From Desulfobacter vibrioformis DSM 8776 (GTDB lineage: Bacteria; Desulfobacterota; Desulfobacteria; Desulfobacterales; Desulfobacteraceae), in contig NZ_JQKJ01000004.1 of assembly GCF_000745975.1 (NCBI RefSeq), positions 62,001 to 126,000 on the forward strand: a stretch of 64,000 nucleotides of DNA. Direction: 5' to 3'. Below the pieces are notes generated by a model. The model saw only the letters and a program-made list of their open reading frames with translations, was not told the DNA's origin and made no database searches. Both the position numbers and the translations under genes were made by a program. Every line of letters starts with the position of its first letter. Position 1 is the first letter of the stretch. Shown here one piece after another: positions 1-64,000 of the stretch.

Positions 1-76
1 TCCCGGAAGATCTGTTTGTTTTAAAATAAACAAGACGTTGTTCATGGTAAAAATAGTTTTATTTATCAGGTGAGGA

Positions 77-120
77 AAAGGTGAGGTGTTTATCCTTATA
101 AATACCTCACCTTTATTATT
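77..120 (+). terminator. Putative intrinsic terminator upstream of pyrG
   Basis: A near-perfect 15-base inverted repeat (arms at about 77-91 and 100-114, core GGTGAGGT/ACCTCACC) is followed by a T-rich tail. It probably ends the transcript of the gene left of the window. Nothing else is recognisable in bases 1-173. Confidence 0.55.
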
Positions 121-146
121 ATAGATGATTAAAGAAAGCTTAATGA

Positions 147-2422
<2,276 letters not shown>

Positions 2423-2425
2423 ATT

Positions 2426-2935
2426 TTGACGCATCGAAAAACGCAATTGGGATCGGAATACCATTTGGACCGGATTGATAAGAAAATACTGAATATTCTC
2501 CAGGAAAACGCAAAAATTACCAATGCCAAGCTGTCCCGGATGGTGGGCATTTCAGCGCCTGCTACGCTGGAACGGGTCAAACGCCTTGAAACCGCCGGTG
2601 TGATCTCTCATTTTACGGCTGTGGTGGATCCGGAAAAAGTCGGTTTTTCCATCATGGCCATTGTCAGCATTACGCTGAGCTTGAGCAAGCTGTCTTCGGT
2701 GCCTTTGATCAAGGAAAAGTTTTCAGAACTTGAAGAGGTTGTGGAGTGCTACCAGATTGCCGGTGCCCATGATTTTATTCTCAAGGTCATTGCAAAGGAC
2801 ATCAAGGCCTACGCTGAATTCATGAACCGGAAACTGACCCGGATCCAGGGCATCCAGAGCATCCAGTCCTCATTTGTCATTGACAGCCCCAAGGATAAAA
2901 AAATTCTTGTCCTGGGAACCGGGGATGACTGCTGA
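2426..2935 (+). CDS. Lrp/AsnC family transcriptional regulator
   Basis: A 169-residue protein with an N-terminal winged helix-turn-helix (LDRIDKKILNILQENAKITNAKLSRMVG, about residues 14-41) and a C-terminal RAM/AsnC effector domain (about 75-155). This is the standard Lrp/AsnC layout; such proteins form oligomers that sense amino acids or related ligands. The start shown is TTG at 2426 with no obvious ribosome-binding site; in-frame TTG codons lie slightly downstream, so the exact N terminus is uncertain. It converges with the liv/ligase operon across only 8 bases, making that operon a plausible but unproven target. Confidence 0.9.
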   Translation: MTHRKTQLGSEYHLDRIDKKILNILQENAKITNAKLSRMVGISAPATLERVKRLETAGVISHFTAVVDPEKVGFSIMAIVSITLSLSKLSSVPLIKEKFSELEEVVECYQIAGAHDFILKVIAKDIKAYAEFMNRKLTRIQGIQSIQSSFVIDSPKDKKILVLGTGDDC

Positions 2936-2943
2936 CGTCCCGT

Positions 2944-4206
2944 TCATTCCTGTTCCTGCCCCCGTTGCTGCTGGACCAGGCGTATTTTAACCTTGATACC
3001 GCATTGTTCACTTAAATTGTCTTCGGCCCGGGAAACCAGCTGTTCAAGCCCTTTTATTTCATCTGAAAACAGATGATCGTCCATGACGATACAAATCATA
3101 AGCACTTCTGTGCCTGCCTGGCACACCCGTTTCATGGTACAGTCAAGGGATGACATGCCCAATGTCTTTTTAAGGCTCTCCTTGATCTGGGGTTCGGATA
3201 TCTTGATGCCTGAAATGATCATGTAATTGTCAGCACGTTCAGCCATCCACTGAATCCGGGTAAAATCGGATCCGCAGGGGCAGGGGGCACTGATAATCCG
3301 GGCCATGTCTCCGGTGCGGAAACGGATCAGCGGGAATGCCCTTGCTGAAAGCGTTGTTAAAACAAGTTCTCCGGTTTCTCCGGATGGGGCTGGCCTGCCT
3401 GTGGACGGATTTATAATTTCAGGCAGGATATGGTCGTCATTGATATGCAGCCCCTCATGATACCGGCATTCATGGGCAATGGCAGGGCCGGGGATCTCGC
3501 TGAGCCCGTAGTTGAGCCATACATCCACATACAGTCTGTCCCGAAGCTCGGAAATGGTTTTGCCGTCAACGGGTTCCCCCACAAGAATGATATGTTTCAG
3601 GTTCAATGCGTTGGGGTTGTATGCCTTGCCAAACAGATAATCCATGAAATGCCTTGCAAAGGCAGGCGTGGTCACAAGGGTGGTGACCTTGTAATCCCGC
3701 ACCACCATCAGGGTTTTGGCAACGGACAGCGGCGAGTTGGGAATCACCCCGGCCCCGATGGCTTCGCCGCCGTCCTTGTAGTCCCTTGCCCAGTTGGCCA
3801 GGCCTGGGGGCAGGTGGATCAGGATGATGTCCGCATCTGTCACCCCGGCTGCGGTATAACTTTTGGCCACAAGTTTTTGCCAGATTACAAGATCGGTTTT
3901 GGTGTATCCGCTGATGGAGGGATTGACCCCTGTGCCCGGGGCGGTGTGAATGCGTACAATATCGCGCAAGGGCACGGCAAACAAACCATAGGGATAATGG
4001 GTGGCCAGGTGGCTGCGGTCCATGAAGGGAAGCGCCGCAAGATCTTCAATGGCTGTGATACCGGACAGATTGTTTGTCGAAAGGCGGTTGCTGTGAAAGG
4101 GTACATTCCGGCAGGCCCGGTTCAATGTGGTTTGCAGCCGCTCAAGCTGAAGCTGTTCTTTATCGGTGTTATCCATACCAGCCGTCATTGTTTTACGTTC
4201 GGACAT
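2944..4206 (-). CDS. PaaK-like phenylacetate-CoA ligase family protein
   Basis: Adenylate-forming enzyme of the PaaK family, about 420 residues, close to the usual 430. Family features include GLSEIPGPAIAHEC, FRTGDMARI and a PCPCG Zn/structural motif. The phosphate-binding loop is degenerate: TAPGTGVNPSISGYT stands where active members have an SSGTTGKP type sequence, so nucleotide binding may be altered. It is the last gene of the liv operon; its ATG overlaps the livF stop by one base. Context suggests activation of an aromatic or branched carboxylate, possibly from amino-acid breakdown, but the substrate is unknown. Confidence 0.85.
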   Translation of the reverse strand: MSERKTMTAGMDNTDKEQLQLERLQTTLNRACRNVPFHSNRLSTNNLSGITAIEDLAALPFMDRSHLATHYPYGLFAVPLRDIVRIHTAPGTGVNPSISGYTKTDLVIWQKLVAKSYTAAGVTDADIILIHLPPGLANWARDYKDGGEAIGAGVIPNSPLSVAKTLMVVRDYKVTTLVTTPAFARHFMDYLFGKAYNPNALNLKHIILVGEPVDGKTISELRDRLYVDVWLNYGLSEIPGPAIAHECRYHEGLHINDDHILPEIINPSTGRPAPSGETGELVLTTLSARAFPLIRFRTGDMARIISAPCPCGSDFTRIQWMAERADNYMIISGIKISEPQIKESLKKTLGMSSLDCTMKRVCQAGTEVLMICIVMDDHLFSDEIKGLEQLVSRAEDNLSEQCGIKVKIRLVQQQRGQEQE

Positions 4207-4952
4207 TATTGATTCCTTCCGTCCAAAAAGTCGCCGTAATCCTTGCCCAGGTAGGCCCGCTTGACATCATCATCCACTAAAAGTTCATCAGCGCTGCCCT
4301 GGAGCACCATTTTTCCCGTTTCCAATACATACCCCCGGTCAGCAATTTTCAGGGCTGCCCTGGCATTTTGCTCCACCAAAAGAATGGTGACCCCTGTATC
4401 CCGAAGGGTCTGGATGGTTTCAAAAATCATCCCCACAATTTTGGGGGCAAGACCCATGGAGGGTTCATCCAGCACCAGCAGGGCAGGGCGTGCCATCAAG
4501 GCCCTGCCAATGGCCAGCATCTGCTGCTCGCCCCCGGACAGGGTGCCGGCAAGCTGGTCCGAGCGTTCCCTTAATATGGGAAACATCTGAACCACCCTGT
4601 CAAGATCTTGGGCCACCCGGGTTTTTCCCTCTTTCCGGAACCGGGTATATGCCCCCATTTTCAGGTTGTCCATAACGCTCAGGGGTGAAAATATCTGCCG
4701 GCCCTCGGGCACCATGCTGATGCCCTGGCTGACAATGGCCGGGGCAGACATCCCCTTAAGGGAGCGGCCTTTGAACTCAATCTCCCCGGACCAGTTTTTT
4801 AACAGGCCGCACACCGCGCCTAAAAGGGTGCTTTTGCCTGCCCCGTTGGCGCCGATGATGGAGATCAGCTCCCCCTGCCTCACCGAAAGGCTCACGGTGT
4901 GAACCACGGCAATATTTCCGTAACAGCATTTCAGGTTTTTAATTTTCAGCAT
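4206..4952 (-). CDS. livF: Branched-chain amino acid ABC transporter ATPase LivF
   Basis: ATP-binding subunit of a HAAT-type uptake transporter, 248 residues. It contains Walker A (GANGAGKST), the signature LSGGEQQ, Walker B (LLVLDEPS) and the LivF-type ending after an LVEQNA segment. It would pair with LivG at the inner membrane to power import through LivH/LivM. It follows livG by 3 bases. Confidence 0.95.
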   Translation of the reverse strand: MLKIKNLKCCYGNIAVVHTVSLSVRQGELISIIGANGAGKSTLLGAVCGLLKNWSGEIEFKGRSLKGMSAPAIVSQGISMVPEGRQIFSPLSVMDNLKMGAYTRFRKEGKTRVAQDLDRVVQMFPILRERSDQLAGTLSGGEQQMLAIGRALMARPALLVLDEPSMGLAPKIVGMIFETIQTLRDTGVTILLVEQNARAALKIADRGYVLETGKMVLQGSADELLVDDDVKRAYLGKDYGDFLDGRNQ

Positions 4953-4955
4953 AAT

Positions 4956-5750
4956 TTATCCATTGCCCAAGTAGGCTGACATCACCGCCTCATTGCTCTG
5001 GATCTGCCGGGGTGTGCCCTGGGCCAGTTTTTTTCCCTGGTCCAGAACAACCACCTTGTCAGACATCTCCATAACCAGGCTCATGTCATGTTCCACCAGC
5101 ATCATGGTGATCCCGGACTGTTTGATTTTCCGGATCAGTTGGCCAAGGGCGTGGGTTTCAACCGGGTTCAACCCGGCAGCCGGTTCGTCAAGCAGCAGCA
5201 GCAGGGGATTGGACGCCAGTGCCCGGGCGATCTGTGCGGTTTTCTGCCGGCCTGCGGGCAGGTCTCCTGCCATTTTATGGGCATCTTCAGCAAGACCCGT
5301 GAACTCAAGCAACTCTTCCGCCTTTTGGCGGGACTGCCGCTCTTCCCGCTTCATGGCCGGAATCCGGGTGACAGCGGCCCAGAAGCCTGCTTTGGTGCGC
5401 ACATGCATGCCCACCATGATGTTTTCCAGCAAGGTCATGGATGAAAAGAGTTCCACATGCTGGAAGGTCCTGGCAACCCCTGCTTTCACCAGTCTGTGAA
5501 CAGGTGTTTTTCTGATATCTTTTCCATTGAAGACCACCTTGCCGGTATCGGGCCGGTAAATGCCGGTGATCATGTTGAACAGTGTGGTCTTTCCAGCCCC
5601 GTTGGGACCGATCAGTCCGCATACAATGCCTTTTTCAATGGAGAAATTGATGTGGTCCTGGGCCTTGACCCCGCCGAACATCTTGGTCAGGTCCTGCACC
5701 TCAAGTATGTGTTGGGGCCTGCTCCCAGGCGTTGGCTGTAACAGTGTCAT
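4956..5750 (-). CDS. livG: Branched-chain amino acid ABC transporter ATPase LivG
   Basis: Second ATPase of the transporter, 264 residues. It shows Walker A (GPNGAGKTT), a LivG-typical GLAEDAH segment, the signature region LPAGRQKTAQIARAL, Walker B (LLLLDEPAAGLNP) and the switch His in LVEHDM. The signature is LPAGRQ rather than the common LSYGQQR, a modest deviation. The gene overlaps the livM end by 4 bases. Confidence 0.94.
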   Translation of the reverse strand: MTLLQPTPGSRPQHILEVQDLTKMFGGVKAQDHINFSIEKGIVCGLIGPNGAGKTTLFNMITGIYRPDTGKVVFNGKDIRKTPVHRLVKAGVARTFQHVELFSSMTLLENIMVGMHVRTKAGFWAAVTRIPAMKREERQSRQKAEELLEFTGLAEDAHKMAGDLPAGRQKTAQIARALASNPLLLLLDEPAAGLNPVETHALGQLIRKIKQSGITMMLVEHDMSLVMEMSDKVVVLDQGKKLAQGTPRQIQSNEAVMSAYLGNG

Positions 5751-6706
5751 GCCCTGGCCCTCCGGGCTGTCCGGATTATATCCATGATCCCCCGGGTCAG
5801 CCCCTGGGGCATGAATATCATGACAACCATTAAAACAGTTCCGAAAACGATCATTTCATATTCGGCAAACCCGTGGAGAACTTCGGGAAGAAGGGTTAAC
5901 ACGGCTGCACCGAGCAGCGCCCCCCATACACTTGCCATGCCGCCGATCACCACCATGGTGACTATTTTTATGGAGAACATGAATCCGAATGATTCAGGAC
6001 TGATAAAAAGGACAAAATGGGCGTACAGGAATCCTGCAACCGCGCCCAGGGCGGCTGAAAACATAAATATCTCAAGTTTGAGAGCATGGGTGTTGATGCC
6101 TATGGCAACGGCGGCGTTTTCTCCGTCATGGATGGCCCGGAGCGCACGGCCCGTGCGGGAGGCAAGAAGCCTGCGGCAAATGATGATGGCGGCGAACACA
6201 ATGCCCCACACAAGGAAATAGTAACTGGCCCCGGACATGAAGACCAGGGAACCTGCCTCCAGCACAGGTATCCCCACAAAGCCCGATGCCCCGCCGGTCA
6301 CGTCGCCCCACTCCCGGATCACGATGTTGACAATCATGCCAAACCCGAGCGTGCCCATGGCAAGGTAATAGCCGGAAAGGCGCAGGGTGGGCAGGCCCAC
6401 AATAAAAGCAATGAGCACAGCGGCAGCCACGGCGCACACAAGGGCCAGCCAGGGGTTTATGGCGTATGTGCCGGAGAGGATGGCCGTGGTATAGGCTCCG
6501 ATGCCGTAAAAGGCGGCATGGCCTAAGGAGACCTGGCCGGTGTACCCCATGAGCATGTTAAGGCCCAGTGCCAGAAGGGTGTTGATCCCGATAAAGGTCA
6601 TGATCTGAAGATAATAGGTGTTTTCCGTGATCAGTCCAAATGCCGACACCACACATAAAAAGACCAGGTATTCAATCCAGATGGTTTTATTTTTATCTGT
6701 CATCAT
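5747..6706 (-). CDS. livM: Branched-chain amino acid ABC transporter permease LivM
   Basis: Inner-membrane permease of 319 residues with about nine hydrophobic segments. It has the conserved LGLNMLMGYTGQVSLGHAAFYGIGAYT region (about 43-69) that marks the LivM family, and the EAA-like cytoplasmic loop GRALRAIHDGENAA (about 187-200) that contacts the ATPases. It follows livH directly. It should form the membrane channel together with LivH. Confidence 0.95.
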   Translation of the reverse strand: MMTDKNKTIWIEYLVFLCVVSAFGLITENTYYLQIMTFIGINTLLALGLNMLMGYTGQVSLGHAAFYGIGAYTTAILSGTYAINPWLALVCAVAAAVLIAFIVGLPTLRLSGYYLAMGTLGFGMIVNIVIREWGDVTGGASGFVGIPVLEAGSLVFMSGASYYFLVWGIVFAAIIICRRLLASRTGRALRAIHDGENAAVAIGINTHALKLEIFMFSAALGAVAGFLYAHFVLFISPESFGFMFSIKIVTMVVIGGMASVWGALLGAAVLTLLPEVLHGFAEYEMIVFGTVLMVVMIFMPQGLTRGIMDIIRTARRARA

Positions 6707-7582
6707 TTAAAACCGCTTGGCCTCTTTGGCCGCAAACAGTCCGCCCGGCCGGATGTAAAGAATCAGAAGCAGGAGCACAAAGGCGATGGCATCCTTCAGA
6801 GCTGAAGAGATAAGGCCCGCGCCCAGGGATTCCAGAATGCCCAAAAGCAACCCCCCTGCAAAGGCCCCCCACAGGCTGCCAAGCCCCCCGATCATGGCGG
6901 CGCAGAATCCTTTAATCCCCAGGATCGTGCCCATGTCATAGGAACTCATGGTAATGGGGGCAATGAATATCCCTGCCACCGCCCCGCAGCCGGCGCTGAT
7001 GCCAAAGGCCAGAATCCCCATTTTTTCCGACGGGATGCCTGACAGCCAGGCCGCTTTTTTGTTGACGGCACAGGCCACCATGGCCTTGCCGGTCAGGGTC
7101 TGTTTCAGGAACAAATGGATGCCGCCTGCAAGCACCAGGGCGGCTGTAACGATCCAGATGCTCTGGGGCAGAAGGGCCGCACCAAAAATTTCAATGGATT
7201 CATGGCTGGAAAACGAGGGCATGCTGAAGGGATCTTTTCCCCAGACAATCATGGCCGCGCCTTTCAGGAAAATACTTGCCCCCACTGTAATAATGATCAG
7301 GGTAATTGGCTGGGGATTTCTTGCCGTACGGATGGCAAGCCGTTCAAATACCAGCCCTAGCATACAGCCTGCTGCCACAGCGCCTGCCACGGCCAAGGGG
7401 AGCGGAAGCCCTATACGCACCCACAGGGTTACCATGGCCAGGGCCCCGATCATGACAAACTCCCCGTGGGCAAAGTTGATCAGCTCCGTGGAGCTGTACA
7501 GCATGGACAGCCCCACGGCGATCACGGCATACACAGCGCCGGTGGTAATTCCTGAAAACAGATACTGGACAATTTCTTGCAT
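6707..7582 (-). CDS. livH: Branched-chain amino acid ABC transporter permease LivH
   Basis: Inner-membrane permease of 291 residues, eight or so hydrophobic segments. The start matches LivH proteins (GAVYAVIAVGLSMLYSSTELINFAHGEFVMIGA within residues 16-48), and the C-terminal loop has IGGLGSLWGAFAGG. It lies 23 bases after the binding-protein gene and directly before livM, so it is part of the same operon. Confidence 0.95.
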   Translation of the reverse strand: MQEIVQYLFSGITTGAVYAVIAVGLSMLYSSTELINFAHGEFVMIGALAMVTLWVRIGLPLPLAVAGAVAAGCMLGLVFERLAIRTARNPQPITLIIITVGASIFLKGAAMIVWGKDPFSMPSFSSHESIEIFGAALLPQSIWIVTAALVLAGGIHLFLKQTLTGKAMVACAVNKKAAWLSGIPSEKMGILAFGISAGCGAVAGIFIAPITMSSYDMGTILGIKGFCAAMIGGLGSLWGAFAGGLLLGILESLGAGLISSALKDAIAFVLLLLILYIRPGGLFAAKEAKRF

Positions 7583-7605
7583 ATTCTTAATATAAAGTCC
7601 TCTTG

Positions 7606-8751
7606 TTATTTTAACAGGGTCCAGGTGCCGTTTTGGATCTCCACCATGACAAAGGCGGCCGGGGAGAGACCATTATGGTCCTGGGCGGTGAAGTTGAATT
7701 CTCCTGTGGCACCCACGTAACCTTTGGTGGCTTCCAGGTTGTCCCGGATTTTTTCCTTGTCTCCGCTGCTGCCTTTTAATGCATTGGCCAGAAGGTTTAC
7801 GGCATCATAGGCATACCCGCCAAATCCGGATACGTTCCCGGAAAACTTATTTTGATAAGCTTTTTGATAATCTTCAAGTACTTTTTTCTGGGGGTCGGTA
7901 TCATCCAGAAGGCTGGTCACAAGAATTTTGCCCGTGGGCAGGATATTGCCGTTGGCTGCATCCCCGGCCAGTTCAATGAACTTGGGTGATCCCACCCCGT
8001 GGCTCTGGTAGAGCGGAATGTCGATTTTAAGCTGTTTTGCATTTTTTGCCACCACAGCCGGACCGGGATTGGTGCCCCAGCACACAATGGCATCTGGTCC
8101 GGCGGCCTTGATTTTAGCCAGTTGGGCCGTGGTGTCGGTATCTTTGGCGCCAAAGCTTTCATTCAAGACCACCTGGATGCCGAATTTTTCCGCCTGGCTT
8201 AAAAGCTGTTTTTTCCCGCTTTCGCCATAGGCGTTGGACACCGTGAGGATACCGATCTTTTTAATGCCGGCGGTTTTCATCTGCTGGTACACGGCTGCCA
8301 CGGCCAGTAAATCACTCTGGGCGGTTTTGAATACCCAGGGATCCACCGGAGTGGTGATTTTGATGCCGGCGGCACAGCTGATCAAAGGCACTTTTTCCCG
8401 TTTGGTGAAATTGACAATGGCAAGGGTGGTGGGTGTGGTGGAAGGACCGATGATGGCAATGACCTTGTCCTTGTGGAGCAGCTTGTTTACGGCGGATACG
8501 GCTTTGGCAGGATCCCCTTCGGAATCATAAATCACCGCCTCAAGCCTATGTCCGTCAATGCCGCCCGCCGCATTGATCTGCTCAACCATCATCTCCATGG
8601 TTTTCTTTTCAGGATCTCCCAGAAACGAGGCCCTGCCCGTGACCGAGAAAATGCCGCCGATTTTGTAAACATCCGCCGCCACAGCCCCTGATACCAGAAG
8701 CATCGACAGGACAATGACAAGCATTGCAAGTACAAGGTGTTTTTGTTTCAT
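7606..8751 (-). CDS. livK: Branched-chain amino acid ABC transporter substrate-binding protein
   Basis: Periplasmic receptor of the transporter, 381 residues from the ATG at 8751. The frame stays open further upstream, but this start is chosen because it is followed at once by a Sec signal peptide (MKQKHLVLAMLVIVLSMLLV, likely cut after AVAA) and preceded by a GGAGGGAGAG ribosome-binding site. The mature part is a type I periplasmic binding fold (YKIGGIFSVTGRASFLGDPE at its start, then IIGPSTTPTTLA). Ligand may be Leu/Ile/Val, aromatic amino acids or organic acids; the sequence alone does not decide. First gene of the operon. Confidence 0.93.
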   Translation of the reverse strand: MKQKHLVLAMLVIVLSMLLVSGAVAADVYKIGGIFSVTGRASFLGDPEKKTMEMMVEQINAAGGIDGHRLEAVIYDSEGDPAKAVSAVNKLLHKDKVIAIIGPSTTPTTLAIVNFTKREKVPLISCAAGIKITTPVDPWVFKTAQSDLLAVAAVYQQMKTAGIKKIGILTVSNAYGESGKKQLLSQAEKFGIQVVLNESFGAKDTDTTAQLAKIKAAGPDAIVCWGTNPGPAVVAKNAKQLKIDIPLYQSHGVGSPKFIELAGDAANGNILPTGKILVTSLLDDTDPQKKVLEDYQKAYQNKFSGNVSGFGGYAYDAVNLLANALKGSSGDKEKIRDNLEATKGYVGATGEFNFTAQDHNGLSPAAFVMVEIQNGTWTLLK

Positions 8752-8815
8752 GGTAACTCTCCCTCCCTCTATTATTAATGGTGGTTGGTAAGGACCGCGT
8801 TTTTGGAAAAAAAAA

Positions 8816-8861
8816 CCATGGGCTTTCCGGTTTTCGGGTCTGCCCATGGCTTAAGGTCCTT
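8816..8861 (-). promoter_or_regulatory. Attenuator-like hairpin in the livK leader
   Basis: On the minus strand GCCATGGGC pairs with GCCCATGG (plus-strand arms 8816-8823 and 8842-8849), followed at once by nine T residues. This has the form of an intrinsic terminator about 65 bases before the livK start. A second pairing, AAGGACC with GGTCCTT (8855-8861 and 8790-8796), encloses it. Lying in the leader of an uptake operon it may control read-through. It matches no riboswitch class I can recognise. Confidence 0.5.
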
Positions 8862-9175
8862 TGTTATCTCTTGAAAGCACTACATCAAGGTTCCCCGTGC
8901 AGACTGTCTGAGAAAAATACCGTTGAAAAATCTAACTATAAAAAAAGTCAAAAAAAGTAATACCCGAGTGTTCCCTTGTGTTGTGCATCAAATGTTGGCT
9001 ACATACCTAATCAAGGGTGCCATTGGTGTCAAGCTTTTTTAACCGGTCAGTTTTAAAGGAATTTTTATTTAATCGGTCGTGGGTTTAAAATACCTGTCTT
9101 TATTTTGAGGCAGGATCTGTTTTGTGCGAAAAATTAGTGAAACAGGGCAATATGCCTAATATAAAAAATGTATAG
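8862..9175. other. Intergenic region upstream of the liv operon
   Basis: No gene is visible. It presumably carries the liv promoter on the minus strand. There is a short perfect palindrome around 8900-8910 (CAGAC-A-GTCTG read on the minus strand) and two T-rich tracts. No firm -35/-10 pair was found. Confidence 0.4.
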
Positions 9176-9181
9176 TGCATG

Positions 9182-9321
9182 CTCAATGTCATAAAGTTAA
9201 GATGCTTCCGAATTAAAACCATGAAGAGCATGAAGGACATGACGATTGATTTTCCGGCATATATTCTTCATGTCCTTCATGGTGAAATAAAATACTCAAT
9301 GCTTAAGTTTATGACATTGAG
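9182..9321. repeat. Dispersed palindromic repeat family, copy 1 (MITE-like)
   Basis: A 140-bp element with imperfect inverted termini of about 20 bases (CTCAATGTCATAAAGTTAAG at the left, its near reverse complement at the right). It is flanked by the direct duplication TGCATG (9176-9181 and 9322-9327). The interior is an inverted repeat built from 9-base units of the type ATGAAGAGC/ATGAAGGAC. Related copies lie at 11840-11988 and 31504-31646. A long reading frame through it codes only for this low-complexity repeat and is not taken as a gene. Confidence 0.8.
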
Positions 9322-9327
9322 TGCATG

Positions 9328-9655
9328 CTGCGTTATGGCGCCTGACCAGACACCATGCCTTGTAGGCGAAGCTTTTTACTTAACCATGGGTTGGACTTTT
9401 ACGGGTTCATCAATTTTGTCCCCTCAAAAAGGAAGGAATATGTTCTATTAAATTGATTCTTAGGTTTTCAGGGTAGGCACAACATATTGGGGTGGAATCA
9501 TTTCCCCCAAAAGTCCAGACTTATAGACAGATTGTTGGGTTTACGATTCCTAATAACAGTTGAACCGTTCCGCCCGACTTTTGGGTCGGTACAAGTGAAT
9601 GGTTATGCTGTAACAAGGCTGTTATGTTGGCTCAAATCATTTTTGCTCATTTATA
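9328..9655. other. Non-coding stretch before the FRG gene
   Basis: No convincing coding sequence. It is AT-rich with scattered short inverted motifs (for example CCGAC...GTCGG near 9577-9592). It may be remnant DNA at the outer edge of the accessory island. Confidence 0.35.
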
Positions 9656-10546
9656 CTACTCCATATAGCGTGAACTATTCAACTCACTGGACGACCCAAA
9701 TAAGTCAGGATAAACAGACATAGGCGTTACGCCCAAAATTTGAAGTTGCTTTCGTAGCAACAAAACAGATGATTTTTTAATATTGATCTTAATGAGGTAT
9801 TTTTTAATTTCAGGATTTTCAAACAATGCTTCAATCGGTTGGGGGTCGGTACCGTGAATTGTAAAGCATCCTTTCTGAGTAGTTATTCGAATATTTCCAC
9901 TACTGGCCGGCCAGAAAGCAAGAGGGAAGCTAAGCCGCTCAACTGAAGGTCTGTCATAGGAAGGAAGGGAATCAATTTCCTTGGTAATGAACTGTTTTAT
10001 TAGTTTTCCATTTTTTATATACCCAGGCATCTTTAGACGTAACTGCACAAGAGCCACTTGACTTTCTATAGGGCCATATGATGATAGTTGACCTGTAGTT
10101 AAGCTATTGAGCGCTCCAGGATTCATTACCCAAACAACCCGCTGTACATCCTCGTCAAATGTGCCGCCGCTTACTGCAAAGTAAAGTGCTAAGGCTCCGT
10201 TCTCGGTCCAATCAAGGAGACGGGTAGGAATACCGTAGTGTTGCATGAAACTATAATATTCGCTTGATCGATCTTGGAATCTCTCCGAAGTGTAGTTCCG
10301 GTAGGTTGCAGAAAAGGCCTGATGTATATAATGCTCTTTATACTTGCTTTCCTTGCCAGTATCCGAGTTCTTGACCTTTCGCAGGACTTTGGGCAACAGA
10401 GGATCGTCTCGACCCTGACCACGAAACCAAACATGAGGTTGAGAACCATTCCCTTTTTCGTTTTCCCATTGGCTGAATGATTTAAACACAAAATCATTAA
10501 ACTCGGATATAGATCCCACTGTGCATTCTGTCTGTGATATTTCCAT
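9656..10546 (-). CDS. FRG domain-containing protein
   Basis: A 296-residue protein with an FRG domain (named after its Phe-Arg-Gly motif). WFRGQGRDDPLLPKVLRK lies near residues 43-60 and HYGIPTRLLDWTENGALALYFA near 107-128; both are hallmarks of the family. FRG proteins often sit in defence or mobile islands and their biochemical role is poorly known. The second ATG (10546) is preferred over the one at 10552 because GAGGA lies 6 bases upstream of it. It has no obvious operon partner and is followed by repeat-rich DNA, consistent with a cargo gene of the island. Confidence 0.8.
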   Translation of the reverse strand: MEISQTECTVGSISEFNDFVFKSFSQWENEKGNGSQPHVWFRGQGRDDPLLPKVLRKVKNSDTGKESKYKEHYIHQAFSATYRNYTSERFQDRSSEYYSFMQHYGIPTRLLDWTENGALALYFAVSGGTFDEDVQRVVWVMNPGALNSLTTGQLSSYGPIESQVALVQLRLKMPGYIKNGKLIKQFITKEIDSLPSYDRPSVERLSFPLAFWPASSGNIRITTQKGCFTIHGTDPQPIEALFENPEIKKYLIKINIKKSSVLLLRKQLQILGVTPMSVYPDLFGSSSELNSSRYME

Positions 10547-10552
10547 TATCAT

Positions 10553-10860
10553 TCCTCAGAGTTTAGCATCTCACCATAGATATACTTTTTATCCGTGGCA
10601 TAACGATTACTGAATTCCAATTCCGGGGACAGCATACATATTAATTGACAACTGATCAAATTCCAATATATCTGCTCATTATGGCAAGGATAGCACCAGT
10701 AAAAATTCATAAAGGCTATTGTCGAGCAATGGTATTAGTCTCCCGTTCTGATAAAAATTTATAGGGCGGATTACCAGAACTATTAAACACTTGATAGACC
10801 TGTAGATGTTGCTTTTTTTGAAATTTTCATGAGAAAAGGAGTTTTCACCAAAATTTAAAA
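10553..10860. other. Non-coding stretch with a possible REP/TnpA-type remnant
   Basis: No supported gene. Bases 10612-10646 contain AATTCCGGGGACAGCATAC followed by TTAATT. This resembles the conserved leader often found before REP-associated Y1 transposase genes, but no transposase is present. The rest is featureless AT-rich DNA. A minus-strand open frame here overlaps the better-supported 55-residue gene and is not accepted. Confidence 0.3.
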
Positions 10861-11028
10861 TCAAGAACAACGAAGCCTTTTCAGTTTTTTCTTTGCATTC
10901 ACGTAAACTATTTTCCCATTTCGCCACTCAGGTATTTCCAAGTCCAGATTTGCTGCTTTTTCGATTGCTTTGATTGCGGCTCTGCGCATTGCATCAAGTG
11001 CAGATTTTGAATTAGATTCATTTTTCAT
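10861..11028 (-). CDS. Small basic protein paired with a zeta-toxin-like kinase
   Basis: A 55-residue frame starting MKNESNSKSALDAMRRAAIK and ending KKLKRLRCS. Its ATG overlaps the stop of the preceding kinase gene (ATGA), and a GGAGG motif inside that gene's 3' end lies 7 bases upstream of it. Arg/Lys-rich, probably one long helix followed by a short EIPEWRNGK segment. Translational coupling to a toxin-like kinase suggests a partner or antitoxin, which is inference. I recognise no named family. Confidence 0.6.
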   Translation of the reverse strand: MKNESNSKSALDAMRRAAIKAIEKAANLDLEIPEWRNGKIVYVNAKKKLKRLRCS

Positions 11029-11552
11029 TGTTTTTCCTCCATGATCAAAGGTTGATCTCCAGAATTATCGAAAACAATCCAGTCATCTACGAGCTGTTTA
11101 TAATGCTTTTGAAAATTATCCCAGCCTCTACTATACCTTCTGATAATCACATCTTCCGGCACACTATGCCCTCCTTGGGCAACCCGGAATCTTACGCGTC
11201 TCACCGCCAGTTCGGCATCGGGCAAATATAAAAAATACAATATGACTTCATAACCAACTGCCCGCCATTTTTTAATTCGATCAATGAAATTCAATCCACT
11301 TAGCGTTGTCTCAAATGCAAATGAAACTTTGTTTGAGGTCAATGTTTCGATACGTTTTAAAAATATTTTCCCCGCTTCTATGGCAATGCTTTCCGGGTTG
11401 AAAGGAGCAAGCCCTTTTGCAATCATATCAGCGTTTATAAAATTTAGGCATTCAGCCTCCACTGGGAGATAGTTCTCTGCAAAAGTGGTTTTTCCCGCCC
11501 CGTTAGGCCCTGCAATAATATAGCATTTTAGGCTTTTATTTTTCGACATCAT
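11025..11552 (-). CDS. Zeta toxin family P-loop kinase
   Basis: About 175 residues from the ATG at 11552 (or 174 from 11549), preceded by AGAAGAG. A Walker A motif, IIAGPNGAGKTT, lies near residues 12-23. FINADMIAKGL and FAFETTLSG follow, the typical zeta-toxin-like substrate region, and RRVRFRVAQGGHSVPEDVIIRRY resembles the lid arginines. Classical zeta toxins phosphorylate UDP-N-acetylglucosamine; short chromosomal relatives have uncertain targets. It forms an overlapping pair with a 55-residue gene. The frame extends further upstream to 11615 but without a good start context. Confidence 0.8.
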   Translation of the reverse strand: MMSKNKSLKCYIIAGPNGAGKTTFAENYLPVEAECLNFINADMIAKGLAPFNPESIAIEAGKIFLKRIETLTSNKVSFAFETTLSGLNFIDRIKKWRAVGYEVILYFLYLPDAELAVRRVRFRVAQGGHSVPEDVIIRRYSRGWDNFQKHYKQLVDDWIVFDNSGDQPLIMEEKQ

Positions 11553-11615
11553 TATCTCTTCTGATTTCAGCCAACTTATTGTGCAAAATATACCGTTTAA
11601 ACTATGATAGAACAA

Positions 11616-11839
11616 GGAGGAACTTCATAAGAATGCTGGGACTGAAAACTCAATAACGCTTGCATCAACCTAAATTCCCCAGGTACTCAGATATTGGGAA
11701 GGATATCCATAATACGATCAAGTAATACCAGGGTCCACAATTATGGTATGATTGAACTCTTTTCGGGGAATTATTCGATCACCACATATTGTATCTACCC
11801 TGAAATATCGAGAAGCAATTTTATATATTATACTCCTGC
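11616..11839. other. Intergenic region upstream of the zeta-like gene
   Basis: No coding sequence recognised. It should hold the minus-strand promoter of the kinase pair. No clear promoter or operator was picked out. Confidence 0.3.
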
Positions 11840-11988
11840 CTCAATGTCATAAAGTTAAGATGCTTCCGAATTAAAACCATGAAGAGCATGAAGGACATGA
11901 AGATTGATTTTCCGGCATATATTCTTCATGCTCTTCATGTCCTTCATGGTGAAATAAAATACTCAATGCTTAAGTTTATGACATTGAG
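11840..11988. repeat. Dispersed palindromic repeat family, copy 2
   Basis: A 149-bp near-identical relative of the element at 9182-9321, longer by one 9-base unit. Both termini are intact (CTCAATGTCATAAAG... and ...GTTTATGACATTGAG). No flanking target duplication is seen, in line with the neighbouring element end at 12251-12267 and a rearranged locus. Confidence 0.8.
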
Positions 11989-12254
11989 CATCACCTGCTC
12001 AAGATGTAATAGAGAAAAAGGATGATAAAAAAAAGCACGAACATAAATTGAATATGACACAGGCAATTTCAAAATCCAAAGATACACTCTTTTTACTTTT
12101 TGAAAGACCTCGTGAAATAATTGAACAGCTAATCCGGCAAATTCATACACTTTTTATGGGAGCAACAGAACCGATTAGACCTGGGCGTAAATTTGAACGA
12201 AAACATAAAGTTGCCAAAAGGGAGCATCATATGAATTTAAAACCTTGCCGTTAA
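11989..12254 (+). pseudogene. Gene fragment, possibly the C terminus of a transposase
   Basis: A frame open from the end of repeat copy 2 gives about 87 residues, including LFERPREIIEQLIRQIHTLF and a basic tail RPGRKFERKHKVAKREHH. It has no good start; an internal ATG is at 12054. The stop codon TAA sits inside a 17-base sequence (12251-12267) identical to the terminal repeat of the dispersed element family. A basic C terminus ending in a terminal inverted repeat is what a transposase 3' end looks like. Family not identified, so this is inference. Confidence 0.4.
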
Positions 12255-12267
12255 CTTTATGACATTG
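12251..12267. repeat. Solo terminal repeat of the dispersed family
   Basis: TTAACTTTATGACATTG matches the reverse complement of bases 9184-9200 of copy 1 exactly, and of the same part of copy 2. It lies 18 bases before the integrase start. Confidence 0.7.
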
Positions 12268-12285
12268 GGAAAAAGGTGAGTTAGA

Positions 12286-13533
12286 ATGGCACAATATAAG
12301 AGTACAAAATATCCGGGGGTGAGATATCGAGAGCATAAAACTCGGAAACATGGAATCCTGCTGGACCAGTATTTTTTTATTCGTTATCAGAAAGACGGCA
12401 GGCGGAAAGAGGAAGGCGTTGGTTGGGCGAGTGAGGGATGGACACCTCAAAAAGTTGCACTGAAATTGGCCGAACTCAAAGAAGCTGCTGCCACAGGTAA
12501 GGGTGAAAGTCGTTTGTCTGAAGCCAGGGCAAAACTTGAAGCCAAAAAGAAACTTGAAAAAAAGGCTGCAATGGAACAGGAGAAACGGGGAATAACCATC
12601 CATGAATTTTTTCACCAGATTTATTACCCGCAGATAAGGAAGGAAAAAACGCAGAGAACATACGAACGGGAAGAGTCTTTATTCAGGGTGTGGATTGATA
12701 AAAATATCGGCAAGCGGACTTTTTGGGATATTGGCAAGGGAGATGTCGAAAGCGTTTTTTATGACATGGTAGACTCCGGGAAAAGTGTCCGGACCGCTGA
12801 ATATGCCATGACGACGTTAAAACAGATATGGCGAGAAGCCAGGGAAGAGGGGTATGCTCCGGAAATGCCCATGGTATCTAAGACCATGAAAAAGAAGATC
12901 AGTCAGAATAATAACGCCAGGATTCGTTTTCTGTCCAGATCAGAAGCCCAGATACTTTTAGATGAGTTACATAAGGTCAGTATCCCCCTTTATGAAAAAA
13001 CATTAATCAGTCTGCATTGTGGCCTGAGAGCTTCCGAAATATTTAATCTGACTTGGTCCCGGGTAGATCTTGAGCACGGCATTTTTAATATCATTGACTC
13101 CAAGGGTGCTGACAGATCCGTGAACATGACAAAGGATGTTTCGGAACTGATGCAGCAGAAAGAAAAGGGCCAATTAAATGAACTTGTTTTTCCGGGTCGG
13201 GAGGGCAAGCCATCAACACAGATCAGCCAGAAATTCAGGGAAGTGGTCAATAAACTGTTTAATCAAGATGTGACGGATCGACGGGAGCGGGTTACCTTCC
13301 ACACCTGCCGGCATACCTGCGCCTCCTGGATGGTAAAGCAGGGGATCAGTCTTTATCTGGTTCAGAAGGTCCTTGGGCATTCCACCATTCAGGTAACTGA
13401 AAGATATTCTCATCTTGCCCCAGACCAATTAAAACTAGCCGCCGATGCCATTGATAGGGCAGTGGGGGAACACCGGGAAGAAAATATCCTGCCATTCAAG
13501 AAAAGGTGCTCACCCGCTAATACTTTGATTTAG
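12286..13533 (+). CDS. Tyrosine recombinase (phage-type integrase)
   Basis: A 415-residue integrase. It has an N-terminal arm-binding type region (KYPGVRYREHKTRKHGILLDQYFFIRY), a SAM-like core-binding domain (about 105-190) and a catalytic domain with Arg248 (HCGLRASEIFN), His339-x-x-Arg342 (HTCRHTC) and the nucleophile Tyr374 (VTERYSHL). It points toward tRNA-Gln, the usual arrangement for an island integrated at a tRNA 3' end. Its last codons (from about residue 407) are encoded by an inserted 153-bp repeat; without that insert the protein would end in FKKKE. Catalytic residues are unaffected. Confidence 0.92.
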   Translation: MAQYKSTKYPGVRYREHKTRKHGILLDQYFFIRYQKDGRRKEEGVGWASEGWTPQKVALKLAELKEAAATGKGESRLSEARAKLEAKKKLEKKAAMEQEKRGITIHEFFHQIYYPQIRKEKTQRTYEREESLFRVWIDKNIGKRTFWDIGKGDVESVFYDMVDSGKSVRTAEYAMTTLKQIWREAREEGYAPEMPMVSKTMKKKISQNNNARIRFLSRSEAQILLDELHKVSIPLYEKTLISLHCGLRASEIFNLTWSRVDLEHGIFNIIDSKGADRSVNMTKDVSELMQQKEKGQLNELVFPGREGKPSTQISQKFREVVNKLFNQDVTDRRERVTFHTCRHTCASWMVKQGISLYLVQKVLGHSTIQVTERYSHLAPDQLKLAADAIDRAVGEHREENILPFKKRCSPANTLI

Positions 13534-13657
13534 AATTAACTTATTATTTCAGATGGTTGGAATAGATAAGTCCGTTGCTTTCACCCTCTGTTTTTCATGG
13601 AAATTCAGAGAATTCGAATGACCAAAATCATAATCAAAGTATTAGCGGGTGAGCACC
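13505..13657. mobile_element. 153-bp MITE with perfect 26-bp inverted termini
   Basis: Bases 13505-13530 (starting GGTGCTCACCCGCTAATAC) are the exact reverse complement of 13632-13657. The element is bounded by the 8-base direct repeat CAAGAAAA (13497-13504 and 13658-13665), a target-site duplication. The 101-base centre has no coding capacity. It landed in the last codons of the integrase and provides that gene's present stop codon. The parent insertion sequence family is not identified; no transposase with these ends is seen here. Confidence 0.88.
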
Positions 13658-13687
13658 CAAGAAAAAGGAATGATAAAAAATATGTGA

Positions 13688-13903
13688 TCATGCAAAAGAA
13701 GGGGCTACATATCTGCACAACTTGAGCGGTGTGAAAAGGCCCTTGAAGTCATTTGGGTACAGGAGGCGTTAAGACGCTTAAAAGTTTATAAATCAGGCCA
13801 TATGAAGAGCAAAGCAAGTGCAGATGTTTTTTTCAATGCACGGGCTAACCTCAAAAAAATAAGTGGGAACCAGAGCATTAAACAAAAGGATAATCATCCA
13901 TGA
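13688..13903 (+). pseudogene. Start-less coding remnant overlapping hicB
   Basis: An open frame without a usable start gives about 71 residues, including EALRRLKVYKSGHMKSKASADVF. This faintly resembles the C-terminal half of small addiction-module components. Its TGA overlaps the hicB ATG (ATGA), as for a coupled gene pair, so it looks like a 5'-truncated upstream gene. The assignment to an antitoxin family is weak. Confidence 0.35.
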
Positions 13904-14121
13904 AAAGATATTTGACAGCAATCATTGAAAAAGAGGGGAGCGGCTACGTCTCCTTGTGTCCAGAACTGGACATAGCCAGCCAAGGGGAAACCGTTTCCGA
14001 AGCAAGGGAAAATCTACAGGAAGCCCTTGAACTGTTTTTTGAATGTGCATCCCCGGAAGAAATAGAGACCCGGCTTAAAGGGGAAATCTATATCACCCAG
14101 ATGGAGGTTGCCGTTGGTTAA
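13900..14121 (+). CDS. hicB: HicB-like antitoxin
   Basis: A 73-residue protein with the HicB fold pattern: a strand with YLTAIIEKEGSGYVSLCPELDIASQGET followed by the helix SEARENLQEALELFF. HicB antitoxins neutralise the HicA mRNA interferase and repress the operon, but this short form has no C-terminal DNA-binding domain. A truncated hicA start follows and overlaps its 3' end, so the system is probably inactive as a toxin-antitoxin module. Confidence 0.75.
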   Translation: MKRYLTAIIEKEGSGYVSLCPELDIASQGETVSEARENLQEALELFFECASPEEIETRLKGEIYITQMEVAVG

Positions 14122-14152
14122 ACTGCGGGTCTTAATGGGTGCAATTCAATAA
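14114..14152 (+). pseudogene. hicA: Truncated hicA toxin remnant
   Basis: A TTG start overlapping hicB gives MVKLRVL, matching the usual HicA beginning (MxKLxVLSG), then the frame loses similarity and stops after 12 codons. The break falls at GGTCTTAATGG, a sequence repeated at 14299-14309, which hints at a deletion or insertion between the two copies. Confidence 0.5.
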
Positions 14153-14402
14153 TTTAGGTTTGGGCCTGATTACGGGTATTTTGCATAAAAAGTCAAAATG
14201 TGCCATTCATAACCTACTGATTTTATAGAACCTGAATTTTATGATTGGTCTGTTATCTTGCCAAAAAGTATCAAATCTAAATTATCGGTTTGCACCCGGT
14301 CTTAATGGTGGAATCCAGCCTTATTATGAAATGCCTAAATTTGGACCGAATGGGTCATGTGGTGAAAGGCCATGAAGCATCAATTCGATTTAATTAATAT
14401 CG
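14153..14402. other. Intergenic remnant DNA
   Basis: No gene recognised. It contains the second copy of the GGTCTTAATGG motif. AT-rich and probably degraded island DNA. Confidence 0.3.
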
Positions 14403-14639
14403 TTGAATTTTTTAAAACCGTCTTTGCCAGTCGTGTTTGTGGGCTTGAAGCCGACCGGGAGGAAGGAAGGAAAAAAACAAAAGATTTTGTATCACACCAA
14501 GATTGTCAATATTAGGCTCAATGCGATATCGGGCAAGCATCGTGTGGTAGAAATTTTTGACCCCGCCACAAAAACCGCAAAATATTTGTTAACTGATCAG
14601 CTCATCTGGGAAGCCACCAAATCAGCTCCCATTCCGTAA
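14403..14639 (+). CDS. Hypothetical protein, doubtful
   Basis: A 78-residue frame from a TTG start. The second half (KIVNIRLNAISGKHRVVEIF and on to KTAKYLLTDQLIWEATKS) looks protein-like, with alternating hydrophobic residues. No ribosome-binding site, no motif and no recognised family. It may be the tail of a decayed gene. Confidence 0.25.
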   Translation: MNFLKPSLPVVFVGLKPTGRKEGKKQKILYHTKIVNIRLNAISGKHRVVEIFDPATKTAKYLLTDQLIWEATKSAPIP

Positions 14640-14670
14640 AAAAGTGGGGGGGCTAAATGCTTCAAACACA

Positions 14671-14706
14671 AAAAAAGCTTTCAGGGAAAAACCTTGAAAG
14701 CTTTTA
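14671..14706 (-). terminator. Intrinsic terminator of tRNA-Gln
   Basis: AAAAGCTTTCA and TGAAAGCTTTT form a strong stem with a short loop. On the minus strand a T-tract follows. It lies directly downstream of the tRNA 3' end; the symmetry would also allow use in the other direction. Confidence 0.7.
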
Positions 14707-14713
14707 TAATCAA

Positions 14714-14787
14714 TGGCTGGCTGATAAGGATTCGAACCTTAATTGACGGAGTCAGAGTCCGTAGTCCTGCCGTTGGACGATCAGCCA
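14714..14787 (-). tRNA. tRNA-Gln (CUG)
   Basis: A cloverleaf on the minus strand: acceptor TGGCTGA/TCAGCCA, anticodon stem ACGGA/TCCGT around loop CTCTGAC (anticodon CTG, reading CAG), a GGTTCGAATC T-arm, and an encoded CCA. Its 3' end faces the integrase-bearing island, so it is the likely attachment site. Confidence 0.95.
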
Positions 14788-14975
14788 GCAGAAAAACAAC
14801 GTTCGCGTATATACAATAAGGGCATCATTGAAGTCAAGAAGAAAATATTCGTTGAAAGTTAAGATTGAATTGGGATATGGTTTCTTATTTTGATCAATAT
14901 CACTGGGGCTCAAAAAGGCAAGTCGTTTAAATCCAAAGCGGTATACCCGGCCCATTTTATAATTAATTAAAATAT

Positions 14976-15821
14976 ATGAACAACAGTATGGTTGATTTGA
15001 AAGAGTCCGGAAAAGAGCTGCTGGCCCAAAATAAAGAATTTTCCACGCTAATTAATGTGTTAAAAGAATTTTCTGGCCTGGCCATTGCATTTTCAGGGGG
15101 GGCAGATTCTGCGTTTTTGCTTGCTGCAGCACGTATTGCAGGGCAGGGCCTGGTATTACCTGTTACCATTGTTTCTGATTTTTTTACGTCTGGAGAAAAA
15201 GAACGGGTGATCCGTTTGGGTCAATATTTGGGCACAGCCCCAATTCTTGTTCCTGCAACTATACTGGATGATGCCAGGGTAACCCGGAATACGGACAGAC
15301 GCTGTTATTTTTGTAAATTGTTTTTATTTTCCAGGGTCGTGGCGGAAGCAAAGAAACGCGGGGTTCATACCTTTTTGCACGGGGCAAATCTGGACGATTT
15401 GCAGGAATTTCGGCCAGGCATGGAAGCGGCCCGGGAGCTGGGTTTTAAAACGCCTTTGGTGGCGGCTGGTTTTACAAAGGAAAAAATCCGTGCATGCTCA
15501 AAAATACTGGGGCTTGAGACCTGGGATTTACCTGCCCAGTCCTGCCTGGCCACCCGTATCCCCCACGGAGATATCATCACGAAAGAAAAACTGGTAAGAG
15601 TTGAGCGGGCAGAGGCCTGTCTCAATGGATTGGGTTTTGGTCGAGTACGGGTCCGGTGTCATGGTAGACTGGCCCGAATTGAATTATGTCCTGATCAACT
15701 GAATCGCTTGGGGAAACCGGAGCTCAGGCAGGAAGTAGTACAGAGAATTAAAGGGGTGGGTTTTCATTCTGTCTGCATGGATCTGGAGGGCTATACGCCG
15801 GCGTCCAAGGTGCAAATATAA
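14976..15821 (+). CDS. larE: ATP-dependent sacrificial sulfur transferase LarE
   Basis: A PP-loop enzyme of 281 residues that donates sulfur to the nickel-pincer nucleotide cofactor of lactate racemase-type enzymes. AFSGGADSAFLL near residues 38-49 is the PP-loop. PAQSCLATRIPHG holds the conserved cysteine (Cys190), which in the well-studied enzyme is converted to dehydroalanine. The other cofactor genes (larB, larC) and larA are not in this window, so it stands alone here. Divergent from tRNA-Gln. Confidence 0.88.
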   Translation: MNNSMVDLKESGKELLAQNKEFSTLINVLKEFSGLAIAFSGGADSAFLLAAARIAGQGLVLPVTIVSDFFTSGEKERVIRLGQYLGTAPILVPATILDDARVTRNTDRRCYFCKLFLFSRVVAEAKKRGVHTFLHGANLDDLQEFRPGMEAARELGFKTPLVAAGFTKEKIRACSKILGLETWDLPAQSCLATRIPHGDIITKEKLVRVERAEACLNGLGFGRVRVRCHGRLARIELCPDQLNRLGKPELRQEVVQRIKGVGFHSVCMDLEGYTPASKVQI

Positions 15822-15871
15822 ATCGCCCCCAGCGTTATGCACTGCCGGGGACGAAGAAATTTCGGGGCGAT
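15822..15871. terminator. Hairpin between convergent larE and ndk
   Basis: ATCGCCCC (15822-15829) pairs with GGGGCGAT (15864-15871), directly between two convergent stop codons. There is no T-run, so its role as a bidirectional terminator is only likely. Confidence 0.4.
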
Positions 15872-15872
15872 G

Positions 15873-16292
15873 CTAACGGGAATGCAGTTCTAATTCGTTG
15901 AAGAAATAACCGATTTCAAATGCAGCGGTTTCCGGGGCATCAGAGCCGTGGACAACATTCTTTTCAATGTCCGTGGCATATTCCCTGCGAATGGTGCCTT
16001 CTTCTGCTTCTTTGAAATTTGTGGCGCCCATCAGTGTTCTGTTTTTTGCGATAACATCTTCGCCTTCAAGCACCATTACAACGATGGGGCCGGATGTCAT
16101 GAAGTCAGTCAGGCTGTCGAAAAAAGGACGTTCCTTATGGACTGCATAAAAACCCTGGGCCTGGGATTTGCTCAGATGGATCATTTTCATGGCTGCGATT
16201 TTAATGCCGTTGGTTTCAAACCGTTTGATGACTTCGCCGATGATGTTTTTTCCTACACCGTCAGGTTTGATAATGGATAAGGTTCTTTCCAC
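15873..16292 (-). CDS. ndk: Nucleoside diphosphate kinase
   Basis: Transfers the gamma-phosphate of ATP to nucleoside diphosphates. At 139 residues it has the usual length. The phosphorylated histidine is His115 in NVVHGSD, and the N-terminal [12 protein letters not shown] is typical. The start is GTG, 8 bases after a strong AAAGGAG site. It is transcribed divergently from coaE. Confidence 0.97.
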
Positions 16293-16426
16293 GTATGTTC
16301 TCCTTTAAAAAAAAGTTAATGGGTGATTTAACGGGCTTGATAAGTATCACAGGAATATATTATAAGTCAAACCCGTTAAACACTAGGAATTGAAGGGAAA
16401 AAAAATTAATATCACGATGGAATACA

Positions 16427-17038
16427 ATGCTTAAAATAGGCGTGACAGGATCGGCAGGCTCGGGAAAGAGTCTTGTGTGTGAGGGATTTCGGCGTATCGG
16501 CCTGATCACCCTGGATTGCGACGAAATTGCAAGGCAGGTAGTTGCGCCGGGACAGGCTGCGTATAATCAGGTGGTTAAGGCGTTTGGGCCCGGGATTGTG
16601 GCCTCGGATCGAACTTTGGATCGCCCGGCCCTGAGACGTATGATTGTAACCACAAAAGGCAGCCGGGAAAAACTTGAATCCATTCTGCATCCTGTGATTA
16701 TCAGCGAAACAGTCAGGCAGATGGATGAAGCGGTCCATTCAAAGCAAACATCCTGTGCGGTTGAAGTCCCGCTTTTATTTGAACTTGGTATGGAAAATCT
16801 TTTCGATGTGATTGTGGTGGTGACAGCTGCGGACAGCACCCTTGTTGACCGGATTGCCGGCCGGGACGGTGTGGGCCGGGAAAGTGCCCAAAAGCTTTTA
16901 GCCATCCAGATGCCCCAGTCTGAAAAGATCCAAAAGGCCGATTATGTTATTGAAAACACAGGTGAGCCGGAAGCTGTTTTTAAATCAGTGGATGTTTTGT
17001 ACCGAAAACTTGTCAATCAGCGCTTGACAAAAAAATAA
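16427..17038 (+). CDS. coaE: Dephospho-CoA kinase
   Basis: Catalyses the last step of coenzyme A synthesis, phosphorylation of the ribose 3' hydroxyl of dephospho-CoA. 203 residues. The P-loop GVTGSAGSGKS lies near the N terminus, followed by LDCDEIARQV, and VEVPLLFELGMENLFD is the family motif. It lies upstream of rho, separated by 167 bases that could hold a promoter. Confidence 0.95.
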   Translation: MLKIGVTGSAGSGKSLVCEGFRRIGLITLDCDEIARQVVAPGQAAYNQVVKAFGPGIVASDRTLDRPALRRMIVTTKGSREKLESILHPVIISETVRQMDEAVHSKQTSCAVEVPLLFELGMENLFDVIVVVTAADSTLVDRIAGRDGVGRESAQKLLAIQMPQSEKIQKADYVIENTGEPEAVFKSVDVLYRKLVNQRLTKK

Positions 17039-17205
17039 TAATACCTTAATTGTTTTTTAAATTACTGAAGTTTCACATTATCGGTCTTTTTTTCCCGCAG
17101 GGTCGGTTGGCCTCCAGATTATCAAAAAGGCATCCCCAAAAAAAAATTGCATTGTGAATTCATATATCCATTTAACCAGACTGACGGATCAGATCAGGAG
17201 ATTGC

Positions 17206-18453
17206 ATGAATCTTGTAGAACTCAATAAGATGAAAATCAGTGAGCTCACCAAACTTGCCAAAAAATATAATATTCAGGGGATTGGCGGCCTGAAGAAACA
17301 GGAGCTGATCTTTGCCCTGCTCCAGGCCAATATTGAAGAAAGCGGTCAGATCTACGGTGAAGGCACCCTTGAAATCCTTCCGGACGGATTTGGCTTTTTG
17401 AGGGCGCCGGGGTACAATTATCTGGCCGGCCCCGACGATATTTATGTATCTCCCTCCCAGATCCGGCGGTTTAATCTGCGTACCGGAGATACCATCTCCG
17501 GCCAGGTCCGCCAGCCCAAGGATTCTGAACGGTATTTTGCACTGCTGAAGGTGGAGGCCGTCAATTTTATGAATCCTGAAATGGCGGCTGAAACCATTTT
17601 GTTTGATAACCTGCTGCCCCTGTATCCGGATCGTAAAATGAATCTTGAGGCAGAGCCTGATAATTATTCCATGCGGGTCATTGATCTGATGTCCCCCATC
17701 GGATTCGGCCAGCGCGGCCTTATTGTGTCCCCGCCCAAGGCCGGCAAGACCATGCTGCTCCAGAACATTGCCAATTCCATGATCAAGGCTCATAAAAATC
17801 TGGTTCCCATGATTCTGCTCATTGATGAACGCCCCGAAGAGGTGACGGACATGGCCCGTTCCGTGGATGCGGAAGTGATTTCCTCCACCTTTGACGAACC
17901 TTCAGAGCGCCATGTACAGGTGGCTGAAATGGTCATTGAAAAGGCCAAGCGGATTGTGGAACAGGGCCATGATGTCGTGATTCTTTTAGATAGTATCACA
18001 CGCCTTGCAAGGGCGTATAATTCGGTGATGCCGCCTTCCGGAAAAATTTTGTCCGGTGGTGTGGATTCCAATGCCCTGGACCGTCCAAAACGGTTTTTCG
18101 GGGCAGCCCGGAACATAGAGGAAGGCGGCAGCCTGACCATTATTGCCACAGCGCTTGTGGATACCGGGTCCAGAATGGATGAGGTTATTTTTGAAGAATT
18201 CAAGGGTACGGGTAACATGGAACTTGTACTTGATCGAAAGCTTGCGGACAAGCGTGTATTCCCTGCCATTGATATGAACCGTTCCGGTACCCGGAAAGAG
18301 GAGCTGCTCCTTGAGCCTGATGTGCTGAACCGGGTCTGGATTTTAAGAAAATTGCTTTCAAGTTTAAATTCTGTGGATGCAATGCAGTTTTTGCTTGAAA
18401 AAATGAACGGAACAAAAGATAATAAAGAATTTCTTGAAATGATGAATTCATAA
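17206..18453 (+). CDS. rho: Transcription termination factor Rho
   Basis: Hexameric RNA-dependent ATPase that ends transcription. 415 residues, without the long N-terminal insertion of some phyla. An N-terminal Rho-N domain ([20 protein letters not shown]) is followed by the cold-shock-like RNA-binding domain (about 50-120) and the RecA-like core with Walker A SPPKAGKT and Walker [17 protein letters not shown]. The ATG follows an AGGAG motif. The rho-rpmE-prfA-prmC order is common in related bacteria. Confidence 0.98.
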
Positions 18454-18543
18454 TAGAAAATTTTATTAAAAGACCTGTTAGGGGTTTAACCTATATTTTA
18501 TTTAAGTCTTTTATGACGAAGACTGCAAGGAGTTACGTGTAAG

Positions 18544-18762
18544 ATGAAAAAAGACACCCATCCGAACTACACTAAAACAACAGCAACCTGTGCCTGTGGC
18601 GCAACATTTGACATCAGTTCCACAAAAGAGAATATCAAGGTGGAAATTTGCTCCCAGTGCCATCCCTTTTTCACCGGGAAGCAGAAACTGGTTGACTCTG
18701 CCGGCCGTATTGACCGTTTCAAGAAAAAATACGCAGGGTTTGACGCAACCAAACTGGTTTAG
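18544..18762 (+). CDS. rpmE: Ribosomal protein L31
   Basis: A 72-residue 50S protein of the zinc-binding type: cysteines in TCACGATF and ICSQCHPF give the CxC and CxxC pairs. [24 protein letters not shown] is the family signature. A terminator follows. Confidence 0.97.
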
Positions 18763-18786
18763 CTGTTATATCGGCAGATATGCAAG

Positions 18787-18813
18787 AGGGGTCTTGAACA
18801 AAGACCCCTTTTT
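18787..18813 (+). terminator. Intrinsic terminator after rpmE
   Basis: AGGGGTCTT and AAGACCCCT pair around a 5-base loop, followed by a T-tract. It lies just before prfA, so it may only partly stop transcription. Confidence 0.75.
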
Positions 18814-18839
18814 GAATTTTTATCCGGGGCGCTTTGACA

Positions 18840-19901
18840 ATGATCAGAAAACTAAAAGGCACTGAAGAACGATTCATAAAGATTGAGCATCTGCTCAGTG
18901 ATCCCGCAGTGATGGCGGATCAGAAAAAGTACCAGGAATATCTCAAGGAACACGGTGAATTGAACAAGATTGTGCCGGTGTTCCGGGAATATACGGGCGC
19001 AGAAGAAGAGCTCAAGGAAGCCAAGGCGCTTCTCAAGGACAGTGACCCTGAGATCCGGGCCATGGCTAAGGAAGAGATCCCCATACTTGAATCCAGAATC
19101 GCCCAGCTTCATGAGCGGCTTAATATTCTTTTGATGCCCAAGGATCCCCGGGATGAGAAAAATGTCATTCTGGAAATCCGGGCCGGCACCGGCGGTGAAG
19201 AAGCCGGTATTTTTGCCGGAGACCTTTTCCGCATGTACACAAGGTACGCAGAGTCCAAACACTGGAAGATCGAAATCATTGAGAAGAATGACTCGGCTGC
19301 CGGTGGGTTCAAGGAAGTGGTTTCCATGGTGCAGGGCAAAGGCGCCTATTCCCAGTTCAAATATGAAAGCGGTATCCATAGGGTACAACGGGTTCCTGAA
19401 ACTGAAACCCAGGGCCGTGTCCACACCTCTGCGGTTACCGTGGCAGTTCTGCCCGAAGCCGAGGATGTGGATATTGAGATTAATCCTGCGGATCTGAAAG
19501 TGGATGTGTTCCGTTCTTCGGGTCCTGGTGGCCAGTCTGTAAATACTACGGATTCCGCTGTCCGCATTACCCATATTCCCACAGGCGTTGTGGCCACCTG
19601 CCAGGATGAAAAATCCCAGCATAAAAACAAGGCCAAGGCCTTAAATGTTCTTAAGTCCCGCATCCTTGATGCCAAGATCCAGGAAGAGGATGCCAAACGG
19701 GCTGCCGACCGGAAAGGGCAGGTGGGTACAGGTGACCGGTCCGGGCGCATTCGCACATATAATTTCCCCCAGGGCCGGATGACCGATCATCGTATCGGTC
19801 TGACCCTGTACCGGCTGGACAGTATCATGGAAGGCGATATCCAGGAAGTGATTGATGCCTTACGAGCGCACAATCAAACCCTGGCCTTGAAAGACAGCTA
19901 G
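18840..19901 (+). CDS. prfA: Peptide chain release factor 1
   Basis: Recognises UAA and UAG stop codons. About 353 residues from the ATG at 18840; the frame extends two codons to a TTG, which is less likely. The catalytic GGQ is in [17 protein letters not shown], and the N-terminal coiled coil and domain 2 are intact. It lies 17 bases upstream of prmC, whose product methylates this GGQ glutamine. Confidence 0.97.
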
Positions 19902-19918
19902 TCCGGGGAAGCTGATCT

Positions 19919-20785
19919 GTGGATGCCTGGACCATAAAATCCATTCTTTCCTGGACAGACACCTATTTTTCACAGCGTCGTATTGACAGCCCCAGGCTTA
20001 CGGCTGAAATCCTTTTGGCCCAGGCCCTGGGGCTGCGTCGTCTTGATCTTTACCTCCAGCATGACCGGCCTTTGGAAAAGCAGGAACTTTCAGATTTCAA
20101 GGCCCTGATCCGGCGCAGGACCGCAAGGGAGCCTGTGGCGTATATCCTAGGTCGCAAGGGTTTTTTCAAGGAGCAGTTCAAGGTTGCCCCGGGCGTGCTC
20201 ATCCCCAGGCCGGATACGGAAACCCTGGTGGAAACGGCTGTGGATCTCTTGTCACAAATAAAACAGTGCGGCAGACAGGCCTGGGTGATGGAGCTTGGGG
20301 TCGGGTCTGGTGCGGTGATTATTTCCATTGCCAATGCCTGTCCAGATCATCTCTATTTTGGAAGTGAACTCTCTTCGGTTGCACTTGCCATCGCCTGTGA
20401 CAATGCAAGGGCCTTTGCCCGGACCCCGGTATCGTTATTCAGAGGAGACTGGCTTTCGGCGGTGGCCCCCCGGGCAGTGTTTGATCTGATCCTGTCCAAC
20501 CCGCCGTATATCCCCAGTGCCGACATTGAATTGCTGGAACCGGAGGTCAGGGACTGTGAACCCCGCCTGGCTCTGGATGGGGGGAAGGACGGCCTGGATG
20601 CCGTCAGAACGATTCTTGCCCAGGCCGGTGAGAGACTTTTGCCTTCCGGCCGTTTGATTCTTGAGATCGGATTTGACCAGAAATCCCTGGTAAAAACCGT
20701 TGCTGAAAGGTTTTCCTGGGTGACTGAACTGGATTTTATCAAGGATCTTGCCGGGCATCACCGGCTGGCGGTTTTCAAAAAATAA
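19919..20785 (+). CDS. prmC: Release factor glutamine methyltransferase
   Basis: SAM-dependent N5-glutamine methyltransferase that modifies the GGQ motif of release factors. 288 residues, starting at GTG. The N-terminal helical substrate domain ends near residue 75, the SAM site is ELGVGSGAVIIS, and the catalytic NPPY is in LILSNPPYIPS. Typical prfA-prmC pair. Confidence 0.96.
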   Translation: MDAWTIKSILSWTDTYFSQRRIDSPRLTAEILLAQALGLRRLDLYLQHDRPLEKQELSDFKALIRRRTAREPVAYILGRKGFFKEQFKVAPGVLIPRPDTETLVETAVDLLSQIKQCGRQAWVMELGVGSGAVIISIANACPDHLYFGSELSSVALAIACDNARAFARTPVSLFRGDWLSAVAPRAVFDLILSNPPYIPSADIELLEPEVRDCEPRLALDGGKDGLDAVRTILAQAGERLLPSGRLILEIGFDQKSLVKTVAERFSWVTELDFIKDLAGHHRLAVFKK

Positions 20786-20946
20786 ATTGATTGTTCCCTC
20801 TCTTTTTGATATAGAAATTTGGATTTTGCTTTTGCAAACATAGAACACACACTTGCGGACCTGTGATCCGGTGCTTTTTAAAAGTCGATTTCGGGGATGA
20901 AGCAAGTGGATGAACATTAAAAACCATTGAAAAAACTGGAGAAAAA

Positions 20947-21819
20947 ATGGCTTACATTACAATCAAAGAATTACTGGAAGCAGGGGTACATTTCGGACAT
21001 CAGACCAAACGCTGGAACCCCAAAATGAAACGGTACATTTTCGGTGCCAGAAACGGAATCTACATTATTGACCTTCAGCAGACCGTTAAATTGTACAGAC
21101 AGGCCCATGATTTCATTAAAAACATTACTGCAAACGGTGGTGATGTGCTGTTTGTGGGGACCAAAAAACAGGCCTCCGAAGCCATTTACGAAGAAGCCAA
21201 CAGAGCGGAAAGTTTTTATGTTGAAAACCGGTGGTTAGGCGGCATGCTGACTAATTTCCAGACCATCAAAAATAATATTTCCCGTTTCCATTTTTTAAAT
21301 TCCATTGAAAATGATGGGACGTTGGAAAATTATCCCAAAAAAGAACAGGCAAAAATGCTTAAGGACAAGGCAAAACTGGAATTTGCCATTGGCGGTATTT
21401 CAAATATGAAAAAGCTGCCCGCAGCCCTGTTCATTATTGATTCCAAAAATGAAACCATTGCCGTAAAAGAAGCAAAACGACTGGGTATTCCCATTGTCGC
21501 CGTGGTAGACACCAATTGTGATCCCGATGATATTGATTATGTCATTCCCGGCAACGATGACGCCATCCGTTCCATCCGTTTGTTTGCCTCCCGGATTGCC
21601 GATGCCGCAATTGAAGGCCGTCAGATCTGGGAAGAGCGGCAGCGTGCAAAGTCAGACCAGGATGAAGGTGCTGGCAAGGTATCTGACGGCGGAGCCGGTG
21701 AACAAATCGGTATCGAGGTCGTTTCTGACGGTACAGACGGACCTGTGATTGAGAAAATTAAAAGAAAAACAGCGGGGGCGGAAAATTCAGAAACCCAAGA
21801 ATCTGTAGCTGCTGAATAG
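20947..21819 (+). CDS. rpsB: Ribosomal protein S2
   Basis: A 30S ribosomal protein. The N-terminal two thirds ([30 protein letters not shown]... to [10 protein letters not shown]) are canonical. The 290-residue chain is longer than the usual 240-250 because of an acidic, low-complexity C-terminal tail of about 60 residues. The 161 bases upstream have no gene and probably hold the promoter and leader of the rpsB-tsf transcript. Confidence 0.97.
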
Positions 21820-21951
21820 CCGTCATGGGTTGACATCGTCTATTTATACCTGGGTGTAGCCCGCAACAAAGCAAGGACGTAATTCAAGAAATTATTGTTT
21901 ATATGAAAAATAATAAAGATTTTAAATATACGAAACAAAGGAGCATACAGA

Positions 21952-22548
21952 ATGGCTGAGATTACTGCACAAATGGTAAAGGAGCTTCGTGGTGCCACCG
22001 GCTCGGGGATTATGGACTGCAAAAAAGTCCTGGCCGAGGCTGACGGGGATTTGGACAAGGCAATTGATCTTCTGCGCAAAAAAGGTCTGGCCAAAGCAGC
22101 CAAGCGTGCAGGGCGGTCCACCAGCGAAGGCATTATCTACTCCTACATCCATACCGGTGCAAAACTGGGTGTGCTGCTTGAAGTGAACTGCGAATCTGAT
22201 TTCGTGGCAAAAACCGAAGATTTTGCAAATTTTGCCAAAGATATTGCCATGCACATTGCGGCTGCCAATCCGGCGGGTCTGGTTCCCGAAGACGTGGATG
22301 CGTCCGTCATAGAAAAAGAGCGTGAAATCTACCGTGCCCAGATGTTGGAAGAAGGCAAGCCCGAAAATATCATTGATAAAATTGTGGACGGCAAGGTGGA
22401 AAAATTCTATAAGGAAGTCTGCCTGTTGAGCCAGCAGTACATCAAAGATCCCCAGAAAACCGTTGAAGATGTTCTCAAAGAAACCATCGGAAAGATCGGT
22501 GAAAATATCCAGATTAAAAGATTTGCACGTTTCCAGATAGGAGAATAA
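21952..22548 (+). CDS. tsf: Elongation factor Ts
   Basis: Guanine-nucleotide exchange factor for EF-Tu. 198 residues, a short form with a single core subdomain. It contains the N-terminal UBA-like part (MVKELRGATGSGIMDCKKVLAEADGD) and CESDFVAKTEDF. It lies between rpsB and pyrH, the classical order. Confidence 0.97.
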   Translation: MAEITAQMVKELRGATGSGIMDCKKVLAEADGDLDKAIDLLRKKGLAKAAKRAGRSTSEGIIYSYIHTGAKLGVLLEVNCESDFVAKTEDFANFAKDIAMHIAAANPAGLVPEDVDASVIEKEREIYRAQMLEEGKPENIIDKIVDGKVEKFYKEVCLLSQQYIKDPQKTVEDVLKETIGKIGENIQIKRFARFQIGE

Positions 22549-22551
22549 TTC

Positions 22552-23286
22552 TTGGATACAAAGCCTGAGTTTCAACGGGTTCTGATCAAGTTAAGTGGCG
22601 AAGCCCTGATGGGTAATCAGGGCTACGGCATTACGCCTGAGATGATAAACTATGTGGCCGGTGAAGTGGCCAAGGTATTCCGTCTGGGTGTGGAGATTTC
22701 AATTGTCGTGGGCGGCGGCAACATTTTTCGCGGGGTGGCAGGGTCTTCTGCCGGCATGGACCGGACGTCTGCCGACAATATGGGGATGCTGGCCACTGTT
22801 ATTAACAGCCTGGCCCTGTGCGATGCCTTGGAAAAGCACGATATCCCCACCCGGGTTCAGTCTGCCATCCGCATGGACAGGGTGGCAGAGCCTTTTATCC
22901 GCAGGAAAGCCATCCGTCATCTGGAAAAGGGCAGGGTGGTGATTTTTGCTGCCGGTACCGGCAACCCTTACTTTACAACGGATACGGCGGCAGTTCTCCG
23001 GGCCAACGAGGTCCGTGCCCAGATTCTTTTTAAGGCCACCCAGGTGGAGGGGGTGTATGACAAGGATCCCCAGGTCCATGATGATGCTGTGATGTTTGAT
23101 AAGCTGTCGTATATGCAGGTGATTGAAAAACAACTTCATGTCATGGATATGACCGCCATATCTCTTGCCATGGAACAGGACCTTCCTTTACAGGTGCTCA
23201 ACCTGCACAAGGCTGACAATATATATAAAGCGGTCACGGGCGGGGAAATCGGTACACGGATTTATAATAAATTAACGGACGTGTGA
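22552..23286 (+). CDS. pyrH: UMP kinase
   Basis: Phosphorylates UMP to UDP; an amino-acid-kinase fold protein of 244 residues. It carries [21 protein letters not shown] and [16 protein letters not shown]. The start is TTG, preceded by TAGGAGA. It overlaps the putative GTG of frr. Confidence 0.96.
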
Positions 23287-23288
23287 AT

Positions 23289-23846
23289 ATGATTAATGAA
23301 GTGCTTGAAGAGACCAGAGAACGAATGGGGAAATCCGAGAAAAGCTTTGAGGCCGAACTTAGCAAAGTGCGTACTGGAAGGGCCTCCCAGTCCATGCTTG
23401 ACAACGTCAGGGTGGATTATTACGGTGCCCAGACTCCCCTTCCCCAGATGGCCACTGTATCGGTTCCTGAAAGCCGGCTGCTGACGGTAAAGCCCTGGGA
23501 CGCCTCAGTGATTAATGAGATTGAAAAAGCCATATTAAAGGCAAATCTCGGACTTACACCTTCCAATGACGGTAAGCTGATTCGTATTTCCATCCCGCCG
23601 CTGACCGAGGAGCGCAGGAAAGAGATCGTAAAAAGCGTGGCTAAAACCTGTGAGGACTTCAAGGTGGCCGTCAGAAATATCCGCAGGGATTCCAACGAGA
23701 TGCTCAAGGAGCTCCAGAAAGAGGGAGATATCTCCGAAGACGACAGTTTCAAAGCCCAAAAACAGGTCCAGGACTTCACCGACGCTTCCATCAAAAAACT
23801 GGACGACATCTTTGCCGCCAAGGAAAAGGAAATTCTTGAAGTCTGA
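23289..23846 (+). CDS. frr: Ribosome recycling factor
   Basis: Splits post-termination ribosomes together with EF-G. The ATG at 23289 gives the canonical 185 residues (MINEVLEETRERM at the start). A GTG two codons upstream overlaps the pyrH stop and is also possible. The KVRTGRAS and RNIRRDSNEMLKELQKEG segments are family signatures. Confidence 0.97.
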   Translation: MINEVLEETRERMGKSEKSFEAELSKVRTGRASQSMLDNVRVDYYGAQTPLPQMATVSVPESRLLTVKPWDASVINEIEKAILKANLGLTPSNDGKLIRISIPPLTEERRKEIVKSVAKTCEDFKVAVRNIRRDSNEMLKELQKEGDISEDDSFKAQKQVQDFTDASIKKLDDIFAAKEKEILEV

Positions 23847-24579
23847 TTCTAGTATCCAGGTGCCCGACGAACTGGATCTAAACGCCATTCCCGCCCATGT
23901 GGCCTTTATCATGGACGGAAATGGCCGCTGGGCAAAAAAAAGGCTGATGAACCGGGCTAAAGGTCATGAACAGGGGGTGCAAACCGTTGAAGAAGTTGTC
24001 TCGGCCTGCAGGGATCTGGGCATTGGCGTACTCACCCTGTATGCCTTTTCAACGGAAAACTGGGCCAGGCCCAAGGTAGAGGTCAAGGCCCTGATGCATC
24101 TGCTTAAACGTTTTCTTAGGACCAAAACCGAAGAAATCCGGAAAAAGGATATCCGGCTTAATATCATGGGCCAGATTGAACGGCTTCCCGACGATGTACG
24201 CAAGGAAGCTGAACAGGCCATGGCTGTCACGCAAAAGAATTCAGCCATGATCCTGAATCTGGCCCTAAGCTACGGGGCAAGGGAAGAAATTACCCGGGCG
24301 GTTCAACAGATTGCCGCAAAAATCAAATCCGGTATACTTGAGCCCAAAGAGATTACGGATAAAACGGTTTCTGACCACCTCTATACTGCCGGCATGCCGG
24401 ACCCGGACCTTATTATCCGTACGTCTGCAGAGTTCCGGCTTTCCAATTTTCTCATGTGGCAGGCTGCATATTCTGAACTGGCTTTTACACCGACGCTCTG
24501 GCCTGATTTCACCAGGCAGGAGTTTTATCAGATTTTAATTGATTACCAGCAACGGGACCGGCGTTTCGGGAAAGTATAA
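23836..24579 (+). CDS. uppS: Isoprenyl (undecaprenyl) diphosphate synthase
   Basis: Cis-prenyltransferase that makes the C55 lipid carrier for cell-wall synthesis. The frame is open well upstream inside frr, but the family starts shortly before HVAFIMDGNGRWA. The TTG at 23836, after an AAGGAAAAGG site, gives 247 residues, the normal length. Other motifs: YAFSTENWARP and the C-terminal RTSAEFRLSNFLMWQ. It overlaps frr by 11 bases and abuts cdsA. Confidence 0.94.
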   Translation: MKSDSSIQVPDELDLNAIPAHVAFIMDGNGRWAKKRLMNRAKGHEQGVQTVEEVVSACRDLGIGVLTLYAFSTENWARPKVEVKALMHLLKRFLRTKTEEIRKKDIRLNIMGQIERLPDDVRKEAEQAMAVTQKNSAMILNLALSYGAREEITRAVQQIAAKIKSGILEPKEITDKTVSDHLYTAGMPDPDLIIRTSAEFRLSNFLMWQAAYSELAFTPTLWPDFTRQEFYQILIDYQQRDRRFGKV

Positions 24580-25394
24580 TGCAGCACTTCAAACGATGGC
24601 TTACCGCACTGATTCTTACACCCCTTCTGCTCTGGGTTATTATTAAAGGGTCTATACTGTTATTTGCCGCCCTGGTCTCCGGGGTTTCTGTTTTTGCGAC
24701 ACTTGAATATCTTGATATCATCTGTGCCAATGATACCGGCCCCGTTCCCCGGACAACCCGGATTATCTCCTATGTCGCCTGTATGGTGCTGGTCATGGGG
24801 GCGTGTCTTGGATCCTGGCAGATTCTGTTTTTTATTCTTGCCCTGGATCTGATGGCCCTTTGTGGGTTTGTACTGGTAAGGTTCTCGACCTTGCCCCATA
24901 TTTTTGACCTGGTGGCCCGGCAGGTGCTTGGCATTGTCTACATCCCTTTATCTTTGGCCCTACTGGTTTTTATCCGGAACGCAGAGGGCGGGGCTTTGTG
25001 GGTGATCTGGCTGCTCATCGTCTGTTTTGCCAATGATACCGGAGCCCTTTATGTGGGAACGTTTAAGGGAAAAAATAAACTTGCACCTAAGATCAGTCCC
25101 AATAAAACCATTGAAGGGGCTGTGGGGGGGCTGGTGATTTCGGTAACGTCCGGGCTTGTTTTTAATCTTATTTTTTTCCAGGATGTGTCCCTTGCCCTGA
25201 TCGGTATCCCCTGCGCATTGTGTGTTGCCGTTGCAGGTCAGGTGGGCGACCTTTTTGAGTCTGCCATGAAGCGGGTTGGCCACATCAAGGATTCGGGAAA
25301 AATTCTGCCGGGTCACGGCGGCATGCTGGACCGCATTGACGGGTTGCTTCTGGCCATCCCGGTATTTTATTTTTTTTCGGTATTTGTCCTGTGA
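24579..25394 (+). CDS. cdsA: Phosphatidate cytidylyltransferase
   Basis: Membrane enzyme making CDP-diacylglycerol from phosphatidate and CTP. 271 residues with about seven hydrophobic segments and the C-terminal signature VGDLFESAMKRVGHIKDSGK then LPGHGGMLDRID. The start shares a base with the uppS stop; dxr overlaps its end. Confidence 0.95.
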   Translation: MQHFKRWLTALILTPLLLWVIIKGSILLFAALVSGVSVFATLEYLDIICANDTGPVPRTTRIISYVACMVLVMGACLGSWQILFFILALDLMALCGFVLVRFSTLPHIFDLVARQVLGIVYIPLSLALLVFIRNAEGGALWVIWLLIVCFANDTGALYVGTFKGKNKLAPKISPNKTIEGAVGGLVISVTSGLVFNLIFFQDVSLALIGIPCALCVAVAGQVGDLFESAMKRVGHIKDSGKILPGHGGMLDRIDGLLLAIPVFYFFSVFVL

Positions 25395-26551
25395 AATCGT
25401 TCACCATATTGGGCTCCACAGGTTCCATCGGCACATCTGCCCTTAAGGTGGTGGGGATGCACCCGGATAAGTTCAGCGTCAAATGTCTGACCTGTGCCAC
25501 CCATATTGATCTTCTGGCCGTGCAGATAAAACAGTTTAAGCCGGCCATGGTGGCCGTGCTGGACGAACAGCGGGCTGACCGTCTGGCAAAAATGCTTTCA
25601 GGCGCCTTTTGCCCCGAAATCCTGTGGGGTGAATCCGGTTTTATTGCCGCAGCCCAATGGGCGGATACAGATATGGTGCTTGCCGCCATGGTGGGGGCTG
25701 CAGGCCTTGCCCCGGCCCTTGCCGCCATTGATGCCGGCAAACCGCTTGCCCTGGCCAACAAGGAAACCCTGGTCATGGCCGGTGATATTGTCATGGCCCG
25801 GGCCCGGGAAAAAGGGGTGGATATCCTGCCCGTGGATTCCGAACACTGCGCCATTTTTCAATGCCTGCAGGGCAACCGGAAACGCGATCTTAAAAAAATT
25901 TTTCTCACGGCCTCGGGCGGACCTTTCAGGAATCTGCCCCATGACCGGTTTAAGACCATTACGCCGGCCCAGGCCCTGGACCATCCCACCTGGAACATGG
26001 GTGCCAAAATCTCCATTGATTCCGCCACCCTGATGAACAAGGCCCTGGAGGTCATTGAAGCGGTCCGGCTTTTTGATATCCGCGTTGATCAGATCCAGGT
26101 GTTAATTCATCCCCAGAGCATTGTCCATTCCATGGTGGGGTTCAAAGACGGTGGTGTCATGGCACAATTAGGAGAACCGGACATGATGCACGCCATTGCC
26201 TATGCCTTTTCCTATCCGGACCGCATGGATTTGAACCTGAATTTTCCCGATTTTGCCGCCATGGACGGATTAACCTTTGACGACCCTGATACAAGCCGTT
26301 TCCCATCCCTTGAATTTGCCTATGACGCCTGCCGCAGGGGCGGAACCCTGCCTGCGGTTATGAATGCTGCCAACGAAGCTGCCGTGGACGCCTTCCTTAA
26401 AGAACGTATCGGTTTTGCCGATATTTTCACCCTGGTCCGTGAGGTCATGGGTGCCCATACCTGCATTGACAATCCCGAGCTTTCAGGTATTATTGAGGCC
26501 GATTGCTGGGCCAGGGAAAAGGCACAATCCCTGATCCAAAGTCTTGCATAA
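25391..26551 (+). CDS. dxr: 1-deoxy-D-xylulose 5-phosphate reductoisomerase
   Basis: Second enzyme of the MEP isoprenoid route. 386 residues starting at GTG. The NADPH-binding N terminus is FTILGSTGSIGTSALKVV, and the metal/substrate region includes LPVDSEHCAIFQCL and NMGAKISIDSATLMNKALEVIEA. It lies between cdsA and rseP in a typical lipid gene cluster. Confidence 0.97.
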   Translation: MKSFTILGSTGSIGTSALKVVGMHPDKFSVKCLTCATHIDLLAVQIKQFKPAMVAVLDEQRADRLAKMLSGAFCPEILWGESGFIAAAQWADTDMVLAAMVGAAGLAPALAAIDAGKPLALANKETLVMAGDIVMARAREKGVDILPVDSEHCAIFQCLQGNRKRDLKKIFLTASGGPFRNLPHDRFKTITPAQALDHPTWNMGAKISIDSATLMNKALEVIEAVRLFDIRVDQIQVLIHPQSIVHSMVGFKDGGVMAQLGEPDMMHAIAYAFSYPDRMDLNLNFPDFAAMDGLTFDDPDTSRFPSLEFAYDACRRGGTLPAVMNAANEAAVDAFLKERIGFADIFTLVREVMGAHTCIDNPELSGIIEADCWAREKAQSLIQSLA

Positions 26552-26571
26552 CAAACTTTAGGAAAATCGAT

Positions 26572-27651
26572 ATGGGGCATTCTCTTCTTGCATTTATCAT
26601 TGTTATCGGCGTATTGGTTTTTGTCCATGAACTGGGGCATTTCCTTGTCGCCCGGGCCTGCGGCGTGGGGATTGAGGTGTTTTCCCTGGGGTTCGGGCCA
26701 AAGATTTTAAAAATTAAACGGGGAATGACCCAGTATTGTATCTCAGCCATTCCTCTGGGCGGATACGTTAAAATGACCGGAGAGGAGCCTGGTGATGCAA
26801 AAACGCTTGATGAAAAAGCCATTCATCTCTCCTTTACCCATAAAAGCGTGGGGCAGCGGGCGTTGATTGCAGCGGCTGGCCCGGCATTTAATTTTTTTCT
26901 GGCCATCGTGATTTTTTACCTTTTATATCAAACCAGCGGCATCTACATGGGACTTCCCCAGGTGGGCAAGGTGGTGGACGATTCCGCGGCCATGGCTGCA
27001 GGCATTAAAAATGGGGATGTGATAAAGGAGATTGACCGTGTACCTGTCCAGTCTTTTGAGGACATTTCCCGGATTGTTTCAAAAAGTGACGGTAACCCTT
27101 TGACCTTTCTTGTGGAACGGGAAGGTGAGGTCCGTTCCTTTACGATTACCCCCCGGACCCGGGAAGAGAAGAACCTGTTCGGGGAGACCGTGAACCGGTA
27201 TGTGATCGGTATTATCGGCACCGGCGAAACCTTTCATTCTCCCTTAAACCCCGGGCAAGCCGCGGTCCGTGCTGTATCCGATACCTACGGGATGGTGAAA
27301 CTGACGCTTTTGTCCGTGGTGAAAATGTTCACAGGGGCTGTGTCTGCCGACAATCTGGGCGGTCCCATCATGATTGCCAAGATGGCCGGGGATCAGGCCC
27401 GGGCAGGGTTTGAAAATTTTGTATGGTTTATTGCGCTCATCTCTGTAAACCTTGGGATCATCAATCTGTTTCCCATCCCGGTTTTAGATGGGGGGCATCT
27501 TTTATTTTTAAGCATTGAAGCGCTCAAAGGCAGCCCTGTCAACACCCGGGTGCGTGAGAAAATGGTTCAGTTCGGGGTAGCTGTGCTGATGACTTTAATG
27601 GTGTTTGTTTTTTATAATGACATAGTCAGATTATTCAACGGTGGATTATAA
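26572..27651 (+). CDS. rseP: RIP metalloprotease RseP
   Basis: Site-2 intramembrane protease that cuts anti-sigma factors and signal peptides. The ATG at 26572 gives 359 residues starting MGHSLLAFIIVIG; an upstream extension runs inside dxr and is not used. Zinc motif HELGH (His19, Glu20, His23), a PDZ domain around 110-190 and the second metal motif NLFPIPVLDGGH. It abuts purL. Confidence 0.95.
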   Translation: MGHSLLAFIIVIGVLVFVHELGHFLVARACGVGIEVFSLGFGPKILKIKRGMTQYCISAIPLGGYVKMTGEEPGDAKTLDEKAIHLSFTHKSVGQRALIAAAGPAFNFFLAIVIFYLLYQTSGIYMGLPQVGKVVDDSAAMAAGIKNGDVIKEIDRVPVQSFEDISRIVSKSDGNPLTFLVEREGEVRSFTITPRTREEKNLFGETVNRYVIGIIGTGETFHSPLNPGQAAVRAVSDTYGMVKLTLLSVVKMFTGAVSADNLGGPIMIAKMAGDQARAGFENFVWFIALISVNLGIINLFPIPVLDGGHLLFLSIEALKGSPVNTRVREKMVQFGVAVLMTLMVFVFYNDIVRLFNGGL

Positions 27652-30600
27652 TGATTTCCAACATCGAAATCACGTTAAAACAGGATTTAAGGGATGCCGA
27701 AGGCCAGTCCCTGGTGAAAAAGGCCCATGCCTATTTCGGCATTAAAATGGATGATGCCCGGTGCATCAATATCGTGACCCTGGAGTCTGATCTGGGTCAG
27801 GACGAACTGGAAACCATACGCCGGGAGATATTTACCAATCCTGTTATTCAGGAATCCAGTCTTGGCCCCCTGGATATTGACTTTCATTTCTGCATCTGGG
27901 TGGGATTCCGCCCGGGGGTTCGGGACAATGCCGGGGCCACGGCTGTGGAAGCGGTCAGGGACCTTCTTAAAAAAGATTTTTTGCCTGGCGAGAATATTTA
28001 CACATCTAAACGGTACTGCCTGACCGGTGCTGAACTGACCCGGGAAGATGCTGAAAAAATTGCCCGCCAGATTCTGTCCAATGGTATCATCCAGCAATAC
28101 AAGGTGTTTGGCAAAGACCAATGGGACAAAAAGACCGGGGCAGATGTAAAACCTGCCAAGGTAATTTTAAATCATACCCCCGGCTTTGACTTCATGGATA
28201 TTGATAGCGATGAGATCCTTGCACGGATTTCCCATGAACGCAGTCTGTCACTGAATCCCAGGGATATTCCTGTGATCCGGGGGTATTTTCTGGATAAAAA
28301 GGTTCTGGCGGAGAGGGCCCAGATGGGGTTGTCAAAGCCCACGGATGTGGAGCTTGAATATATTTCCCAGTCCCGGTCCGACCATTGCTGCCACAACACC
28401 TTTAACGGGATTTTCAGATATACGGACACAGAAACCGGGCAAACCACGACGGAAGACTCTTTGTTTAAGACCTATATCAAAGCACCCACCCTGGCCCTGA
28501 AAGAGACCAAGAACTGGGTGGTTTCCGTGTTATGGGACAATGCCGGTGTGGGGGCGTTTGATGATGAGAATAACTATGTGATCACCGGAGAAACCCATAA
28601 CTCCCCTTCCAACATGGAAGCCTACGGCGGTGCCATTACAGGAATTGTGGGGGTCTACCGTGATCCCATGGGCACGGGTCTAGGTTCCAAGCTGTTCATG
28701 GGCAGTTTCGGTTTCTGCGTGGGGGATATCAATTATAACGGCCCGTTAAAGCCCCCCCTTCATCCCCGGCGTCTGCTTGACGGCGTTATTGAAGGCGTCA
28801 AGGACGGGGGGAATAAAAGCGGGGTGCCGACTACTTTTGGCCAGACCCTGTTTGACCCGGGGTATATGGGCAAATCCCTGGTTTTTGTAACGGCGTTGGG
28901 GATTATGCCCAAAACCGTGAATGGTAAGCCAAGCCATGAAAAAACCACCTCACCGGGCGAGCTGATCATCATGAGCGGCGGCCGTGTGGGCAAAGACGGA
29001 ATCCACGGGGTAACCGCCTCTTCCAAAAGCTATTCCGAGAATACCCCGGCCGGCCATGTCCAGATCGGTGATCCCTATACCCAGAAAAAAATGCATGATT
29101 TTCTGCTGATATGCCGGGATGAAGGGCTGATCACCTTTATTACGGACAATGGCGGCGGTGGATTATCCTCTTCCGTGGGCGAGTCTGCCATGCTCTCCAA
29201 TGGGTGTGAGGTCTGGCTGGACAAGGTGCCCCTGAAATACGAGGGCATGGACATGTGGGAAATCTGGATTTCCGAATCCCAGGAGCGCATGACCATTGCC
29301 ATCAAGCCTGAAAACCTGGACCGGTTCATGGCGTTGTCTGATCTTCATGAGGTGGAATCCACGGTTATCGGCAAATACACCGATTCAGGCAAACTGCATA
29401 TCAAATACAAGGATAAGACCTGTGCATACGTGGATATGGACCTTCTGGACAAAGGGTTCCCGGCCTGGGAATTTGAGGCGGTGTGGACCCCGCCAGCCAG
29501 CCGCGGCCTGACAGAACCTGTGATCTCCACACCAACAGATTTTAACAGCCTGCTGGAACAGATGCTGGCCAGGCCCAATATCTGTTCCAAGGAGTGGATC
29601 ATCCGCCAGTACGACCACGAGGTCCAGGGCGGCTCCGTGATCAAGCCCCTGGTGGGAATCAACCGCAACATTCCCACGGATGCTTCGGTGACCCGGCCCG
29701 TGCTCACCAGCGAAAGCGGGCTTGCCTTTTCCCAGAGTATTCTGCCCTGGTACTCAAAAATTGATGCGTATCATATGATGGCCTGTACCATTGATGAGGC
29801 CGTACGCCGTCTCATTGCCGTGGGCGGGTCCCTGGACCACATCGGCGGGGTGGACAATTTCTGCTGGCCGGATATCGGATATGACGCGGTGTCCAATCCG
29901 GACGGGAAATTCAAGGCCGCCCAGCTTGTCCGGGCCTGCCGGGCCTTGAAAGATGCCTGCATGGCCTATGAGATTCCATTGCTCTCGGGCAAGGACTCCA
30001 TGTATGTGGACGGCCATCTGGAAGGGGCCTTTGGTGAGCGTATCAAAGTGTCAGCTTTGGAGACGGTTCAATTCTCCGCCGTATCCCTGGTTCCCGATGT
30101 CAGCCGGTGTGTGACCCTGGAGCCCAAGACAGCGGGCGATTATTTATATGTTCTGGGAAGTACCGGGGACGAGCTGGGGGCATCTGAGTATTACGAGATG
30201 TTCGGAAAAACCGGTCTTAATGTGCCCCGGGTTGACTTTTCAAAGCTTAAAACCTTGTACAAGGCCCTGGAAAAAGCCATTGACAAAGAACTGGTTGCCT
30301 CATGCCATGCTGTGGGGCGCGGCGGTTTAGGCATTCACTTGAGCCTTGCGGCAATGGCCGGCGGACTTGGCCTTGACATTGATCTGGCTGGATTGCCCCT
30401 GACAGACAATCTGCCGCTTTCCAGTGAAAAAGCCTTATTTTCCGAGTCTGCGGGACGGTTTATCGTCACTGTGGGCCCGGATAAAAAACAAACCTTTGAA
30501 AAACTGTGCAAGGGACTGCCCTGCGCATGTCTTGGCAGGGTAACCGACAGCCATGACCGGCTCAACATCTCAGCAGACGGTAACCCTGTGGCAGATCTGC

Positions 30601-30653
30601 CGGTTGCAACCCTTGATTCAGCATTCAACAAGACCTTTGGAGATAGAATATGA
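27651..30653 (+). CDS. purL: Phosphoribosylformylglycinamidine synthase, PurS-PurL fusion
   Basis: ATP-dependent synthetase part of FGAM synthase in purine synthesis. The 1000 residues are longer than PurL of the three-subunit type (about 740) and shorter than the single-chain type (about 1300). The extra N-terminal part (about 1-165) looks like two PurS-like modules in tandem (EITLKQDLRDAEG..., then WVGFRPGVRDNAGATAVEAV). The rest contains ETHNSPS, GGGGLSSSVGESAM and a C-terminal AIRS-like domain. The ammonia-producing subunit is encoded next by purQ, overlapping by 4 bases. Confidence 0.93.
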   Translation: MISNIEITLKQDLRDAEGQSLVKKAHAYFGIKMDDARCINIVTLESDLGQDELETIRREIFTNPVIQESSLGPLDIDFHFCIWVGFRPGVRDNAGATAVEAVRDLLKKDFLPGENIYTSKRYCLTGAELTREDAEKIARQILSNGIIQQYKVFGKDQWDKKTGADVKPAKVILNHTPGFDFMDIDSDEILARISHERSLSLNPRDIPVIRGYFLDKKVLAERAQMGLSKPTDVELEYISQSRSDHCCHNTFNGIFRYTDTETGQTTTEDSLFKTYIKAPTLALKETKNWVVSVLWDNAGVGAFDDENNYVITGETHNSPSNMEAYGGAITGIVGVYRDPMGTGLGSKLFMGSFGFCVGDINYNGPLKPPLHPRRLLDGVIEGVKDGGNKSGVPTTFGQTLFDPGYMGKSLVFVTALGIMPKTVNGKPSHEKTTSPGELIIMSGGRVGKDGIHGVTASSKSYSENTPAGHVQIGDPYTQKKMHDFLLICRDEGLITFITDNGGGGLSSSVGESAMLSNGCEVWLDKVPLKYEGMDMWEIWISESQERMTIAIKPENLDRFMALSDLHEVESTVIGKYTDSGKLHIKYKDKTCAYVDMDLLDKGFPAWEFEAVWTPPASRGLTEPVISTPTDFNSLLEQMLARPNICSKEWIIRQYDHEVQGGSVIKPLVGINRNIPTDASVTRPVLTSESGLAFSQSILPWYSKIDAYHMMACTIDEAVRRLIAVGGSLDHIGGVDNFCWPDIGYDAVSNPDGKFKAAQLVRACRALKDACMAYEIPLLSGKDSMYVDGHLEGAFGERIKVSALETVQFSAVSLVPDVSRCVTLEPKTAGDYLYVLGSTGDELGASEYYEMFGKTGLNVPRVDFSKLKTLYKALEKAIDKELVASCHAVGRGGLGIHLSLAAMAGGLGLDIDLAGLPLTDNLPLSSEKALFSESAGRFIVTVGPDKKQTFEKLCKGLPCACLGRVTDSHDRLNISADGNPVADLPVATLDSAFNKTFGDRI

Positions 30654-31489
30654 GCGGCGCAAGCGCTGTAAAAGCGCTGATACTGACGGGATTTGGCCTG
30701 AACTGTGATTCTGAAACCGCCTTTGCCTTTGAAAAGGCCGGTGCTGGTGCTCACCGGGTGCATATTAATTCCCTGATCAGAGGCGATGTCCGGTTGGCGG
30801 ATTTCCAGATTCTTGCATTCGGCGGCGGGTTTTCCTGGGGGGACGACCATGGGGCAGGGGTGATCCAGGCCCTGAAGCTGAAGAACAATATCGGAAAAGA
30901 TTTGCTGGACTTCGTGGATGACGGCAAACTGGTCATCGGGATCTGCAACGGATTCCAGGCCCTCGTGAATTTAGGCCTTTTGCCCGGCCTGGACCAGGAT
31001 TATACCCGCAGGTCCGTGGCCATTACCTATAATGACTGCGGCAATTTCAGGGACCAGTGGGTGAGGCTTGTGCCCGATGCAGACAGCCCCTGTGTGTTCA
31101 CAAAGGGATTGGGCGTATCTGACTATCCGGTACGCCACGGTGAAGGAAAGGTTGTTGCGGACCCTGACGTCCTTGCAAGCCTTATTGCCAACCGCCAGGT
31201 GGTATTCCGGTATGCAGATGCCAATGGTGTGCCTGCAAAGGGTGCCTTTCCGGCCAATCCCAATGGGGCTTTGGATGATATCGCGGGCATCTGTGATCCC
31301 ACAGGACGAATATTCGGCCTGATGCCCCATCCCGAAGGCTACAATCATTTTGGCAACCATCCGGACTGGCCCAGGCAGAAAGCTTGTGCAAAGCGCCAGG
31401 GCAAATCCCTTGAACAGACCATCACTACCGGAATTCGGCTGTTTGAAAACGGTGTGAACTATATCCAACGCTCTGTATCTATAGGCTGA
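30650..31489 (+). CDS. purQ: Phosphoribosylformylglycinamidine synthase glutaminase subunit PurQ
   Basis: Class I glutamine amidotransferase that supplies ammonia to PurL. 279 residues, longer than the ~225-residue Bacillus type. GICNGFQALVNLGLLPG holds the nucleophile Cys; MPHPEGYNHFGNHPDW provides the His/Glu. Only 14 bases separate its stop from repeat copy 3. Confidence 0.94.
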   Translation: MSGASAVKALILTGFGLNCDSETAFAFEKAGAGAHRVHINSLIRGDVRLADFQILAFGGGFSWGDDHGAGVIQALKLKNNIGKDLLDFVDDGKLVIGICNGFQALVNLGLLPGLDQDYTRRSVAITYNDCGNFRDQWVRLVPDADSPCVFTKGLGVSDYPVRHGEGKVVADPDVLASLIANRQVVFRYADANGVPAKGAFPANPNGALDDIAGICDPTGRIFGLMPHPEGYNHFGNHPDWPRQKACAKRQGKSLEQTITTGIRLFENGVNYIQRSVSIG

Positions 31490-31503
31490 ATGAAAACCCC
31501 CAA

Positions 31504-31646
31504 CTCAATGTTATAAACTCAAGCATTGAGTTTTTTATTTTACCATGAAGGACATGAAGAGCATGAAGAGCATGAAGAATATATACCGGAAAATTAATCT
31601 TCATGTCCTTCATGCTCTTCATGGTTTTAATTCGGAAGCATCTTAA
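31504..31646. repeat. Dispersed palindromic repeat family, copy 3 (reverse orientation)
   Basis: Related to the elements at 9182-9321 and 11840-11988 but inverted. It begins CTCAATGTTATAAACTC and contains the ATGAAGGAC/ATGAAGAGC units and GGTTTTAATTCGGAAGCATCTTAAG. The right terminal repeat is missing: the sequence passes straight into the ATG of the next gene. Confidence 0.8.
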
Positions 31647-31648
31647 GC

Positions 31649-32344
31649 ATGCTGGGAACCATTGTAAATACCTTTGCCATCCTGGCAGGTACAACCATTG
31701 GAATGCTGTTTCGAAACGGAATTCCTGAAAAGTACAACATCACCGTGCTCCAGGCCATTGCCCTGTCCGTCATTCTTATCGGACTGAAAAGTGCCTTGGG
31801 GTGCCCGGATATTCTGGTGATCATTATCAGTCTTGCCGTTGGTGCCGTTATCGGTGAGTTTTTAGCCATAGAAGCGTATCTTAAAAATTTGGGGGATTTT
31901 CTGGAAAGAAAATTCACAGATCCGGTCGCCTCAACCCCTTCCATGTCAACGGCCTTTGTTACGGCTTCCCTTTTATTTTGCGTAGGTTCCATGGCCATAG
32001 TGGGCTCCCTTGAAAGCGGACTCACAGGCAATCATGCAACCTTGTTTGCCAAATCCTTTCTGGACGGTGTGACTTCCATTATCCTGACCGCATCCTTAGG
32101 GGTCGGGGTGGGGCTTTCCGCCGGGGCTGTTCTGGTTTACCAGGGCGCCATAACCCTTGCCGCAGGATTCATGAAACCCTATCTGATCCCTTCGGTGGTC
32201 AGCCAGATGTCCGGGGCAGGGGGGCTGCTCATCGCAGCCATTGGATTGAACATGATCCGGGAGAAAAAGATTGCCGTGGGCAACATGCTGCCGGCCATTT
32301 TTCTGCCGTTGATCTATTATTTTGCCACAACCCTATTCAAGTAA
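31649..32344 (+). CDS. DUF554 family membrane protein
   Basis: A 231-residue integral membrane protein with about seven hydrophobic segments. MLGTIVNTFAILAGTTIGMLFRNGIPE, LFCVGSMAIVGSLESGL and GAGGLLIAAIGLNMI are the usual DUF554 (YdfK/YqgA-like) features. Function unknown; a transporter-like role is often assumed. Its upstream region, including any ribosome-binding site, is formed by repeat copy 3. Confidence 0.88.
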   Translation: MLGTIVNTFAILAGTTIGMLFRNGIPEKYNITVLQAIALSVILIGLKSALGCPDILVIIISLAVGAVIGEFLAIEAYLKNLGDFLERKFTDPVASTPSMSTAFVTASLLFCVGSMAIVGSLESGLTGNHATLFAKSFLDGVTSIILTASLGVGVGLSAGAVLVYQGAITLAAGFMKPYLIPSVVSQMSGAGGLLIAAIGLNMIREKKIAVGNMLPAIFLPLIYYFATTLFK

Positions 32345-32348
32345 TGTC

Positions 32349-33011
32349 ATGGCCATTGATATTGCATTTTTTATTGGGACCTTAAGACAAGAGGTTGAGA
32401 CCTACCAGGTGCCGGTGGTGGACCTGATTGCCGTCCAGAGCCGGTCTGCCTTTAAAGTGCTTGTGGCCACGATCCTGTCCGCAAGAACCAAGGATGAAGT
32501 CACGGCGGTTGCGGCCCAGCGCCTGCTGGAAAAGGCTCCGGACCCTGGATCATTGAGAATGCTTTCCGTTTCCCATATCCAGGACCTGATTTTTCCCGTG
32601 GGGTTTTACAAATCCAAAGCGCAATATTTATCCAAACTGCCCGATGCCCTGGATGCCTTTGGGGGAAAGGTCCCTGATGAGATTGAGGCGCTGGTGACGC
32701 TTCCGGGGGTAGGGCGTAAAACCGCCAACCTGGTCAGGTCCGTGGCCTTTGACAAGGACGCCATCTGCGTGGACACCCATGTACACCGGATCATGAATAT
32801 CTGGGGGTATGTGAAAACAAAAACCCCCCTTGATACGGAAAAAGCATTAAGGAAAAAGCTGCCGAGAAAATTCTGGAAAGAGGTGAACCGGATTCTGGTT
32901 GCCTTTGGCCAGGGCACCTGCCGTCCGGTCGGCCCCCATTGTTACCGTTGTGTACTCGAAGAACACTGTCCTAAAAAAGGGGTGAAACCGGCAAAACCGC
33001 CCCGTTTTTAG
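32349..33011 (+). CDS. nth: Endonuclease III
   Basis: DNA glycosylase/AP lyase for oxidised pyrimidines. The ATG at 32349 gives 220 residues. The helix-hairpin-helix LPGVGRKTANLV includes the catalytic Lys, VDTHVHR the catalytic Asp, and the C terminus has the iron-sulfur loop C-x6-C-x2-C-x5-C (CRPVGPHCYRCVLEEHC). It starts just after the DUF554 stop. Confidence 0.95.
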   Translation: MAIDIAFFIGTLRQEVETYQVPVVDLIAVQSRSAFKVLVATILSARTKDEVTAVAAQRLLEKAPDPGSLRMLSVSHIQDLIFPVGFYKSKAQYLSKLPDALDAFGGKVPDEIEALVTLPGVGRKTANLVRSVAFDKDAICVDTHVHRIMNIWGYVKTKTPLDTEKALRKKLPRKFWKEVNRILVAFGQGTCRPVGPHCYRCVLEEHCPKKGVKPAKPPRF

Positions 33012-33013
33012 TG

Positions 33014-33292
33014 TTACTCTGATGCTGCTCTGTAAATTTCTTTGTCTCGTCGGGGACCCACTGCAAGGACATAAACAATGACTTTTTGTTCGACGATCCT
33101 GTAAACAACCCTGTAATCACCGATTCGCAGTTTTCTGAAATTTTTCAAGTTATGGGACAGAGGTATCTCGTACTGATCCGGGGCTGTTGTCAGTTTTTTA
33201 TCAATTGTCTTGATGATGCGGCTGGCGGCCGACGGTCCCACGCTTTTTAAATCATCATCAACATCTTTATGATACAAAATTTCCCAGGTCAT
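33014..33292 (-). CDS. RelE/ParE family toxin
   Basis: A 92-residue toxin with the RelE-like pattern (WEILYHKDVDDDLKSVGPSAASRIIKTI, then HNLKNFRKLRIGDYRVVYRI and VIVYVLAVGPRRDKEIYR). RelE-type proteins cut mRNA on the ribosome; ParE types poison gyrase. The conserved R-GDYRVVY part favours RelE. It overlaps the upstream antitoxin-like frame by 4 bases. Confidence 0.85.
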   Translation of the reverse strand: MTWEILYHKDVDDDLKSVGPSAASRIIKTIDKKLTTAPDQYEIPLSHNLKNFRKLRIGDYRVVYRIVEQKVIVYVLAVGPRRDKEIYRAASE

Positions 33293-33423
33293 TTTGTATA
33301 TTTTTCCATCATCTCTGCGTGGGAAATTGTCTCGGCAGGATCAAAATTCTGAATCCTGGACAGGGCCAGTGCTGTGAGACGAAGATCCTCAATTTCATCA
33401 ATCCTTACTATATGAATGATCAA
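33289..33423 (-). CDS. Short antitoxin-like protein upstream of relE
   Basis: A 44-residue frame from a TTG start, containing DEIEDLRLTALALSRIQNF and ending ISHAEMMEKYTK. The C-terminal part matches the toxin-binding tails of small antitoxins. The stop overlaps the toxin ATG (ATGA). There is no DNA-binding N terminus and no clear ribosome-binding site, so it may be N-terminally truncated or start at a non-standard codon. Confidence 0.5.
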   Translation of the reverse strand: MIIHIVRIDEIEDLRLTALALSRIQNFDPAETISHAEMMEKYTK

Positions 33424-33689
33424 TAAAAATATTTAACAATATTTCACGAGTTTGTAAGGATAATTAAACTCGGTGAACATTTTCTGACAAGTTTTCATAG
33501 GTAGGGAGTCCGCTCTACTCTTGCTTTTTAGGTAACGGATTTACTTGAAAAATCCAATGGGTTTTGCTCTAATAGACAGGCAACACCATGAATACTTTTA
33601 CACCTTGAGCTTTCAAGTCTGTTGAATCAAACGGTTTCAAATTGGATGGTGAACTTATCTGTTTCTCCCACATTGGAGGCATTTTTTCC
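33424..33689. other. Region between the relE locus and the formate dehydrogenase
   Basis: It should contain promoters for both directions. GGAGG at 33675-33679 is the ribosome-binding site of the next gene. No riboswitch or operator was recognised. Confidence 0.35.
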
Positions 33690-35381
33690 ATGATTTCTCA
33701 ATCCGTTCGTACACAGATCAACCGTCTTTGCGCGCGTTATCCGCGTAAGGAATCTGCGCTTATGCCGGCGTTATCCCTTATGCAGCGTGAGAACGAAAAT
33801 GTGCTGACCCGTGCACAGATCCGTGCTGTTGCAAAGGCGGTTGGCGTCTCTGCTGCAAAGGCCTTCGGTGTGGCAACATTTTACACGATGTACAATGTTG
33901 GCGGCACGATTGGTAAATATCATCTCCAGGTAGATACCAATATTCCTGCTACCCTTATGGGGGGACTGGAAATCCTGGCGCACCTGGAAAAGATTCTGGG
34001 TATCAAAGCAGGGGAAAGTACGGCAGATGGTCTGTTCACCCTGACGGCAGTCGAGTGTCTGGGCTCGTGCGGAACCTGTCCGGTTATTCAGGTTAATGAT
34101 GTTTATTACGAAAACATGACTTTCGCCCGCACAGACGAGCTGATTGCCTCCCTGCGCAAAGGCGTGATGCCCCGGGCTGATCCCACGTCATTTTTTTATA
34201 CCGAGCCGGGTATTCTTTTGAAAAATCGCGGTCAACCCAGCATTGCGCCACACGATTATGCGGCCTTGGATAAGGCCCTGGGCATGGCACCTGATGTTGT
34301 CCGCGCAGAAGTGACGAAATCATTATTGCGCGGAAGAGGGGGGGCCGGCTTTCCTGCAGGAACCAAATGGGGCTTTTTGACCCAAGACGCCACCAGGCCT
34401 GTGTACCTGGTGTGTAATGCAGACGAAGGTGAGCCCGGAACCTTCAAGGATCGTCAGATCATGCAGTATGATCCCCACCTTCTCATTGAGGGGATTGCCA
34501 TTGCTGCACATGCTATCGGTGCCCGAACAGCCTTCATCTATATCCGGGGTGAGTTCGGTTTTATTGCGGATGTTCTGGAAAAGGCGATTGCCCGGGCCCC
34601 GGTGAAACATATTGACATTGTTGTTCATCGTGGCGCGGGGTCCTACGTCTGTGGTGATGAGACCGCGTTGATGGAATCCATTGAAGGCAAACGCGGCAAT
34701 CCACGTCCCAAACCGCCGTTTCCTGCCAATATCGGGCTGTATGGTTGCCCCACGATCATTAACAATGTCGAGACCCTTTCCTGTCTGCCTTATATTGTGA
34801 CCCATGGTGCGGATGCTTTCAAAAAGATCGGCACGGTTGGGAATTCAGGGCCAAAGATTTATAGTGTGTCAGGGCAGGTCAACAAACCCGGCGCTTTTGA
34901 ATTTCCCATGGGTGTGACACTGGACAAGGTGCTGGCGGCGGCCGGGGGCGTGAAAGGAACCTTGAAGGCTGTGATCGTCGGCGGATTGTCGGTTCCTATC
35001 CTGACGGCACAAGAGGCAAAAGGACTGGTGCTTGACTACGCTTCCTGTGTTAAGGCAGGAACGCTGCTCGGTTCCGGCGGTATTATGGTGATGAATGATA
35101 CCGTGTCTATTCCGCAGGTGGCGCTGCGTACCATAGCGTTTTATGCTCACGAATCTTGCGGGCAGTGCGTTCCCTGCCGTGAAGGGTCGAATTTGATCAA
35201 GAACCGGCTGAGCGCGCTGGTAAAAGGGACAGGCACCCACAAAGATATAGATTTAATCCTCAAGATCTGTGCTGGGGTTAAAGGATTGACCCTTTGCCCG
35301 CTTGGAGAAGCCTTTGCCATGCCGGTTGAGGCAATGGTCAAAAAATTTCGTCCTGAATTTGAAGCCCTTGTAAAATTTTAA
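33690..35381 (+). CDS. NuoE-NuoF fusion, NAD-linked electron-transfer subunit
   Basis: 563 residues from the ATG at 33690. The N-terminal NuoE-like thioredoxin-fold domain (about 1-150) is fused to a NuoF-like domain. The NuoF part has the FMN/NADH site GRGGAGFPAGTKWGF and CNADEGEPGTFKDR, an SLBB domain and a C-terminal [4Fe-4S] motif (ESCGQCVPCREG plus LCPLG). The NuoE part keeps CLGSC (Cys123, Cys127), but the first two cluster ligands are replaced by Asp82 and Ala87 (VDTNIPATLMGG). It lies 14 bases before the formate dehydrogenase gene and probably passes electrons to NAD. Confidence 0.92.
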   Translation: MISQSVRTQINRLCARYPRKESALMPALSLMQRENENVLTRAQIRAVAKAVGVSAAKAFGVATFYTMYNVGGTIGKYHLQVDTNIPATLMGGLEILAHLEKILGIKAGESTADGLFTLTAVECLGSCGTCPVIQVNDVYYENMTFARTDELIASLRKGVMPRADPTSFFYTEPGILLKNRGQPSIAPHDYAALDKALGMAPDVVRAEVTKSLLRGRGGAGFPAGTKWGFLTQDATRPVYLVCNADEGEPGTFKDRQIMQYDPHLLIEGIAIAAHAIGARTAFIYIRGEFGFIADVLEKAIARAPVKHIDIVVHRGAGSYVCGDETALMESIEGKRGNPRPKPPFPANIGLYGCPTIINNVETLSCLPYIVTHGADAFKKIGTVGNSGPKIYSVSGQVNKPGAFEFPMGVTLDKVLAAAGGVKGTLKAVIVGGLSVPILTAQEAKGLVLDYASCVKAGTLLGSGGIMVMNDTVSIPQVALRTIAFYAHESCGQCVPCREGSNLIKNRLSALVKGTGTHKDIDLILKICAGVKGLTLCPLGEAFAMPVEAMVKKFRPEFEALVKF

Positions 35382-35395
35382 CTGGAGAAAATTCA

Positions 35396-38134
35396 ATGTC
35401 GATAATTCAGATCAACGGCCGGGCGTGTCCATTTGAGGGGGAAAAAACAATCCTTGAAGTGGCGCGGGACAATGGGATCTATATCCCCTCTCTGTGTTAT
35501 CACAAAAAGACAGGTCCTGCGGGCAAGTGCCGGGCGTGTGTCGTAGAAGTCGAAGAGATGAGAGGGTTACAGACCTCCTGTACAGTGATGGCCCGGGATG
35601 GCATGACAGTAACGGGCAATTCTGTCAAAGCGCTGGAAGCACAGAAAATGGTCGTGGATCTTCTGCTGTCCAGCGGGAACCACGACTGTCTGGCCTGCGA
35701 GCAGAACGGACAATGTGAGCTTCAGGATGCGGCTTACTTTCTCGGGATTGAGCGTGGCTCGTTCAAGTATGCTGACATTCCCCGGGAACTGGACATCAGT
35801 TCCGCGTGCATCCAGGTGGATCGCAGCAAATGTATCGCCTGCGGCCGCTGCGTCAGCGCCTGCAATACTGTTGTCGTAAATGAAATTCTGGATTTCAAGT
35901 ATCGTGGCCACGAGACAGCCATCGTGTTTGATGATGACCGTCAGATGGGCCAGTCCGGTTGTGTGCAGTGCGGCGAATGTGTGCAGCTTTGCCCGGTGGG
36001 GGCATTGGTTGATAAAAAGTCAGTTGGAAAGGGACGTCCCTGGCAACTGGAAAAGGTGGATACCACCTGTCCGTACTGCGGCGTTGGCTGTCAGGTGACT
36101 TTGCATGTGGACAAACAGAACAACAAGATTGTTCGCGTGACCGGGCGGGAAACTTTTCCCAATGAAGGGATGTTGTGTGTCAAGGGGCGTTACGGGTATG
36201 AGTTCCCTTCCAATGAAACCCGTTTGAAATACCCAATGATCAGGAAAAACGGCGGGCATGTCCGTGTTTCCTGGGACGAGGCCTTGGATTACACAGCAAG
36301 CCGTATCAAGGCCCTTGTGGACAGATATGGTCCTGATACCTTTTCTGCATTTGGATCGGGGCGTATTACCAATGAAAATAATTACGCCATCCAGAAGTTT
36401 ACCAGAGGGGTAATCAAGACCAACAATGTGGATCATTGCGCCCGGGCTTGTCACGCGCCCACAGTGGCCGGTCTGGCTGCCGCATTCGGATCCGGCGCGA
36501 TGACCAATTCCATCAGGGAAATTGGTGATGCACAAGTTTTGTTTGTGATCGGTTCCAATACCACCGAGGCCCATCCGGTTATTTCGTACTTCATGAAACA
36601 ATCGGTTAAAAAGGGCGGCACATTGATTGTCAGCGATCCGCGCAAGATTGATTTGACACGGTGGGCCGGATTGCACGTGCAGCACAAGGTGGGAACGGAT
36701 GTCCCTTATCTGAACGCCATCATCCATGACATATTTGCCAATGGGTGGGAAGATAAAGCGTTCCTGGCGAACTGTACCGAAAATCCTGACCAGATCCGGG
36801 AGTGGGTCAAGGAATGTACGCCTGAAGCGGCCTCTGAAATTTGCGGGGTCCCGGCAGAAACGATCCGCCAGGTGGCGCGTATCCTTGGAACGGCCAAATC
36901 AGCCAGTGTGTGTTACACCCTGGGGATTACCGAGCATATCTGCGGAACTGACAATGTAAAAACCATTGCCAACCTGCAAATGGTATTGGGAAATCTGGGG
37001 AAGTACGCTGCCGGGGTGAATCCCCTGCGTGGTCAGAACAACGTGCAGGGTGCCTGTGATATGGGGGCCCTGCCCAACGTGTTCCACACCTACCAGCCGG
37101 TGGATGATCCCGCGGTGGTTGCCAAGTTTGAAAAGGCCTGGGGGGTGGCCGGCATGTCTGCCAGGCCCGGTTACAAAATGCCCACCATGCTGCGCAAGGC
37201 ACTGGACGGCGGCACCAGGGTGCTTTACTGCGTGGGTGATAATACCGTCCAGACCGAGCCGAACATGGCACACACGATCAAACAGCTTGAAGCCCTTGAA
37301 TTCTTTGTCTGCGTGGATATTTTCCCGACCATTACGACGCACTACGCGGATGTCATTTTCCCGGTTACCGCATGGGGTGAAGAGGATGGCACCTTTACCA
37401 ATACGGAACGTCGTGTACAACGTGTCAGAGCCGCATTGAAGGCCCCGGGAGAAGCGCGTTCACATTGGCGGGTGATGCAGGCACTTGGCAAACGGTTGGG
37501 GGTGGATCTTGGATTTACCTCTTCCCGGGCCGTGTATGAAGATATGCGAAGATCCTCTACCAGCTACGCAGGAATTACCTGGGACCGTATTTCTGAGAAG
37601 GGATTGCAATGGCCTTGTCCCACGCTGGAGCACCCGGGTACAAAATTTTTGCATAGGGACGGCAAGTTTACCCGGGGCAAAGGGTTGTTCCACCATACGG
37701 TGTATCGTCAGCAGGCTGAGCCGCCGGATCAGGCGTATCCATTGGTGCTTTCCACCGGAAGACGTCTCTGGCACTACCATTCTGGAACCCAGACGCGTAA
37801 TTGTGTCGGATTGGAAGCGCTGTTCCCCGAAGAGTTGATGGAACTGAGCCCTGTTGATGCCGAAAATCTGGGCATCAAAACCGGAGATCAAGTCAAAGCC
37901 ATCAGCCGTCGGGGTGAGATTCGGCTGACAGCCTGGGTGACTGAACGATCGGCACCCGGTGTTTGCTGGTGTTCTTTCCATTTCTGGGAAGCCTGTGGTA
38001 ATGTGCTGACCATTGATGCCTTTGATGATGTGGCTGAAACTGCCGAGTACAAGGCGTGTGCAATCAAGCTTGAAAAGCTTGCCGACGGCACCATGGACCG
38101 GGCGAGCGATGTGAGGCGGCAGGCCAGACCCTGA
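35396..38134 (+). CDS. fdhA: Formate dehydrogenase alpha subunit (Mo/W-bisPGD)
   Basis: 912 residues. A NuoG-like N terminus carries a [2Fe-2S] site (SLCYHKKTGPAGKCRAC plus a later Cys), a His/Cys [4Fe-4S] site (NHDCLACEQNGQC) and two ferredoxin clusters (CIACGRCVSAC, CVQCGECVQLCP). The catalytic part begins with the proximal cluster TTCPYCGVGC. NVDHCARACHAPTVAGLAA holds Cys352 at the position of the metal ligand, so this is a cysteine, not selenocysteine, enzyme. It oxidises formate or reduces CO2, cytoplasmic since no Tat signal is present, paired with the NuoEF-type subunit. A related oxidoreductase is possible but less likely. Confidence 0.9.
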   Translation: MSIIQINGRACPFEGEKTILEVARDNGIYIPSLCYHKKTGPAGKCRACVVEVEEMRGLQTSCTVMARDGMTVTGNSVKALEAQKMVVDLLLSSGNHDCLACEQNGQCELQDAAYFLGIERGSFKYADIPRELDISSACIQVDRSKCIACGRCVSACNTVVVNEILDFKYRGHETAIVFDDDRQMGQSGCVQCGECVQLCPVGALVDKKSVGKGRPWQLEKVDTTCPYCGVGCQVTLHVDKQNNKIVRVTGRETFPNEGMLCVKGRYGYEFPSNETRLKYPMIRKNGGHVRVSWDEALDYTASRIKALVDRYGPDTFSAFGSGRITNENNYAIQKFTRGVIKTNNVDHCARACHAPTVAGLAAAFGSGAMTNSIREIGDAQVLFVIGSNTTEAHPVISYFMKQSVKKGGTLIVSDPRKIDLTRWAGLHVQHKVGTDVPYLNAIIHDIFANGWEDKAFLANCTENPDQIREWVKECTPEAASEICGVPAETIRQVARILGTAKSASVCYTLGITEHICGTDNVKTIANLQMVLGNLGKYAAGVNPLRGQNNVQGACDMGALPNVFHTYQPVDDPAVVAKFEKAWGVAGMSARPGYKMPTMLRKALDGGTRVLYCVGDNTVQTEPNMAHTIKQLEALEFFVCVDIFPTITTHYADVIFPVTAWGEEDGTFTNTERRVQRVRAALKAPGEARSHWRVMQALGKRLGVDLGFTSSRAVYEDMRRSSTSYAGITWDRISEKGLQWPCPTLEHPGTKFLHRDGKFTRGKGLFHHTVYRQQAEPPDQAYPLVLSTGRRLWHYHSGTQTRNCVGLEALFPEELMELSPVDAENLGIKTGDQVKAISRRGEIRLTAWVTERSAPGVCWCSFHFWEACGNVLTIDAFDDVAETAEYKACAIKLEKLADGTMDRASDVRRQARP

Positions 38135-38147
38135 TTTTTCTGGACCC

Positions 38148-39059
38148 TTACCCCTTATCCACCAACGCTTTAAGGATATGTCTGACCATGGCCGGGTTCT
38201 CTTTCAGCCGCCGGGTGGAATAACCGAACCACTGTTCTCCAAACGGTACGTAAACCCGCATCCTGTGGCCGTTTTGCACAAGTTCACGGCGTTTTTTGGG
38301 GGTTACGCCGTAAAGCATCTGGAATTCATATTTCTCCTTTGGTACCTGGTATTGGTCGATCAGGTCAAGTGCCCCTTGAATCAAGGGGGTGTCATGGGTG
38401 GCAATGGCTGCATAGACGTTGTTTTTAAACATGAATTCAAGGTCTTCAAGATAGTGGGCATTAATATCTTTGTAAGCCTTGTATGCAATGGCTGCGGGTT
38501 CCACATAAACCCCCTTGACCAGTCTGAAGTTCAGATCTGCATCGTCACGACGCAGATCCAGCATGGATTCAAGGTCGCCTGAGGTCCGTTTCAGGTAAGC
38601 CTGGAGCACCAGGCCGATGTTCCGGGGAAATTCCTGTTTAAGCCGGCGGAAAATATCAATGGAATCATCCACACAGGGAGAGTCTTCCATGTCAATGCGG
38701 ACGAAATTGCCATGGGATGCTGCTTCGGCCGTAAGTTCCCGCATGTATTCAAAACAGGTTTTTTTATCGATCAGAAGACCGAACATGGAGGGTTTCAGGG
38801 AATAGTTGCCGTTAATTGCTGCTGCTTCAATGGTGCGGATAAGGGCAAGGTAGTCATCCCGGTTCTTTGCTGCCTGGGACATGGTCTTGATAAATTCGCC
38901 AAGAATGTCCAGGGTCACCATAACATTTTCCCGGTTCAGGGCTTTGGACGCGTTAATGGCATCCTGGGTGGTTGTGCCTGCAATATAGCTTTTTGAAAAC
39001 TGCCAGATTAATTTTGGCGGGAAATAGGGCAGGGCCTGGCTGATTATTTTATGAAACAT
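38148..39059 (-). CDS. Proline dehydrogenase
   Basis: FAD enzyme oxidising proline to pyrroline-5-carboxylate. The 303-residue stand-alone PRODH domain shows the TIM-barrel pattern with VRIDMEDSPC, RLVKGVYVEP, ATHDTPL, EFQMLYGV and the C-terminal RMRVYVPFGEQWFGYSTRRL. No P5C dehydrogenase domain or neighbour is seen. Convergent with fdhA. Confidence 0.93.
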   Translation of the reverse strand: MFHKIISQALPYFPPKLIWQFSKSYIAGTTTQDAINASKALNRENVMVTLDILGEFIKTMSQAAKNRDDYLALIRTIEAAAINGNYSLKPSMFGLLIDKKTCFEYMRELTAEAASHGNFVRIDMEDSPCVDDSIDIFRRLKQEFPRNIGLVLQAYLKRTSGDLESMLDLRRDDADLNFRLVKGVYVEPAAIAYKAYKDINAHYLEDLEFMFKNNVYAAIATHDTPLIQGALDLIDQYQVPKEKYEFQMLYGVTPKKRRELVQNGHRMRVYVPFGEQWFGYSTRRLKENPAMVRHILKALVDKG

Positions 39060-39135
39060 CTTGTTCTCCTGTTTTATTCTGTTTTTAATCTATTCATGGC
39101 TTGCTTTTCAACGATTTTATATTTAAGGAGAAAGG

Positions 39136-39171
39136 ATGAAACAGATAGCGCTTTATTGTCCCAATCGGTAG
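39136..39171 (+). pseudogene. Beheaded 5' gene end (11 codons)
   Basis: An AAGGAGAAAGG ribosome-binding site followed by ATG encodes MKQIALYCPNR and then two stop codons. The strong initiation signal with almost no gene behind it suggests a start whose gene was cut off when the adjacent palindrome cluster arose. It could be chance. Confidence 0.25.
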
Positions 39172-39180
39172 TAAAAACTA

Positions 39181-39359
39181 TGGACTTTAGTCCAAGACTT
39201 TTAGTGCATTATTTTTATAGGCATTAAGGGGCATGCTACGGATTTCGGTTCTTAGTTCTTGTAGCCGTATAAAAATGATCCGCGCAGCGGTACCTTAGAT
39301 CAGCGACTTTCAGTCGCAACGGGCTTTAGCCCGCCATTCTATGGACTTTCAGTCCATAG
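39181..39359. repeat. Cluster of short hairpins with CTTTAG or CTTTCAG tips
   Basis: At least four palindromes share one plan, a 5-8 base stem ending in C, a TTTA or TTTCA loop, and a stem starting in G: TGGAC/GTCCA (39181-39194), GCGAC/GTCGC (39303-39317), CGGGC/GCCCG (39320-39333) and CTATGGAC/GTCCATAG (39339-39359). The stems differ while the tips are alike. The last one contains the ATG of the following transporter gene. Confidence 0.75.
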
Positions 39360-40222
39360 TGGTTGAATTGATAACCGTATTAATCTGGGGTTCCACCTGG
39401 ATTGCAATCAAATTTCAACTGGGTCATGTGGACCCCATGGTATCGGTCATTTACCGGTTTGGGCTGGCATCTGCGGTGCTGTTCGTGTTTTGTAAAGCCT
39501 TGGGCCTGTCCTTGAAGTTTTCCTTGAAAGAACATCTTTTCATGGCCCTTTTAGGGGTCTGTCTTTTTTCCATCAATTACTGGCTGATTTATCAGGCTGA
39601 GATATATCTGACGTCGGGGATCGCAGCCGTGGTGTTTTCTTCACTGGTGTTTTTCAATATCGCCAACAATGCCCTGTTCCGCGGGGTGGCTGTAAACCCT
39701 AAAACCCTTATCGGCGCTCTGGTCGGCATATTCGGTATCTGTTTGATCTACATGCGGGAAATCAGTTCATTCAGCCTGGCTGACCAGGGGGTTAAGGGCC
39801 TGATTCTTGCCTTGTCCTCGGTGATGCTTGGATCCCTTGGAAATATTACTTCTGCCCGGAACACCAAAGCGCAAATCCCCGTGATTCAGGCCAATGCCTT
39901 TGGCATGGCATACGGGACTTTGTCTCTTGTGGCGGTTGCCCTGTGTATGGGAAAAACCTTTGATTTTTCTTTTTCCCTGCCATATATCGGATCATTAGTA
40001 TTTCTGTCCCTTTTTGGTTCCATCGTGGCCTTTGGCACCTATCTGACCCTGACCGGAACCATGGGGGCTGACAAGGCGTCCTATGCCATTACTGTGGTGC
40101 CGGTGGTGGCGCTTATCATTTCCACTTTTGCAGAAGGCTATGTTTGGACTATTCCGGCCCTGGCGGGTCTGGGCTTTGTTCTGGCCGGCAATATCATTGT
40201 TCTGGCCCGGAAGCCTGCTTGA
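39341..40222 (+). CDS. EamA/DMT family transporter
   Basis: A 293-residue inner-membrane protein with about ten hydrophobic segments and two EamA halves; LIWGSTWIAIKFQLG and PMVSVIYRFGLASAVLF are typical. These exporters move amino acids or metabolites; the substrate is unknown. The start codon and first five residues (MDFQS) come from a palindrome, so the native N terminus may have been replaced; a GTG at 39359 is an alternative start. Confidence 0.88.
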   Translation: MDFQSIVVELITVLIWGSTWIAIKFQLGHVDPMVSVIYRFGLASAVLFVFCKALGLSLKFSLKEHLFMALLGVCLFSINYWLIYQAEIYLTSGIAAVVFSSLVFFNIANNALFRGVAVNPKTLIGALVGIFGICLIYMREISSFSLADQGVKGLILALSSVMLGSLGNITSARNTKAQIPVIQANAFGMAYGTLSLVAVALCMGKTFDFSFSLPYIGSLVFLSLFGSIVAFGTYLTLTGTMGADKASYAITVVPVVALIISTFAEGYVWTIPALAGLGFVLAGNIIVLARKPA

Positions 40223-40289
40223 AAATCAAGCCCCCGGAATTTAAGTTCAGGTTGCATAGTTAAATGCTTCTGTGATAATTAACTGATCC

Positions 40290-40622
40290 ATGAAACAGTA
40301 TGTCATTGACGGCTTTACGCTTAAGGATTATTCGGCTTTAAAACAGTATTTTGATACAAATCTTGAGCCTGCCACTGTAGGCGGAATCTACTGGCTTGAA
40401 CTGGACCCCGGCATTTTGACCCCAATTCAGGCCGCCCACAACTCCTGCGGCCCCCATGTGTTTGCCCTGATGCTGGAGGAAACCGCCTTGTCCTGTGAGC
40501 TGTTAGTAAGGATTAAAACCAACATCAGGTGTGATTGTATGGGCTATGCCACGGTTGAGCAGCGCAACTGGCTGGCGGACTGGGCAGACGCCGTTCTCGA
40601 AAAGCTGTCCATCTGTATTTGA
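40290..40622 (+). CDS. Conserved-looking hypothetical protein
   Basis: A 110-residue cytoplasmic protein. It has several Cys residues (SCGPH, LSCELLVR, RCDCMGY) and Trp-rich ends, but no named domain that I recognise. It lies just upstream of the RNase J gene (34 bases) and may be co-transcribed. Confidence 0.6.
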   Translation: MKQYVIDGFTLKDYSALKQYFDTNLEPATVGGIYWLELDPGILTPIQAAHNSCGPHVFALMLEETALSCELLVRIKTNIRCDCMGYATVEQRNWLADWADAVLEKLSICI

Positions 40623-40656
40623 TTTCTTGTATTTGATATTTGGCGGGATAATTTAA

Positions 40657-42309
40657 ATGCTTAAACTCATACCCCTTGGGGGTCTCGGAGAAATAGGCCT
40701 GAACATGATGGTGGTGGAGTATGATAACGTCATCTTCATCATTGATGCGGGCCTCATGTTCCCTGAAGACCATATGCTGGGCGTGGATATTGTTATCCCG
40801 GCCATGGATTACCTTCGGGAAAATATGGATAAGATCGAAGGTATTATCCTGACCCATGCCCATGAAGACCATATCGGTGCCTTGCCCTATCTTTTGCGCG
40901 AAATCCGTCTGCCGGTATATGGCACGGCCTTTACCCTGGAAATTGTGCGCAACAAGCTCATTGAGTTTGATCTTAATACCCATGTGGATCTTAACCTGGT
41001 CAACCCGGGGGAGGTGCTGACCATTGAACCCTTTGACATTGAGTTTATCCGGGTCAGCCATTCCACCATTGACGGGGTGGGTATGGCCATCACAACCCCC
41101 GAAGGGGTTGTGGTGCATACCGGAGATTTCCGCATCAGCCACTCCGCCGATATTATGAAAAATACCGATATCTCGAGTTTTGCCCGGTTTGGCGAAAAGG
41201 GCGTGCTGGCACTGCTGTCCGATTCCACCAATGTGGAAGTAGAGGGCTATGCCATGTCTGAGCAGGAGGTTGCAAAAAATTTGGGAGAACTGGTTGAATC
41301 TTCTCCCGGGCGGGTGATTGTTGCGCTTTTTGCCTCCAATGTGTTCCGGATCCAGCAGGTGATTGATATTGCCAGGCACAACAACCGCAAGGTCATATTC
41401 AATGGCCGCAGTATGGAACAGATTACGGCTGTGGCCATTCGTTTAGGCTATCTTGACTGTCCCCCGGGCCTGGTAGTGGATATCAAACAGATTCATATGC
41501 TTGCAGACCATGAAGTGGTGATCATCACCACAGGTACCCAGGGCGAGCCCATGTCTGCACTGGCCCGCATGGCCTCGGGCGTTCACAAGCACATCACTGT
41601 CCGCAAAGGGGATACCGTGCTTTTGTCGAGCAAGCATATCCCGGGTAATGAAAAAGCCATTGCCGGCATTATCAATAAGCTTTACCGAAGGGGTGCCGAA
41701 GTGGTTTATTCAAAGATCGCCCGGATCCATGCTTCCGGCCATGCCCACCAGGAAGAGCTTAAAATGATGATCAACCTGACAAGACCTAAATATTTTATCC
41801 CCATCCACGGGGAATACCGGCATCTTGTGGTCCATGCAAGGCTTGCCGAAAAACTGGGGTTGCCCCGCAGTAACGTGATTGTGGCTGAAAACGGTCAGGT
41901 CATTGCCTTTGACAGGGAAAAAGGGGGCAGGATTGAAGAACGGGTGCAGACCGGCCGGATTCTTGTGGACGGAAAAGGTATCGGCGATGTGGGCCGCTCC
42001 GTGCTCAAGGAGCGCCGGGAACTGTCCAAGGGCGGACTTGTGGTGGTGACCATGATTATTGACGAGGAGACAGGGGTGGTGCTGTACGGACCGGAGCTGG
42101 TGTCCAAGGGCTTTGTATTTGATTCTGCCACGGGATACCTTGTGGATGACGCCCAGTGCGTGATCCTGGAGATTGTTGAAGAGATTGAAGCCGGGATTGA
42201 TTCCCGGGTGGAACTGATTCGAAGGAAACTGCAGCGGGCCCTCAAACAGTATTTTGCCTTTGCCATTAACAGAAAGCCATTGATTGTACCCATTATCATT
42301 GAAGTATGA
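40657..42309 (+). CDS. rnj: Ribonuclease J
   Basis: Metallo-beta-lactamase/beta-CASP ribonuclease with endo- and 5' exonuclease activity. 550 residues. Metal ligands are in LTHAHEDHIGALPYLL and VHTGDFRI; the beta-CASP part has SHASGHA-like RIHASGHAHQEELKMM and the C-terminal HGEYRH motif. Here it overlaps ftsK by 4 bases. Confidence 0.94.
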   Translation: MLKLIPLGGLGEIGLNMMVVEYDNVIFIIDAGLMFPEDHMLGVDIVIPAMDYLRENMDKIEGIILTHAHEDHIGALPYLLREIRLPVYGTAFTLEIVRNKLIEFDLNTHVDLNLVNPGEVLTIEPFDIEFIRVSHSTIDGVGMAITTPEGVVVHTGDFRISHSADIMKNTDISSFARFGEKGVLALLSDSTNVEVEGYAMSEQEVAKNLGELVESSPGRVIVALFASNVFRIQQVIDIARHNNRKVIFNGRSMEQITAVAIRLGYLDCPPGLVVDIKQIHMLADHEVVIITTGTQGEPMSALARMASGVHKHITVRKGDTVLLSSKHIPGNEKAIAGIINKLYRRGAEVVYSKIARIHASGHAHQEELKMMINLTRPKYFIPIHGEYRHLVVHARLAEKLGLPRSNVIVAENGQVIAFDREKGGRIEERVQTGRILVDGKGIGDVGRSVLKERRELSKGGLVVVTMIIDEETGVVLYGPELVSKGFVFDSATGYLVDDAQCVILEIVEEIEAGIDSRVELIRRKLQRALKQYFAFAINRKPLIVPIIIEV

Positions 42310-44717
42310 AAAAAGAACTGTACGGCATTTTTTTTCTATTCCTGATTATTCTGATATCGGTAAGCCTTTTTTCATACCATGCCGCTGACCCTTGCGTGGG
42401 AAATCATTTTTTTACCCTTCCCGACCAGGTACACAATCTGTTCGGCCTGGTTGGGGCACATGTTGCCGGGCTGTTTGTATTTTTATTTGGCATTGGTGCC
42501 CTGTGGGTGCCTTTGATCCTCTGTATTTCAGGTCTGTGGCTTATCAGAGAAAAATCCAGGGAAGAGATCTGGCTGACCCTGACAGGGGGGCTGATCCTGA
42601 TGATGACCACGGGTGGTATTTTTTTCCTGTTTAAAAAAAACTATGTGTTTTCCGACACCACAATTTCCGCCGGTGGAAGAGTGGGGGGGCGATTTGCAGA
42701 ACTTTTGCTTAAATACGCCAATACCACCGGCTCTGCCATATTCCTATTTTTTTTTGTACTGGTGGGTTTCATGCTGGTTACCGGCATTTCCTTAAAAGAA
42801 GTGCTCAACGTGGTCTGGGGCCGACTGGTCCGGCTGGCCCGGACAATTAAACAGGACATGGCCGAAGGTGCCGGATATTTAAAACAGACCCTGGAAGACA
42901 AAAGGCAGGAGAGAAAAGCTGCGGGGATTGCCAGGACTGAAAAGCTGAAAGCCTTGACGATACTGGCAAGATCCGATGAAAAAAATGATGAAGATAATGT
43001 TAAGCCCGGTATCGATGATGATATTGATATCGATGATATTGATGATGCCGATTTTTCTCCCATTCCGGGAACAGACAGGGATGTGATCCAGGAAAATTCT
43101 GATGCCCCCATGCCCGGCCCGGGCAATATTTCTTTTTCTAAAAGACAATCCAAGCCCGAAAAATCATCTGGTCCCACCATTGTGGCGATGGAAACCGACG
43201 ACAAGGAGTATGTGGCAGATCCTTGCCCAGCAGATGTCCGGGAAAAGCTCGACTTTGTCCTGCCTGGTTTGTCTTTTCTGGATGAAAAACAAAAGACCCG
43301 CAGGCAGATTGACACGGCTGAACTTCAGAACAAGGCAAGTATCTTGAAAAAAAAGCTGGAGGATTTCAATGTCAAGGGAGAGGTGGTGGAAATTCTGCCC
43401 GGACCTGTGATTACCACCTTTGAGTATCGTCCGGCACCCGGCATCAAATTGTCAAAAATCGTAGGTCTTTCCGATGACCTTGCCCTTGCCCTTGCCGCCA
43501 TCTCCATCCGCATTGTGGCCCCTATTCCGGGCCGGGATGTGGTGGGCATTGAGATTCCCAATGATGAACGGGAACTTGTAAATTTACGGGAAATGATCGC
43601 ATCCAAGGAGTTTGTACAGTCTAAATCTTTACTGACACTGGGTCTTGGAAAGGATCTTATTGGCCAGCCCGTGGCCACCAAAATGGATAAAATGCCCCAC
43701 CTGCTTATTGCCGGTGCCACAGGTACGGGTAAAAGTGTGGGGCTGAACTCCATGATCATCAGTTTGCTGTACAAGGCCACCCCTGATGAAGTCAAACTCA
43801 TCATGATTGATCCAAAACGTATTGAACTCTCCGTGTACAATGATATTCCTCATTTGATCGCCCCTGTGGTCACGGATATGAAAAAAGCCACCAATGCACT
43901 TTTCTGGGCTGTCAAGGAAATGGAGCGCCGGTATGAACTGCTGGAATTGTCAGGCTTAAGAAATATAGGACAGTTCAATGAGATGGTCGACGAACGGCTC
44001 CGGGATATTGCCCCGGGCACCTCGCCCGAAGATATGGAGCTTCCCGGCGGACTGCCCTTGGAGCGCCTGCCTTTTATTGTTGTGATTGTGGACGAGCTCG
44101 GGGACCTGATGATGGTGGCCTCCAAGGATGTGGAATACGCCTTGACACGCCTGGCCCAGATGGCCCGGGCCGCAGGCATTCATCTGATCATCGCCACCCA
44201 GCGTCCGTCCGCTGATGTGCTCACCGGCACGATCAAGGCCAATTTTCCCACCCGGATATCTTTTCAGACCTCTTCAAAAATAGACGGTCGGATCATCATT
44301 GACCAGGGGGGGCCTGAAAGCCTGCTTGGCAACGGAGACATGCTGTTTTCTCCTCCGGGCACAGGAAAGCTCATGCGTATCCAGGGTGCCTATATTTCCG
44401 AAAAAGAAATTGGCCGGATTACCGCGTTTCTTAAAGATCAGCGGCAGCCGGATTACAACGAAGAAGTGATCCAGGGAGACGACGACGACCAGGAAAAAGT
44501 TTTTGACGAGTCTGACTATGATGAAAAATACGACGAGGCTGTGGCCCTGGTGACCAAAGATCGCCAGGCCTCCATTTCCTATGTCCAGCGGCGGTTGCGA
44601 ATCGGTTACAATCGGGCCGCCCGGCTCATTGAAATGATGGAGCATGAGGGGATTGTCGGTCCCCAGATCGGTTCCAAACCCCGGGACATACTGGTGAAAA
44701 CTTATGATGAGGATTAA
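42306..44717 (+). CDS. ftsK: DNA translocase FtsK
   Basis: Septal DNA pump for chromosome dimer resolution. 803 residues: an N-terminal region with four membrane segments (about 1-165), an acidic linker (DDDIDIDDIDDADF, about 235-250), a motor domain with Walker A GATGTGKSVGLNSM and Walker B IVVIVDELGDLM, and a C-terminal gamma winged helix (ASISYVQRRLRIGYNRAARLIEMME) that reads KOPS sites. Confidence 0.96.
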   Translation: MKKELYGIFFLFLIILISVSLFSYHAADPCVGNHFFTLPDQVHNLFGLVGAHVAGLFVFLFGIGALWVPLILCISGLWLIREKSREEIWLTLTGGLILMMTTGGIFFLFKKNYVFSDTTISAGGRVGGRFAELLLKYANTTGSAIFLFFFVLVGFMLVTGISLKEVLNVVWGRLVRLARTIKQDMAEGAGYLKQTLEDKRQERKAAGIARTEKLKALTILARSDEKNDEDNVKPGIDDDIDIDDIDDADFSPIPGTDRDVIQENSDAPMPGPGNISFSKRQSKPEKSSGPTIVAMETDDKEYVADPCPADVREKLDFVLPGLSFLDEKQKTRRQIDTAELQNKASILKKKLEDFNVKGEVVEILPGPVITTFEYRPAPGIKLSKIVGLSDDLALALAAISIRIVAPIPGRDVVGIEIPNDERELVNLREMIASKEFVQSKSLLTLGLGKDLIGQPVATKMDKMPHLLIAGATGTGKSVGLNSMIISLLYKATPDEVKLIMIDPKRIELSVYNDIPHLIAPVVTDMKKATNALFWAVKEMERRYELLELSGLRNIGQFNEMVDERLRDIAPGTSPEDMELPGGLPLERLPFIVVIVDELGDLMMVASKDVEYALTRLAQMARAAGIHLIIATQRPSADVLTGTIKANFPTRISFQTSSKIDGRIIIDQGGPESLLGNGDMLFSPPGTGKLMRIQGAYISEKEIGRITAFLKDQRQPDYNEEVIQGDDDDQEKVFDESDYDEKYDEAVALVTKDRQASISYVQRRLRIGYNRAARLIEMMEHEGIVGPQIGSKPRDILVKTYDED

Positions 44718-44722
44718 AGAGC

Positions 44723-45349
44723 GTGACTGCATTGCTTGATTTTGAATTTTTAAATACCATCAAGGGGTTTATGAATGACGATGAGGCCCTTCGTTTATAT
44801 GATCTTTCCCTGACTGCCTCCCGGACCGGTCCGGTGCTTGAAATCGGCTCCTATTGCGGGCGGTCTGCTGCCATTATCGGGGCTGCCTGCAAGCAGAACA
44901 GCGGCATTTTATTTTCCATAGACCATCATACAGGCTCCGAAGAACAGCAGCCGGGCGAGGAATATTTTGATCCTGGCCTTTACGATGAGAAAACCTTAAG
45001 CGTCAATACCTTTCCTTTGTTCCGCCGAACCCTTTCCCGGGCAGGCTTGGAAGAAACGGTGGTACCCATTGTCTGCGCGTCAAAAACGGCTGGCCGCATG
45101 TGGAAGACACCGCTTTCCATGGTCTTCATCGACGGCGGACACGACTTTGAAGCGGTGCATACGGATTTTCTGACCTGGGCACCCCATATTATGCCGGGGG
45201 GCTTTCTGGCCATCCATGATATATTTTTCAATCCCGAAAAAGGGGGGCAGTCTCCGCGCCAGGTGTATGAACTGGCCCGGGCAACCGGTCACTATGATGT
45301 GCTTGAGATGACCCAGACCCTGGGCGTGCTGCGGGTAAAAGAATCATAA
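44723..45349 (+). CDS. Class I SAM-dependent methyltransferase
   Basis: A 208-residue methyltransferase of the Methyltransf_24 type, GTG start. The SAM-binding segment is VLEIGSYCGRSAAIIG, and MVFIDGGHDFEAVHTDFLTWAPHIMPGG is typical of the group. It starts 5 bases after ftsK. The substrate cannot be deduced. Confidence 0.85.
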   Translation: MTALLDFEFLNTIKGFMNDDEALRLYDLSLTASRTGPVLEIGSYCGRSAAIIGAACKQNSGILFSIDHHTGSEEQQPGEEYFDPGLYDEKTLSVNTFPLFRRTLSRAGLEETVVPIVCASKTAGRMWKTPLSMVFIDGGHDFEAVHTDFLTWAPHIMPGGFLAIHDIFFNPEKGGQSPRQVYELARATGHYDVLEMTQTLGVLRVKES

Positions 45350-46411
45350 GCCGGGTCTTGTGTTCTGCCTTTTTTTTAACATGGCTTTAAATTTTTCACA
45401 CGGGTCTTCATAGGATACCCGCTGGGTGAACCACAGGTAATCGGCAGGGGGAACCGGATCAAACCCTTCAAGGGACAGGGGGGCTAAATACTGGCTCATG
45501 TCAGTGGGTTCCCGGTCTATTTCCGTTATGGCCAGATTGGTCTGGGTGGCATTGGGTTTCAGGTGATGTACCCGGTCCATGACACCTAACCCATATTCGG
45601 TATGGCCTGCCCCTATTATGATGACCACAGGCCCTGTCTTTCGTCCTGCCTCGTCGCGGTCCTGGGTTTGCAGGGCATTGAACAGCTCAACCACGGACAG
45701 GGCCATCCGGTCATTGCGCGCCACCCAGGTATCATATAACCGCTCCGTCATCCGGCCATGATCCATGCCGCAATGTACTGATACAAAAACCGATTTCATG
45801 TATGATTCATACGCTGGATTTGAAAGATTCGTGGAAAATAACTGCTGCAATTCAATGGGAGACAGGCCCTCAAGCCCTTTGCGGGTAATCCGGCGCTTCT
45901 GGGTGGCGGACAGATCAAGGCCTGCTGCAGGAAGGCCGTTATCTGCCGCAAGCCTTATCAGATCCCAGTAATAGCCCCACATGGTGTTGGATTGATTTTT
46001 CCACCCCAGTTTTTCCCTGATCCGTTGTTCAACGGCTTTTTCCATTTTGGGTGAATGCTTTTTTTGGCCGGCATCCACCAGGTTGAGCAGTAAAGGGGTG
46101 TCCTGGTATGAAAAAAATTCAAATCCAAGGATCGGGGCGCGCCCCTGGTCAATGAGAGCCTGGAGAACCCGGTGCTGGATGGCATGGTGCATGGGATTGT
46201 CATGCTTTTCGGACAGATAAATAATATCGCTGTGGATAAGCGTTTCCGTCAGGTCGGCAAACCTGACAGGGTCCCCGGTTTCCCCTTTGACTAGGCTTCC
46301 GATTAACGGATCATCGCGCATGACAATTTTTGATGTTGTGGCACACCCGCAGAACAGGCATAATACGATCCCAAGTACAGGCCAAAGCACAGCGTAGATC
46401 AGGCGTTGCAT
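45344..46411 (-). CDS. ChaN-like lipoprotein
   Basis: 355 residues from the ATG at 46411, preceded by AAAGGAGC. A signal peptide runs into a lipobox-like LFCGC, so the protein is probably lipid-anchored. The body matches the ChaN/haem-binding uptake family (IIYLSEKHDNPMHHAIQHRVL, LGFEFFSYQDTPLLL, IIGAGHTEYGLGVMDR). Iron or haem binding is known for one member; the role here is unproven. It converges with the methyltransferase, overlapping by 6 bases. Confidence 0.8.
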   Translation of the reverse strand: MQRLIYAVLWPVLGIVLCLFCGCATTSKIVMRDDPLIGSLVKGETGDPVRFADLTETLIHSDIIYLSEKHDNPMHHAIQHRVLQALIDQGRAPILGFEFFSYQDTPLLLNLVDAGQKKHSPKMEKAVEQRIREKLGWKNQSNTMWGYYWDLIRLAADNGLPAAGLDLSATQKRRITRKGLEGLSPIELQQLFSTNLSNPAYESYMKSVFVSVHCGMDHGRMTERLYDTWVARNDRMALSVVELFNALQTQDRDEAGRKTGPVVIIIGAGHTEYGLGVMDRVHHLKPNATQTNLAITEIDREPTDMSQYLAPLSLEGFDPVPPADYLWFTQRVSYEDPCEKFKAMLKKRQNTRPGL

Positions 46412-46455
46412 AATGCTCCTTTGAAAAAACTTGCCAAAACCGCACGAACCGTTTT

Positions 46456-47247
46456 TCAATCTCCGTCCATCAATCGTCCAAGTCCTCCTAGGACAGAACC
46501 TTCGCCTTTAGATGACCCTCCGGCACTGGGTGCATGGCTGATGATGCGGTCTGCCAAACGGGAGAAAGGCAGGCTTTGCAGATAAACGCTGCCGTGTCCT
46601 TCCAGGGTGGCCAGAAACAAACCTTCACCGCCGAAAAACATGGATTTAAGCCCGCCTGCCCGCTGGATGTCATATTCAACGCCCTGGGAAAAGGCCACGA
46701 TGCAGCCGGTATCCACCATCAGTCTTTGGCCGTTCAGCTCTTTTTTAACGATGGTGCCGCCGGCATGAATAAATGCCATACCGTCACCTTCCAGGCGCTG
46801 GAGAATAAACCCTTCGCCGCCGAAAAAACCGGCCCCAAGTTTCCGGTTAAAGGCAATGGAAACTTTTGTGCCAAGGGCTGCGCACAAGAACGCATCTTTC
46901 TGGCAAATCAGGTGCCCGCCGATGGCGGCCATGTCAACGGGAATAATTTTTCCGGGATAGGGGGCGGAAAAAGCCACTCTTTTTTTGTCATGTGCCTGGT
47001 TGGTGAAATGGGTGAGAAACAGGCTTTCACCGGTGAGCGCCCGTTTGCCGGCGCTAAAGAGCTTGCCCATAAGCCCTTTGTCCGCTTCAGAGCCGTCCCC
47101 CATTTTGGCTTCAAACGCGATGCCCTGCTCCATCCAGTTCATGGCTCCGGCTTCGGCAATCACGGTTTCGCCGGGATCAAGTTCCACCTCAACGGCCTGC
47201 ATGTCATCCCCGAAAATTTCGTAATCCACTTCATGGCATCGCATCAT
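46456..47247 (-). CDS. AIM24 family protein (TIGR00266)
   Basis: 263 residues with the beta-rich AIM24/DUF124 fold: [23 protein letters not shown] at the start and repeated G-x-G-F motifs ([38 protein letters not shown]). Function unknown. There is a ribosome-binding site AAAGGAGG. It lies upstream of the ChaN-like gene. Confidence 0.88.
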
Positions 47248-47350
47248 TTACCTCCTTTAAACGTATTATGATGAATGATTCCGCCGATTCTGGCAGGGAA
47301 AAAAAAAGGGGTTGGAACCGGATGGTCAACCCCACTTAAAGTCTTGTTAC

Positions 47351-47442
47351 TGGCGGAGAAGGAGAGATTCGAACTCTCGGTACAAGTTTCCCCATACACT
47401 CGCTTAGCAGGCGAGCACCTTCGGCCTCTCGGTCACTTCTCC
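47351..47442 (-). tRNA. tRNA-Ser (GCU)
   Basis: Minus-strand cloverleaf with acceptor GGAGAAG/CTTCTCC, a long variable arm typical of class II tRNAs, anticodon loop CTGCTAA (GCT) and an encoded CCA. 92 bases. Confidence 0.95.
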
Positions 47443-47456
47443 ACAAGTTGTTTTTT

Positions 47457-47544
47457 TGGCGGAGGAGGTAGGATTCGAACCCACGAGGCTTTAACACCTA
47501 ACGGTTTTCAAGACCGCCGCCTTCAGCCGCTCGGCCACTCCTCC
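47457..47544 (-). tRNA. tRNA-Ser (UGA)
   Basis: Minus-strand class II tRNA with acceptor GGAGGAG/CTCCTCC, anticodon loop CTTGAAA (TGA), long variable arm and encoded CCA. 88 bases. It lies 14 bases from the first tRNA-Ser, so the two are probably co-transcribed. Confidence 0.95.
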
Positions 47545-47639
47545 AGAAATAACCCGGACAACATAACACCTTGGCGCTGACGGGTCAATTAAAAAAAATA
47601 TTTAATCCCGGAACAGATTTAATGGGCAGATTTAAATCA

Positions 47640-47667
47640 TTGACACGGGAATTGGTTGGGCTATATT
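47640..47667 (+). promoter_or_regulatory. Sigma-70 type promoter upstream of the 150-residue gene
   Basis: TTGACA (47640-47645) and TATATT (47662-47667) are spaced by 16 bases, 40 bases before the ATG at 47707. Good match to the housekeeping consensus. Confidence 0.65.
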
Positions 47668-47706
47668 AAGAAGTTTCAAGTGAATGGATGATAACAGGAG
47701 AACCCA

Positions 47707-48159
47707 ATGAAACAAAAAATCAGGTTTGAAAAAAATATAAAGGACAATATACTGACGGTCCTTGAATCTGCCGAGGTGGACCCCGGTGTAATGCTGGCCC
47801 TGCATGAAGAAGATTATGACCTTGATGTCATAAACCAGGCATGTAAAGAGGGCCTCAAGGCGTTTCTTGCTGTATTTCGCCGCCGCAGCTTTTTCCCTAC
47901 CAGGGACCTGGCCGAAAAGTTATTTGAAAATGCCATTGTCTTTTTTGCCGATCCTGAATCGGATAAGATGGTCATTGATTATAATGATGTGGACTCATTG
48001 CCCGGGGAAGAGGATTTTACCCTTGAGGACGATGATGTGGAACTGGACGCACTGTTAGATGAAGATGGGGACACCAAGGAAGACGAGATTAAGGAGATCG
48101 ATTCCGAGGATGATACTCCCAGATTCACTCCTGAAGATACCTCTGAACACGAGAATTAA
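47707..48159 (+). CDS. Hypothetical acidic protein upstream of argS
   Basis: 150 residues. The N-terminal half (about 1-75) looks helical (NQACKEGLKAFLAVFRRRSF). The C-terminal half is very acidic and low in complexity (DDDVELDALLDEDGD...). No named family recognised. AACAGGAGAACCC is the ribosome-binding region. It lies 6 bases before argS, so it is probably part of the same transcript. Confidence 0.7.
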   Translation: MKQKIRFEKNIKDNILTVLESAEVDPGVMLALHEEDYDLDVINQACKEGLKAFLAVFRRRSFFPTRDLAEKLFENAIVFFADPESDKMVIDYNDVDSLPGEEDFTLEDDDVELDALLDEDGDTKEDEIKEIDSEDDTPRFTPEDTSEHEN

Positions 48160-48165
48160 TCCTTT

Positions 48166-49851
48166 ATGAAAACAAAAATCAGAACCATGATCCTGGATGC
48201 GGCCCGCAATGCCTTTGAAAAGGGGCTGCTGCCTTCGGACCAGGTGCCGGAATTTGAGGTCGAAACGCCTAAACATGACGGTCAGGGCGATTTTTCAACC
48301 AATTTTGCCATGGTGTCGGCAAAGCTGCAGAAGATGGCACCGGCAAAGATTGCCCAAAGCCTTGTTACATCCATGTCCGATTGGCCCGACGCCTCTTTGG
48401 GGCCGGCACTGGAAAAGATAGAGGTGGCAGGACCTGGGTTCATCAACTTTTTTTTATCCCCCGGGGTCTGGCATCCGGTGGTGGACCAGGTGCTGAACCA
48501 GGATACATCCTTTGGTGCTTCTGCCATGGGCAGGGGTAAACGGGTCCAGGTTGAATTTGTATCGGCCAATCCCACGGGTCCGCTTCATGTGGGGCACGGC
48601 CGGGGGGCGGCTGTGGGAGATGCTGTCGGCAATATCCTTTCCTTTGCAGGTTTTGATGTGCAAAAGGAATATTATATTAATGACTCGGGCCGCCAGATCA
48701 GAACCCTTGGTACGTCGGTGTGGCTGCGTCTGCAGCAGATACAGGGAAAACCTGTGGATTTTCCCCAGGACTGTTACCAGGGCGATTATATCCGCGACAT
48801 TGCCCAGGAGGTGCTTGATGCCCGGGGAAAAGACCTTGCGGATGCCGATGAAAAACAGGGCATTGAGATCTGTGCCCGATTTGCCGCCGGAAAAATTCTG
48901 GCCGGTATCCGGTCTGATTTAGATGATTTCGGTGTCCGGTTTGACAACTGGTTCAGCGAGCAAAGCCTTTATGATTCGGGCCGGGTACAGGCAGCCATTG
49001 AAAATTTCAAAGGAAAAGACCTGATCTATGAAAAGGACGGGGCCCTTTGGTTTCGCACGGAAAAATTCGGGGATGAAAAAGACCGGGTGGTGGTGCGCAA
49101 CAACGGGCTTACCACCTATTATGCTTCGGACATCGCCTACCATGATGAAAAATACGAGCGCGGGTTTGACCGTGTCATTGATGTCTGGGGGGCGGATCAC
49201 CACGGATATATCAAACGTATTGATGCGGCTGTGGTGGCCACGGGACGCAAGAGCGAACAATTTGATGTGATTTTGGTCCAGCTTGTTAATCTGCTGCGGG
49301 ACGGAAATCCCGTACAGATGTCCACCAGGGCCGGAGAATTTGTGACGCTTAAGGATATTGTGGACGAAGTGGGAAAGGATGCTGCCCGGTTCATGTTTTT
49401 AAGCCGCAGTTATGATTCAGGTCTTGATTTTGACCTGGAACTGGCCAAAAAGAAGAGTTCTGACAATCCTGTCTATTATGTGCAGTACGTCCATGCCCGG
49501 ATTACCGGAATTCTAAATAAGGCAAAGGATGAAGGCATCATTGACCAGACAGATTTCAAAGCCGGCATTAACCTTGAAAAACTAGTGGCTGACGAAGAAC
49601 TCAATTTGATCAAGCAGGTCGCAGGTTTCCGGGAACAAGTGGAAAAGAGTGCGGAAACCCTTCATCCCCACGTGATTTTTACCTATTTGATGACCCTTGC
49701 CTCGGCCTTTCATGCCTATTACAACCACCATAAGGTCATTGTGGCGGATAAACCGCTTTCCCTGGCCAGGCTTTCCCTGGTTCTGGCGGTTAAAAAAGTG
49801 ATTCGTAACGGGTTGTCGCTTTTAGGGGTGTCCGCACCTGAACGAATGTAG
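48166..49851 (+). CDS. argS: Arginyl-tRNA synthetase
   Basis: Class I aminoacyl-tRNA synthetase, 561 residues. The HIGH-like motif is [16 protein letters not shown]; the [11 protein letters not shown] region stands in for KMSKS. The N-terminal Arg-S additional domain and the C-terminal DALR anticodon-binding domain ([20 protein letters not shown]) are present. Confidence 0.97.
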
Positions 49852-49865
49852 GAGGAGGATTTAGG

Positions 49866-50678
49866 ATTCACGTTATCGGGACATATGGCAGATATTTTTT
49901 AATCGGTATCTGGATGTTTGGTCTCGGGGTGCTTGTGGGCAGAGACGTAAAGCCTGTCCTGTTTGAAACCCGGCCTTTTCAGGAACGCCTTGCTCAAATG
50001 GTCAGTGAGCTTTCTGCCAAAACGCCTGAAAAGGAAAAAGTAGATCTTAAATTTTATGATGTCCTTGAGGAACCGGTATTTCATCAGGTTAAAAGCAAGA
50101 CAGAAGATTCCGGGGAAATCACTCCGGGTCCGGAAATCGGGAAATCGGCGTCAACACAGCCAACACCGGATACTTCCCAGGCTGAAGAGATTCCTGTCAA
50201 GCGCAGTAAAAAACTGGCCACCTGGTATCAGGCCGGGCAGGGTCATGGCAATGAGCCTGCCCCGGCCCCGCCAGCTAAAAAGAGTACGCCGGTAAAAACA
50301 GATAGAAAAACCGATGAAAAACAGACCGTGACCCTGCTTGCCCCCAAGACTTTAAAATCAAAAATCCCAACGGGTGAAAAAACAGAGGCACCACCCAAAG
50401 AAACCAGGCCCGGTACCGGAAAATCTCCGGCCCCGGCGGATGCGGATGGGGTATATACCATTCAGGTTGCGTCATATAAGAATTTAAATGATGCCTTGGC
50501 CCAGATGGTTCTTTTGAGTAAAAAGGGAATTACCTCCTACCGGGCCAGTGCTAAGATCAACGGGGACACCTGGTACCGGGTCAGGACCGGTTCCTTTGCC
50601 GATTACAAAGCGGCCAGTGCCCGGCTGGCACAGCTTGCCGGTTCAGGCGTTAACGCCATGATCATAAAAAAGGAATAA
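49866..50678 (+). CDS. SPOR domain protein with N-terminal membrane anchor
   Basis: A division/peptidoglycan-associated protein. The C-terminal SPOR domain (YTIQVASYKNLNDALAQMVLL to ARLAQLAGSGVNAMII) binds denuded glycan. The middle is a Pro/Lys/Thr-rich linker. The first ATG (49914) would cut the membrane segment short. In frame upstream, an ATT at 49866 lies 7 bases after GGAGGAGG and would give MHVIGTYGRYFLIGIWMFGL, a full anchor. ATT starts are rare; a sequencing difference is an alternative. The shorter form is 254 residues, the longer 270. Confidence 0.75.
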   Translation: MHVIGTYGRYFLIGIWMFGLGVLVGRDVKPVLFETRPFQERLAQMVSELSAKTPEKEKVDLKFYDVLEEPVFHQVKSKTEDSGEITPGPEIGKSASTQPTPDTSQAEEIPVKRSKKLATWYQAGQGHGNEPAPAPPAKKSTPVKTDRKTDEKQTVTLLAPKTLKSKIPTGEKTEAPPKETRPGTGKSPAPADADGVYTIQVASYKNLNDALAQMVLLSKKGITSYRASAKINGDTWYRVRTGSFADYKAASARLAQLAGSGVNAMIIKKE

Positions 50679-50680
50679 AA

Positions 50681-50968
50681 ATGAAAATATCACAGCAGGA
50701 AGTGGAAAACATAGCCCATCTGGCCCGGCTGGATGTGGATGATGATCTCAAGGAAACCCTGGCTGGTCAGCTCAGTGATATCCTTGATTATATTGACGCC
50801 CTCAAGGACGTGGATGTTGACGGGGTGACACCGGCATCAGGGGCGGCATTCATGAACAATGTACTCAGGGAAGACCGCCGGGAGCCGTCACCGGGTCCGG
50901 ATGTGACCCTGGCCAATGCACCGGAACGTGACCAGGATTTCTATATAGTGCCAAGAGTGGTGAAGTAG
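50681..50968 (+). CDS. gatC: Asp-tRNA(Asn)/Glu-tRNA(Gln) amidotransferase subunit C
   Basis: The 95-residue small subunit of GatCAB: ISQQEVENIAHLARLDV and the C-terminal REDRREPSPGPDVTLANAPERDQDFYIVPRVV are typical. It stabilises GatA/GatB. It is separated from gatA by an inserted repeat. Confidence 0.93.
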   Translation: MKISQQEVENIAHLARLDVDDDLKETLAGQLSDILDYIDALKDVDVDGVTPASGAAFMNNVLREDRREPSPGPDVTLANAPERDQDFYIVPRVVK

Positions 50969-50997
50969 TCTCCCCAAAAAAAGACGAGAGTGTAAGG

Positions 50998-51274
50998 ACT
51001 TGAGTTTTCGGAAAATAGTTATCAAAATTCATCATTAATGGCATGAATTTTGATTTGGCCCTTATAGGGCCTTTAAATACAGGTATTTTGTTTTCCAATA
51101 AAACGAAATCAAAAATTATGCCGCAAATTCAAAAAAATAGTAAAATCCCATTAAAAAACTTAAGGTATTGATATTATTGATGTAATTAAACATTAAGCAA
51201 TGATTATACCATAAAAACAGGGTGTAATATAACCAATTGATATTAAACAAAAAACATTTTCCGAAAACTCAAGT
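50998..51274. mobile_element. 277-bp MITE between gatC and gatA
   Basis: Perfect 18-base inverted termini (ACTTGAGTTTTCGGAAAA at 50998-51015; reverse complement at 51257-51274) with a direct AAGG on each side (50994-50997 and 51275-51278). The interior has further hairpins (CAAAATTCAT/ATGAATTTTG, GGCCCTTATAGGGCC) and no gene. The right AAGG is the ribosome-binding site of gatA. Confidence 0.82.
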
Positions 51275-51285
51275 AAGGAAATAAA

Positions 51286-52758
51286 ATGAATCTGCATACC
51301 CTGACCATTGCCCAGGCCCAGGACCTTTTGGCCCAAAAGGAAATATCTTCGGTTGAACTGACTCGGGCCTTCCTTGACCGTATTGAGCAATATGACAATA
51401 ATATTGCAGCCTTTATTACCGTAGACCCGGAACTTGCCCTGGAACAGGCCGAACAAGCGGACCGGACTATTGCCAAAGGGGAGAATCAGCCTTTCACCGG
51501 GATCCCCGTGGCCCTGAAAGATGTTTTATGTACAAAGGGGGTTAAAACCACCTGCGCATCTAAGATTCTTGAAAATTTTGTGCCCCGGTACGACGCCACG
51601 GTGGTGGAGAAATTTAAAGCCCAGGATGCCGTGCTCATCGGCAAGACCAATATGGATGAATTTGCCATGGGGTCTTCCACCGAGAACTCAGCCTTTTTTG
51701 TTACCCGCAATCCCTGGAATACTGACCATGTGCCTGGCGGTTCCTCCGGCGGATCTGCTGCTGCCGTGGCAGCCCGGTTCTGTGCCGGGGCCGTGGGCAC
51801 GGACACGGGTGGTTCCATCCGCCAGCCAGCCTCCCATTGCGGTGTGGTGGGACTCAAACCCACCTATGGCCGGGTGTCCCGGTTTGGCGTGGTGGCCTAT
51901 GCATCATCTTTGGATCAGGTGGGTCCCATTACCCGGGATGTGACGGACACGGCCATGATGCTCAATCTCATGGGAGGCCATGACCCCAAAGATTCCACCA
52001 GCTCACCTGAACAGATGCCTGATTTTACAAAGGGCATTGCCATGTTCAAGGACAAGGGCCTTGCCGGAATGACCGCAGGCATCCCCAAGGAATTTTCATA
52101 CCTCGGGGGCATTGATCCCGAAGTTAAGGCTATGTTTGAAAATGCCCAAAAGACTCTGGAAGGGTTGGGCGTGACCATTAAGGAAATTTCTCTGCCCCAT
52201 ACCAATTATGTGGTGGCGGCCTATTATATCATTGCCCCCTGTGAAGCCAGTGCCAACCTGGCCAGGTTCGACGGGGTGAGGTACGGGTACAGGGATATGG
52301 GGTCCGACGATCTCATTGAAATGTACAAGAAAACCAAGTCCAAAGGATTTGGGCTTGAGGTCCAGCGCAGGATCATTATCGGCACCTATTCCCTGTCCTC
52401 GGGGTATTATGATGCATATTACGGCCGTGCCTCCCAGGTCCGGGCTTTGATTATGGATGATTTTAAACGGGCCTTTGAGGCGTGCGATATTATTTTGTCT
52501 CCTGTGGCGCCTACCCCGGCGTTTAAAATTGGTGAGAACGTGGAAGATCCTTTGACCATGTATTTAAGCGATATATTTACCCTGTCCTGTAACATGGCAG
52601 GAATCCCCGGGATTTCAGTGCCCGCAGGCATTTCCTCCACCGGGCTTCCCATGGGCCTTCAGATGATGGCCCGGCATTTTGATGAAATGTCGCTGATCCG
52701 GGCAGGATTTGGATTTGAACAGGCCGTGGGTAAACCTATTGAATTTCCGGAATTGTAA
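51286..52758 (+). CDS. gatA: Asp-tRNA(Asn)/Glu-tRNA(Gln) amidotransferase subunit A
   Basis: Glutaminase subunit of GatCAB, 490 residues of the amidase signature family. The catalytic Lys is in PVALKDV, and the serines in [14 protein letters not shown] and [12 protein letters not shown]. gatB is not in this window. The tRNA-Gln gene and this complex suggest transamidation of Glu-tRNA(Gln) or Asp-tRNA(Asn). Confidence 0.96.
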
Positions 52759-52772
52759 CCCAGAGAAAGCTG

Positions 52773-52945
52773 AACCACGGAAAGCACGGAAGAACACGGA
52801 AATGAGTTTGATTTTTTAACGAAGAGACTTATGTGGTCCGTCGAACTTAAAATTAGGATTACTGATCAACTTTGGCAGTCACCCAAAAGTACAGGTTGAG
52901 CGCCTTGCACTCTAACTTTCAGTGCTTTCAGTGTCTTCCGTGGTT
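52773..52945. repeat. Inverted repeat element with AACCACGGAA termini
   Basis: AACCACGGAAAGCAC... at the left and ...GTGCTTTC(A)GTGTCTTCCGTGGTT at the right form imperfect inverted termini of about 25 bases around a 120-base centre without a gene. Related ACCACGGAA repeats are, to my memory, common in many bacterial genomes. No clear target duplication was seen. Confidence 0.6.
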
Positions 52946-52967
52946 ATATAAACAAAGGAAAATGAAC

Positions 52968-53159
52968 ATGTCCACTGCAATGCCCCAGGGCGATGCCCTG
53001 AAAAAAGCTATTTTGTGGGTATCTGAGAAAAGAAAGGCCCAGCCGGACCTGAATGCGAAAAAACTGGCTGATGACGCCTGTCTGCAGTTTGATTTAAGTC
53101 CAAAAGACAGCGAATTTCTGCTGCGTTTTGTAAAGGAAAATCCGGCTACGCCTTCATGA
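52968..53159 (+). CDS. Small hypothetical protein upstream of mutL
   Basis: About 63 residues from the ATG at 52968 (or 65 from 52962), after an AAAGGA site. It is helical and charged (DALKKAILWVSEKRKAQPDLNAKKLADDACLQFDLSPKDSEFLL). The frame extends upstream into a repeat, which is not used. Its end overlaps the mutL ATG by 4 bases. No family recognised. Confidence 0.6.
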   Translation: MSTAMPQGDALKKAILWVSEKRKAQPDLNAKKLADDACLQFDLSPKDSEFLLRFVKENPATPS

Positions 53160-55048
53160 GCAGAATCCGTATTCTTCCTGATATCCTGTCCAACCAGATC
53201 GCGGCAGGAGAAGTGGTCCAGCGGCCGGTTTCCGTGGTGAAAGAACTGGTGGAAAACGCCATGGATGCCGGGGCGGATCGGATAATTGTGGAGATTGAAA
53301 ACGGCGGGAAAACTTTAATCCGTGTTTCGGACAACGGGTGCGGGCTTTCCCGGGATGAGGCAGTGCTGTCACTGGAACGATATGCCACATCCAAGATCTA
53401 CACCAAGGAGGACCTGTTTTCCATTTCCACATTCGGATTCAGGGGCGAGGCCCTGCCGTCCATTGCATCTGTATCTAAATTCAGTCTTGTGTCCCGTACA
53501 AAGGAGAACGCCGTTGCCACCCGGGTGGACATGAATGGCGGCAAGCTTTCCGGGGTAACAGATACCGGCGCGCCTGTGGGCACAATGGTGGAAGTGCGGC
53601 AGTTGTTTTTCAATACCCCTGCCCGAAGAAAATTTTTAAAAAATGAAAATACCGAAGCCGGGCATATTGCCGATGCTTTGGCCGGCCTTACCCTGGGAAA
53701 CCCCGGGGTGGGATTCCGCCTTGTGGTCAACCACAGATCCGTCAAAAGCTATCCCCCGGGCCAGACCCTTTTTCAGCGGGCCCAGATGGTGCTGGGTAAA
53801 GAAGCGGCTGATTATTTATATGACATGCAGTGGCCGGATACGGATGACGGCGGGGATAGCGGCCTGCCCGGGTTAGCTATCCGCGGGGTGTGCGCCAATC
53901 CCGGTGTTACCCGCAGTACGGCTAACCGGATTTTTCTGTTCGTCAACCGGCGCCTTGTGTATGACCGGGGTCTGATCTCCGCCATGTTCCAGGGGTACCG
54001 GGGCAGAATCATGAAAGGGCGGTATCCTGTGGGGGCGGTGTGCGTGGAACTGCCCTGCGACCAGGTGGATGTAAACGTCCACCCGGCAAAGCGTGAAATA
54101 AAATTTATTACCCCCGGCCCTGTTTACCAAGCCTTGTCCCTTGCCGTGGCAAACGCCCTGTCCCGTGGTCAGGCTGATAACTTGTCCTATTCCAGGGCTT
54201 TCATGGCTGGAAAAAAGGATACGCCAACGCCTGTCCAGGTTACACTGAAATCCGCATCCCTGCCAGAAAAGAGATCGACGCCTGACTTGTTTGAAAGTGT
54301 CTCTGCCCCGCAGCCGTCACCTGTGTATGAGGCTGTTAAGCCTTTTTCCGAATCCCTGAAGGCTGCTGAACCCCTGGAAAAATCCTGGGGTCCGGAACCG
54401 GAAACAAAACGCCTGCCCCACGCTTTTCCGGCTGACCATGCAAATCAAACCTCAGGGCAGGGCATTACAATGCCCCCTAGGGTTATCGGTCAGGTGCTCA
54501 ATATTTATATTGTGGTGGAAAAGGAGAATCACCTGATACTGGTGGACCAGCATGCGGCCCATGAACGCATTGTCTTTGAACAGCTTTTAAACCGTTACCG
54601 GCGTATGGATGTCCAGAGTCAGTCCCTGGCGGTTCCAGAGGTCCTGGAACTGAGCCACAAGGAAGCCGTGGTCCTTGAATCCATCATGGCGGATCTGGCT
54701 GATTTGGGTATTCGGATTGAACCCTTTGGCGGGACGTCGTTTATCATAAAATCAGTGCCTGTGCTGGTGGAGGAAAAGCATGTGGGGCCCATGGTGGTGG
54801 AAATGGTGGAGAACATCAGCCATGCCGACGGCCTAGGCCCTAAAGATGACTGGCTTGAACATGCCCTTGCCACCATGGCCTGCCACCGGTCTGTGCGGGG
54901 CGGACAGTCCATGTCACTAGAGGAAATGACAGCGCTTGTGGCGCAGTTGTTCACCTGTGAAAATCCCATGCACTGCCCCCATGGACGTCCCGTTTTTGTG
55001 TCGTTTGATGCCCGCAGTCTTGAAAAGCTGTTTAAAAGACTTGTTTGA
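53156..55048 (+). CDS. mutL: DNA mismatch repair protein MutL
   Basis: 630 residues. The GHKL ATPase N terminus has IAAGEVVQRPVSVVKELVENAMDAGAD and GFRGEALPSI. The C-terminal domain carries DQHAAHERIVFEQ, matching the DQHA-x2-E-x4-E endonuclease motif, and CPHGRP. It should therefore be a nicking MutL, as in bacteria without MutH. A Pro-rich linker spans about 340-440. Confidence 0.96.
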   Translation: MSRIRILPDILSNQIAAGEVVQRPVSVVKELVENAMDAGADRIIVEIENGGKTLIRVSDNGCGLSRDEAVLSLERYATSKIYTKEDLFSISTFGFRGEALPSIASVSKFSLVSRTKENAVATRVDMNGGKLSGVTDTGAPVGTMVEVRQLFFNTPARRKFLKNENTEAGHIADALAGLTLGNPGVGFRLVVNHRSVKSYPPGQTLFQRAQMVLGKEAADYLYDMQWPDTDDGGDSGLPGLAIRGVCANPGVTRSTANRIFLFVNRRLVYDRGLISAMFQGYRGRIMKGRYPVGAVCVELPCDQVDVNVHPAKREIKFITPGPVYQALSLAVANALSRGQADNLSYSRAFMAGKKDTPTPVQVTLKSASLPEKRSTPDLFESVSAPQPSPVYEAVKPFSESLKAAEPLEKSWGPEPETKRLPHAFPADHANQTSGQGITMPPRVIGQVLNIYIVVEKENHLILVDQHAAHERIVFEQLLNRYRRMDVQSQSLAVPEVLELSHKEAVVLESIMADLADLGIRIEPFGGTSFIIKSVPVLVEEKHVGPMVVEMVENISHADGLGPKDDWLEHALATMACHRSVRGGQSMSLEEMTALVAQLFTCENPMHCPHGRPVFVSFDARSLEKLFKRLV

Positions 55049-55126
55049 GGCCGGGGGATGGGATATAAAAGTCATTAACTTAAGCGTTAATGTCAAGAAA
55101 CTGGAGACAAGAAACAAGAGGGTGAA

Positions 55127-55160
55127 GCGCCTTTGGCGCACATTTTATATGCCTTTTTTC
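55127..55160 (+). terminator. Possible terminator after mutL
   Basis: GCGCC-TTT-GGCGC hairpin (55127-55139) followed after 12 bases by a T-tract. The distance from stem to T-run is larger than usual. Confidence 0.35.
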
Positions 55161-55223
55161 CGATGTTCCGAGTCCCTGGGGACCGGCATCATTTTTAATC
55201 TGACTGGAGTGTAAGGAAAACCC

Positions 55224-56864
55224 ATGCGAAAATTCACGCAAATATTTTTTGCTTTCAGAACAGCGGTTGCGGTCTTGACCTTTTTTGCTTTCTGGACAGC
55301 AGCGGATTCGGGATTGTGCAGTGAAACAAAAACCGTGGCTGTCTTCCCCTTTGAAATGAATTCGTCCCAGGATCTTGGTTTCCTGCAGAACGGATTGTTC
55401 TCAATGCTTTCCTCAAGGCTTTCCGATGCCGGGAAAGTGGATGTTCTGGACCGGGAGACCGTTGACAAGGCCCTGGCCGGGGCAAGGGCAAGCGGGCTTG
55501 TAAAAGGCGGTTTCAATGAAGGGGTTGCCCGGAATATAGGTGCGCAGATGGGTGTGGATTACATCCTTTTCGGCAGTCTTACCCATTATGGGGAAAGCAT
55601 CAGTCTGGATGCCGCCATGGTGGATGTTACAGGAAAAAAAGAAACCCTTGCCTTTTTCGAGCAGAGCAATGCCATGGGCGATGTCATCCCCCTGGTCAAC
55701 TCCTTTGCCGGTGATATTAATATGAAGGTGTTTAACCGTAATATTGATAACAAGCTGTATGCCCGGCCCCAGGAACAGAACCCGACCCTTGGGGGGCTGC
55801 AGTACGCCGGTAGTCCCGGCCTCTATGGCGGCGGCATGATGGCCATGCAGGCAAGCCAGGGATTCACCACCCATCTTAAGATGGCGGACGTGATCCGGGC
55901 CATGGCCACCGGCGACCTGAACAAAGACGGTCGTCTTCAGGTTGTTACCGCAACGGATTCTTCACTTCAGATTTACCATCTTGAAGGCAGCCTGCTCACC
56001 GAAGAGACCCACCTGGATTACGCATCCTATTTGAGAATCATCGGGCTGGATGTGGCGGATATTAACGGCAACGGGTATCCGGAAATTTTTGTTACGGCCA
56101 TGACAATAAACAGGGAAACCCTTTCCTCCTTTGTGGTGGAATATAATGGATCATCATATACAACGATTCAGGATGGCCTGTCTTATTATTTCCGTGTGAT
56201 GGATTCTGACGATGGAAATCCCGTGCTCTATGCCCAGGAGAAAGGCAGAGGGCCATATGCCGGAAAAATCTACATCATGAGTCCGACCAATGACACCTAC
56301 CGGGAGGAAAAGGCCATCCGTATGCCCAGGGGCACATCCGTGCTTTCTCTGGCCCGGGGACCGGTCCGGGAGGGAAATGCCGATGAATTTTTAAGCATTA
56401 ACCAGCATCATCGTCTGGTACTCATTAACGAGGCCGGGTCCAATGAATGGGAGAGTACGGAAAAATACGGGAAAACCAATAATTATTGGTTTTCAGGTGC
56501 CCAGGGCGCGGATGACAGTTATCGGGAGCGGGAATATTTTAATCCGAGAATCAAGTTTCATCCCGTGGGAGAGGAGCAGAAAAAGAAAGTTTTTATTATT
56601 ACAAATAATGAGCTTGGCGGCGGTGCCATCGGCCGGATTAAACGGTTCAAGGAAGGGCGTGTTGAAATTATGTCCTGGAACGGCATAGCCCTTGCGCCGG
56701 TATTCCAGACAGTCCCCCTGCAGGGCTGGGTCTCTGATTTCAATATTGCCGATATTGATAATGACGGGATAGAGGAGATGGTGATTTCCGTTGTGACCCG
56801 GTCCAAGATCGCCATCCTTGCCGATGATAAGACATCGAACATTATTTCCTATAAATTGAAATAA
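55224..56864 (+). CDS. Exported protein with TolB-like N domain and FG-GAP repeats
   Basis: 546 residues with an N-terminal signal-like segment (about 1-32). Residues 35-170 look like the nucleotide-independent TolB/CsgG-type domain seen in many envelope proteins (VAVFPFEMNSSQDLGFLQNGL, GVDYILFGSLTHYGESI). The rest (about 215-540) has FG-GAP/VCBS-type units with Ca-binding-like loops (DLNKDGRLQVVTA, DINGNGYPEIFVTA, DIDNDGIEEMVIS). Suggested role: periplasmic or outer-membrane assembly. No partner is obvious; porins follow. Confidence 0.75.
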   Translation: MRKFTQIFFAFRTAVAVLTFFAFWTAADSGLCSETKTVAVFPFEMNSSQDLGFLQNGLFSMLSSRLSDAGKVDVLDRETVDKALAGARASGLVKGGFNEGVARNIGAQMGVDYILFGSLTHYGESISLDAAMVDVTGKKETLAFFEQSNAMGDVIPLVNSFAGDINMKVFNRNIDNKLYARPQEQNPTLGGLQYAGSPGLYGGGMMAMQASQGFTTHLKMADVIRAMATGDLNKDGRLQVVTATDSSLQIYHLEGSLLTEETHLDYASYLRIIGLDVADINGNGYPEIFVTAMTINRETLSSFVVEYNGSSYTTIQDGLSYYFRVMDSDDGNPVLYAQEKGRGPYAGKIYIMSPTNDTYREEKAIRMPRGTSVLSLARGPVREGNADEFLSINQHHRLVLINEAGSNEWESTEKYGKTNNYWFSGAQGADDSYREREYFNPRIKFHPVGEEQKKKVFIITNNELGGGAIGRIKRFKEGRVEIMSWNGIALAPVFQTVPLQGWVSDFNIADIDNDGIEEMVISVVTRSKIAILADDKTSNIISYKLK

Positions 56865-57001
56865 CGGGTGAAACATTGAAAAAACAATTGACAAATATAT
56901 TAGAATAGCATTAGAAGAAAGACTGATTTGGCATCCTGTTTTTAAAAGGAAGGCAGGGTGCCGGATTTCAGGCAGTAAATAAACCCTAAAAGGAGAAAAA
57001 G

Positions 57002-58069
57002 ATGAAAAAAATTATTGTAGCTGCTTTAGCGCTTGCGCTGATGGCAGGATCTGCGTATGCAGCAGAGTGGAATTTTTACGGGGAAGCCATGATTTATACG
57101 GTTTGGACCGATGCAGACACCATTAATGGTGCTGACGGCGACACCCAGTTTGCTGAAGGCCTGTATGATGCTTCCAAAATTGGTGCCGAAGTTAAAGTAT
57201 CCGATGAATTGTCCGGGCAGTTTGAATATGGTACAGAGAATGGAAATGCTACTGTCCGTCTGCTCTATGGTGAATGGAACTTTGGTTCCGGCATCCTGAC
57301 TGTTGGTAAGGCTTATAGCCCCATCCATGTGACTTACTCCAATCAGCTTGTGGCCGGGGAAGAAGGACAAGATCTTGGTCTTGGTGGGTTTGGTGATTTT
57401 GACCAGAGCCGTGTTGCTCAAGTGAAATTGACTTTCGGCGGTTTCTCCATTGCCCTGCTGAATCCTGAAGACAATGCCTGGGTTGCTCCAGGCCTGACAA
57501 ACGATGACTTAAAAGCTTTGGGTGGGGGATTTGATACCCAAACTGTAATGCCCATGATTGCTGCTTGTTACAAAGCAGCCTTTGATATGGGAGAGGTCCA
57601 GATTGCCGGTGGTTATAACACTTTTGAAATCAATGATGATGAAGATATTGCTGCCTACACGATTGGCTTTGGTACTCAGTTGAACTTTGGTTCATTTGGT
57701 ACGTTTGCTACCTTTGTATGGGGGCAAAATATGGGTAATCTGGGTGCTGATAATGGCACTGAAGCCGCTGGTATGGCCGTGTATCGTGGTATTGGTACTG
57801 ACGTTGACGATTGTGAATCCATTGGTGCTACCGTTGGTGTAACTTATGCCGTTAGTGACATGCTCACCCTTGAAGCTGGCTATGGTTACATTCATGATGA
57901 ATTAGACACTCTCAATACGACCTCCATTGCTCAGTCCTACTACATGCAGGCTGCTATTACCCTGGCTCCGGGTGTCACCGTTACTCCTGAAGTCGGTATG
58001 ATTGATCAGAGAGAAACCGGGGAGGATGAAACTATCTACTTCGGTGCTTGCTGGGCAATCGCTTTCTAA
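57002..58069 (+). CDS. Porin-like outer membrane beta-barrel protein
   Basis: 355 residues. Signal peptide MKKIIVAALALALMAGSAYA, then alternating amphipathic strands (EWNFYGEAMIYTVW, SGQFEYGTENGNATVRLLYG, VEAGYGYIHDELD-like repeats) ending in an aromatic residue (FGACWAIAF), the barrel signature. Strongly acidic. It is followed by an intrinsic terminator and is related in layout to the next barrel gene. Confidence 0.85.
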   Translation: MKKIIVAALALALMAGSAYAAEWNFYGEAMIYTVWTDADTINGADGDTQFAEGLYDASKIGAEVKVSDELSGQFEYGTENGNATVRLLYGEWNFGSGILTVGKAYSPIHVTYSNQLVAGEEGQDLGLGGFGDFDQSRVAQVKLTFGGFSIALLNPEDNAWVAPGLTNDDLKALGGGFDTQTVMPMIAACYKAAFDMGEVQIAGGYNTFEINDDEDIAAYTIGFGTQLNFGSFGTFATFVWGQNMGNLGADNGTEAAGMAVYRGIGTDVDDCESIGATVGVTYAVSDMLTLEAGYGYIHDELDTLNTTSIAQSYYMQAAITLAPGVTVTPEVGMIDQRETGEDETIYFGACWAIAF

Positions 58070-58105
58070 GCTAAAAACGAATACATATAAATCTGCCTGA
58101 ATTCG

Positions 58106-58142
58106 ACGGGCTGCAGATTTTAAACTCTGCAGCCCGTTTTTA
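58106..58142 (+). terminator. Intrinsic terminator after the first porin
   Basis: ACGGGCTGCAGA pairs perfectly with TCTGCAGCCCGT around an 8-base loop, followed by TTTTTATTT. Confidence 0.85.
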
Positions 58143-58166
58143 TTTGTACGGATAGGGAGAGCCGAT

Positions 58167-58198
58167 AGGGTGGGCACCGCTGCGCTTTTGCCTACCCT
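58167..58198. repeat. Short hairpin repeat AGGGTGGGCA/TGCCTACCCT
   Basis: An inverted pair with a 12-base centre and one G-T pair. The sequence type (GGGTGGGCA...TGCCCACCC) is a widespread intergenic repeat, as I recall. It lies in the 340-base gap between the two barrel genes. Confidence 0.45.
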
Positions 58199-58409
58199 GC
58201 AACTACACAATTGTGTGCGGGTCAAATTTGTAATTGGTGGAATGGTTACAAACATGTTGACAACAGCCTGGGATTTCTGATTAAGTAATCGTAATTTTTT
58301 TCGTAAAAGCCGGTTTTATATTTTATAAAAAAAACGGGTATTTAAAAAAGGAACACCTGTTTTCCTGGGCGGGAAAGTCCAATGTTAATCCCTTAACAAA
58401 GGGAAAAAG

Positions 58410-59636
58410 ATGAAAAAGTTGTTTGTGATCGCTGTTCTGCTTGTTTCCTGGGCTGGGTTTGCCCATGCTGCCGGCAACCATAACCTGACGTGGGAATTTT
58501 ACGGGTCTGCCCGTATTTCGACGTTTTATACCAACTGGAACGTCGACATGCTTGACGGTCCGGGTTACAATCCCTTCGCAGGTACCGGCGCAGACACGGA
58601 CTCCTATGAGCAGGACCTGAACGGAAACGCCCGTATCGGCGCCAATGTCACGGTGAATGATTCTTTAACCGCAAAGTTTGAGTATGGCGCAAAAAGTGGT
58701 AATGCCAACATCCGTATCCTGTGGGCAGAATGGGATTTTGGCACCGGTTCATTAGGGGTTGGCCAGAACTACACGCCCCTGCTTTTTCCATACGCCAACC
58801 AGGTATATAATATTTATGCTCTGGGAGACGGTGACACCTGCATGAGTCTGTTCGGTATGCTTTACGGCAAACGGGAACCCATGATTCGGTTGAAGTTCGG
58901 AACCTTTCAGATCGCCGCAGTGAAACCCAGGCTTCTTGTCAACTCTTATTATACGTATGTCGGAAATGCAATTGCCGTACCACAAAGTGGCCCCGATACC
59001 CAGGTGGTCATCCCCAATATCCAGGCAAAATATAGAATTGATTTTAATTGGGGCCATATCAACATGGCGACCGGTTTTCAACAGTTTGAGGTTGAAGAGG
59101 ACGGGGATTCCTGGGATGTCACTTCTTATGTCCTTGCTCTTGGCGGACGTTTGAATTGGGGTAAAGCGTATTTCAAAGGCTGTGTTTGGGGTGGGCAGAA
59201 TATTGGAAACCTGGCAGATATTTTAGTCAATGGTCAAGTTTTTTCCACATATGAGAATGCCTGTGCTGATCCTATAGTAAAGGATGGGGCTGGCCTGGGG
59301 TTTGCCCAGTGGAGTGACGGCACCCTTCATGCTGCAACAGGGGGAGCTTATGGCTACGAAAAAGGTATAGTCGACAACAACGCCCTTGCCGCATTGATTG
59401 TCGCAGGCTATGAAATTCGAAGAGGCCTTTACCTGGAAGCCGGTTACGGTTATACCAGAACCAAACTCGACACGGACGGTGCTGAAAAAGATGACTGCCA
59501 TACCGTGTACCTGCAGTCCACTATCTTTCTGGCAGAAGGTGTATCCCTAACACCTGAGATTGGTTATCTTAATGCGGTGCAAAATGGCCAGCCCGAGGTT
59601 TTTGGCGCCGGTATTAAATGGCAGATTAATTTCTAG
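58410..59636 (+). CDS. Porin-like outer membrane beta-barrel protein
   Basis: 408 residues with signal peptide MKKLFVIAVLLVSWAGFAHA and a barrel pattern parallel to the preceding protein (TWEFYGSARISTFYTNW, TAKFEYGAKSGNANIRILWAEWDFG, YLEAGYGYTRTKLDTD) and a C-terminal Phe (GIKWQINF). Probably a paralogue. Substrate unknown. Confidence 0.85.
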   Translation: MKKLFVIAVLLVSWAGFAHAAGNHNLTWEFYGSARISTFYTNWNVDMLDGPGYNPFAGTGADTDSYEQDLNGNARIGANVTVNDSLTAKFEYGAKSGNANIRILWAEWDFGTGSLGVGQNYTPLLFPYANQVYNIYALGDGDTCMSLFGMLYGKREPMIRLKFGTFQIAAVKPRLLVNSYYTYVGNAIAVPQSGPDTQVVIPNIQAKYRIDFNWGHINMATGFQQFEVEEDGDSWDVTSYVLALGGRLNWGKAYFKGCVWGGQNIGNLADILVNGQVFSTYENACADPIVKDGAGLGFAQWSDGTLHAATGGAYGYEKGIVDNNALAALIVAGYEIRRGLYLEAGYGYTRTKLDTDGAEKDDCHTVYLQSTIFLAEGVSLTPEIGYLNAVQNGQPEVFGAGIKWQINF

Positions 59637-59774
59637 ACGGTTCCGATAAATCCCAGCTTGCCTTTATCATGGTTGAAAAACTTTATTAAATAGCTTATAG
59701 CTATTGCCTGTAAAACAGCTAAAGTTATTTATAATAAATATGCCATTTCAAAGGAAAAAGAAAAGAACCAGGCC

Positions 59775-61073
59775 ATGAGAGTTTCCATTTCGACCAAAGT
59801 GTTTCTGCTATTTTCCACATTGACACTGATAACCCTGGGGCTTGGTATCACATCGTATTATGGTTATAATGCCTTTTCTCTGTCAACCGGGAGCGTGATG
59901 GCGCTCAAAGATTTTTCCCGTCACCTGGAACGGCTTAATGTCATGACCGCCCAGATATCCACGGATCAGTCTCTTTCAATTGATAAAGAGATTCTTTGTG
60001 AGATTGATCGGGTCAAAACCCGTATTGACAATATACTGATTATTCAGGATGAAAACCGTGCCAGGCAGACCCGCTATAAAACAATGGTGGGTGTTGGAAG
60101 CGTTCTTGCGCTTTGTTTCAATCTGGGCATGTGGCTTATTATTTCACGATACGTCAATCGGTTTTTCAAAGCCCAGAAATCGGCTATCCATGCCATAGCA
60201 TCGGAAAATTATGATTATGGTTTCCCTGCGCCTTCAAATGATGAGATCGGTGATTTGTCCATTGGAATGAAGGAAATCGCCCGGAATCTGTCCCAGGCCC
60301 GGGAACGGTACAAGGATATCACAGATTTTAAGCGGCTGGAAAACCAGCTGATTCGTGCCCAGAAAATGGCGGCCATCGAAACACTGGCCGGTGGTATTGC
60401 CCATGATTTTAATAATATACTCTTTCCTATTATGGGGCATACTGAAATGCTTTTGCAAGATGTCCCCGAGGACGGTGATTTATACAAAAGACTTAAGAAA
60501 ATTTACACCGGTGCGGAACGCGCAAAGGATCTGGTCAGCCGGCTTCTTACGTTTTCCAGGCAGGACAGGGGGAAGGTGAGATACATGGATGTCGGTCCGG
60601 TTATAGATGAAGCCTTAAAACTGCTTCGCGCGTCCCTTCCGGCCACAATTGAGATTCATACCCAAATTTCGCCTGGTTGTTCAAAAGTGATGGCTGATCC
60701 CATCCAGATCCATCAGATTGTGATGAATCTGGCCACCAATGCCTTTCACGCCATGGAGGCGTCCGGCGGCGTGATGACCATTACCCTTGAACAGGAAATC
60801 ATTGACGGTGCCAGCGCCTCAGCCGCAATGCTTGTCGTTCCCACGGGGGTGTACAACCTGCTGACCGTGGCAGATACCGGTACAGGTATAGCTGATCATG
60901 TCCAGGAAAAAATATTTGATCCTTATTTCACCACAAAGGCGCAGGGTAAGGGAACCGGGATGGGGTTGTCTGTTGTACACGGCATCATCACCCGGATGGG
61001 CGGCAGTATTGATGTTGCCACCACACCGGGCAAAGGGTCTGTTTTCAGAGTGCGTATTCCTGCAGCAGATTAA
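59775..61073 (+). CDS. Membrane-bound sensor histidine kinase
   Basis: 432 residues. Two membrane segments (about 8-30 and 96-118) flank a short periplasmic part (about 65 residues), then HAMP (KAQKSAIHAIASENYDYGF), the phospho-acceptor box LAGGIAHDFNNIL and an HATPase domain with N box MNLATNAFHAME and G boxes DTGTGIADHVQEKIFDPYFTT and GTGMGLSVVHG. No receiver domain is attached and no response regulator lies nearby, so it is an orphan kinase. The ligand is unknown. Confidence 0.93.
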   Translation: MRVSISTKVFLLFSTLTLITLGLGITSYYGYNAFSLSTGSVMALKDFSRHLERLNVMTAQISTDQSLSIDKEILCEIDRVKTRIDNILIIQDENRARQTRYKTMVGVGSVLALCFNLGMWLIISRYVNRFFKAQKSAIHAIASENYDYGFPAPSNDEIGDLSIGMKEIARNLSQARERYKDITDFKRLENQLIRAQKMAAIETLAGGIAHDFNNILFPIMGHTEMLLQDVPEDGDLYKRLKKIYTGAERAKDLVSRLLTFSRQDRGKVRYMDVGPVIDEALKLLRASLPATIEIHTQISPGCSKVMADPIQIHQIVMNLATNAFHAMEASGGVMTITLEQEIIDGASASAAMLVVPTGVYNLLTVADTGTGIADHVQEKIFDPYFTTKAQGKGTGMGLSVVHGIITRMGGSIDVATTPGKGSVFRVRIPAAD

Positions 61074-61112
61074 AAAAAACTGCCGGCAAAGGCGTCTCTC
61101 CCTTGCCGGCAG
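61072..61112 (-). terminator. Intrinsic terminator of the flagellin gene
   Basis: Minus-strand CTGCCGGCAAGG pairs with CCTTTGCCGGCAG, followed by eight T residues. It directly follows the flagellin stop and may serve the convergent kinase gene too. Confidence 0.85.
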
Positions 61113-61136
61113 GTCGGTTATGCTGCTGGGTTTATA

Positions 61137-63581
61137 CTACCGGAGCAGGCTGGTGATGTTTGAAGATGAGGCGTTTGCCTGGCTCAAGGCATAGGAGCTT
61201 GTCTGGGCCAGCAAAGACAGCTTTGCATAGTTGGCTGTTTCCTCTGCAAAGTCAACGTCCCGGATGGTGGATTCCGAGGCGGTCACATTGGTCTTGGTTA
61301 CCGAAAGGTTAGAGATGGTGGATGTGAGCTGGTTTTGCGCTGAACCCAGGCCACTTCTTATGGCATCCAGGTCAGCCAGCGCGGCGTCCGCAATGGCTAT
61401 GGCAATTTCAGCATCCTCCTGGGTCATGACACTGATGTCTGCCAGGGTCATGCCCTTCTGGTCGGCAAGACTTACGTCACCACTCTGGGTGGCTATCTGA
61501 AGTTCCGAACCGGAGCCAATTGTACTTCCCTTTTCCAATGTCATGTCCTCGGACAGAGTAACCTCCGTTCCCGTCAATTTAACATCGTTGGTAAGGGTTG
61601 AGCCTGCGGTATAAGTGATCTCCTTATCACTATCAACAGGATCCGTTACGGTTATAGCCTGTACAAGCGTTGTTCCGGCTTTCAGAGTAGTGGTTGATGT
61701 AAGGGTTGAGCCGGCCTCCAGTGTCATGTCCTCTGATAGAACATTCCCCGTAGTCGTATCATCACCATCATCAATTGTTCCAACCGTCACAGCACCACTA
61801 AGATGAGAACCTTTTGCTATTGTTGATCCGGATGCGATCTCAGAACCGGCTGCGATTTCCATATCCTCGGTGACGGTAAGGGTGGTTCCGGTTTTAATCG
61901 TCGTATCATTTCCCAAAACAGAACCGGCAGTCAGTGTAGAACCACTGGCAATGGTTGATCCGGTTTCAAGCGTCATGTCGCCAGATAATACAGCATTTCC
62001 ACTGGTTCCTACGTCCGCGCCTAATTTCGTTCCCGCCGTTAAGACCGAGCCCGATGTGAGTATTGAATCTTCCGCCAGCGTCATCTCCTTGGTGATAGTC
62101 AGGTCCGACGTAAGGTTCACATCTGCAGTTAAAGTAGACCCGGCCTCATATGTCGTGACGGTACCGGCGCCATCATCTGTTGAAAACGTTTGGGTCACCA
62201 CAGTGCCTTTTGCAAGCGTTGAACCGCTTTCAAGGGTTGTTCCGACAGATACGGTCATGTCATCAGTTAATGTAGTCTTCGCACTGGTGGTAACCTCTCC
62301 GGCGATAACGGTTCCTTTGGCCAGTACTGACCCACTTACCAAAGTGGTGCCGGCTTCAAGCTTGAAGTCACCAGTCGTATCCTTAATTTCTTTTACCGTG
62401 GCTTCGCCCCCGAGAACGCTCCCTGCCGCCAGCACGGAGCCTGACTGAATGATAGACTCCTTTGCAATGGTACTTTCCCCGGTGGCTGTAAAGTCGTCGC
62501 CAAGGGTGATTTTATCACCTGTGCCGCCGCTTGTCGTTGCAGTGATGTTGAACTGGCTGGACCCTTCCTGGGTCAGGGTGATATATCCGACAGTGGAGAG
62601 AGCCTCCCCTTCAACGCCTTCGCCGAAGACATCGTTTAAATCACCCGTAACACTGATAGCCCGTCCGTCGTTAGATGTCAGGGTAATGGTGCCTTCTTCA
62701 TTCCAGGCGGCGGAAACCCCTGTCTCAGAAGTTTGGTCATTGATGGCTGTAACCAGCGATGAGTCAGAATCTCCGTTCTTAACATCAATGGCGCCGATGG
62801 TTACGCCATTGATGGCAAAATTACTTCCAGTGGAGCCTTCCGTAATGTACTCGGAAGTGCTTTCCACAACAGCCACTGCAGATACACCGGTGCTGGATGT
62901 CACCGCGTTGATTTTATCGGCCAGGGCGCCAAGACCGTTTGCTTCTTCGTTATTTGCTTCAATGGTAATCGGTTCCAGATGGATATCTTCGCCGGTGATG
63001 GCTGAAGTGATGGTCAACTCAACGGTGCTGCCTTCTTGATCATCCAGCGCCAACGTAGCCGTTGAAATATGGCCTATGGAATCGGATTCAGTGTTTCCAA
63101 TGCTGATGGAAGAGCTTTCATTGGCAGATGCACCGGTGTGGATGACCTTATTTGTGTAGGTGCCGTTGAGAAGCTGCATGCCGTTGTAGGATGTACTGGT
63201 AGCGATGCTGTCCAGCTCTTCCAGCAGTTTGTCGATATCTTCCTGGATGGCAGTCCGGGTTGTCGTGGTCTGGCTGTCAGAAGCAGCCTGGGTGGCTTTG
63301 GTTTTAATGGTGTTAACGATGCTGACAGACTCTTTAAGGGCACCGTCTGCGGTCTGGACAATGGAAACACCGTCATTGGCGTTCTGGATGCCCTGCCCAA
63401 TGCCGGCGGCCTGTGCTGCCAGTGAATTGGCAATGGTCAGGCCCGAGGCATCATCCGCAGCTGAGTTGATTCTCAAACCAGTGGAAAGACGGGTCAGGGA
63501 TGTGGTCATATTTTTGTCTGTGCTAACCATGCTTCTATGGGCGATGAGTGCGGCAGTGTTGGTATTGATACTTAAACTCAT
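61137..63581 (-). CDS. fliC: Flagellin with a large repeat-built central domain
   Basis: 814 residues, well above the usual 270-500. The N terminus (SLSINTNTAALIAHRSMVSTDKNM to NGMQLLNGTY, about 1-145) and C terminus (QNQLTSTISNLSVTKTNVTA to SNITSLLR, about 730-814) are standard D0/D1 filament parts. Residues about 225-345 hold Flagellin_IN-like units (NGVTIGAIDV, SLVTAINDQTSETGVSAAW). From about 360 to 700 the chain is a run of hexads of the form L-x-x-G-S/T-x (LEAGTT LVSGSV LAKGTV), suggestive of a beta-solenoid. The central part is acidic, Thr/Ser-rich and Cys-free. Exported by the flagellar apparatus. Confidence 0.93.
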   Translation of the reverse strand: MSLSINTNTAALIAHRSMVSTDKNMTTSLTRLSTGLRINSAADDASGLTIANSLAAQAAGIGQGIQNANDGVSIVQTADGALKESVSIVNTIKTKATQAASDSQTTTTRTAIQEDIDKLLEELDSIATSTSYNGMQLLNGTYTNKVIHTGASANESSSISIGNTESDSIGHISTATLALDDQEGSTVELTITSAITGEDIHLEPITIEANNEEANGLGALADKINAVTSSTGVSAVAVVESTSEYITEGSTGSNFAINGVTIGAIDVKNGDSDSSLVTAINDQTSETGVSAAWNEEGTITLTSNDGRAISVTGDLNDVFGEGVEGEALSTVGYITLTQEGSSQFNITATTSGGTGDKITLGDDFTATGESTIAKESIIQSGSVLAAGSVLGGEATVKEIKDTTGDFKLEAGTTLVSGSVLAKGTVIAGEVTTSAKTTLTDDMTVSVGTTLESGSTLAKGTVVTQTFSTDDGAGTVTTYEAGSTLTADVNLTSDLTITKEMTLAEDSILTSGSVLTAGTKLGADVGTSGNAVLSGDMTLETGSTIASGSTLTAGSVLGNDTTIKTGTTLTVTEDMEIAAGSEIASGSTIAKGSHLSGAVTVGTIDDGDDTTTGNVLSEDMTLEAGSTLTSTTTLKAGTTLVQAITVTDPVDSDKEITYTAGSTLTNDVKLTGTEVTLSEDMTLEKGSTIGSGSELQIATQSGDVSLADQKGMTLADISVMTQEDAEIAIAIADAALADLDAIRSGLGSAQNQLTSTISNLSVTKTNVTASESTIRDVDFAEETANYAKLSLLAQTSSYALSQANASSSNITSLLR

Positions 63582-63726
63582 GATTATTTCCTCCGTGAAT
63601 TTGGTGTTTAAGTGACGGCATCATTGCCAGGCCACTTGGTGTCATTCGTCAGATCCGTCTGAAGAATGGTTTAAAAGGTTTTTCTTGCGGGGATCAGCCG
63701 CCTTTTTGGATTAATCCTTTGTTCAG

Positions 63727-63754
63727 TTATCGTGATAAAAAAAGGCAACCTTTA
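63727..63754 (-). promoter_or_regulatory. Sigma-28 type promoter of the flagellin gene
   Basis: Minus-strand TAAAGGTT (63754-63747) and CACGATAA (63734-63727) are spaced 12 bases, close to the flagellar TAAAGTTT-N11-GCCGATAA consensus, about 145 bases before the ATG. Confidence 0.5.
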
Positions 63755-64000
63755 ATCGATCACGATACCGGAAGATGGAAAGTGATAAATGTATCACATA
63801 TTTAAAAACTGATATATTGCTGAATTTTTAAAGAAATATTTAATAAACTTGAAATCAATCAATTGAGATTTTTATTATGATAAAGTTTTAACCCAGGATA
63901 AAAACTGGCGTTTCTGCTGGCGTAGACCGCAGCAGAACCATGGGGTTCAGGGCCACCGCATATAATTTTCCTGCTGTTCATGTACTGGATTTTTATTTTT
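63755..64000. other. Flagellin upstream region with palindromes
   Basis: ATCGTGAT (63729-63736) and ATCACGAT (63759-63766) form an inverted pair around the promoter. A near-perfect palindrome AGTGATAAATGTATCACA (63781-63798) lies upstream. These may be operators. No gene is seen to the end of the window. Confidence 0.4.

Follow-up and report, generated by a model that had tools for sequence, protein, structure and literature searches.

A 153-bp MITE at the end of a tyrosine integrase gene in Desulfobacter vibrioformis and its probable IS1-type mover

We analysed a 64,000-nucleotide stretch of Desulfobacter vibrioformis DNA (the window, C4:62001-126000 in a 4.47-Mb genome of 86 contigs, labelled C) in which a tyrosine integrase gene ends inside a 153-bp repeat. 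With a probability of roughly 93%, a copy of a MITE family, most likely moved in trans by an IS1-type transposase, inserted in the last codons of the integrase gene and generated an 8-bp duplication. The initial annotation had proposed a non-autonomous transposition, and this is supported by the anatomy of the element, its copies, their duplications, the tails of related integrases and matching insertion-sequence ends. In the proposed mechanism an IS1-type transposase would move the 153-bp MITE in trans, the MITE would have inserted into the last codons of the integrase gene with duplication of 8 bp of target, and stops in every frame of the MITE left end would make the integrase finish in RCSPANTLI instead of its own KE. 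The features of the region, in window coordinates, are as follows.

12286-13533, plus strand: tyrosine integrase gene as now read, 415 aa (open reading frame list; PF00589)
13497-13504, no strand: left target duplication copy CAAGAAAA (sequence comparison)
13505-13530, plus strand: left 26-bp inverted end of the MITE (inverted-repeat comparison)
13531-13533, plus strand: TAG stop now used by the integrase, inside the element
13531-13631, plus strand: MITE core, without a match to the insertion sequences compared
13632-13657, minus strand: right 26-bp inverted end of the MITE (inverted-repeat comparison)
13658-13665, no strand: right target duplication copy CAAGAAAA (sequence comparison)
13666-13673, plus strand: displaced native integrase end, namely the rest of the K codon, E and TGA (joined flanks, relatives' tails)

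Anatomy of the element and the integrase end

The element spans window 13505-13657 and both of its ends are perfect 26-bp inverted repeats (26/26 nt) that extend to 33 nt at 91% complementarity. The exact 8-bp duplication CAAGAAAA adjoins it at 13497-13504 and 13658-13665. At the spacing of the element ends no other perfect 26-nt inverted pair exists in the window, and perfect 20-nt inverted pairs up to 600 bases apart were found at one place, again the element. An exact 8-bp match at 153-bp spacing occurred at 5 of 63,780 window positions. Entered from the left, the element has a stop in every frame within 29 nt, and entered from the right, within 53 nt. The element shows the following features of a MITE: it is short with terminal inverted repeats (153 bp, 26/26 nt), it carries no transposase gene as frames entering from either side all stop within 53 nt, it is dispersed (n=6 on five contigs of its own genome), and an exact 8-bp target duplication is present at three of these six copies, with none at the other three or at a copy in G027, another genome of the genus.

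The PF00589 domain covers residues 215-378 of the integrase (E 1.7e-29). The protein, now 415 aa, terminates in FKK followed by RCSPANTLI and a TAG at 13531-13533. These last nine residues and the stop come from the element, with the R codon straddling the junction between integrase and element. The integrase ends with nine element residues instead of KE because the element has stops in all three frames within 29 nt. When the flanks were joined in silico by removing the element and one duplicate, the protein was 408 aa and ended in FKKKE followed by TGA at 13671-13673. The catalytic domain is upstream of the insertion and unbroken, and the longer tail probably matters little to the enzyme.

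A search of 86 family genomes for relatives of the integrase returned 30 loci (L091-L120, L091 being the gene itself), and tails were compared for 14 of the 30 with 80 bases of downstream DNA viewed. The six most similar relatives (L092 77%, L103 74%, L093 66%, L096 64%, L094 63% and L095 57% protein identity) ended in KKA, KKAL or KQA in the same alignment column as the KKE of the joined flanks. The matched stretch of L096 contains two in-frame stops close to where it begins, and L103 is partial, its single listed stop being that of the tail itself. The remaining eight, at most 55% identical, had other tails, and RCSPANTLI was found in none of the 14. Together these data bear out what the initial annotation had said of this site. 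The perfect 26-bp termini and 8-bp duplication of a 153-bp element were confirmed from the window sequence and the repeat search, and RCSPANTLI and the TAG are read from the element, so that the insert does encode the final codons and stop. A tail shared by related integrases had been named as evidence against an insertion; no such sharing was seen among the 14 compared, and the six most similar relatives resemble the joined flanks. The claim that joining the flanks restores a natural ending held for FKKKE, as those six end alike, but a true empty site, the same locus lacking the element, was not found in the genomes searched, where the comparison was with homologous tails at 57-77% protein identity. 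This counts against the main reading.

Two further observations were made around the integrase. A small gene starting MKRYLTAIIEKEG, with a weak PF21748 match below cut-off, lies 3' of it at window 13900-14121, and by eye a start of the MKRYLTAIIEKEG type was present within 80 bases after 5 of the 14 related integrases (L096, L098, L099, L102 and L103). Integrase and small gene seem to travel together, and the MITE now stands between the two. On the upstream side of the integrase and close to it, about 150 bp are directly repeated (window 9171-9321 and 11829-11988; 93% over 111 nt, 100% over 57 nt), with a weaker partial copy at 12251-12283. The repeat brackets a segment that carries a gene with an FRG domain (PF08867) at 9656-10552 and one of the Zeta_toxin type (PF06414) at 11025-11615. 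This repeat could mark an inserted cassette.

Copies in the genome and in relatives

The genome carries six copies, each exactly 153 bp, at C4 (the window), C8:24585, C8:31025, C23, C50 and C15. The five others are 96-100% identical to the window copy, which shares all 153 bp with C8:24585 and has a single base difference from C8:31025. Exact 8-bp duplications, differing in sequence, were present at C4 (CAAGAAAA), C8:31025 (AGCTGAAT) and C15 (ATAAATGA), and no duplication was found at C8:24585, C23 or C50. G027 has one full-length copy, 83% identical and without a duplication. The family search gave some match in 9 of 86 genomes with the full element solely in the own genome and G027, and the order search, in which two candidates were scored per genome, matched the same two among 389 genomes at E <= 1e-8; no full element beyond these two was found in the 86 family or 389 order genomes (own included). 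The absence of other copies, which the initial annotation had set as evidence against transposition, was thus not observed, with six in the own genome and one in a relative. Its description of the insertion as recent also fits, as the window copy is identical to C8:24585, is one base from C8:31025 and has kept an exact duplication. Counted against the main reading, three of the six own copies and the G027 copy lack a duplication.

As RNA the element forms a long hairpin (-64.6 kcal/mol vs -28.3 +/- 3.9 for 200 shuffles), and this strong fold together with the position at a gene end would also suit a host regulatory or terminator structure that is not a mobile element. We consider such a structure very improbable. 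A scan of 13400-13950 gave no terminator-like or promoter-like site, copies lie at five other loci by unrelated genes, 3/6 copies have target duplications, and the codons of the hairpin end none of the 14 related integrases.

The copy at C8:24585 directly adjoins what is left of a second tyrosine integrase (235 aa, PF00589), the upstream part of which is missing; a deletion next to this element may account for the loss. At the other four own copies the neighbours tested, one each, were a nucleoside deoxyribosyltransferase, Sulfotransfer_1, Glycos_transf_4 and an rve-domain protein. A preference for integrase genes was rejected, a tyrosine integrase being present at 2/6 copies, which is too few, and none of those four neighbours being one. 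At C8:31025 (L003 1095-1653) the copy, which has an exact duplication, sits where a nucleoside deoxyribosyltransferase-like reading frame begins; the domain of this frame is truncated at its front and matches PF05014 from profile position 27 onwards. Transmission by viruses or plasmids was also considered and rejected, with 0 exact matches to the 23-nt left-end pattern in viral_contigs and no match to the MITE in 72,556 plasmid records.

A probable IS1-type partner element

End-only matches were located 264-346 bp from contig ends and ran on into transposase. These revealed five left halves (C10, C15 twice, C16 and C54) and five right halves (C19, C31, C34 and C39 twice) of a resident IS1-type element. 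None of the ten halves has an internal stop and all are cut by contig ends; neither the middle of the element nor an intact transposase gene is in the own-genome assembly. Two more partial transposase matches were found on C44 (open) and C64 (one stop). The 26-nt MITE end is identical to two of the five resident right ends and one base from the other three, and each of the five left ends departs from it at positions 13, 25 and 26.

Three complete elements were available for comparison. The element of Desulfobacter latus AcRS2 (L064, L088) is 1,258 bp with perfect 26-bp ends and the 8-bp duplication CAATTTTT, that of L063, on a contig binned as Pyrinomonadaceae, is 1,251 bp with no duplication, and that of G014 is 1,252 bp with no adjoining duplication. 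A duplication was therefore present at one of three (D. latus), and GGTG or GGTA ends at all three. The L063 and L064 transposases are each encoded in a single frame of about 380 aa and scored 28.0 and 38.6 bits against PF03400, above the gathering cut-off of 24.1. Against NF033558 (NCBIfam IS1) they scored 71.6 and 73.6, below the cut-off of 100 (E 8e-20 and 2e-20). Elements of the IS1 family have ends that begin with GGT and duplications of 8-10 bp, and ISMhu11 belongs to a subgroup with a longer single-frame transposase. In G014 the transposase (L077 279-1530) is split into two overlapping open frames, covering query residues 2-155 and 141-385, which could reflect mutation or frameshifted expression. 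A 10-bp repeat at this element, CCAAAAATGC, adjoins the left end and recurs six bases past the right end.

The full-length insertion sequence with the same ends that the initial annotation had called for was recovered in part: halves are present at the contig ends of the own genome and complete elements in relatives, but none is intact in the own assembly. We infer that the mover of the MITE is an IS1-type transposase and that an intact copy of it is present in the own genome. Several findings count against this main reading. The resident left ends differ at positions 13, 25 and 26 and the ten halves are contig-cut, two of the three complete insertion sequences have no adjoining duplication, the NCBIfam IS1 match is below cut-off, and G027 has one weak transposase-like match (29%, E 3.3e-5). 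That G027 holds the MITE without a good IS1-type partner, and that the own assembly has no intact one, would suit a lineage moved by a transposase of another type, e.g. one since lost from the genome. We regard this as quite unlikely, as the 26-bp MITE ends are identical to 2/5 resident right ends and the duplication length, 8 bp, is that at the D. latus element.

Mini-elements that comprise hardly more than the two ends, left and right, of the resident element, with no clear duplications, were found at C12:49012 (54 bp, L028 1501-1554) and C1:164546 (88 bp, L009 1443-1530). A similar one on C17 (L025, about 1175-1525) has an end interrupted by about 270 bp that look like what remains of a group II intron (RF00029, E 2.4e-5; 35.2 bits where the gathering threshold is 40). 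The existence of such deletion-type elements in the own genome, together with the identity of the last 30 nt of the MITE to the resident right end at C31 and C39, would be in keeping with the MITE being a simple internal-deletion derivative of the resident element, rather than a lineage with a foreign core. We think this unlikely, as both MITE ends are of the right-end type, 0/5 resident left ends match at positions 13, 25 and 26, and the most that the 93-bp core (element positions 31-123) shared with the resident halves or the three complete relatives was a 10-nt chance match.

Departures from the common end sequence of the MITE (n=4) affected both arms in complementary fashion at C50 position 10 and G027 positions 4 and 8, and a single arm at C15 position 8. 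In the resident insertion sequence the two ends differ from each other at three or four positions. A T at position 8 is found on both D. latus ends and an A at position 4 on both G014 ends. The MITE arms might be corrected against each other, probably via the hairpin, with end changes copied across so that the palindrome stays perfect. We hold this idea only tentatively and consider it rather unlikely, as the G027 pair, given the D. latus and G014 ends, may be an older state, and four events are few.

Significance and comparison with known systems

The agreement of the target duplication, the relatives' tails, the sister copies and the matching insertion sequence makes this a clean case. It illustrates how an element whose end closes every reading frame leaves the gene it enters with a short and defined tail. 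Desulfobacter gains a small MITE family with a probable IS1-type partner. By itself the insertion answers no open question. Replacement of protein C-termini by MITEs has been published before (PMC2759123, PMC5896051 and PMC6382973). What is new here is the particular MITE family, the kind being known and the insertion well supported but ordinary. No title among the matches listed named a Desulfobacter MITE (ISfinder and most subscription journals being outside the scope), and the excerpts of IS1-family MITE literature examined stated no IS1-driven MITE and did not give the families of two Sulfolobus movers.

The probable partner element resembles the IS1 family and the ISAba3-like elements (PMC6382973) in its GGTG start, 24-26-bp ends, PF03400 match and, at D. 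latus, 8-bp duplication. Unlike the IS1 family it has a single frame of about 380 aa (L063, L064) and an NCBIfam IS1 score below cut-off. In two published cases, a small mobile repeat removed or replaced a gene end and supplies C-terminal residues, namely RU-1 in ECA3499 (PMC2759123) and QMITE2 in enhC (PMC5896051). The present MITE likewise supplies the C-terminal residues of a gene, whereas RU-1 and QMITE2 are unrelated elements in unrelated hosts with tails of tens of residues as compared to nine here. MITEAba12 of Acinetobacter (PMC6382973) measures 111-114 bp, and its ends match those of an insertion sequence in the same host; one copy adds 31 of its bases, and with them a new stop, to a gene, and 40% of 90 copies have duplications. 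MITEAba12 differs from the present MITE in its end sequence, its mover (ISAba12) and its 9-bp duplications, but both are short MITEs with insertion-sequence ends that provide a gene with a new stop and have duplications at part of their copies.
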